Below are positions 1 through 27,187 of a stretch of 27,187 nt of DNA, piece by piece. The stretch spans positions 1 through 27,187 of the IMG/VR virus record IMGVR_UViG_3300036826_000384. The stretch is one strand, 5' to 3'. Position numbers and translations under genes: made by a program. Source of the DNA: a virus. The notes beneath the pieces are model-generated. The model saw only the letters and a program-made list of their open reading frames with translations, did no database searches and was not told the DNA's origin. Every line of letters starts with the position of its first letter. Positions within the stretch are counted from its first letter, which is position 1.

Positions 1-120
1 CGCAGCGCTGTTCTCTCTCGGATCGTGGCCGTTTCGGGCTGGATGCATGTTCATGCAGGCCGTGGTGGCTGATCGGCGCCGGATCGGGCCGCATCGGGCC
101 GGTCTGGTGAAGGGGTAGAC

Positions 121-1851
121 GTGGGGAGACAGGGGCGGGGGTACCGGTTCCAGCAGGCCCGCAAGGCGTTGCTGGCCGACGGGCCGGTCTGTGTGCATTG
201 TCGGCGTCGGCTGGCGTCGGTGGCCGATCATCAGCCGCCGCTGGCGGTTCACGAGCATCGGGACGGGTCGGGGTGTTGTGTGCTGGTGCCGTCGTGTCAG
301 GAGTGTTCGCTGGTGCAGGCCGGCAAGTTGGGTCGGCGGGCCCAGACCCGTCCGGCGCGGCGGCCGGTGGAGGTGGAGCCGGACGGGTTCGGCCCCGACG
401 ATCCGGTGTGGGATGGGGCGCCGTGGTTGGACGGGCTGCGAGAGGTGCCGGCCGATGGGGTGTGGCCGCGGTTGATGACGGTGCCGCATCCGGACGCGGT
501 GGGGACGCTCGGCGACGAGCTCGTCGCCCACGCCAAGGAGTGCGGGGTGCGGTTGCGGTGGTGGCAGCGGCTCGTCGCCGCCCGTCTCCTCGAGCACAAC
601 GCCCAGGGCGAGTTGGTGTGGGCGAAGTGTCTGCTGACGATGGCTCGCCAGTGCGGCAAGTCGACGTTCGTGCGGGCGCTGGTGGAGTGGCGGCTGGAGC
701 AGGCGGCGCGGTTCGGGGAACCGCAGACGGTGCTGCACACCGCCGACAAGTTGGCCTCCGCCGCCGAGCTGCAAGCCAAGGCGCGGCGGCGGGCCGAGCA
801 GTTGGGCTACGAGGTGCGGCGGGCGGCCGGCGAGTTGGCGATCACGCTGCCGGACGGGTCGCGGTGGCTGGTGCGCTCCCAGGGCGCCGTCTATGGCTAC
901 ACGGTCAGTCTGGGGGTGGCCGACGAGTGCCATGACGTGCGGGTCGTCGCGGTGACCGAAGGGTTGGAACCGACCCTGGTCGAATCGCTACAGGGGCAGC
1001 TGGTGCTGACGTCGACGGCGCATTCGCAGGCGACGCCGTTGTTCCCGGGTCGGCGCCGCGACGCGTTGGGGGAGCTCGCGGAGCCGGGTTCGACGCTGCT
1101 CGTCGAATGGTCGGCGCCCCGCGGCCTGGCCGTGATGGACGAGGCGTCGTGGCAGTTGGCGTCCCCGCACTGGCACAAACGCCGGGCGCTCGAGGTCGCT
1201 GACGCGGCGCGGGCGGCGGCCGGCGTGGAGCATGCCGGGCCGGGTGTGCATGAGCTGGTCGCCGGGTTCGACTGTCAGTGGCGCAACGTGTGGCCGCTCG
1301 ACGACGTGGTGCGCGGCAAGGGCGACCCCCTGTTGGACCCGGAGGTGTGGGCGTCCCTGGCCGAACCGGTCGTCTCGTCGGGGCGGTGCTGGATCGGGTT
1401 GGAGGACAATCTGGGGCACGGCGCGGCGGTCGCCGCCGCCTGCCCGCTCGATGACGGCCGGGTCGAGGTCGACGGGTGGGAATGTGCGTCGTGGGACACC
1501 GCGTTGGACGATGTCCGCAAGGTGGCCGGGGATCGGCCCGGCAGTTTCCTGTTGGTGGGGGCGTCGATGCACGGCTCCCTGCCCCGCGATCTCGGGGTGG
1601 CCCGGATCACCAAGGTCGGGGCGACCGAGACGAAGACCGGGTTGCCCCTGTTGCGGTCGATGGTCGCCGAACACCGTGTCGTGCACGACACCTCGACGGC
1701 CGAGCTCGACACCCAGTTGTGCGCGGCGCGGGTGACGCCGGCGGCGACCGGGTTGAGCCTGGTGCCCGGCCAGCGGCACGATTTGGTGCACGCCGCGGTG
1801 TGGGTGCTGCAGGCGGCCGAGCATCGCACTCCGACCCCGGACATCGCCTAA
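121..1851 (+). CDS. Terminase large subunit with N-terminal HNH-like zinc domain
   Basis: Packaging motor: the ATPase pumps DNA into the prohead and the nuclease cuts the concatemer. Walker A is MARQCGKST at residues 174-182. A Walker B-like VADECHD lies at about 266-272. The C-terminal half looks like the RNase H-type terminase nuclease, with acidic D429 in GLEDN and D554 in RHDLVHAAVWVL. Residues 1-70 form a separate domain with CxxC at 24-27, DH at 36-37 and CxxC at 59-62. This resembles the HNH nuclease usually encoded as its own gene beside terminase, but the last His of the HNH signature is Ser63. The GTG start follows an AAGGGG ribosome site. At 576 aa it is longer than many terminases, which the extra domain explains. 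Domain identity of the ATPase is confident; nuclease activity of the N-terminus is inferred. Confidence 0.9.
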   Translation: MGRQGRGYRFQQARKALLADGPVCVHCRRRLASVADHQPPLAVHEHRDGSGCCVLVPSCQECSLVQAGKLGRRAQTRPARRPVEVEPDGFGPDDPVWDGAPWLDGLREVPADGVWPRLMTVPHPDAVGTLGDELVAHAKECGVRLRWWQRLVAARLLEHNAQGELVWAKCLLTMARQCGKSTFVRALVEWRLEQAARFGEPQTVLHTADKLASAAELQAKARRRAEQLGYEVRRAAGELAITLPDGSRWLVRSQGAVYGYTVSLGVADECHDVRVVAVTEGLEPTLVESLQGQLVLTSTAHSQATPLFPGRRRDALGELAEPGSTLLVEWSAPRGLAVMDEASWQLASPHWHKRRALEVADAARAAAGVEHAGPGVHELVAGFDCQWRNVWPLDDVVRGKGDPLLDPEVWASLAEPVVSSGRCWIGLEDNLGHGAAVAAACPLDDGRVEVDGWECASWDTALDDVRKVAGDRPGSFLLVGASMHGSLPRDLGVARITKVGATETKTGLPLLRSMVAEHRVVHDTSTAELDTQLCAARVTPAATGLSLVPGQRHDLVHAAVWVLQAAEHRTPTPDIA

Positions 1852-1874
1852 GGGGGCGCTGTAGCTCAAGCTTG

Positions 1875-3185
1875 GTGGAGGTTCCGGTTTATGGTGGCGG
1901 TCCAGTGCGCGAGCGGATCACGCCGGGCGGTCTGGCCGTCGTCGAGCAGCGGGCGTTGCGTCCGCCTGTGACGCCGAACGACACGGTGCCCCCGGAGTCG
2001 GATCCGGGCACGGTCGGCCCGCCAGACGCGCGTCCGGGCGACCCCAACGGGGTGGAGATCGTCGAGTCGGCGCCGGGGCGGCCGTGGCCGCCGTCGATCA
2101 TCCGGGCGTCGCCGTGGTCGGGGTGGCCGGCGGAGTGGGCGACGCCGAACTGGTGGGGTCGGGCCGAGGCACTGACCGATGTCGCGTGGTCGTGCCTCGA
2201 CTTGAATTCGTCGCTGCTGGCGACGATGCCGCCGTATCTCGTGGATGCGTCGCCGTCGCTGCCTGACGCCTGGTTGGACAACCCGGACCCGGACCACTAC
2301 ACGTCGTGGGAGGACTTCGCCAAGCAGCTGTTCTGGGACTATCACCTCGGCGAGGCGTTCGTGGTCGCCACCGCCCACTACGAGAACGATTTTCCGGCCC
2401 GCTTCCATGTCGTGGCGCCGTGGCTGGTCAACGTGGAGCTGGTCGACGGAATCCGCCGCTACTCGATCGGGGCGCTCGACGTCTCCGCCGACATGCTGCA
2501 CATTCGCTACCAGGGCTCGACCGAGGACGCTCACGGGCATGGACCGTTGGAGGCTGGACGGGCCCGGCTCGTCGCCGCCGCGGTGCTGCTGCGCTACACG
2601 TCGAACTTGGCCGCCTCGGGCGGGATCCCCAACTCGGTGCTGCGCCATCCCGACGAGCTGACCGCCGAGCAGTCCGCGACGTTGCAGGCGCAGTGGGTGG
2701 AGGCCCGGATGTCGTCGTTGGGGATCCCGGCGGTGCTGTCGGGTGGGCTCGAGTTCGACGTGTTGCAGTACAACCCGAAGGACATGGCGCTGGTCGAGCT
2801 GGCGCAGCTCAACGAGTCGCGGATCTGCGTGCTGTTGGGGGTGCCGCCGTTCCTGATGGGTCTGCCGTCGGGTGGCGACTCGATGACCTACAGCAACGTC
2901 AACGCGTTGTTCGACTACCACTGGCGGGCGTCGCTGCGCCCCAAGGCGCAGACGGTGATGTCGGCGTTGTCGATGTGGTTGACCCCGCGCGGTACCCGCA
3001 TCGAGGTGAACCGTGACGCCTACGTTCAGCCGGGGCCGTTGGAGCGGGCGCAGACCCAGGAGATCTACAACCGCATCCGCGACGAGCGAGGGAGGCCGGT
3101 GATGACGGTCGGGGAGATCCGTGCCAGGGAGCGTTTCGATGCCGCACCGGACGCCGTTCAGCTCGCGGCCGGGGTATTGCGATGA
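1875..3185 (+). CDS. Portal protein (HK97-type)
   Basis: Forms the dodecameric ring at one capsid vertex through which DNA enters and leaves. The protein carries the usual HK97-type features: an N-terminal W-rich part (PWSGWPAEWATPNWWGRAEA), a central domain, an ASGGIPNSVL segment, YNPKDMALVE, GVPPFLMGLPSGGDSMTYSN, and a C-terminal helical part rich in Arg and Glu. It lies directly between terminase and protease, the standard order. The start is uncertain: GTG 1875 is chosen, with TTG 1872 and GTG 1905 as alternatives. The only clear purine-rich ribosome site (AAGGGGG, 1850-1856) overlaps the terminase stop and is rather far away. The stop overlaps the next start as ATGA, suggesting coupled translation. 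Predicted length is 436 aa, normal for the family. Confidence 0.9.
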   Translation: MEVPVYGGGPVRERITPGGLAVVEQRALRPPVTPNDTVPPESDPGTVGPPDARPGDPNGVEIVESAPGRPWPPSIIRASPWSGWPAEWATPNWWGRAEALTDVAWSCLDLNSSLLATMPPYLVDASPSLPDAWLDNPDPDHYTSWEDFAKQLFWDYHLGEAFVVATAHYENDFPARFHVVAPWLVNVELVDGIRRYSIGALDVSADMLHIRYQGSTEDAHGHGPLEAGRARLVAAAVLLRYTSNLAASGGIPNSVLRHPDELTAEQSATLQAQWVEARMSSLGIPAVLSGGLEFDVLQYNPKDMALVELAQLNESRICVLLGVPPFLMGLPSGGDSMTYSNVNALFDYHWRASLRPKAQTVMSALSMWLTPRGTRIEVNRDAYVQPGPLERAQTQEIYNRIRDERGRPVMTVGEIRARERFDAAPDAVQLAAGVLR

Positions 3186-3826
3186 TCGACAGCGTGATGG
3201 TCGAGCAGCGCCCGTCGACGCCGGTCGAGTTTCGAGCGATCCCCGACTTCGACGTCGATTTCGCTGAGCGCACGATCGAGCTCGTGGTGATGCCCTACGA
3301 CGTCGACGCCGGCGCGATCGTGCGTGGCCGGGCCTGCGTCGAGTCGTGCGCGCCGGGCGCGTTCGACGGGGTGGAGCGCCGCGCCAACCGGGTCAAGGTC
3401 AACCGCGACCACGATGAGCACCGCACGGTCGGTCGGGCCGTGGCGTTGCATCCGTCGCGCGTCGAGGGGCTCGTCGCTGAGCTGCGTATCGCCCGCACTT
3501 CGCTCGGCGACGAGACCCTGGCGCTCGCCGACGACCACTCGCTCGAGGCGTCGGCCGGGTTCTGTGTGATGCCTGGCGGTGAGCGTTGGCTGGAGCAGCG
3601 CAGCCGGCGCCGTCTCGAGCGGCTGTTCCTCGAGCACATCGCGATGGTCCCTGAGGGCGCCTATGAGGGCCGGGTGCTCGATGTGCGTTCCGCCGGCGTC
3701 TTTGCCAATGCCATCGGCAACACCGTCCAGGACCTCGGCGCGCTGGCTGGTACGGCGAGGGTGCCGACACCGAATCTCGACCAGGTGCGGCTGTGGCTGC
3801 TGCAGGACCGCCGAGGCGGCGCTTGA
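3182..3826 (+). CDS. HK97-family prohead protease (S78)
   Basis: Serine protease that matures the prohead by trimming the scaffold-like N-terminus of the capsid protein. The family pattern is visible: RDHDEHRTVGRAVAL holds the candidate catalytic His77 or His80, and LEASAGF holds the candidate catalytic Ser124. LEHIAMVPEGAY then follows, and the C-terminal tail TPNLDQVRLWLL is typical. The protein is 214 aa, a normal size. Unusually, the linker before that tail contains ANAIGNTVQDLGAL, which is nearly identical in protein and DNA to a stretch of the tape measure protein. The gene overlaps portal by 4 nt and precedes the capsid gene by a 144-nt gap with RNA structure. Confidence 0.9.
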   Translation: MIDSVMVEQRPSTPVEFRAIPDFDVDFAERTIELVVMPYDVDAGAIVRGRACVESCAPGAFDGVERRANRVKVNRDHDEHRTVGRAVALHPSRVEGLVAELRIARTSLGDETLALADDHSLEASAGFCVMPGGERWLEQRSRRRLERLFLEHIAMVPEGAYEGRVLDVRSAGVFANAIGNTVQDLGALAGTARVPTPNLDQVRLWLLQDRRGGA

Positions 3827-3880
3827 CGCATCGGGGCCGGGCGTGCGCATGATGCGCGGCGAGTAGAGCCACGGCACTAC

Positions 3881-3914
3881 CTGCGGAGGAGTGACGGCTA
3901 GGAGCCGGCCGCAG
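3881..3914 (+). promoter_or_regulatory. Nested stem-loop in the leader of the capsid gene
   Basis: The 144-nt gap between protease and capsid holds an outer stem CTGCGG (3881-3886) with CCGCAG (3909-3914), and inside it CGGCT (3895-3899) with AGCCG (3903-3907) around an AGG loop. A second short dyad, GCGCAT-G-ATGCGC, lies at about 3845-3857. The gap also carries the capsid ribosome site GAGGAG just before ATG 3971. A processing site, a partial terminator or a stabilising 5' structure for the highly expressed capsid mRNA are all possible. The sequence alone does not decide. Confidence 0.45.
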
Positions 3915-3970
3915 TAGCGGGTGACGCAGCCCTGCGAGAACCGTTCCACGTTCTTGCGAGGAGTCATCCC

Positions 3971-5188
3971 ATGCCTGCCAACGCGCAGACCGATGCCATG
4001 ATCGCTCGGCTTGAGGCCGAGCTCGAGGAGCGCAGCACCTTCATCGAAGGGCTGATCGCCGGCGCCCAAGACGGCAACCGCGACCTCAACACCCAGGAGA
4101 TGGAACTGATCGGGACCGCTCGTGCCCGCATCACCGCGCTCGGCGAGCAGCTCACCCCGCTGCGCGAGACCAGCCGGATCGCGATCGAGTCCCGCAACCG
4201 GGCCAGCGAGATCAACGCCGAGATCCAGGGTGCCCGCCAGCGCCAGGGTGTCGGCGCCGTCGAGTACCGCTCCGCCGGCGCCTACGTGATGGACGTGATC
4301 CGTGCCGGCACCGGCAACTCTCAAGCCGCTGAGCGGCTCGAGGTGTTCCACCGGGCGGCCGCCCACCAGACCACCGCCGACAACCCGGGGCTGTTGCCCG
4401 AACAGATCCTTGGGCCGGTCGTCAACTTCATCGACACCGCCCGCCCGGTCGTCGCCGCGCTCGGCCCACGCAACTTGCCGTCAGGAGCCTGGTCACGGCC
4501 GCGCATCACCCAGCACACCTTGGTCGGCGCCCAGACCGCCGAGAAGACCGAGCTGCCGTCACGCAAGCTGATCCTGGGCAAGGTGCCCGTCGCCGGCGAC
4601 ACCTACGGCGGCTATGTGAACGTGTCCCGTCAGAACATCGACTGGTCGATGCCGCAGATCCTCGACATCGTGATCAACGACCTCACCGGCCAGTACGCGA
4701 TCGAGACTGAGGCGGCCTGCTGCACACAGCTGGTGACTGACGCCACCGACGGACCGGACATCCCGGCCAACGCCAACAGCCAGCAGATCGCCACCGCGCT
4801 GTGGTCGGCGGCGGGGTCGGCGTTCGCCGCGATGCAGGGCCAGGGACGCCTCATCCTGGCTGTCTCACCGGACATGCTCGGCCTCGTCGGCCCGTTGTTC
4901 GCGCCGGTCAACCCGCAGAACGCCCAGTCGACAGGGTTCTCCGCCGGCAGCTTCGGGTCGGGAGCGATGGGCGCGATCTCGGGGATCACCGTGGTCATGT
5001 CGGCCGGTCTGCCCGCCGGGACCATGCTCGTCATCTCCACCGCGGCGGCCGAGGTCTACGAGGACCGGGTCGGGGCACTGCAGGTGATCGAGCCGTCGGT
5101 GCTGGGCACCCAGGTCGCCTACGCCGGCTACTTCTCGACGCTGGTGCTCGAACCCGCCGGCGTGATTGCCATCGGCCAGGCGCCGTGA
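3971..5188 (+). CDS. Major capsid protein (HK97 fold)
   Basis: Main head shell subunit, 405 aa. Residues 1 to about 95 are charged and helical with no Pro, which fits a delta (scaffold) domain cleaved by the upstream protease. The rest is the capsid core: AAHQTTADNPGLLPEQILGP, the P-domain helix region, GGYVNVSRQNIDWSMPQILD, and a C-terminus ending in a hydrophobic strand with YAGYFSTLVLEPAGVIAIG. Start ATG 3971 has GAGGAG 8 nt upstream. Gene order and size match HK97-type phages. The LLPEQILGP and VSRQNIDWS patterns are common in actinophage capsids. Confidence 0.92.
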   Translation: MPANAQTDAMIARLEAELEERSTFIEGLIAGAQDGNRDLNTQEMELIGTARARITALGEQLTPLRETSRIAIESRNRASEINAEIQGARQRQGVGAVEYRSAGAYVMDVIRAGTGNSQAAERLEVFHRAAAHQTTADNPGLLPEQILGPVVNFIDTARPVVAALGPRNLPSGAWSRPRITQHTLVGAQTAEKTELPSRKLILGKVPVAGDTYGGYVNVSRQNIDWSMPQILDIVINDLTGQYAIETEAACCTQLVTDATDGPDIPANANSQQIATALWSAAGSAFAAMQGQGRLILAVSPDMLGLVGPLFAPVNPQNAQSTGFSAGSFGSGAMGAISGITVVMSAGLPAGTMLVISTAAAEVYEDRVGALQVIEPSVLGTQVAYAGYFSTLVLEPAGVIAIGQAP

Positions 5189-5189
5189 C

Positions 5190-5429
5190 ATGACGATCTA
5201 CGACGACCCGAACCGCCAGGTTGTTGGCCTCGAGCCGATCTGGACCGGCGCCGACACCGAGCCGCCGGCCCAGCCGGAACCCGGCGCGGACGACGGTGGC
5301 TTCGACCCCGCCGATCACACCGTCGCCGAAGTCCAGCAGTATCTGGTCGACCACCCCGACGATGCCGAGCGGGTACTCGCGCTCGAGCGGGCCGGCAAGA
5401 ACCGGGCAACCCTCGTCGGGGACGGCTGA
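5190..5429 (+). CDS. Small acidic protein after the capsid gene
   Basis: A 79-aa acidic protein starting 1 nt after the capsid stop. The N-terminus is Pro/Glu/Asp-rich and flexible. The C-terminal half, TVAEVQQYLVDHPDDAERVL followed by ALERAGKNR, forms one or two helices. From memory, similar short proteins ending in a helix with AGKxR often follow the capsid gene in actinophages, where their role is unproven. Position suggests a head decoration or connector function. Start chosen at ATG 5190; an upstream in-frame ATG at 5166 lies inside capsid and is unlikely. Confidence 0.72.
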   Translation: MTIYDDPNRQVVGLEPIWTGADTEPPAQPEPGADDGGFDPADHTVAEVQQYLVDHPDDAERVLALERAGKNRATLVGDG

Positions 5430-5431
5430 CC

Positions 5432-5800
5432 ATGTCCGACGTCGCGGCGCCGGCCGCCAACGTGTGGGATCTCAACGAGATCACTGCCCAGGCGCTCGCG
5501 GTGCTGCGACTCGGGCCCGGCGACGTCGACGTCGCCTGCATCGAGGAGGCGGCACTGGTCGCCACCATCCGCCTCGACCCCTACCTCGACGCCGTCGAGG
5601 CGGTCGACACCACCACCCTCCCCGATCTGGTGCAGGGGGCGGTCGAGCTCACGATCGAGGTGTACCGCACCAAGGACGCCCCGTGGGGTGTGTTGGACGC
5701 CTGGTCGGCCGACACCGTCCCGGTCCGCATCTCCAGCGACCGGCTGCGCTCCATCCGGTCGTTGGTGATCCCAAGGAAGCAGAGATTCGGGATCGGCTGA
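5432..5800 (+). CDS. Head-tail connector (adaptor) protein
   Basis: A 122-aa, mostly helical protein placed where the gp6-like adaptor sits, between capsid and tail terminator. The N-terminal helical part (DLNEITAQALAVLRL), an acidic IEEAALVATIRLDPYL stretch and a C-terminal basic tail ending PRKQRFGIG fit the adaptor proteins that plug onto the portal ring. The start ATG 5432 is 2 nt after the preceding stop. The assignment rests on position, length and the K-R-F-G-I tail; no catalytic motif is expected. Confidence 0.72.
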   Translation: MSDVAAPAANVWDLNEITAQALAVLRLGPGDVDVACIEEAALVATIRLDPYLDAVEAVDTTTLPDLVQGAVELTIEVYRTKDAPWGVLDAWSADTVPVRISSDRLRSIRSLVIPRKQRFGIG

Positions 5801-5801
5801 G

Positions 5802-6284
5802 ATGGCTGATGTCCTGTCCTCCGCTGTCGCCGCGGTGACCGCCGTGCTGCGACGGGATCTGTTCACCCTGCCGCTCGCCGGGTTGCAGTTCACGCCGGCC
5901 GGCAGGGTCACCCCGTACCCGCCGTCGGCGGTCACCGCGCCGTGCGTGTTCCTCGCCGCCGCCTCGGGGTCGGCCCGCTACGACGAGTCGTCGTGGGCCA
6001 CCGTCATCGACGTCGTGTGTGTCGCCGACGGCGGCAACGATGCCGGCTGGGAACTGCTCTACGAGCTCACCGACCGCGTCGTGTCACTGCTGTCGTCGCG
6101 GGTGTGGCTGGATCAGCCGGCCCCCGACTCCCGCGTCGTCGGAGCCCGGTCCCGCCCGCTCGACGTCGGCGGGCCGTCGCTGCGCGGCTTCGAGGTCACC
6201 GTCGAGCTGTACGCCCCGCACCCCACGTTCTGCAGCGACACGCTCACCCTGCCCATCACCCGATTGGAGGCCCACGTTGGCTGA
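5802..6284 (+). CDS. Probable tail terminator or head-tail completion protein
   Basis: A 160-aa alpha/beta protein directly before the major tail protein, the usual place of the tail terminator that caps the tail tube and joins it to the head. It alternates strands (CVFLAAASG, TVIDVVCVADG, FEVTVELYAP) and a helix (WELLYELTDRVVSLL), which fits that family. The start ATG 5802 lies 1 nt after the preceding stop. Its last 8 nt overlap the TTG start of the major tail gene, so translation is probably coupled. No separate stopper gene is visible; one of the two proteins here may serve that role. Confidence 0.65.
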   Translation: MADVLSSAVAAVTAVLRRDLFTLPLAGLQFTPAGRVTPYPPSAVTAPCVFLAAASGSARYDESSWATVIDVVCVADGGNDAGWELLYELTDRVVSLLSSRVWLDQPAPDSRVVGARSRPLDVGGPSLRGFEVTVELYAPHPTFCSDTLTLPITRLEAHVG

Positions 6285-6882
6285 AGCGATCGTGTTCAAG
6301 ATCTTCGACGGTCAGCTCGGCCTGAAGGTCGTCGACCGCCAGGAGGTCGGCTACCTGGATTCGTGGCGGGCCCCCGGCGGTAAGACGGTCGACACCGTCA
6401 CTTTGGCCGACTACGACACCGGGTCGGCGACGTTCATGTGTCAGGTCACGTCGGCGCAGATCACGTCGTCGCCCGACACGACGACCGAGGACGTGGAGGC
6501 GACGATGTGCGCCCCCGCCAAGACGATCCCCACCCCCGGCGAGTCGACGTTCGCGATCGACATCGGGGCGCTCGCCGACATGAACGTCGCCGCCGGCCTG
6601 CAACGCTTCGCGTTCGAGCACGACGCCGAGGAGTGCTACCTGTACGTCGGGTTCAACGGGACCGATCCGCCGCGGGCGATCGGGCGGGTGATGATGGCGT
6701 CGCTGCCGATCGGCGGTGACATGCGGGCCAAGATGTTGGGGACGGTGACGTGGCCGTTTACCGGGAAGCCGCAGATCGAGTTCGGTGACGCCACGACCTC
6801 CGCGGTGGTGCCGCCGTCGACGACGACGATGGAAGCCGCCGCCGCGGTGTCGGAGCCGGAGCCGCAGCCGGCCGGGGTCTGA
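6277..6882 (+). CDS. Major tail protein (TTG start)
   Basis: Tail tube subunit, 201 aa. The start is TTG 6277, supported by a GGAGG site 6 nt upstream (6266-6270). An ATG start in the same frame would lie far inside the previous gene. The protein is beta-rich with polar connecting segments (LKVVDRQEVGYLDSWRAPGG, TVTLADYDTGSATFMCQV, ECYLYVGFNGTDPPRAIGRV) and ends in an extended Thr/Glu/Pro tail. This composition and the location just before the gp10-like and tape measure genes fit a tube protein. Identity is inferred from place and fold character rather than a signature motif. Confidence 0.75.
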   Translation: MAEAIVFKIFDGQLGLKVVDRQEVGYLDSWRAPGGKTVDTVTLADYDTGSATFMCQVTSAQITSSPDTTTEDVEATMCAPAKTIPTPGESTFAIDIGALADMNVAAGLQRFAFEHDAEECYLYVGFNGTDPPRAIGRVMMASLPIGGDMRAKMLGTVTWPFTGKPQIEFGDATTSAVVPPSTTTMEAAAAVSEPEPQPAGV

Positions 6883-6884
6883 CC

Positions 6885-7418
6885 GTGTCGTCGGGCAACG
6901 TGCTCGACGGCCTCCCCGAACGCCTGATGCAAGTGCCGGCCAGGTATGCGGATGAGGCGATGGCCATCTTCCAAGTGGTCGCTGAGAAGCACGGCGGCCG
7001 GATGATGGGCCGCTACCAGCTCACCATCGCCGAGGCGAAACGGTACGTGTACGACGCCGGTTGCACGCTGATCGTGTACGGCACCCCGGCCGGGTTCTGG
7101 GCGTGGCGTGAGACCGGCGCCGGCCCGCACGAGATCCGGGCCAAAGGCAGGCGTAAGGCGAAGACGTCCGGGCGGCGGCGTGGCACCGGTGGGGCCCGCC
7201 GCGGTCACGCCCCCACCTTCACCGGCCGACGGGCGAAGCGACGCCCCAAGTCGAAGGCGATGCCGGGCCGGCTCGGTGGCGGCCTGAATCATCCCCAGCG
7301 CGGACCCGTGAGACATCCCGGGTTCGCCGGGAAGCGGGCCTGGACCGCCACCGTCGCCGAGGTCACGCCCAAACTGGACGCCGGCCTCCAACTCGCCCTC
7401 GCCCAGGCGGTGCAGTAG
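6885..7418 (+). CDS. HK97 gp10-like tail protein, placed after the major tail protein
   Basis: A 177-aa basic protein with a GTG start. It shows GTPAGFWAWRETGAGPHEI, a basic linker rich in Arg, Lys and Gly, and HPGFAGKRAW. The pattern of an aromatic/E/G box, a pHxI element and HPGxxGKR..W is that of HK97 gp10-like tail completion proteins. In most siphophages such a protein precedes the major tail gene, and the slot before the tape measure gene holds the frameshifting tail assembly chaperones. Here the gp10-like gene occupies that slot and no chaperone pair is seen. The very basic middle (about residues 85-125) may bind nucleic acid or acidic tail proteins. Confidence 0.68.
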   Translation: MSSGNVLDGLPERLMQVPARYADEAMAIFQVVAEKHGGRMMGRYQLTIAEAKRYVYDAGCTLIVYGTPAGFWAWRETGAGPHEIRAKGRRKAKTSGRRRGTGGARRGHAPTFTGRRAKRRPKSKAMPGRLGGGLNHPQRGPVRHPGFAGKRAWTATVAEVTPKLDAGLQLALAQAVQ

Positions 7419-7420
7419 CC

Positions 7421-9727
7421 ATGCCGTCGGGGCGGATCGAACAACAGATTGATCTGGTCGTAAAGGGCCTGCAGGACGTCAAGGACGCCCAGAAGGCGGT
7501 CGACAAGATCGACGGCACCAAAGCCAAGGTGACGATCGACGCCGACGCGACCAAGGCGCAGCGCACCGTCAAAGACGTCCTCGCCGACGTCAAGAAGCTC
7601 GACTCGAGCGACGCCCAGATCGTGTTGGCGATCCGGGCCGCCGCGGTGGAGAAGGAACTGTCGGGGATCCTGGCTGACGTCGCCGCGCTCGACGGCGACC
7701 AGGCGACGATCGACGTCGAGTTGGCCCGGGCTGCCCAGTTGCGCGGCGACCTCGACGAGCTCGAGGGGGCGATCAAGGAGATCGACGGGACAAAGGCCAC
7801 CGTCGACATCGACACCAGCAAGGCCACGGCCGGCATGGACGACATCGGCAAGTCGGCCGACGCCGCCCGCAGCGTGAGCGCCAACGCCATCGGCAACATC
7901 ACCCAGGATCTCGGCGCGCTGGGCGGGGTCGCCGGGTCGGCCGGGGTGGCGATCGGTCAGTTCGGCGAGTACTTCGCCGACGCCATGGGGACCGGCGAAG
8001 AAAGCATCGGATCGATCGCCAAGAACTTTGTCGCGATGGCCGGCCCGCTGACGGCGGCGACGATCGGTGTCGGTCTGCTCACCGAGGCATTTCAGTCGCA
8101 GGCCAAGGCGCAGGCCGAGACCAAGGCGTTCAACAAGGAGCGCGTCGAGGCATTCACCGAGGCGCTCGAGGACGCCACGCTCACCACCCAGGAGTTGCAG
8201 AAGGCGCTGTCCACCGGCGGCGAAGGCCGCGGGATCTTCGTGCGCATCGCCGACCAGACCCACAACGTCGAGGACTCGGTCGCCAAGCTGTTCACCACCT
8301 TTCAGAAGTTCCAGAACATGGTCTCCGAGGGAACGGCCGGCTATGACCGATGGTCAGCGTCGCTGGTCGACAGCGCCAAGCGGGCGGGGGCCAGCGGCGA
8401 CCAGATCACGAAGCTCACCCGAGTCCTTGCTGACGCCCGCGACGGCACGCTCGACATCACCCAGAACCTGGCGGGGTTGGATCCCGAGTTTCGGACGATC
8501 GCCGAAGCGGCGCTCGCCTATGGCTCGGCGATCGCCGACTCCGCCCAGGGCAGCAAGGACGCAGCGTTCGATCAGCGGTTCTACGGTGCCGCCCTCGACG
8601 ACACGACCAGCAAGGTCAACGACCAGACCGACGCGGCCAAACAGTTCGCCGACCAGATGGCCCAGGTGAAGCAAGAGACCCAGGATTTCAAGGACGTCGT
8701 CGGGTCGGTCGACTGGGGCGGGGCCGCGCTGGCCGGCGGGGTCGCCGGGATGGAGGCGTTCCACAAGCAGTTCTTCGGACTCGCCGACATCGCCGCCAAC
8801 ACCGAGGAAGCCTTCGACGGGCTCGCCGAGTCGCTGAAGGACAACGGCAAGGGCTTCGACCTCAACACCGAGAAGGGACGCAACAACCAGAAGGCGTTGG
8901 AGGATCTCGCCACCGCCCTCGACACCCAGGTGGCCGCGGCGTTCGCCGACTCGGGCGGCGATCTGGACACCTTCCAGCGCAAGGTCGCCGACATCGCCGC
9001 CGCGCTCCGCGATCGTCTGACCAAGGAGATGGGTCTCTCGGGTGACGAGGCCGACGATCTCATCAGGCGCCTCGGGTTGCTGCCAGACGACGTCGAGACG
9101 CGCTACCACCTCTCACAGACCGAGGAGGCTCGTCAGAAGATCCAGCTCCTCCAGTCGTCGATCGACGCCCTGCCCAAGGACGTGCAGACGAGGGTCAACC
9201 AGCAGATCCTCGTGGGTGACTACACGGGCGCCCTGGCGACGATCCAGCACTACTACGACAACCACGACGCCCACGTCACCGTGAACGGCGAGCCCGGCAA
9301 CGTCACTGACGCGATGAACGTCATGCAGCGCCAACTCCAGGCCAAGTCGCTGACCGTGCTGGTCACACCGGTCGCCGGACAGATCGTGAGGCGCGACGCC
9401 GGTGGCGCGGTGCCGGCCGGCACCGTCGGCGTGGGCGGCGAGACCGGCCCCGAGTTCGTCACCCTCCCCGACGGCCGCCGCCTCCTGCTCACCCAGGCCA
9501 CCGTCCTGCCGGCCGGCTCGAGGGTGACCCGCCGCAGCCTGTCCGAACGGATGATCCGTTCCGGCACCTCTCCGGGCGGCACCCCGCTGTGGGCGAGCGC
9601 GTTGGCGTCGGGTCGGCCGATCAAGGTCGACGTCAAAGTGTCGGGGATGGCCGGCAACCGCTTCGAGGTCGACCGGGCCATCAAACGCTCGGTCCGTGAC
9701 GGCATCCGACTGGCAGGCAACCGATGA
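7421..9727 (+). CDS. Tape measure protein
   Basis: Determines tail length and is ejected with DNA; 768 aa. The N-terminal 150 residues are charged and helical, with two related segments (IDGTKAKVTIDADATKAQ and IDGTKATVDIDTSKATAG), as in many tape measures. A conserved-looking SANAIGNITQDLGALGG is followed by hydrophobic helices (FVAMAGPLTAATIGVGLLTE). Long helices follow. The C-terminal element GGAVPAGTVGVGGETGPEFV with LPDGRRLL is the common tape measure ending. At the usual rule of about 0.15 nm per residue the tail would be roughly 115 nm. The gene ends in an ATGA overlap with the next one. Confidence 0.9.
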   Translation: MPSGRIEQQIDLVVKGLQDVKDAQKAVDKIDGTKAKVTIDADATKAQRTVKDVLADVKKLDSSDAQIVLAIRAAAVEKELSGILADVAALDGDQATIDVELARAAQLRGDLDELEGAIKEIDGTKATVDIDTSKATAGMDDIGKSADAARSVSANAIGNITQDLGALGGVAGSAGVAIGQFGEYFADAMGTGEESIGSIAKNFVAMAGPLTAATIGVGLLTEAFQSQAKAQAETKAFNKERVEAFTEALEDATLTTQELQKALSTGGEGRGIFVRIADQTHNVEDSVAKLFTTFQKFQNMVSEGTAGYDRWSASLVDSAKRAGASGDQITKLTRVLADARDGTLDITQNLAGLDPEFRTIAEAALAYGSAIADSAQGSKDAAFDQRFYGAALDDTTSKVNDQTDAAKQFADQMAQVKQETQDFKDVVGSVDWGGAALAGGVAGMEAFHKQFFGLADIAANTEEAFDGLAESLKDNGKGFDLNTEKGRNNQKALEDLATALDTQVAAAFADSGGDLDTFQRKVADIAAALRDRLTKEMGLSGDEADDLIRRLGLLPDDVETRYHLSQTEEARQKIQLLQSSIDALPKDVQTRVNQQILVGDYTGALATIQHYYDNHDAHVTVNGEPGNVTDAMNVMQRQLQAKSLTVLVTPVAGQIVRRDAGGAVPAGTVGVGGETGPEFVTLPDGRRLLLTQATVLPAGSRVTRRSLSERMIRSGTSPGGTPLWASALASGRPIKVDVKVSGMAGNRFEVDRAIKRSVRDGIRLAGNR

Positions 9728-12138
9728 CCACACCGCGCATCGCCACCGTCCCCGGCGTTGTGCCGGTCGTGCAGATCGGGACCGGCCAAACGTACGGGCC
9801 GCAACAGAACATGGCCCGCTGGGATCTCGCCCACTGGGACGACACCGGCGACGCCCACTGGGCCGGGTCGGAGCCGTCATGGGTGGATGTCACATGCAAC
9901 GTGCGTGAGGTCCAGTCGAGGGTCGGCCATGACCGCACGTTGGACACGTGGGATGTCGGCACGGCCACGGTCACCCTGGACAACGCGGATGGGTGGGCCG
10001 ACATCATCTTGGACCCGCTCGACCCGGCATCCCTGTCGTTGCGGCCGGGCCGGGCCCTGCGATGGGGGATCGGCATCCCGGTTCCTGGCTACATCATCCC
10101 CGGCCACCCCGCCATCCCCGCCCACCTGGACCCACAGGTGGGCACCGTCACCACCGTCCAGGCCGCCGACGACCCCGCGGGCCAGTACACGGTGGTGGCC
10201 GACCCGGTGGACGCGGTGTCGTTCTGGCGTCGGTCGGGCGGCAACGTCGAAGTCGGCAAGAACACCGCCGGCGTCGCCTACAGCGGCCCGTTGGGGTCGT
10301 TGCAGTACACGGCGACGCGTCGGGCCCGGCTGGTGTTCCCCGGCGTCGCCGGCAACTACTGCTCGGTACCCGACTCGGCGCCGCTCCAGATCACCGGGGA
10401 CATCACTGTGATTATGCGGATCGCGCCCGGTGTCTGGCCACAGCCGGCGTGGGGTCCACTCATCGGCAAATGGCTCGGCGGCAATCAGGGCTTCTGGGTC
10501 GGGTTCTACTCTGACCGTCAGCTGTACTACGTGTGGTCAGAAACCGGCACGACCCAGCGGCTGCAGGCTTCCGGAGCAATGACGCTCACCGCCGGAGCGT
10601 TGACCTGGCTGGCGATCACGCATGACATCGACAACGGAGCCGGTGGCAACGATGTCCGGTTCTTCACCTCACCCGATGGCATCACCTGGACGCAGTTCGG
10701 CACGACAAAAACAGCGTCAGGCACTGCGGCTCGATACAGAGCCACGGCACCCGTGACGATCGGATCGACCGGAGTCGGTAGTCCTGGCTGGTGGAATGGC
10801 CGCATCGCACGGCTGATCGTCGCCAACGGCGTCGGCGCCGCCGGGGTCCCCGGCGGAACCGCCGTGTTGGACGTGTCGGAGAACAACGCCGGCACGATGA
10901 CCGACGCCACCCACTTCACCGCCACCACCGGCCAGACCGTCACCGTCACCCAAACCGCCGGCAACACCATCGTCCAACCACAGGCCGACCAACTCGTGTG
11001 GCGGTTCGACGCCGCCGACTACCCCGGCACCGGACTCACCTACACCGACCCCCGCAGCCGCACCTGGACCCTGTCGACGGCCGGCGTGATCGTCCCGCTG
11101 GTGCCGGCCGTCCCCGACGTCATCGTCCCTGCCAGGCTCGACGTCACATGGCGGTTCCGCGGGTTCATCGACACCCAACGCGCCGCCTACCAAGGACCCC
11201 GCGCCGACAACGACACCGTCATCCTCGACGCCGTCGACGCATTGGGTGAGGTCGGCCGGGTCCGCCTCGGCAAAGCCGACCCGCCGGTCGGCGCCGGCGA
11301 CACCGTCCACGACCGCCTCAACCGCATCTTGGACGCCGCCGCCTGGCGACCCGAATGGCGCAACCTGGCTCCCAACAACGTGCCGCTGTTGGCCACCGAC
11401 ATGGACGGCCAAACCATCGACCTGCTCTCCGCGGCGTCCGATTCGGCCGGCGGCGCCACCTTCGGCGACTACCAGGGCCGGGTCGCGTTCCGGGGCCGCG
11501 ACTGGCAGACCTGGATCCCCGGCACCGACCCCGACGTGGTGATCGGCAACGTCGCCCCAGCCACGGTGTGCCCGTCCAGCATCGACGTCGTGTTCCCACG
11601 GGCCGGCACCACCACCCGCGCCCTCGTCAACTACGACGGCGCCGACGGCGCCCCGATCCAACTCGACGACTGGGACGCCCAGTTGCTGTACGGCGTCGAG
11701 ACCGCCCCCGAACGCCTCGATTTGCAGACCGCCGACCCGTGGCAGCTCGACACCCTCGCCACCCGCCTGTTGGAGACCCGCGGCGTGTCGACGATGCCCC
11801 GGGTCCAATCGTTGAGCCTCGACGCCGGCCGCGACGAAGCGACGATGCAAGCGATGCTGTCGGCCGACCCGCAGTTGCCGTCGCGTTGGCGGCTGCTCGT
11901 CGAGCGGGCCGGCCGCCCCCTGTTGGACCGGATGCTGTTGGTGACCGCCGTCGACCACAGCTGGGATCCGCACGGCTGGACGTGTTCGATCACGTTGGAC
12001 GACGCCGAGCCGTGGGCGGCGGCCGGGGGCCGTTGGGACGGCGCCTACTGGGACGCCACCACCTGGACCGCCACCACCGTCGAGCTCCTCGCCGAAGCCG
12101 AAGCGATGCTCGCCGAACTGCGAGAGGCGACCGCATGA
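9724..12138 (+). CDS. Large minor tail protein with LamG-like domain
   Basis: An 804-aa tail tip protein. Residues 1 to about 190 carry W-rich repeats (RWDLAHWDDTGDAHWAG) and VGHDRTLDTWDVGTATVTLD, followed by NADG. This is the style of actinophage distal-tail/minor tail proteins that start the tip after the tape measure. Residues of about 195-400 form a laminin-G/concanavalin-like jelly roll (LVFPGVAGNYCSVPD, LTWLAITHDIDNGAGGNDVR, WWNGRIARLIV). The DNA of this part (about 10,380-10,800) is visibly less GC-rich than its flanks, as if exchanged. The remainder returns to tail-type sequence (IDTQRAAYQGPRADNDTVIL) and ends with another WDGAYWDATTW repeat. Likely role: tail tip and carbohydrate recognition on the host wall. 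Confidence 0.82.
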   Translation: MTTPRIATVPGVVPVVQIGTGQTYGPQQNMARWDLAHWDDTGDAHWAGSEPSWVDVTCNVREVQSRVGHDRTLDTWDVGTATVTLDNADGWADIILDPLDPASLSLRPGRALRWGIGIPVPGYIIPGHPAIPAHLDPQVGTVTTVQAADDPAGQYTVVADPVDAVSFWRRSGGNVEVGKNTAGVAYSGPLGSLQYTATRRARLVFPGVAGNYCSVPDSAPLQITGDITVIMRIAPGVWPQPAWGPLIGKWLGGNQGFWVGFYSDRQLYYVWSETGTTQRLQASGAMTLTAGALTWLAITHDIDNGAGGNDVRFFTSPDGITWTQFGTTKTASGTAARYRATAPVTIGSTGVGSPGWWNGRIARLIVANGVGAAGVPGGTAVLDVSENNAGTMTDATHFTATTGQTVTVTQTAGNTIVQPQADQLVWRFDAADYPGTGLTYTDPRSRTWTLSTAGVIVPLVPAVPDVIVPARLDVTWRFRGFIDTQRAAYQGPRADNDTVILDAVDALGEVGRVRLGKADPPVGAGDTVHDRLNRILDAAAWRPEWRNLAPNNVPLLATDMDGQTIDLLSAASDSAGGATFGDYQGRVAFRGRDWQTWIPGTDPDVVIGNVAPATVCPSSIDVVFPRAGTTTRALVNYDGADGAPIQLDDWDAQLLYGVETAPERLDLQTADPWQLDTLATRLLETRGVSTMPRVQSLSLDAGRDEATMQAMLSADPQLPSRWRLLVERAGRPLLDRMLLVTAVDHSWDPHGWTCSITLDDAEPWAAAGGRWDGAYWDATTWTATTVELLAEAEAMLAELREATA

Positions 12139-12710
12139 CCGACACCGCCACCGCCACCAGCGACTTGGAGGCCCGCCTCGTCGCGCTCGTCGCCCGGCTC
12201 GAAACCCTCTCCGGGATCGAAACGGCCGCGCCGATGTCGATCACCGGGCTCCCCCCGCACGTCGCCGCCGGCGAACTCATCACCTCGGCGTGGGGTAACG
12301 CCGTCGTCGACTCGCTCACCAAACTCGACGACGCCCTCACCACCCAGCAACTGCTTGCCATCACCACCGGCCAGGCCGTCGCCGCCGGCGCCGTCGCCAC
12401 CATCAGCTTCACCGACGTGGCGGGCGAGTTCGGGGCGGGCCCGACCACGTTCGGGTTCCCGGTGACCGGCAACTACGTCGTGTCGTTCTCCGCCAACGGG
12501 GTGGCCGCCACGGCCAGCAACGACCTCGTCGTGACAGCGGCCGGGACCCCCTATCAGGGCGGCATCCTGCCCGGCAAAGTAGCCGGGGTCGTCGCCTTCG
12601 CCAACCTGTTCCAAGCCGGCCAGCAACTGTCGTGCTCCGTGTACAACGCCAACTCGGTCGCCGTCAACTTCACCGCCAGCCTCTACGCGCTGCGCCTGTC
12701 GGTCACCTAA
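12135..12710 (+). CDS. Tail tip or fibre protein with C1q-like C-terminus
   Basis: A 191-aa protein overlapping the previous gene as ATGA. The N-terminus is a short helix (DLEARLVALVARLETL). ITSAWGNAVVDSLTKLDDAL follows, a motif common in phage tip proteins. The C-terminal 100 residues (FTDVAGEFGAGPTTFGFPVT, GNYVVSFSANG, LSCSVYNANSVAVNFTASLY) read as a beta jelly roll resembling C1q/TNF-type trimeric receptor-binding heads. Together with the LamG domain upstream it probably forms the adsorption apparatus. The fold call is by eye from strand pattern and Gly/aromatic spacing. Confidence 0.68.
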   Translation: MTDTATATSDLEARLVALVARLETLSGIETAAPMSITGLPPHVAAGELITSAWGNAVVDSLTKLDDALTTQQLLAITTGQAVAAGAVATISFTDVAGEFGAGPTTFGFPVTGNYVVSFSANGVAATASNDLVVTAAGTPYQGGILPGKVAGVVAFANLFQAGQQLSCSVYNANSVAVNFTASLYALRLSVT

Positions 12711-12720
12711 GGAGGCCCTC

Positions 12721-13026
12721 ATGTCGTTCAACACCCTCGACACCGCATCCAAGGACCCCGGTCTGCAGAACCGCACGATCGCCTGCGTGCAGTCCGAAGC
12801 CCACCGCAACCCGGCCGTCGCCGACACCGCCTACGCCGAAAAGGTGACTGCCAACCCGGCCGAAGGCGTACAACTCGTCTGGCCGGTGGCGCTCAACACC
12901 GAAGCCGAGTACGCGTCGGCGTTGGCGTCGGGGGTGCCGAACCCGGGCTCGGACGAATCGGTGATCACCGACTCGATGATCCTGTCCGCCGTTCAAGCCT
13001 CCTGGCCTCCCGACCCCACACCATGA
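12721..13026 (+). CDS. Small tail-region protein of unknown function
   Basis: A 101-aa protein with a strong AAGGAGG ribosome site 6 nt before ATG 12721. MSFNTLDTASKDPGLQNRTI followed by ACVQSEAHRNP resembles small actinophage proteins that lie between tail fibre and lysin genes and whose function is unknown. No membrane segment, signal peptide or catalytic motif is seen. The strong ribosome site implies substantial expression, so a structural or chaperone role in the tail tip is possible. Confidence 0.68.
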   Translation: MSFNTLDTASKDPGLQNRTIACVQSEAHRNPAVADTAYAEKVTANPAEGVQLVWPVALNTEAEYASALASGVPNPGSDESVITDSMILSAVQASWPPDPTP

Positions 13027-13038
13027 GGAGGTGAAACC

Positions 13039-13104
13039 GTGAGCGACGAACCGACCCAGCCGACCGAACCCGAACCGGAACCGGAACCCGAAGGCGAGGA
13101 CTGA
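13039..13104 (+). CDS. 21-aa Pro/Glu-repeat acidic peptide
   Basis: GTG 13039 follows a perfect AGGAGGTG ribosome site (13026-13033) at ideal spacing. The frame encodes only 21 residues, with an EPEPEPEPE core between MSDEPTQPT and GED, and stops immediately before ATG 13105. No other start could use this ribosome site. The peptide is entirely polar and probably extended and disordered. It may be functional, or it may chiefly keep ribosomes loaded for translation of the next small gene. Unrecognised; too short for ordinary gene callers. Confidence 0.6.
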   Translation: MSDEPTQPTEPEPEPEPEGED

Positions 13105-13257
13105 ATGTCTGACACCGGCAGCTTCGACGACTTCGAAGACGACGGCCCCGACGACGCTCGGGCCGTCGACACCTACATGGCCGAGGTCGCCGAAGCCGCC
13201 GCCGCCTTCGAAGTCCCGATCCTCGAGCCCGGCACCCCTGACGAGTCCGCGCCGTGA
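13105..13257 (+). CDS. 50-aa acidic protein before the lysin
   Basis: ATG 13105 begins at the base after the preceding TGA, and the TGA at 13255-13257 overlaps the lysin start as GTGA. The protein is Asp/Glu-rich (FDDFEDDGPDDARAVDTYMA) with one helix (AEVAEAAAAFEVPIL). No family recognised. The tight packing between the 21-aa peptide and the amidase argues that the frame is translated. Confidence 0.6.
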   Translation: MSDTGSFDDFEDDGPDDARAVDTYMAEVAEAAAAFEVPILEPGTPDESAP

Positions 13258-14141
13258 GCTACGTCTGGTCGACCTGGATGGCCGACGCCCTGCGCGCCGA
13301 CCCGTGGCTCGCCCCCCGCGTCATCGAACGGACTGGCTGGCAGAGCTTCGGGCGGCCACCATCCGACTTCTCGTACAACCCGTCGGGGCTGATCGACCAT
13401 CACACCGCCTGCTGCATCGGCAACGGGCACGACCCACAGTCCTGCGTCAACGGGATCGTCGCCGGCAACTCCTCCGCGCCCGGCCCGATCGCCCAGCTGC
13501 TCGGCACCTGGACCCCGCCCGGCACGAGATGGAACGGCAACAACCCGGACCCGCGTGTCGTCATCATCGCTGCCGGGCGCTGCAACCATGCCGGCGACGG
13601 CGCCTACCCGTGGGGCGCCCCATCCGGCAACGGCTCGGCGATCGGCATCGAATGGTGCGGGCCGCCGCCCGGGGCGTGGCCCGACATCATCATCGAGGCC
13701 CGCGAACGGGTGTCGGCCGCCCTGTTGGCCCACTGTGGCTGGACCACCCGCCAGCTGACCACCCACAACGAGTACGTGGCCCCGGTCCGCCCGGGCGACA
13801 AGATCGACCCGTCAGGCTCCTACTGCGGCCAGCCGACGCTGGCCCAGATGACCCCGTGGAACGCGTCGACGTGGCGGGCCCGCGTCGACGCCCGCCTCAC
13901 CCCACCCGAGGACGACGACATGACACAAGAACAGTTCGACGCGCTCATCTCCCGGCTCGACACCATCGCCTACTGCATTGCCGGCAACTCCCAGACCGGT
14001 CAGGCCGGTGTCGCCCAACAACTCGAGGCCCTGTCGACCCAGTCGGCCGACATCCTCGACTCGATCGTCGGCAACTCCCAGACCGGCAGCCCCGGCGTGT
14101 GGCAACGCCTCGACGCCATCGCCACCAACCTGCCGTCATGA
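13254..14141 (+). CDS. Endolysin, N-acetylmuramoyl-L-alanine amidase (amidase_2/PGRP type)
   Basis: Cuts the amide bond between muramic acid and the stem peptide to burst the host at the end of infection. 295 aa from GTG 13254. The zinc-amidase pattern is clear: GLIDHHTACC (His49/His50), VIIAAGRCNHAGDGAYPWG, GIEWCG, LTTHNEYVAP (His171) and GDKIDPSG (Asp185). From about residue 224 comes a non-catalytic tail with two copies of a GNSQTGxxGVxQxL(E/D)A unit, which looks like a small oligomerisation or wall-binding module. No signal peptide is visible, so release should depend on the membrane proteins encoded just downstream. Confidence 0.88.
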   Translation: MSYVWSTWMADALRADPWLAPRVIERTGWQSFGRPPSDFSYNPSGLIDHHTACCIGNGHDPQSCVNGIVAGNSSAPGPIAQLLGTWTPPGTRWNGNNPDPRVVIIAAGRCNHAGDGAYPWGAPSGNGSAIGIEWCGPPPGAWPDIIIEARERVSAALLAHCGWTTRQLTTHNEYVAPVRPGDKIDPSGSYCGQPTLAQMTPWNASTWRARVDARLTPPEDDDMTQEQFDALISRLDTIAYCIAGNSQTGQAGVAQQLEALSTQSADILDSIVGNSQTGSPGVWQRLDAIATNLPS

Positions 14142-14308
14142 TCGCCGACATCGCCGCCGGCCACCACGCCACGGCCGACGTGCTCTTTCTGATCGCCACC
14201 GTTCTGTTCGCCGTCGCCGCCGCGTTGGCGGCGCTCAGACGCCCCGAAACGGGGATTCTGGTGCCCGGCGGTCTCGCACTGCTCGCCGTGGCCTGGCTCA
14301 TCCTGTAG
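14138..14308 (+). CDS. Small membrane protein, holin candidate 1
   Basis: A 56-aa protein overlapping the lysin stop as ATGA. Two hydrophobic segments, VLFLIATVLFAVAAALAAL and GILVPGGLALLAVAWLIL, are joined by a short basic turn (RRPETG). Two-helix hairpin proteins next to the lysin are typical holins, or partners that tune lysis timing. The ATGA overlap suggests translation coupled to lysin. Which of the three membrane proteins here is the actual holin cannot be told by sequence. Confidence 0.7.
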   Translation: MIADIAAGHHATADVLFLIATVLFAVAAALAALRRPETGILVPGGLALLAVAWLIL

Positions 14309-14324
14309 CGCCCTCCAGGCATCA

Positions 14325-14582
14325 TTGGGCATCGTGGTGTCGCTGCGGAACCGCTCCACCACCGACTTGGTCGTGCTCGCGATCATCGCCATCGTCGGCG
14401 TGATCCTCATCCTCACCTCGGTCGGCGTGATGCTGGTGGAGATCTTCCATCCCGAGGTCGACACCGACCCGATCATCGAAGCCGAATCGGAGATCCTCGC
14501 CGTCTTGGTCGGCGCCCTCGTCGGGTTCGTCGGCGGCCGCCACGCCGGACGCAGCGAAGTCGAAGACGAACGCGATGGGTGA
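14325..14582 (+). CDS. Small membrane protein, holin candidate 2
   Basis: About 85 aa. A long hydrophobic segment, LVVLAIIAIVGVILILTSVG, is followed by an acidic loop and a second segment, ILAVLVGALVGFVGG. The C-terminus is charged. This is the layout of small two-helix actinophage holins. The start is uncertain: TTG 14325 is used, and GTG 14334 or GTG 14337 would remove three or four residues. No strong ribosome site is visible. The stop lies inside the next gene. Confidence 0.68.
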   Translation: MGIVVSLRNRSTTDLVVLAIIAIVGVILILTSVGVMLVEIFHPEVDTDPIIEAESEILAVLVGALVGFVGGRHAGRSEVEDERDG

Positions 14583-14814
14583 CGAACCGGCGGCGGTGAA
14601 GATCGCCGCCCTCGTCTGCCTCACCGTCGTCGTGTGCTTCGCCATCGCCGGCATCACCGCCGTGTCGCTGGCCACCGACCGCGACGTCCACTACGCCGAA
14701 GGGTTGACGTTCGGCGGCGCCGTCTTCCTCGCCCTGCTGGGCGGGGTGTCGTTCGTCGGGCTGCGGCGCCGGCGCCGCTGGCGCATCGAACGCGACGACA
14801 CCGACGACAACTAG
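14575..14814 (+). CDS. Small membrane protein, holin candidate 3
   Basis: A 79-aa protein starting 8 nt before the previous stop. Two hydrophobic segments (ALVCLTVVVCFAIAGITAVS and LTFGGAVFLALLGGVSFVGL) precede a strongly basic cytosolic end (RRRRRWRIER) and an acidic tip. Basic tails of this kind are usual for holins and set topology. It is the last gene of the rightward late block and is followed by a strong hairpin. Confidence 0.68.
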   Translation: MGDEPAAVKIAALVCLTVVVCFAIAGITAVSLATDRDVHYAEGLTFGGAVFLALLGGVSFVGLRRRRRWRIERDDTDDN

Positions 14815-14834
14815 CCTCGCTTTCCTCGTGCACT

Positions 14835-14877
14835 GCTGGAACCGGTTTCGGTTTCGCGGCCTTTGGCCGGTTCCAGC
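14835..14877. terminator. Bidirectional hairpin between late genes and lysogeny genes
   Basis: An 11-bp perfect inverted repeat, GCTGGAACCGG (14835-14845) with CCGGTTCCAGC (14867-14877), encloses a 21-nt loop that itself contains GGCC-TTT-GGCC. It sits between two convergent transcription units, so it probably terminates both. There is no long U tract. High-GC actinobacterial terminators often lack one. Confidence 0.75.
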
Positions 14878-14893
14878 GGGGCCGTTGGCGGGG

Positions 14894-15232
14894 TCAGAGC
14901 AGATGCGATGGCTGCCCGCCCGGGCGGCGGGCGCTCGCCCCCGGATACCGTTTGGCGGCCGCCTGCGCGCTGATGTCCAGCGCGGCGCCGATCTCCTTGT
15001 ACGACGCCTCCTCGGCGGCCAGCAGATGGCGGGCCATCGCGTTGATGGCGGCGCCGGTTTCGGCCAGATGCCGGGCGGCGGCGGCAAGCTCGGCGAGACC
15101 GCCGTCACCTTCCACGGTGCGGCGGGCTGCGGCCCGTATCAGCCGGTCGGCGGCCCCGAGGGAGTCCAGTACCGGACGGCGGCCGTCGACCGGTGCGGCG
15201 TCAACCGCGGTTGACGCCGGTTGGACGCTCAC
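14894..15232 (-). CDS. Small HTH protein downstream of integrase
   Basis: A 112-aa protein whose GTG start overlaps the integrase stop as GTGA. The N-terminal half is helical. The C-terminal part, YKEIGAALDISAQAAAKRYP, reads as a helix-turn-helix of the kind seen in small regulators (E-I-G-A-L-x-x-S-x-Q-A). Co-transcription with integrase suggests an excision or directionality factor, or a regulator of integration. The family is not certain. A 24-bp perfect palindrome lies inside its first codons and could be its own operator. A longer open frame continues upstream across the integrase gene, but that part is antiparallel noise. Confidence 0.7.
   Translation of the reverse strand: MSVQPASTAVDAAPVDGRRPVLDSLGAADRLIRAAARRTVEGDGGLAELAAAARHLAETGAAINAMARHLLAAEEASYKEIGAALDISAQAAAKRYPGASARRPGGQPSHLL
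15196..15219. promoter_or_regulatory. 24-bp perfect palindrome in the start region of the HTH gene
   Basis: Positions 15196-15219 read identically on both strands, with the centre at CCGCGG and the half-site CGGCGTCAACCG. It lies about 15 codons into the HTH gene and next to the integrase 3' end. An operator for the HTH protein or part of a recombination site near int are possible. No protein is assigned by sequence. Confidence 0.6.
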
Positions 15233-16041
15233 GCCGCATCCCCGTAGAGGGCGTCCACCACTTGATGGGCGACGGGCTCCGGTCGCACATAGCGCATCGT
15301 CGTGGCGATCTCGCTGTGGCGCATGAGACGCTGCACGACGACGACGTTGTCGTGGGAGCTGGCCATCGCCGCGTTGGCGAAGCTGTGGCGCAGGTCGTGT
15401 GGTCGTGCCTCGATGCCGAGACGGCGCATCAGGGTGCGCAGCCGGCAGCCGACGGCGGGTCCGTCGCGGTAGGGCAGCAGCCGGCCGTGCCGTGGCCAGT
15501 TGGCGAGCTCGGCGGCCAACGGCGCGGCGAGTGGGATCACGTCGGTGCGGCCGCCCTTGCCGGTCACGGTGAGCCAACGGCCGTCGAGGTCGACGTGCTC
15601 GCCGCGGACTGCGGCGATCTCGCTGATGCGCAGGCCGGCCCACGCGGCGAGCAGGACGGCGAGGCGGTCGGCTGCGGTCGCGTTCGACAGCAGCCGGCGC
15701 ACGTCGGCGGCTGGGACCGGCGTCGAGCGTCGCCGCGGGATCTTCGGGGCGTCGAGCAGTTCGGTCGGGTCGTTGTCGAGCAGGCCGCGCCGTTTCGCGA
15801 AGAAGCACAGCATGTGGATGTCGGAACGGACGGAGTAGCGGGACTGGGGTGACGGCCAGCGGGCGAGGAAGGTTTCGAGCTGCTCGACGGTGGCGGTGGC
15901 GAGCTGGGCGTCGTGGATGGTGAGGAAGTCGAGCCACAGGCCGAGGGACCATGCCCGGCGGTCCGTCGTGCGCCGCGAGAAGCCGCGGACGTGCTGGTGG
16001 GCGGTGTACTGGTCGATGAGGTCGATGTCACTCATGCGCAT
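15229..16041 (-). CDS. int: Tyrosine recombinase (integrase)
   Basis: Integrates and excises the prophage. 270 aa. The N-terminal SAM-like core-binding domain spans about residues 5-95. The catalytic domain contains all family residues: Arg138 (GLRISE), Lys162 (TGKGGRTD), His215 and Arg218 (HDLRHS), His242 (LMRHSEIATTMRYV) and the nucleophile Tyr251. This XerC/D-like form lacks a long N-terminal arm-binding domain. Start ATG 16041 is used; ATG 16035 is a close alternative. The gene lies in a leftward operon behind a repressor and before a small HTH protein. The attachment site normally near int was not recognised. Confidence 0.92.
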   Translation of the reverse strand: MRMSDIDLIDQYTAHQHVRGFSRRTTDRRAWSLGLWLDFLTIHDAQLATATVEQLETFLARWPSPQSRYSVRSDIHMLCFFAKRRGLLDNDPTELLDAPKIPRRRSTPVPAADVRRLLSNATAADRLAVLLAAWAGLRISEIAAVRGEHVDLDGRWLTVTGKGGRTDVIPLAAPLAAELANWPRHGRLLPYRDGPAVGCRLRTLMRRLGIEARPHDLRHSFANAAMASSHDNVVVVQRLMRHSEIATTMRYVRPEPVAHQVVDALYGDAA

Positions 16042-16053
16042 GTCATCGGCCGT

Positions 16054-16449
16054 TCAGGCGGCCGGGCGTAGTGCCCTCACGCTGGGGTTTCCGCCATACC
16101 AATTGGTAGATGACGACAATCTGCGCAGCTCCCTGATTGCTTCAGGATCTGGTCCGTCGTCTGGTCCAAGCCCGAGCTCAGCCGGATCGAGCGAGTAGAG
16201 GATCGTCAGCAGATAGGCGTTCCATCGGCGCACTCGGTCATGGGGCGCCACGGTGAGCGTCTCCAGCCGTCCGATCGTCGTGTAATCGATCGGTCGACGG
16301 GTGACGCCGGCCATCCACGTAGCGGCCCGCTGAAGGGTGAGGCGAGAGCCGGCCGCCGTCGTCAGCCGAGCACGGCGGAGTCGCTCCCCCCACGTCTCGG
16401 GCGGCAGCTTCCGAAGCCTTCCTGCCGCCGGCCGAGCTAGTTCAGTCAT
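16054..16449 (-). CDS. Leftward phage repressor-type DNA-binding protein
   Basis: A 131-aa protein. ETWGERLRRARLTTAAG followed by RLTLQRAATWMAG is a Cro/CI-like helix-turn-helix start. A recognition helix region (RPIDYTTIGRLETL) and a C-terminal part of unknown fold follow. The start ATG 16449 is preferred over ATG 16455 because a CATACT -10 box lies at the position expected for a leaderless transcript. It is transcribed towards the integrase and divergently from another XRE gene, the standard lysis-lysogeny switch layout. Which of the two is the true lysogenic repressor is not certain. Confidence 0.72.
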   Translation of the reverse strand: MTELARPAAGRLRKLPPETWGERLRRARLTTAAGSRLTLQRAATWMAGVTRRPIDYTTIGRLETLTVAPHDRVRRWNAYLLTILYSLDPAELGLGPDDGPDPEAIRELRRLSSSTNWYGGNPSVRALRPAA

Positions 16450-16511
16450 GCGCATCAGTATGCGCACGCACAGGCTTGCGTCGCAACTGGGCCGCTGCCA
16501 TGATGGGTTGG
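16449..16511. promoter_or_regulatory. Divergent promoter-operator region of the genetic switch
   Basis: An inverted repeat TGCGCAT-CAGT-ATGCGCA occupies 16449-16466. A second one, ACGCA...TGCGT, occupies 16466-16481. Leftward elements: -35 TTGCGA (complement of 16481-16486), 18-nt spacer, -10 CATACT (complement of 16457-16462), start codon at 16449. Rightward elements: -35 TTGCGT (16476-16481), 17-nt spacer, -10 CATGAT (16499-16504), start codon GTG 16511. Both start codons fall where transcription should begin, suggesting leaderless mRNAs, and both repeats overlap promoter elements. Promoter matches are only 3-4 of 6, so this is a model. Confidence 0.5.
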
Positions 16512-16738
16512 TGCCTATTTCTGCATCGGCATCTCTAGGAGCGACGCTGCGCCGACTCCGCTCCGAACGATCGATGACCGTCGAGACGCTGGCAGAGCGA
16601 AGCGGCGTGTCCAATCGCACGATCGTCTACATCGAGGCTGGTGGCGCAAATCCGCGCCTCGACATCGTCGAAGCCATCGCCCAGGCGCTCGGCATCCCGG
16701 TGTCGGACCTGCTGAGCGCCGAGCGGGCCGCGTCGTGA
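16511..16738 (+). CDS. XRE-family HTH regulator (Cro-like)
   Basis: A 75-aa protein that is nearly all helix-turn-helix: LGATLRRLRSERSMTVETLA, then ERSGVSNRTIVYIEAGGANP and a closing helix. The signature is that of single-domain XRE regulators. Start GTG 16511 coincides with the expected transcription start of the rightward promoter; no ribosome site is visible. Its TGA overlaps the next start as GTGA. As first gene of the early rightward operon it is probably Cro-like or the repressor of leftward transcription. Confidence 0.8.
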   Translation: MPISASASLGATLRRLRSERSMTVETLAERSGVSNRTIVYIEAGGANPRLDIVEAIAQALGIPVSDLLSAERAAS

Positions 16739-17406
16739 GCCCGGACGACGCCGAGGAGTTCACCCAGACCCTCGGTCAGATCGGCGGCGGCCTGTGGCGA
16801 CAGATCGCCTGGGCCGACCGCCAAGGCATCCCCGCCGCTCTCGGCCTGACGACGCGTGAGTGGGTCGAGCAGCGCATCGGCGGCTACGTCCGTCTCGCCA
16901 TCCCGGAGCGTCGCGAGGCGGTCGCCGAGCTGACCGCGGAGGGCATGTCGCAGCGCGACGTCGCCGACGTGCTCGGGGTCGGCAAGACGACGATCGTCCG
17001 CGATCTCTGTGGTCCAGATGGACCACCCGATGGTGGCCAGCAGGTCGAACAGGTCCCGGCTGGTCCATCTGGACCGCCTCTGTCGGATCGGTTCGCGCCG
17101 GACCTCAACGCCTACGTCGGCGACCTCCTCGACGACGCCGTCACCGCCGCGGCCGGCCCCGACCGACCTGACGAACCACCCCAGTGGGAGCGGCTGCGCA
17201 CCGAGGGCCACGACGTCACGATCCTCGCCCGCCGCCTCGCCGCCTCCCTCGACGACATGCCCCACCCATCCGAAGCGACCTGGGTGCCGCTGTCGGTCGC
17301 CGCGTCCCGTGCCGCCGCCGACGAGATGCTCGCCGCCCTCGACGCGTGGATCACAGCGATCACCGCCATCCAGCCACCCACCGACCGTCGACTGCGAGCA
17401 CTGTGA
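16735..17406 (+). CDS. HTH protein with GP-rich linker, unknown role
   Basis: 223 aa. A helix-turn-helix lies at about residues 60-90 (ERREAVAELTAEGMSQRDVA, then DVLGVGKTTIVRDL), similar to ParB-type or resolvase-type HTH. A linker with GPDGPP and GPSGPP follows, and then a helical C-terminal domain with AWITAITAIQP near the end. The linker DNA contains two TGGTCCA-NN-TGGACC palindromes. It may be an early regulator, or a partition or replication accessory protein; no partner gene for a partition system is seen. GTGA overlaps mark both its start and the region of its stop. Confidence 0.68.
   Translation: MSPDDAEEFTQTLGQIGGGLWRQIAWADRQGIPAALGLTTREWVEQRIGGYVRLAIPERREAVAELTAEGMSQRDVADVLGVGKTTIVRDLCGPDGPPDGGQQVEQVPAGPSGPPLSDRFAPDLNAYVGDLLDDAVTAAAGPDRPDEPPQWERLRTEGHDVTILARRLAASLDDMPHPSEATWVPLSVAASRAAADEMLAALDAWITAITAIQPPTDRRLRAL
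17009..17075. repeat. Two similar palindromes inside the HTH gene
   Basis: Site 1 (17009-17026) has perfect 8-bp arms, GTGGTCCA and TGGACCAC, around GA. Site 2 (17062-17075) has 6-bp arms, GGTCCA and TGGACC, around TC. The centres are about 51 nt apart. They encode the GPDGPP and GPSGPP repeats, so protein-level repetition may explain them, but the extended dyad of site 1 also allows a binding site. Confidence 0.4.
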
Positions 17407-17868
17407 TGCGTCACGACCCACCCGAACCGGAGTCAGCCGAGCCCGACGACGCCCCCACCCTGCCAAGGATGTGGAAGTCGCTCGGCGGCTGGATGCGCGC
17501 CTGGTGCGACCGCTTCGCCGGGCCCGGCCCGTGGTCGGCCGGCGACCTCGCCGACCAGGCCGTCCCCGACGTGCCGTTCGGGCTCGTCCGCGATGCCCTG
17601 CGGCCGCAGCTCACCACGTACGCCAGAGCCTGGCTGAAAGGTCGCGGCGTCACCGTGCCGGCGCACGAGACCGGCACCACCAAGCAGGCCGAGACCTACG
17701 CCTACGAGCAGCTCACCCTCGACATCGCGGTGGAGCATCTGCGGTTCCTCGACGAGAAGGTCGATCTGTCGCGCCGGGCGTTGCGCGCCGAGGCCGAGGA
17801 CTGCGCGGCGGCTCGGGATCGACGTCGATGTGCTCCTCACCGCGGCCAAGCTGAGGAACGTCTCGTGA
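17406..17868 (+). pseudogene. Unknown early protein gene, probably frameshifted near its 3' end
   Basis: ATG 17406 opens a frame encoding MRHDPPEPESAEPDDAPTLP, then WKSLGGWMRAWCDRFAG and ending in a long helix (LTLDIAVEHLRFLDEKVDLS). Up to about 17,805 this frame has strong G/C third positions. After it, the pattern moves to the +1 frame, which reads RRLGIDVDVLLTAAKLRNVS and stops at TGA 17866-17868, overlapping the next GTG start as GTGA just as other neighbours do. In the original frame the same DNA gives Arg-rich sequence with A/T third positions. A one-base insertion (mutation or sequencing error) or a +1 recoding event near 17,800-17,812 explains this. No family recognised. Confidence 0.55.
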
Positions 17869-18305
17869 CCGGCGGGTTGACCGTTGCCCAGATACGGGCC
17901 GCCGAACGCCTCGACGACGTGATCGAGTCCCGCTGGGGTGACCGGGCCGCCGAACGCCTCTATCGCCTGTCGCGCCGAGACCTACTGCGACGCCTGGAGA
18001 TGCTGGATCAGCAACGCCAACGCCTGGTTGTGCAGCTCGACGATCTTGATCGTCGTCGCCGCGACCTCACGCAGCACGCCGACCAGATCCGGCCCAGCCT
18101 CACTCCAGGACTGTTCGGCGCCGAGGTAGTCGGCAAGGCTCTGGCCCTGGCGGTTCGCCTCGGTGATGCGTGCAAGCGCGGCGCGCAGATCGTCGTCACT
18201 CATCGCCGGAGCGTAGAGACGGTCCCCACCAGGTCCGGTCCCGGCGTCGCTGCGGTCACTCACAGCGGCGCCGGGGCCGACACCAACCAGCGGGGCGTGT
18301 CGTGA
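17865..18305 (+). CDS. Coiled-coil early protein of unknown function
   Basis: GTG 17865 overlaps the putative corrected stop of the previous gene, and the TGA at 18303-18305 overlaps the next GTG. The 146-aa product starts TGGLTVAQIRAAERLDDVIE and has a long heptad-like helix (LLRRLEMLDQQRQRLVVQLD). Its first 40 codons have clear coding bias. From 17,985 onward the bias is poorer, and in part of the interval it favours the opposite strand, where a 73-aa frame lies. The stop-start overlaps at both ends argue for the forward gene. No family recognised. Confidence 0.5.
   Translation: MTGGLTVAQIRAAERLDDVIESRWGDRAAERLYRLSRRDLLRRLEMLDQQRQRLVVQLDDLDRRRRDLTQHADQIRPSLTPGLFGAEVVGKALALAVRLGDACKRGAQIVVTHRRSVETVPTRSGPGVAAVTHSGAGADTNQRGVS
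17982..18203 (-). CDS. Possible antisense 73-aa protein
   Basis: The reverse frame from ATG 18203 reads MSDDDLRAALARITEANRQG, with later SWSEAGPDLVGVLREVAA and IKIVELHNQALALLIQHLQA. It is a soluble, helical, well-balanced sequence. Between 17,985 and 18,080 almost every third codon position on this strand is G or C, better than for the forward frame. A GTG at 18263 could extend it by 20 residues. It would be the only leftward gene inside the early operon, so it may be a decayed insert, an overlapping antisense gene or a GC-rich artefact. Confidence 0.35.
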   Translation of the reverse strand: MSDDDLRAALARITEANRQGQSLADYLGAEQSWSEAGPDLVGVLREVAATTIKIVELHNQALALLIQHLQASQ

Positions 18306-18463
18306 CCGCCGGCGAGCTCGACGCCCTGGCGGTGGTGCAGGCGTCGATTAGGGCCTGCTATGAGATCGCCGCTTCCAGAACCCACCTCTGGGAGCCGGCG
18401 CCGGCCCCACCCCGCCCGGAGGGCGCCCCGACTGCCTCGGGTTCCAGGCGGGGTGGGGCATGA
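18302..18463 (+). CDS. Small early protein of unknown function
   Basis: A 53-aa product with a GTGA overlap at its start and an ATGA overlap at its end, in line with the operon pattern. The N-terminus is a helix (AGELDALAVVQASIRACYEI) and the rest is Pro/Ala/Arg-rich and likely flexible. No motif recognised. Translation is inferred from the overlaps. Confidence 0.5.
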   Translation: MTAGELDALAVVQASIRACYEIAASRTHLWEPAPAPPRPEGAPTASGSRRGGA

Positions 18464-18846
18464 CCGCCCGGGCGGACGGGGCCGCCGCCACGACGAGTAC
18501 CGCCCGTCCAGCGGCGGCCCCACCCGAACCCACCGAAGCCGAGATGATGCGCGCCATCCTGGAGGCCGCCAAGGTGCTGCACTTCCGTGTCGCCCACTTC
18601 CGGGCCGGGCGCACCCTGCACGGCTGGCGCACCCCCGTCGAAGGCGACCCCGGCTTCGTCGACGCCGTCATGGTCCAGCCCTCCACCGGCCGCTGCTTCT
18701 TCGTCGAGCTGAAAGCCCGCCGCGGCCGCCTCACCCCCGACCAGGAACGCTGGGGGTTCGACCTCGCCGCCACCGGCCAACGCTGGATCGTCTGCCGCGG
18801 CCGCGCCGGCCTCACCGCCCTCCTCGACGAGATGGCGGCGCCATGA
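18460..18846 (+). CDS. VRR-NUC domain nuclease
   Basis: 128 aa. The PD-(D/E)xK core of VRR-NUC proteins is visible: Glu27 in the first helix, Asp68 in GDPGFVDAV, and Glu83 and Lys85 in FFVELKARRG. LTPDQERW with Gln95 and a closing helix after TGQRWIVCRG follow. Family members cut branched or flapped DNA, and phages often carry one in the early region for replication or recombination. A short unstructured Ala/Pro/Thr N-terminus precedes the domain. Strong assignment. Confidence 0.88.
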   Translation: MTARADGAAATTSTARPAAAPPEPTEAEMMRAILEAAKVLHFRVAHFRAGRTLHGWRTPVEGDPGFVDAVMVQPSTGRCFFVELKARRGRLTPDQERWGFDLAATGQRWIVCRGRAGLTALLDEMAAP

Positions 18847-19010
18847 GCCGCGAGATCGTCGTCGGGCGTGACGGCCGCCTCTACGTCATCGACGGGGTAC
18901 CCGGCGCCTACGACGTCCACGCCGTCGACGAAGAATCGATCGCCCGCTACACCCACAAGTTCGAGGCCCGCCGCGACCTCATGCACGGCCGGCTCGAGGC
19001 GCCGTCGTGA
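18843..19010 (+). CDS. Small early protein of unknown function
   Basis: A 55-aa product overlapping the nuclease stop as ATGA and the next start as GTGA. It begins with two short strands (EIVVGRDGRLYVIDGV) and ends in a helix (ESIARYTHKFEARRDLMHGR). No known motif. Its place between the nuclease and a basic protein is the only clue to function. Confidence 0.58.
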   Translation: MSREIVVGRDGRLYVIDGVPGAYDVHAVDEESIARYTHKFEARRDLMHGRLEAPS

Positions 19011-19339
19011 GCCGTGTGTCGGCGGCCGAGCGTTCACGGCGGGCCGCCGCCGCCCGGGCAGCCCGGATCGCCGCCACCCGGTCAACGACCCGCCCCGGGT
19101 CCGAGACCACCACCCTGACCGTCGGCGACCGGGTCCGTGTCCGACGTCGAGAGGGCCGTTCCGGCACTTGGGCACGCTACGACGGCCGCGACGGGGTCGT
19201 CGTGGCAGTCAACCGCCAGACGTTCCCAAACGGGTTTGAATACGTCGAGGTCGGCGTGTCGTGGGCGCCAGGCGCCGACCTGGCGAGGACCGCCACCGAC
19301 GCCTGGTTCCGGGCCGACGAGCTCGAGGCCCTGACGTGA
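19007..19339 (+). CDS. Basic N-terminus plus SH3/KOW-like small protein
   Basis: 110 aa. The first 30 residues are Arg/Ala-rich and helical (SAAERSRRAAAARAARIAAT). The remainder, LTVGDRVRVRRREGRSGTWA, then YDGRDGVVVAVNRQ and FEYVEVGVSW, looks like a small beta barrel of the KOW/SH3 type that binds nucleic acid or protein. Early operon, GTGA overlaps at both ends. Function unknown; DNA or RNA binding is a reasonable inference from charge. Confidence 0.6.
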   Translation: MSRVSAAERSRRAAAARAARIAATRSTTRPGSETTTLTVGDRVRVRRREGRSGTWARYDGRDGVVVAVNRQTFPNGFEYVEVGVSWAPGADLARTATDAWFRADELEALT

Positions 19340-19539
19340 GCGCCGAGTTCGTCACCGGTGAACTGCTGTCGTCGGGCCGCACCGGCGTCATCGTCACCAT
19401 CCCCGACATGCTGACCGCGGTCCAGGCCGACGATCTTCGCTGCCAGCTCGAAGAGCGCTTCCCGGGCGTCACCTTCGCCGTCGTCAGCCGCTGCAGCGGC
19501 GTCGCCACCTTCACCTTCGACGACGAGGCCCCGTCGTGA
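19336..19539 (+). CDS. 67-aa early protein of unknown function
   Basis: GTG start in a GTGA overlap; ends in another GTGA overlap. The product (FVTGELLSSGRTGVIVTIPD, then LTAVQADDLRCQLEERFPGV and TFAVVSRCSG) alternates strand-helix-strand, consistent with a small alpha/beta fold. No motif recognised. Confidence 0.58.
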   Translation: MSAEFVTGELLSSGRTGVIVTIPDMLTAVQADDLRCQLEERFPGVTFAVVSRCSGVATFTFDDEAPS

Positions 19540-19706
19540 GCGCCGGCTGGGTTGATGCCGGCTGGACGATCGCCGCCGGCGCCCTCACCGTCGCCGTCAT
19601 CGTCGTGGTGCTCGTGCTCACCGAGAAACTGCGGGCGCCAATTGTGCGCGACGACGACACGGGTACGTGGCGTGCCGCTCCCCGATATGGCAGGCAGCGG
19701 CGATGA
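19536..19706 (+). CDS. Single-pass membrane protein, 56 aa
   Basis: GTG 19536 overlaps the previous stop. One transmembrane helix (TIAAGALTVAVIVVVLVLTE) follows a short outside segment, with a basic cytosolic tail ending YGRQRR. It is the last gene before the pentamer array. The first TGGCAGGC box of the array type lies at 19688-19695, inside its last codons. It may act in superinfection exclusion or membrane anchoring; nothing specific is shown. Confidence 0.6.
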   Translation: MSAGWVDAGWTIAAGALTVAVIVVVLVLTEKLRAPIVRDDDTGTWRAAPRYGRQRR

Positions 19707-19720
19707 GGCAGGGCGCGGAT

Positions 19721-20361
19721 TTGCCAGGGTACGCCGGGGCCGGGTCGGCCATGGCTTGGTTCGGCGTGGCGCGCTGCGGCAGGGCACGGTTCGCCATGCC
19801 ACGGCTCGGCGGGGCGAGACAAGGTTCGCTGCGGCATGGTGTGGCAGGCACGGCATGGTGAGCGAAGGCATGGTCTGGCCGGCCCGGCCCCGCCTGGGCC
19901 CGCTGCGCTGTGGCAGGCGAGGCCTGGCGCGGAGCGGCGCGGCGGGGCGTGCCTCGCTGCGGCGCGGCGAGGCGTGGCGCGGCCGGGCCGGGCCCGGCTC
20001 GGTGTGGCAGGCGAGGCTGGGCCGGGCGGGGCCGGGCCCGGCTGGGCTGGGCTTGGCCCGGCATGGTGTGGCAGGTGAGGCCCGGCGAGGCACGGCCTGG
20101 CGAGGCCAGGCGGGGCATGGCGCGCTCTGGTGTGGCAGGCGCGGTGCGTCATGCACCGGCGTGGCGAGGCGTGGTGGGCACAGTCGAGTCGAGCGTTGGC
20201 AGGCACGGCCGGGCGTGGCAGGACGCGGCTGGGCCCGGCGGGGCGAGGCTAGGCCGGGCGAGTCGAGGTGTGGCAGGCGAGGCCGGGCGTGGCCCGGCGC
20301 GGCGGGGCCCGGCGCGGCTGGGCGAGCCGTCGCATGGCAGGTGTTCGGGTGGCTGGCAGGC
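19721..20361. repeat. Pentanucleotide (NNGGY) array with GTGGCAGGY boxes
   Basis: About 640 bp with no convincing gene. From TTGCC at 19721 the sequence parses almost wholly into 5-mers with G at position 3, G or C at 4 and C or T at 5, the first two bases being variable. The register is reset by a 4-mer inside boxes of the form GTGGC-AGGY. Box TGGCAGG starts are 19842, 19911, 20005, 20069, 20133, 20197, 20271, 20335 and 20354, plus 20216. An isolated one is at 19688. All neighbouring distances equal 5n+4, and 64 nt occurs four times. Both strands have open frames here, but the unit is not a multiple of three and the frames are compositional artefacts. The + strand is G-rich with quadruplex-type runs, for example at 20019-20036. 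Confidence 0.85.
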
Positions 20362-20459
20362 ATCGACGTTCGAGCCGTCGACACCCACCGGCCACCACGG
20401 TGGCCGAACGCCCCGGCAGAGGGCGTCACAACCAAGGCAACCATGAAGGGTAAACGACC

Positions 20460-21068
20460 ATGCCATCCGACAGTGACCCGATGGAGATCCGCACCCAACG
20501 GATCGACACCATCATCGTCCCGATCCGCGGGGTGTCCCCGCTGATCGTGTCCCGCTTCGACGAGAAGGCCAAGGAGCTGATGCTCGCCGCCCAACAGTCG
20601 AAGACCCGCAAGACGAAGGAGCCGAAGGACCCGGACAAGGAGTACGAGCGGCGCCGCTACCGGCTCCCCGACGGCCGTGACGGGTTCCCGGCGGTCGGGT
20701 TCAAGGCGGCGATCGTCGGCGGTGCCCGCCTGTTCGACGGGGTCACCATGACCGCCCTCAAGACCCAGCTCTACGTCCACGGCGACGGCCCTGACCTACT
20801 CGTCGCGATCAACGGTGACGTCCACATGCGCGAGGACACGGTGCGAGTCGGCAACGGCGTCGCCGACCTCCGCTACCGGCCGATGTATTGGCCGTGGCGA
20901 GCCGACCTGCACATCGACTTCATGCCGTCCCAGCTTTCCGCCCAGTCGGTCATCGCTCTCGTCGAGGCCGGCGGGTTCGGCGGGATCGGCGAGTGGCGGC
21001 CGTCGGCACCCAAGTCGCTCACCGGCACCTACGGCCGGTTCACCGTGGAGGACAGTTCTGATGCCTGA
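20460..21068 (+). CDS. Conserved phage protein upstream of RecT-like gene
   Basis: 202 aa. IIVPIRGVSPLIVSRFDEKA opens a beta-rich protein with a basic middle loop (KTRKTKEPKDPDKEYERRRY), GFPAVGFKAAIVGGARLFDG, and the C-terminal GGFGGIGEWRPSAPKS and GTYGRFTV. I recognise the pattern as a widespread actinophage protein without settled function, usually near annealing or replication genes. The Gly-rich G-x-G-E-W-R-P-S end recalls RAMP/Cas7-type folds, but that is only a visual likeness. Start ATG 20460 has GAAGGG about 10 nt upstream. It is the first gene after the pentamer array. Confidence 0.75.
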   Translation: MPSDSDPMEIRTQRIDTIIVPIRGVSPLIVSRFDEKAKELMLAAQQSKTRKTKEPKDPDKEYERRRYRLPDGRDGFPAVGFKAAIVGGARLFDGVTMTALKTQLYVHGDGPDLLVAINGDVHMREDTVRVGNGVADLRYRPMYWPWRADLHIDFMPSQLSAQSVIALVEAGGFGGIGEWRPSAPKSLTGTYGRFTVEDSSDA

Positions 21069-21507
21069 CGAGACGATCGTCGGCCCGGCCGACGAATACG
21101 ACGAACTGCAACAACTGTTGACCGAACTCGGCGGGCGGGTGACCGCCGAGCAGGTTCTCGAGCGGGCCCAGGATCCCGGCTCGACGTTTCATGCCCATTT
21201 CGTGTGGGACGACGGCGAAGCGGCGCACCGGTACCGGCTCCAACAGGCCGGCGCGCTGATCCGCAAATTCAAGGTCGTCCGCAACGTCGGGGGCCGCACC
21301 ATCAAGGTCGACGCGTTCGTCAAGGTGCCGGACTCGACCGACGGCTACGTCCCGGTACACGAAGCGGTGACGATGGACTGGGTCGTCCAGCAGCGCCGCA
21401 TCCGACTCATCGCGTCGATGGAACGCCTCGCCGTCGAGCTGCGCCACTGGGATGAGTTCACCACGCTCGCCGACGCCATCGACGAAGTGTTGGCGGAGGC
21501 GAACTGA
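21061..21507 (+). CDS. Conserved phage protein of unknown function
   Basis: 148 aa, overlapping the previous stop by 8 nt. Typical elements are VTAEQVLERAQDPGSTFHAH, FVWDDGEAAHRYRLQQAGAL, and a C-terminal helical part (RRIRLIASMERLAVELRHWD). The H-x-x-F-x-W-D-D-x-x-A-A pattern is common in small actinophage proteins encoded beside recombination genes. No catalytic residues can be proposed. Coupled to the previous gene, so both probably act together. Confidence 0.72.
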   Translation: MPDETIVGPADEYDELQQLLTELGGRVTAEQVLERAQDPGSTFHAHFVWDDGEAAHRYRLQQAGALIRKFKVVRNVGGRTIKVDAFVKVPDSTDGYVPVHEAVTMDWVVQQRRIRLIASMERLAVELRHWDEFTTLADAIDEVLAEAN

Positions 21508-21519
21508 TGAGAAATGGAT

Positions 21520-21599
21520 GTGGCATGGCGTCCCTAGGCGGGGTCGGGCGAGGCCTGTCGGGCTCTGTCGGGCTCCGGCATCGTCAGGCGAGCCGAGGT
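21520..21599. repeat. Second pentamer array, upstream of the RecT-like gene
   Basis: The 97-nt gap between 21507 and 21605 contains 16 consecutive 5-mers in one register, from GTGGC at 21520 to GAGGT at 21599. Position 5 is C or T in all 16 and position 3 is G in 14. There is no box reset. It ends 5 nt before the GTG start of the next gene, where a normal ribosome site would be. Confidence 0.72.
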
Positions 21600-21604
21600 C
21601 TCCG

Positions 21605-22393
21605 GTGAGTGCCGAGCACGTCCCGGCGGTCGCCGCGGTTGACGAACCATCAATCGCGAAGATCGCCGCGGATGTGCCGGCGCACTGGATTGCCGCAATG
21701 CGTCTGGCTGCCCGTATTCATTCCACGCCGTTCGTGCCGAAGGGGTTGCGAGGCGATCCGCATGCGGTCCTTGCCTGCATCCTCACCGGCGAAGAATTGG
21801 GCTTGAAACCGATGCAATCCCTCCGCATGGTGAATGTCATCGACGGGCGCCCGGCGGCGTCCGCTGAGTTGATGCGGGCGTTGGTGAACCGGGCCGGGCA
21901 CCGCCTGTCGGTCGTCGAAGCCCGCCAGGATCGGGTGACGTTGCACGGGCAGCGCCGTGACACCGGCGCATCGGCGACGGTGACGTGGACGTTGGCCGAC
22001 GCGCAGCGGGCCAAGCTCACCGGCAACCCCAGCTGGGGCAAGTACCCGCGGTCGATGCTGCTGGCCCGCGCCACCTCGGAGCTGTGTCGGCAGATCTTCT
22101 CCGACGTGATCGGCGGCCTCTACACGCCGGAAGAGTCGGCGGCGATCGAGGGCCACGTGTGGGAACCCGACGACGGCGAGCTGGTCGACCCGGTGACCCG
22201 ACGCCAGATCGACCCGGCGACCGGCGAGATCACCGACGACACCCCGGCTCATGTGATCCAGGCCGAGATGTTCGACGCCGAAGACGCCCTCGACGCCGAA
22301 TGGCTCGCCGAGGCCCGCGGGGACCGTGACCAGGACGACGAAGCCGACGGGCGGGCCGCCCAACTGGACGGGGTCGACGATGCCGAAGCGTGA
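21605..22393 (+). CDS. RecT-like single-strand annealing protein
   Basis: 262 aa. The central part shows the RecT-type phage pattern: FVPKGLRGDPHAVLACILTG with EELGLKPMQSLRMVNVIDGR, then AELMRALVNRAGHRLSVVEA, WTLADAQRAKL, GNPSWGKYPRSMLLARATSE, and FSDVIGGLYTPEE. The C-terminus is an acidic Asp/Glu-rich tail. Such proteins pair complementary single strands in phage recombination and replication. The usual partner exonuclease was not found nearby; the VRR-NUC protein could serve instead. Start GTG 21605 is chosen because it precedes the conserved part by a short N-terminus. The pentamer array occupies its 5' leader. Confidence 0.75.
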   Translation: MSAEHVPAVAAVDEPSIAKIAADVPAHWIAAMRLAARIHSTPFVPKGLRGDPHAVLACILTGEELGLKPMQSLRMVNVIDGRPAASAELMRALVNRAGHRLSVVEARQDRVTLHGQRRDTGASATVTWTLADAQRAKLTGNPSWGKYPRSMLLARATSELCRQIFSDVIGGLYTPEESAAIEGHVWEPDDGELVDPVTRRQIDPATGEITDDTPAHVIQAEMFDAEDALDAEWLAEARGDRDQDDEADGRAAQLDGVDDAEA

Positions 22394-22706
22394 GGTCCGG
22401 TTTGAGCCGCCGACCGTCGACACGTGCGGCTACCACACCCCGCCACCCTGGACCCCGTTCCACGTCGCCGAACACGCCTGGTTCCATCATCAGTCGGCCC
22501 ACATCGCCCGCACCGTCGCCGGTGTACCCGACACCCGCAGCGACCTCGAGCAGATGGTCACCGCCGCCGACGGCTACATCACCGCGCTCGGCGACCAGGC
22601 CCGCATCCTGCGCCGCCGCAACGCAGACCTCACCGACCGCGTCGAGCAGCTCGAGGCCGAAGCCGATGCCGTCAACCGACAGGAGCGCCGATGCAACGAC
22701 ACCTGA
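22380..22706 (+). CDS. 108-aa protein with C-terminal coiled coil
   Basis: Starts 14 nt inside the preceding gene. The N-terminal half is Pro/His-rich (TCGYHTPPPWTPFHVAEHAW); the C-terminal half forms a heptad helix (LGDQARILRRRNADLTDRVE) continuing with QLEAEADAVN. No family recognised. Overlaps the next start by 16 nt. Confidence 0.62.
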   Translation: MPKREVRFEPPTVDTCGYHTPPPWTPFHVAEHAWFHHQSAHIARTVAGVPDTRSDLEQMVTAADGYITALGDQARILRRRNADLTDRVEQLEAEADAVNRQERRCNDT

Positions 22707-23077
22707 CCGCCGCCACGCTCGCCGCCCTCACCCTCACCGGCTGCGCCCAAGCCCTCGACTACGCCGCCACCAATGGTGGTGGGCCGACCCCCGGCAACTG
22801 CGCCAGCTACGCCCCCCTGTTCGAACGGTACGGGCTGCCGGCCGCCACGTTCAAAGCGATCGCCTGGCGCGAATCCGGCTGCAACCCGGCGGTCACCGTA
22901 TTCGACTCCGACGACTCCGGCGGAGGCCTCCTCGGCCTCAACCTCAAAGGCGCCATGGCCGGCTACTGGCGTGACCTGTGCGGCCTCACCCTCACCAACG
23001 TCACCAACGCCGACACCAACGTGCGCTGCGCCGCCGCCGCCTACCACCAGCTCGGACTCCGTCCGTGGAGCACCTGA
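22691..23077 (+). CDS. Lipoprotein with lytic-transglycosylase-like domain
   Basis: 128 aa. The first residues form a lipoprotein signal (HLTAATLAALTLTGC), with Cys18 as lipidation site in an LTGC lipobox. After a short spacer comes FERYGLPAATFKAIAWRESG with CNP, where Glu61 is in the place of the catalytic Glu of SLT-type transglycosylases. DSDDSGGGLLGLN, a central YW and CAAAAYHQLG follow, matching the rest of that fold. It should be exported and act on peptidoglycan outside the membrane. It lies in the early region, far from the lysis genes, so roles in superinfection exclusion or host wall modification are possible. It is shorter than many such enzymes. Confidence 0.72.
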   Translation: MQRHLTAATLAALTLTGCAQALDYAATNGGGPTPGNCASYAPLFERYGLPAATFKAIAWRESGCNPAVTVFDSDDSGGGLLGLNLKGAMAGYWRDLCGLTLTNVTNADTNVRCAAAAYHQLGLRPWST

Positions 23078-23421
23078 TGGAGCGCGCCCCGATCACCCGG
23101 CAACGCTCACCATGGCTCGAAGCCGAACCACTGACCATCAACGACGTCCGCACCCGCACGTTCCGGCGCGAGGTCAACGACGGTGCGCTGTGGGCGCTCG
23201 TCGCCGAAGAACCACAGGGCTGGCACCTCTCCATCAGCTTCCGCGATCGGCGCGACCAGCTCACCCGCTACCCGCGCTGGGACGAGATCGCCCACGCCCG
23301 CGACGAGCTCCTGCCCGCCGATATCGACTTCGTCATGTGGCTGCCCCGCGCCGGCGACTACGTCGCCCTCCACGACACCACGTTCCACCTCCACGAGCAC
23401 CCAGAGCGCAGCGATGGCTGA
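23077..23421 (+). CDS. Conserved phage protein (probably DUF7694-type)
   Basis: 114 aa, ATG overlapping the previous stop as TGATG; GTG 23065 is an alternative start. RTRTFRREVNDGALWALVAE, GWHLSISFRDRRDQ, RYPRWDEIAHARDELLP and YVALHDTTFHLHEHPE make a well-conserved alpha/beta protein seen in many phages. From memory it matches a domain of unknown function I believe is DUF7694. No catalytic role is known to me. Confidence 0.72.
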   Translation: MERAPITRQRSPWLEAEPLTINDVRTRTFRREVNDGALWALVAEEPQGWHLSISFRDRRDQLTRYPRWDEIAHARDELLPADIDFVMWLPRAGDYVALHDTTFHLHEHPERSDG

Positions 23422-23563
23422 CCACTGCAAGTCGTGCGGCGCCCCGATGCCCTGCCGCTGCTGCCGCATCTACCGCGGCGTCCTGAACGCCGACGGATAC
23501 GGCGTCGTCAACCGAGGCCAGTGCGTGGACGCCAAGCGCTTCCGCAAGCGAGACCGGCGATGA
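23414..23563 (+). CDS. 49-aa zinc-ribbon-like protein
   Basis: Overlaps the previous gene by 8 nt and ends in an ATGA overlap. CKSCGAPMPCRCC and a later Cys (RGQCVDAKRF) could bind zinc; the C-terminus is basic. Likely nucleic-acid or protein binding, unproven. Confidence 0.6.
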   Translation: MADHCKSCGAPMPCRCCRIYRGVLNADGYGVVNRGQCVDAKRFRKRDRR

Positions 23564-24087
23564 TCACCAAAGCCGAACGCACCGAGCTGCGCAGCCTCGT
23601 CAAGGGCCAGTTCAAAGTGCTGCGCGCCGAGGTCGACCAACGCCAGGCCGAGATGCTCGCCGACCTGTCGATGCAGATCAACAAGCGCTACGCCGGCTGG
23701 GACAAGCAATGGTCCGACGCCATGTTCCTCTGCCAAGAAGCCGTCCTCGAAACCAACCGCAAGGTCAACGACCTGCTGCGCGACCTGATCGACGAGCCCG
23801 ACGGCGGCCGCAGCGAATGGATGCTCGTCGCCTTCCTGGCACCGCACAAGCCCGACCGCCGCCGCAACGACCTGTGGGCCGCCGGCCACGCCCGCATCGT
23901 CGCCGACGTCAAGGCAGCCAAGCTGCGCCTCGACCGCGAAGAGGCCGACCTGCTGCGCTCGCTCGCCCTCGACGCCCTCGAGAGCGACGCTGCCCACGCC
24001 TTCTTCGCCGCGATCCCGACCGTCGGCGAGCTCGTCTCCCGCGCCCGCCTCGCCGAACTCGAAGCCAGCCTCGGAGACCGGCCATGA
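23560..24087 (+). CDS. Helical conserved phage protein
   Basis: 175 aa, almost all helix, beginning MITKAERTELRSLVKGQFKV and continuing LRAEVDQRQAEMLADLS. The pattern T-x-x-E-R-x-E-L-R-x-L-V-K-x-Q-F-K-x-L-R-x-E-V is common in actinophage early regions, and the function is unknown to me. The middle (SEWMLVAFLAPHKPDRRRND) is less regular. ATGA overlaps on both sides. Confidence 0.68.
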   Translation: MITKAERTELRSLVKGQFKVLRAEVDQRQAEMLADLSMQINKRYAGWDKQWSDAMFLCQEAVLETNRKVNDLLRDLIDEPDGGRSEWMLVAFLAPHKPDRRRNDLWAAGHARIVADVKAAKLRLDREEADLLRSLALDALESDAAHAFFAAIPTVGELVSRARLAELEASLGDRP

Positions 24088-24356
24088 GCACCCGCGTCGT
24101 CAAGGTCGACGGCTGCGACCCGATCCGCCTCACCCACTCGATGGCCCGCGGCCTCCTCGTCGCCCACAGCCACGACGGCCGCGCCCGGCGCTCCAACGTC
24201 ACCAGCGACCACCGCGGCCTCGTCTACTGGCAAGCCGCCGACCAGCTCGCCGCCGCCGGCCTCATCGACATCGACGCCGGCCGCAACCACCACAGTCGAC
24301 TTCGGACCACCCCGCTGGGCACCCGCGTCGTCTACACGCTCGGAGACGCCCGATGA
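24084..24356 (+). CDS. 90-aa protein, possibly winged-helix
   Basis: LTHSMARGLLVAHSHDGR leads to VYWQAADQLAAAGLIDIDAG and RLRTTPLGTRVVYTL. A helix followed by A-G-L-I and a two-strand wing resembles small winged-helix DNA-binding domains. ATGA overlaps both neighbours. Tentative. Confidence 0.58.
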   Translation: MSTRVVKVDGCDPIRLTHSMARGLLVAHSHDGRARRSNVTSDHRGLVYWQAADQLAAAGLIDIDAGRNHHSRLRTTPLGTRVVYTLGDAR

Positions 24357-24580
24357 GCGGCTACTCGGCGCGTCTCACCGCCAAACCCGGGCTGTGGGCG
24401 ATCTGGAAGGACGGCGTCGAGGTCGGATCGATCGCGTTCCTCGACAGCGTGCCCCGCGCCCAGCTGCACGTGGACCAGATGATTGCCGTCTTGAACCACC
24501 CGCCCCGCCCCCAACGCTTCGGCGGACCCGCCGCCGCCATGATCGACGCCCGCCGCCGCGCCACCAAGGACCAGCCATGA
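24353..24580 (+). CDS. 75-aa protein of unknown function
   Basis: Beta-rich start (YSARLTAKPGLWAIWKDGVE), then AFLDSVPRAQLHVDQMIAVL and a basic tail. No motif recognised. Bounded by ATGA overlaps on both sides. Confidence 0.55.
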   Translation: MSGYSARLTAKPGLWAIWKDGVEVGSIAFLDSVPRAQLHVDQMIAVLNHPPRPQRFGGPAAAMIDARRRATKDQP

Positions 24581-24917
24581 CGCTGTCCACCAGCCCGCAA
24601 GCCGCCCAACAAACCGGCATCCCCTACCGCATGCTCCACCACTGGACCAGCCACGGCGCCATCACCCCCACCAAACCCGCCAACGGGCCAGGCAGCCGAG
24701 CCGGCTGGAACACCCGCGACATCGCATCCTCACCGCCATCGGCCACGTCACCGCCGACCTCCACACCCTCGGCATCCAACCCACCAGCCGCCTCATCGCC
24801 CGCCTCTGGCACGACCTCAACCACCACAGCGCCGTCACCATCACCCAAGGCACGGTCACCATCACCGTCGACCTGTGCGACACCGCCCCTGCCCACCTCG
24901 GATCGGAGGCCCGATGA
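24577..24917 (+). pseudogene. MerR-like HTH gene with a frameshift
   Basis: From ATG 24577 the frame encodes TSPQAAQQTGIPYRMLHHWT, then SHGAITPTKPANG and WNTRDIA, a MerR-type HTH (A-A-x-x-T-G-I-x-x-R-x-L-x-x-W). After about 24,725 this frame becomes Ser/Pro/Thr-rich with poor codon bias. The -1 frame then reads ILTAIGHVTADLHTLGIQPT, SRLIARLWHDLNHHSAVTIT and VDLCDTAPAHLGSEAR, stopping at TGA 24915-24917. It has near-perfect G/C third positions and is clearly the real continuation. A single missing base near 24,722-24,728 (mutation or sequencing error) explains the break; no slippery heptamer is seen. Unshifted, the upstream frame would fuse to the next gene. An intact form would be about 113 aa and probably regulates or helps replication. 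Confidence 0.75.
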
Positions 24918-24918
24918 C

Positions 24919-25332
24919 ATGGCCAACCTCTTCGTGCCGCTCGACGTCAACTACGCCGACGACGACAAGATCATCGCCGCCGGCCCGATGGGCGAACTCC
25001 TCTACGTCCGCTCCCTCGCCTTCGTCAAACGAGCCCGCACCAACGGCCGCTTCGCCGACAGCCAACTCCCGATCGTCGCCGCCCGCATCCCCCGCGCCCG
25101 CCACATCGCCCAACACGTCATCGACCTCGGCCTGTGGGAACGCAACGGCTCCGGCCTGTACCTCTCGGCGTGGCTCAAACACAACGCGGCGGTCGCCGAC
25201 GTCGCCGCCGCCAAGGCCGACGCCGGCAGCCGCGGCGCCCACGTCCGCTGGCACCTCGAGCGACGCTCACCGTCACCGGACTGCGAGCACTGCATCGCCG
25301 AAGGACTCATCGAACCGATGGCAAACGGATAG
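24919..25332 (+). CDS. Winged-helix replication initiation-type protein
   Basis: 137 aa. NLFVPLDVNYADDDKIIAAG, LLYVRSLAFVKRARTNGRF, then a second helical unit ending IDLGLWERNGSGLYLSAWLK with HNAAV, and GSRGAHVRWHL followed by DCEHC. This is the layout of the N-terminal domain of phage replisome organiser proteins: winged helix, then G-x-H-x-R-W-H and a C-x-x-C element. It usually binds the origin and recruits the helicase loader. No helicase or loader gene is seen. Start ATG 24919 is preferred to ATG 24914, which is in another frame. The protein is shorter than relatives that carry a repeated polar C-terminal tail; such a tail is present in another frame just after the stop. Confidence 0.65.
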   Translation: MANLFVPLDVNYADDDKIIAAGPMGELLYVRSLAFVKRARTNGRFADSQLPIVAARIPRARHIAQHVIDLGLWERNGSGLYLSAWLKHNAAVADVAAAKADAGSRGAHVRWHLERRSPSPDCEHCIAEGLIEPMANG

Positions 25333-25454
25333 CAGAGCAGATGGCAAGCGATAGCGAAGTAGAGCAGAGCAAAGCAGAGCAGAGCATCCGGCTGTCATCT
25401 CACGTCCACTCTCCTTCGCGCGTGCCTGTCGCCGCCAGCGAAAAGACCAGCTAG
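25333..25454 (+). other. Out-of-frame tail of the replication protein with AGAGC repeats
   Basis: Downstream of the TAG at 25330-25332, the -1 frame reads KRIAEQMASDSEVEQSKAEQ followed by SIRLSSHVHS, ending at TAG 25452-25454. The repeated EQS/AEQS units produce AGAGC-type tandem repeats at about 25,335-25,388. Polar repeats of this kind are usual C-terminal linkers of the preceding protein family. Codon bias is weak. Either the upstream gene has lost its tail through a frameshift, or this is non-coding repeat DNA. Confidence 0.4.
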
Positions 25455-25465
25455 ACGCCACCATC

Positions 25466-25729
25466 ATGAGCAGGCCAAGCGACCATCCACCCACCTGCCA
25501 GGTCTGTCGCGGCACCGGATGGGAACCCGGACCCGACATCGACGAGCACGCGAACGGACGCGCAATCGCGTACGAAACGGTGCAGCCATGCGCGCATCAC
25601 TGGCGCGACGACGAACCACACCGCGCCGAGCTCATCTCGCGGCGCGAATACCTCGATCGGCTCACCGCCCGCGACGACCCGGCCGTCGCCGCCTGGCACG
25701 ACCTCGAGCAACGCTGGCGAGCCGGCTGA
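25466..25729 (+). CDS. 87-aa protein with zinc-knuckle-like N-terminus
   Basis: PPTCQVCRGTGWEP followed by a second possible ligand pair (CAHHW) suggests a small zinc-binding fold. The C-terminus is helical (AELISRREYLDRLTARDDPA). Similar short proteins often follow replication genes in actinophages. Start ATG 25466; the stop overlaps the next start as TGATG. Confidence 0.65.
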   Translation: MSRPSDHPPTCQVCRGTGWEPGPDIDEHANGRAIAYETVQPCAHHWRDDEPHRAELISRREYLDRLTARDDPAVAAWHDLEQRWRAG

Positions 25730-26589
25730 TGTTCACGGCTCTCACGCGCCACGGCGAGGTCATCGGCACGGCCACCATGGACTACGACGCCGACCTCCGC
25801 TGCCCCGACTGCCTAGAGCCGGTCATCGCCAAGCGGGGCGAGGTGGTCGAACATCACTTCGCCCATGCGCACGGCTACGACTGGTGCATCTGGCATGACA
25901 CCGACATGTGGCACGAGCCCATGACACGGTGGCACCGCGGTTGGCAGCGATGGTTCGCACACGCTGGCTGCGCCACGGAGGTCACATTCGAGGATCGCTA
26001 CGGCCACAGCCGGCGCGCCGACATTGTGTGCCCCGATGGTCTCATCGTCGAAGTCCAGCACTCGAAGATCGACGTCGCCCAGATCCGAGCACGGGAAGCG
26101 TTCTGGCGGCCGATGCTCTGGCTCTGGGATGCCACATGGGTGATGAGCACAGTTCAAGACCGCGACGGGATCGATGTAGCGCGACTCGGATGGCGCGATG
26201 GCCGCGAGCCGGGTTGGCACGCCGGCCCAAGCGTTCGTGACGATGCACATGAGAATCGTGAGTTCCGGTGGCGGAGGCCCTGGCATAGCTGCGCACGCGC
26301 GGTGGAGCCCACATTCTGGGACTGCGGGCCGCTCGGCATCTGGTGGGTCGCCCTTGATGTCGAGCGCCGAGACTGGGGCGACCGCTCCTGGTGGACGGTG
26401 ACCGGCTTCATCATGAAGCGGATGGATCCTGAGGAGTTCGTCATGGCTGCGCTTGACGGGCGATGGTCGGGGGTGGCGGGAGATGAGCCGCGACGTGTCT
26501 CCGGAATGCTTCGCTCGGTCGGCATCGGTTCAACTGAGGTCGTTCGCCAGCGCGCGCCCGCCACGCCCAGCCTGCTCGAGGAGTTCTGA
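25729..26589 (+). CDS. CoiA-like competence-type nuclease family protein
   Basis: 286 aa. The N-terminus carries CPDC (25-28), VAKRG-like sequence and HHFAH (42-46), the usual zinc and His elements of CoiA-like proteins. MWHEPMTRWHRGWQRWF then shows the conserved E and H (Glu63, His69). The nuclease core has Glu84, Asp98 in RRADIV, and Glu108-Val-Gln110 in IVEVQHSKIDVAQIRARE. In bacteria CoiA acts in recombination after DNA uptake; in phages related proteins are probably recombination or defence nucleases. The C-terminal half (FWDCGPLGIWWVALDVE) is Trp-rich and not recognised. Codon bias in this gene is lower than in its neighbours, suggesting later acquisition. Confidence 0.75.
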   Translation: MFTALTRHGEVIGTATMDYDADLRCPDCLEPVIAKRGEVVEHHFAHAHGYDWCIWHDTDMWHEPMTRWHRGWQRWFAHAGCATEVTFEDRYGHSRRADIVCPDGLIVEVQHSKIDVAQIRAREAFWRPMLWLWDATWVMSTVQDRDGIDVARLGWRDGREPGWHAGPSVRDDAHENREFRWRRPWHSCARAVEPTFWDCGPLGIWWVALDVERRDWGDRSWWTVTGFIMKRMDPEEFVMAALDGRWSGVAGDEPRRVSGMLRSVGIGSTEVVRQRAPATPSLLEEF

Positions 26590-26641
26590 CGATGGTCGTG
26601 TCCCTCGACTGTTACACCCACCTGCTACACTCCTTGGTAGC

Positions 26642-26727
26642 GGAGGGTTGCCGGAGCGGCCGAACGGGGGCGCCTGAAAAGCGTCTAGCTCTCACCAAGC
26701 TCGTGGGTTCGAATCCCACACCCTCCG
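26642..26727 (+). tRNA. Type II (serine-like) tRNA with GAA at the anticodon position
   Basis: Acceptor GGAGGGT pairs with ACCCTCC, with G as discriminator. The D arm CCG/CGG encloses GAGCGGCCGAA. The anticodon stem GGCGC (26669-26673) pairs with GCGTC (26681-26685, one G-U). The T arm is GTGGG-TTCGAAT-CCCAC. The long variable arm (AGCT...AGCT) marks type II tRNAs, and G73 plus the body fit tRNA-Ser. The 7-nt loop is CTGAAAA, so by U33 the anticodon is G26676-A-A, a phenylalanine anticodon; a UGA serine anticodon would need U33 replaced by C and a broken stem. CC but no A follows. Possible outcomes are a decayed serine tRNA, or a functional one that would read UUC/UUU. Confidence 0.8.
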
Positions 26728-26740
26728 CCCACCGACACGA

Positions 26741-26770
26741 CGAAGGGGCCGGGGTGAGCCGACCCCTTCG
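26741..26770 (+). terminator. Hairpin after the tRNA gene
   Basis: CGAAGGGG (26741-26748) pairs with CCCCTTCG (26763-26770), and after one mismatch CGG pairs with CCG around GGTGAG. No U tract follows. Its place 13 nt after the tRNA fits a terminator. Confidence 0.65.
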
Positions 26771-26778
26771 ACAACTGA

Positions 26779-26809
26779 GCGCCTGGACGGCGCCTAGCTC
26801 TCACCAAGC
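26779..26809 (+). repeat. Partial duplicate of the tRNA anticodon and variable arms
   Basis: The 31 nt match 26670-26700 of the tRNA at 27 positions, including 16 identical bases (CTAGCTCTCACCAAGC, 26685-26700 and 26794-26809). Differences are concentrated in the anticodon loop, here GGACG instead of AAAAG. The copies are 109 nt apart. No acceptor or T arm accompanies the copy. Confidence 0.75.
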
Positions 26810-26857
26810 ACATACCAGTGTGCCACAGGTGGGTGCGACAACCAACGGCAGGAGCGC

Positions 26858-27076
26858 ATGGACGAGATCACCAAGCTGAAGCGTCTTGCTCCCGTCGAGC
26901 GCTACAAGCAGGCGGGGGAAGCGATCGAACGTCATCGTCATGCGATGTCGGCCTGCGCCAAAGTGCGCGCCGAGGCTGTGCGAGAGCTGCAGCGGACCGG
27001 GGCGAACATGGCCGACCTCGCCAAGCTGCTCGGCGTCAACCGAACCAGCCTGTATCGCACGATGCACGAGCGCTGA
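26858..27076 (+). CDS. 72-aa HTH protein
   Basis: ATG 26858 has CAGGAG upstream. The N-terminus is helical and basic (LKRLAPVERYKQAGEAIERH). The C-terminus, GANMADLAKLLGVNRTSLYR, is a helix-turn-helix of the resolvase/Hin or sigma region 4 type. Similar small proteins occur in actinobacterial mobile elements and regulate transcription or replication. It is set apart from the early operon by the tRNA and terminator. Confidence 0.72.
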   Translation: MDEITKLKRLAPVERYKQAGEAIERHRHAMSACAKVRAEAVRELQRTGANMADLAKLLGVNRTSLYRTMHER

Positions 27077-27100
27077 AACTTGCGGAGTGGGAACACCGTC

Positions 27101-27187
27101 ATGCCTGACCCAGCTATCGAACCGCTGACCGATTCCCGACGCGTCGTGCTCGCCGTCGAGTTCCACGTTCGCGCAGGCGCGCCGTAC
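27101..27187 (+). CDS. Start of a gene cut by the window edge
   Basis: ATG 27101 begins MPDPAIEPLTDSRRVVLAVE and the frame is open to the last base. A CGGAG element lies 14-18 nt upstream. Too short to identify. The position at the end of the genome map allows a packaging gene, but nothing shows it. Confidence 0.4.
   Translation, partial: MPDPAIEPLTDSRRVVLAVEFHVRAGAPY

Follow-up and report, generated by a model that had tools for sequence, protein, structure and literature searches.

The window analyzed in this study is the whole 27,187-base IMG/VR virus record, which contained genes for terminase, capsid, tape measure, endolysin, and integrase, followed by an early region with RecT. In this early region, three successive features were found on the plus strand: an array of GGYNN pentamers with variable NN and GGCA punctuation (putative guide RNA (vrRNA) array; 19707..20339), a gene for a 202-amino-acid RAMP-family protein of PHROG 4652 (vipr; 20460..21068), and a gene for a 148-amino-acid protein of PHROG 15946 (candidate vipr-accessory gene, vap; 21061..21507), the start of which overlapped the stop of vipr. 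The array ended 120 nt before vipr, and the interval contained a hairpin-forming stretch on the same strand (20363..20430), tentatively a tail, leader, or spacer; the fold of 20330-20460 was not significant (z -1.67). No match for the array was found in Rfam. Toward the right end, a short AGAGC pentanucleotide repeat (25353-25386) was a plain microsatellite unrelated to the GGYNN array, an ORF with a weak match to the CoiA_N (competence protein) domain was present in this phage (25519-26589), and a tRNA gene (26641-26731; ARAGORN: Phe, gaa) may mark an attachment site or host flank.

The first-pass annotation described a degenerate pentamer array at 19721-20361 with only three of five positions held, and both points were confirmed. 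In this region, identity at a lag of 5 was 0.564, compared with 0.357 ± 0.017 in dinucleotide-preserving shuffles (z 11.9), and 73 GGY pairs were separated by +5, compared with 7.6 ± 2.7 (shuffle maximum, 17; z 24). Identity in the array was also high at lags of 10, 15, and 20. The longest unbroken GGYNN run was 13 units (shuffle maximum, 6), while that in the rest of the window was 4. Among the 93 in-register pentamers (19847-20335), the fixed GGY positions held 1.91, 1.09, and 1.07 bits, versus 0.26 and 0.01 bits for the free NN positions. The NN entropy of the array was 3.64 of 4 bits, in contrast to a simple microsatellite, in which the whole unit is copied and diversity is low everywhere. 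The GGY pairs spanned 19707-20323 and the final separator ended at 20339, such that the true array started slightly further to the left than had been reported; the stretch of approximately 19689-19842 was more degenerate.

Regular breaks in the five-base register, caused by the four-base unit GGCA, had been overlooked in the first reading. These were located at 19843, 19912, 20006, 20070, 20134, 20198, 20272, and 20336 (the last occupying 20336..20339, plus strand), and the lengths between them were exact multiples of five: 65, 90, 60, 60, 60, 70, and 60 nt. The array is therefore a set of blocks, mostly of 12 pentamers, all on the plus strand. Block 1 (19847..19911; 65 nt) was partly degenerate; block 2 (19916..20005) consisted of 18 pentamers with NN of GA CT GC GC GC GG GT TC GC GC GA GT GC CG CG CC TC GT; block 3 (20010..20069) of 12 strict pentamers (GA TG CG GG CG CC TG TG TT CC AT GT); block 4 (20074..20133) of 12 pentamers (GA CC GA AC CT GA CA GG AT GC CT GT); block 5 (20138..20197) of 12 pentamers, several off consensus; block 6 (20202..20271) of 14 pentamers read in register (AC CG GT AG GC TG CC GG GA TA CG GA GA GT); and block 7 (20276..20335) of 12 pentamers (GA CG GT CC GC GG CC GC TG GA GT AT). 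A GGCAG at 20217 was in register inside the 70-nt block, and was not a block boundary. Very long open frames crossed the array on both strands; these are explained by the scarcity of stop triplets in GC-rich GGYNN sequences, and the arrays of AT-rich relatives were, by inspection, full of stops. Protein coding was therefore rejected, as it had been in the first-pass annotation.

This structure now has a name. VIPR (Viral Interference Programmable Repeat), reported in a 2026 preprint (April-June; PMC13142463), recognizes DNA under the guidance of RNA, uses a code that is discontinuous, and is a proposed ancestor of CRISPR class 1. It consists of a phage-encoded RAMP protein, Vipr, and vrRNAs of 9-16 YNNGG repeats, in which the fixed GGY is the scaffold and the hypervariable NN carries target information; reading follows a one-base-skip rule and is directed at competing phages (PMC13142463). 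In Escherichia phage SUSP1, vrRNAs were transcribed and co-purified with Vipr, DNA was recognized by the one-base-skip rule and repressed, and NN identity determined both binding and repression (PMC13142463); the entire mechanism derives from this single preprint. The earlier remark that no named system has such a structure was thus correct until April 2026, and is now superseded; the neighboring gene encodes the matching protein. The window array had the same layout, with tandem GGY/NN units (GGY fixed and NN hypervariable) beside vipr on the same strand, in a record with the phage genes listed above, in keeping with the mainly phage- or provirus-borne nature of VIPR. The blocks between GGCA breaks comprised 13, 18, 12, 12, 12, 14, and 12 units, which as putative guides we regarded as compatible with 9-16 repeats, although one exceeds 16.

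As judged from sequence comparisons, the gene at 20460-21068 encodes a Vipr homologue. The protein matched SUSP1 Vipr (ALH47069.1) directly by tblastn, and a profile grown from it retrieved SUSP1 Vipr at an E value of 8e-40 and PDB 36PP ("SUSP1 Vipr protein") at 6e-39. PHROG 4652 was common to the window Vipr, SUSP1 Vipr, and 60 of 60 aligned relatives. The AlphaFold2 model (pLDDT 93.6, pTM 0.87) was predicted to have a RAMP fold: all 50 Foldseek matches among those listed were CRISPR RAMP or effector-complex entries, and the best VIA match was a Csm complex chain (Z 11.3; 3.5 Å over 151 residues). The small size (approximately 20 kDa for a Vipr) and predicted fold are those of a RAMP-family Vipr, and the fold is also that expected of the backbone protein of class 1 CRISPR-Cas. 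The type III backbone (Csm3/Cas7) and Vipr both possess a RAMP fold with a glycine-rich loop, and both form guide-RNA-binding oligomers with pairing interrupted at intervals, whereas their identity was approximately 12%. On the other hand, no CRISPR repeats were seen in the window and no cas genes were found among the scanned window proteins. The unit of the array was GGYNN, and not an identical direct repeat separating contiguous spacers; the VIPR guide is discontinuous, while the CRISPR spacer is contiguous. A single-sequence search of IMG/VR yielded no close relatives of the window Vipr, and a host search with Vipr, performed without a positive control, found nothing in 296 genomes of one phylum.

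Searching phage and metagenome contigs for runs longer than 20 units had been suggested; the search of IMG/VR was performed at ten consecutive GGYNN units, and gave at least 119 stretches. A scan of prokaryote genomes (84,980 species) for eleven consecutive units gave at least 120. Among the matches listed, viral arrays mostly showed near-maximal NN diversity and reached 700 bp, while most of those in genomes were simple microsatellites whose NN entropy was low (mostly under 2 bits); this difference indicates that degenerate GGYNN arrays are largely viral in these collections. They occurred in both AT-rich and GC-rich contigs. In a partner search with a profile iterated from ORF 20460-21068, 85 of the 109 degenerate arrays had a Vipr homologue beside them, which was on the array strand in every case and mostly abutting, whereas only 5 of the 131 low-entropy loci had one (among the matches listed). 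These five loci were all viral, and none was a host-genome microsatellite. When 19 records with no Vipr nearby were inspected whole, 5 carried a full or partial Vipr elsewhere. The genes abutting Vipr-less arrays were considered as divergent Viprs, and this was rejected: those tested were ordinary phage genes.

These results bear on the possibility that the array is a degenerate pentanucleotide microsatellite, in which slippage copied one unit and mutation blurred the copies, with no function. GGYNN microsatellites exist in the genome scan, nearly all with low NN entropy among the matches listed, and some neighboring window blocks shared 'GTGTGGCAGGCGAGG', indicating that blocks had been duplicated. 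However, decay would strike all five positions, whereas GGY was held and NN was close to random; moreover, degenerate arrays accompany one protein family and host-genome microsatellites do not. The first-pass annotation had also set the array apart from ordinary microsatellites, in which whole units are copied. We consider this explanation, already refuted by the association with Vipr, to be extremely improbable.

The nearest named relatives were the cluster F (Cheoctovirus) mycobacteriophages Donkeykong, Saal, and Quico, the Vipr of which was 59% identical to that of the window (over the tblastn match), followed by Gordonia phages UmaThurman and ODay (approximately 47%, over the tblastn match). 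Like the window, both groups carried a GGCA-punctuated array beside a Vipr homologue and a homologue of the 148-amino-acid protein gene after vipr; their arrays differed in NN content and had fewer blocks, and that of the Gordonia phages followed vipr, whereas the window array preceded it. In homologous blocks of cluster F, GGC was constant and substitutions fell in NN, and array lengths differed largely by whole pentamers or blocks (by inspection; few events). A guide core, AT TC AT GC TT AG AT TG GC, was common to Saal-type and Quico/Florinda-type arrays in differing block contexts, and the Donkeykong copy differed by one unit (arrays L256, L257, L258, and L267). This sharing suggests a target worth keeping.

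Homologues of the product of 21061-21507 were encoded directly after vipr at many loci, including those of cluster F and Gordonia phages, which is the position in which the preprint places vap genes (PMC13142463). From this position, the 148-amino-acid protein is a probable accessory factor; it belongs to PHROG 15946, and not to PHROG 5926 of the SUSP1 accessory protein (vap1). SUSP1 VIPR (type II) and the window were otherwise alike in being phage-borne, with GGYNN guides beside a homologous vipr on the same strand and one small gene right after vipr. They differed in that SUSP1 has, to either side of the genes, separate vrRNAs of approximately 100 nt that each carry a structured 3' tail (GGYNN runs flanked vipr on both sides in its genome), whereas the window had one compact, GGCA-punctuated upstream array with no recurring tail. 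No conserved 3' tail recurred inside the window array, and one weakly structured stretch followed it. The window VIPR is of the actinophage type and of a clade other than the characterized SUSP1 one.

The punctuation extended beyond the window. In-array steps at 93 loci were 3712 of five bases and 211 of four; GGCA accounted for 154 of the 171 four-base units flanked by pentamers, and 109 of 123 distances between successive marks (up to 130 nt) fit 4+5n. Such four-base units were present at 35 of the 93 loci. On the Vipr phylogeny (a quick FastTree with some long branches), the GGCA trait was strongly clustered, with 7 changes versus a shuffled mean of 22.3 (0 of 500 as low), and the window was inside the GGCA clade, with SUSP1 outside. 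We tentatively propose, while regarding it as rather doubtful, that one large Vipr clade has GGCA as its conserved punctuation: this unit, one base shorter than the others, shifts the register and would mark the end of one guide and the start of the next. A tail-less array would then possibly be readable as several guides that may overlap across GGCA. Staggered arrays in which vrRNAs overlap are mentioned for other VIPR types (fig. S18; PMC13142463), and GGCA-punctuated arrays may already be one of these types; alternatively, GGCA could be a reading rule so far undescribed.

Collectively, we are highly confident that this phage has a VIPR system with the window array as its guide bank, since the anatomy of the array equals the published anatomy of vrRNAs (YNNGG, fixed GGY, and hypervariable NN), the adjoining protein is Vipr by tblastn, profile, PHROG, and predicted fold, the array-Vipr pairing recurs at degenerate but rarely at low-entropy loci (among the matches listed), and SUSP1, cluster F, and Gordonia phages carry such arrays beside a Vipr homologue. 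The absence of a recurring 3' tail in the array and of targets above chance (see below) was counted against it, as was the single-preprint basis of the VIPR mechanism. The window thereby adds a member to an already described system. The array would be transcribed rightwards together with vipr, and the RNA cut or transcribed into GGCA-bounded guides of approximately 12 GGYNN units each. By analogy with SUSP1, Vipr monomers, with their predicted CRISPR RAMP fold, would line the RNA such that each pentamer is occupied by a single subunit, which holds GGY and presents NN; the joined NN dinucleotides would pair with double-stranded DNA with every third base skipped, as shown for SUSP1. The bound complex may repress transcription of a competing element (a phage, satellite, or prophage), probably with the 148-amino-acid protein as an accessory factor.

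An RNA element had been among the roles first considered, and agrees with the guide-bank interpretation. The others were DNA-level elements (a replication origin, recombination or packaging site, or coating array), the duplex being bound by the neighboring protein, for which the location of the array among early genes near RecT may speak. These roles were unsupported, as the neighboring protein has a predicted RNA-binding RAMP fold, SUSP1 vrRNAs are transcribed and found with Vipr (PMC13142463), and a fixed duplex site would not be expected with a hypervariable NN; the argument that GGY alternates between faces of the duplex also found no support. We give almost no credence to a DNA-level element.

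To look for targets, 9-11 NN units from each of blocks 2, 4, 6, and 7 were converted to patterns under the one-base-skip rule and matched exactly to IMG/VR, and all matches were at chance level. Block 2 gave 0 and 6 matches in two pattern searches, and the six stopped at the searched half, with 5-6 of 18 further bases matching. Block 4 gave one isolated match in a contig of other base composition, block 6 none, and block 7 one isolated match off the codon frame. The shared cluster F guide gave two unrelated matches (contigs of 37% and 49% G+C) and, when 401 genomes belonging to the same family as a Nocardia genome were searched, two one-mismatch matches, about chance. Comparing all guides with all fetched loci at skips of 0-3 showed no excess at skip 1; with only about 2 Mb searched, this does not test the skip rule. 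Since exact matches were demanded, the target nulls are weak evidence against anything. The G+C content of NN was lower than that of codon positions 1-2 and of position 3, giving no clear answer. Block 2 could be decoded into a peptide-like string (E/D-L-A-A-A-G-V-S-A-A-E/D-V-A-R-R-P-S-V), which may be suggestive. The lack of a target for any searched window block would suit an RNA scaffold or sponge, in which a GGY-binding protein would be sequestered on the array RNA, with NN carrying no target information. We judge this very unlikely, because NN identity sets binding and repression in the homologous SUSP1 system (PMC13142463) and GGCA splits the array into guide-sized blocks.

The association of the array with Vipr over dozens of viral contigs links the two by independent data, and the cluster F phages of Mycobacterium smegmatis offer lab-ready relatives in which punctuation, processing, and targets are directly testable. 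Their Vipr homologues, and those of the Gordonia phages, are annotated only as hypothetical proteins. The vrRNA arrays are also annotated as "hypothetical protein" genes in published phage genomes (Donkeykong gp48, UmaThurman gp40, and Pipp gp43; L256 2450-2836, L260 3625-3948, and L274 2111-2380), and the vipr start was called upstream, within or beside the array, in several cluster F phages.

Several other arrangements were observed. Some viral records of 35-105 kb (L030, L037, L128, and others) had short degenerate GGYNN arrays with no Vipr detected; these are possibly orphan guides, decoys, or arrays with divergent partners. In L079 (1-474), a Vipr-like N-terminal stub shared its reading frame with a nuclease domain of the DUF559/MTES_1575 type, and a related ORF was located beside the Vipr of L092 (1703-2011); a nuclease accessory of VIPR is possible. 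Degenerate arrays with Vipr were also found in genomes labelled Selenomonadales, Alphaproteobacteria, Patescibacteria, and Fibrobacteres (L164, L248, L160, and L153), the Alphaproteobacteria-labelled one having two Vipr-like ORFs, and Vipr homologues were present on six plasmids (H53-H58) of Rhodoplanes, Sulfitobacter, Bradyrhizobium (two), Paracoccus, and Azospirillum.
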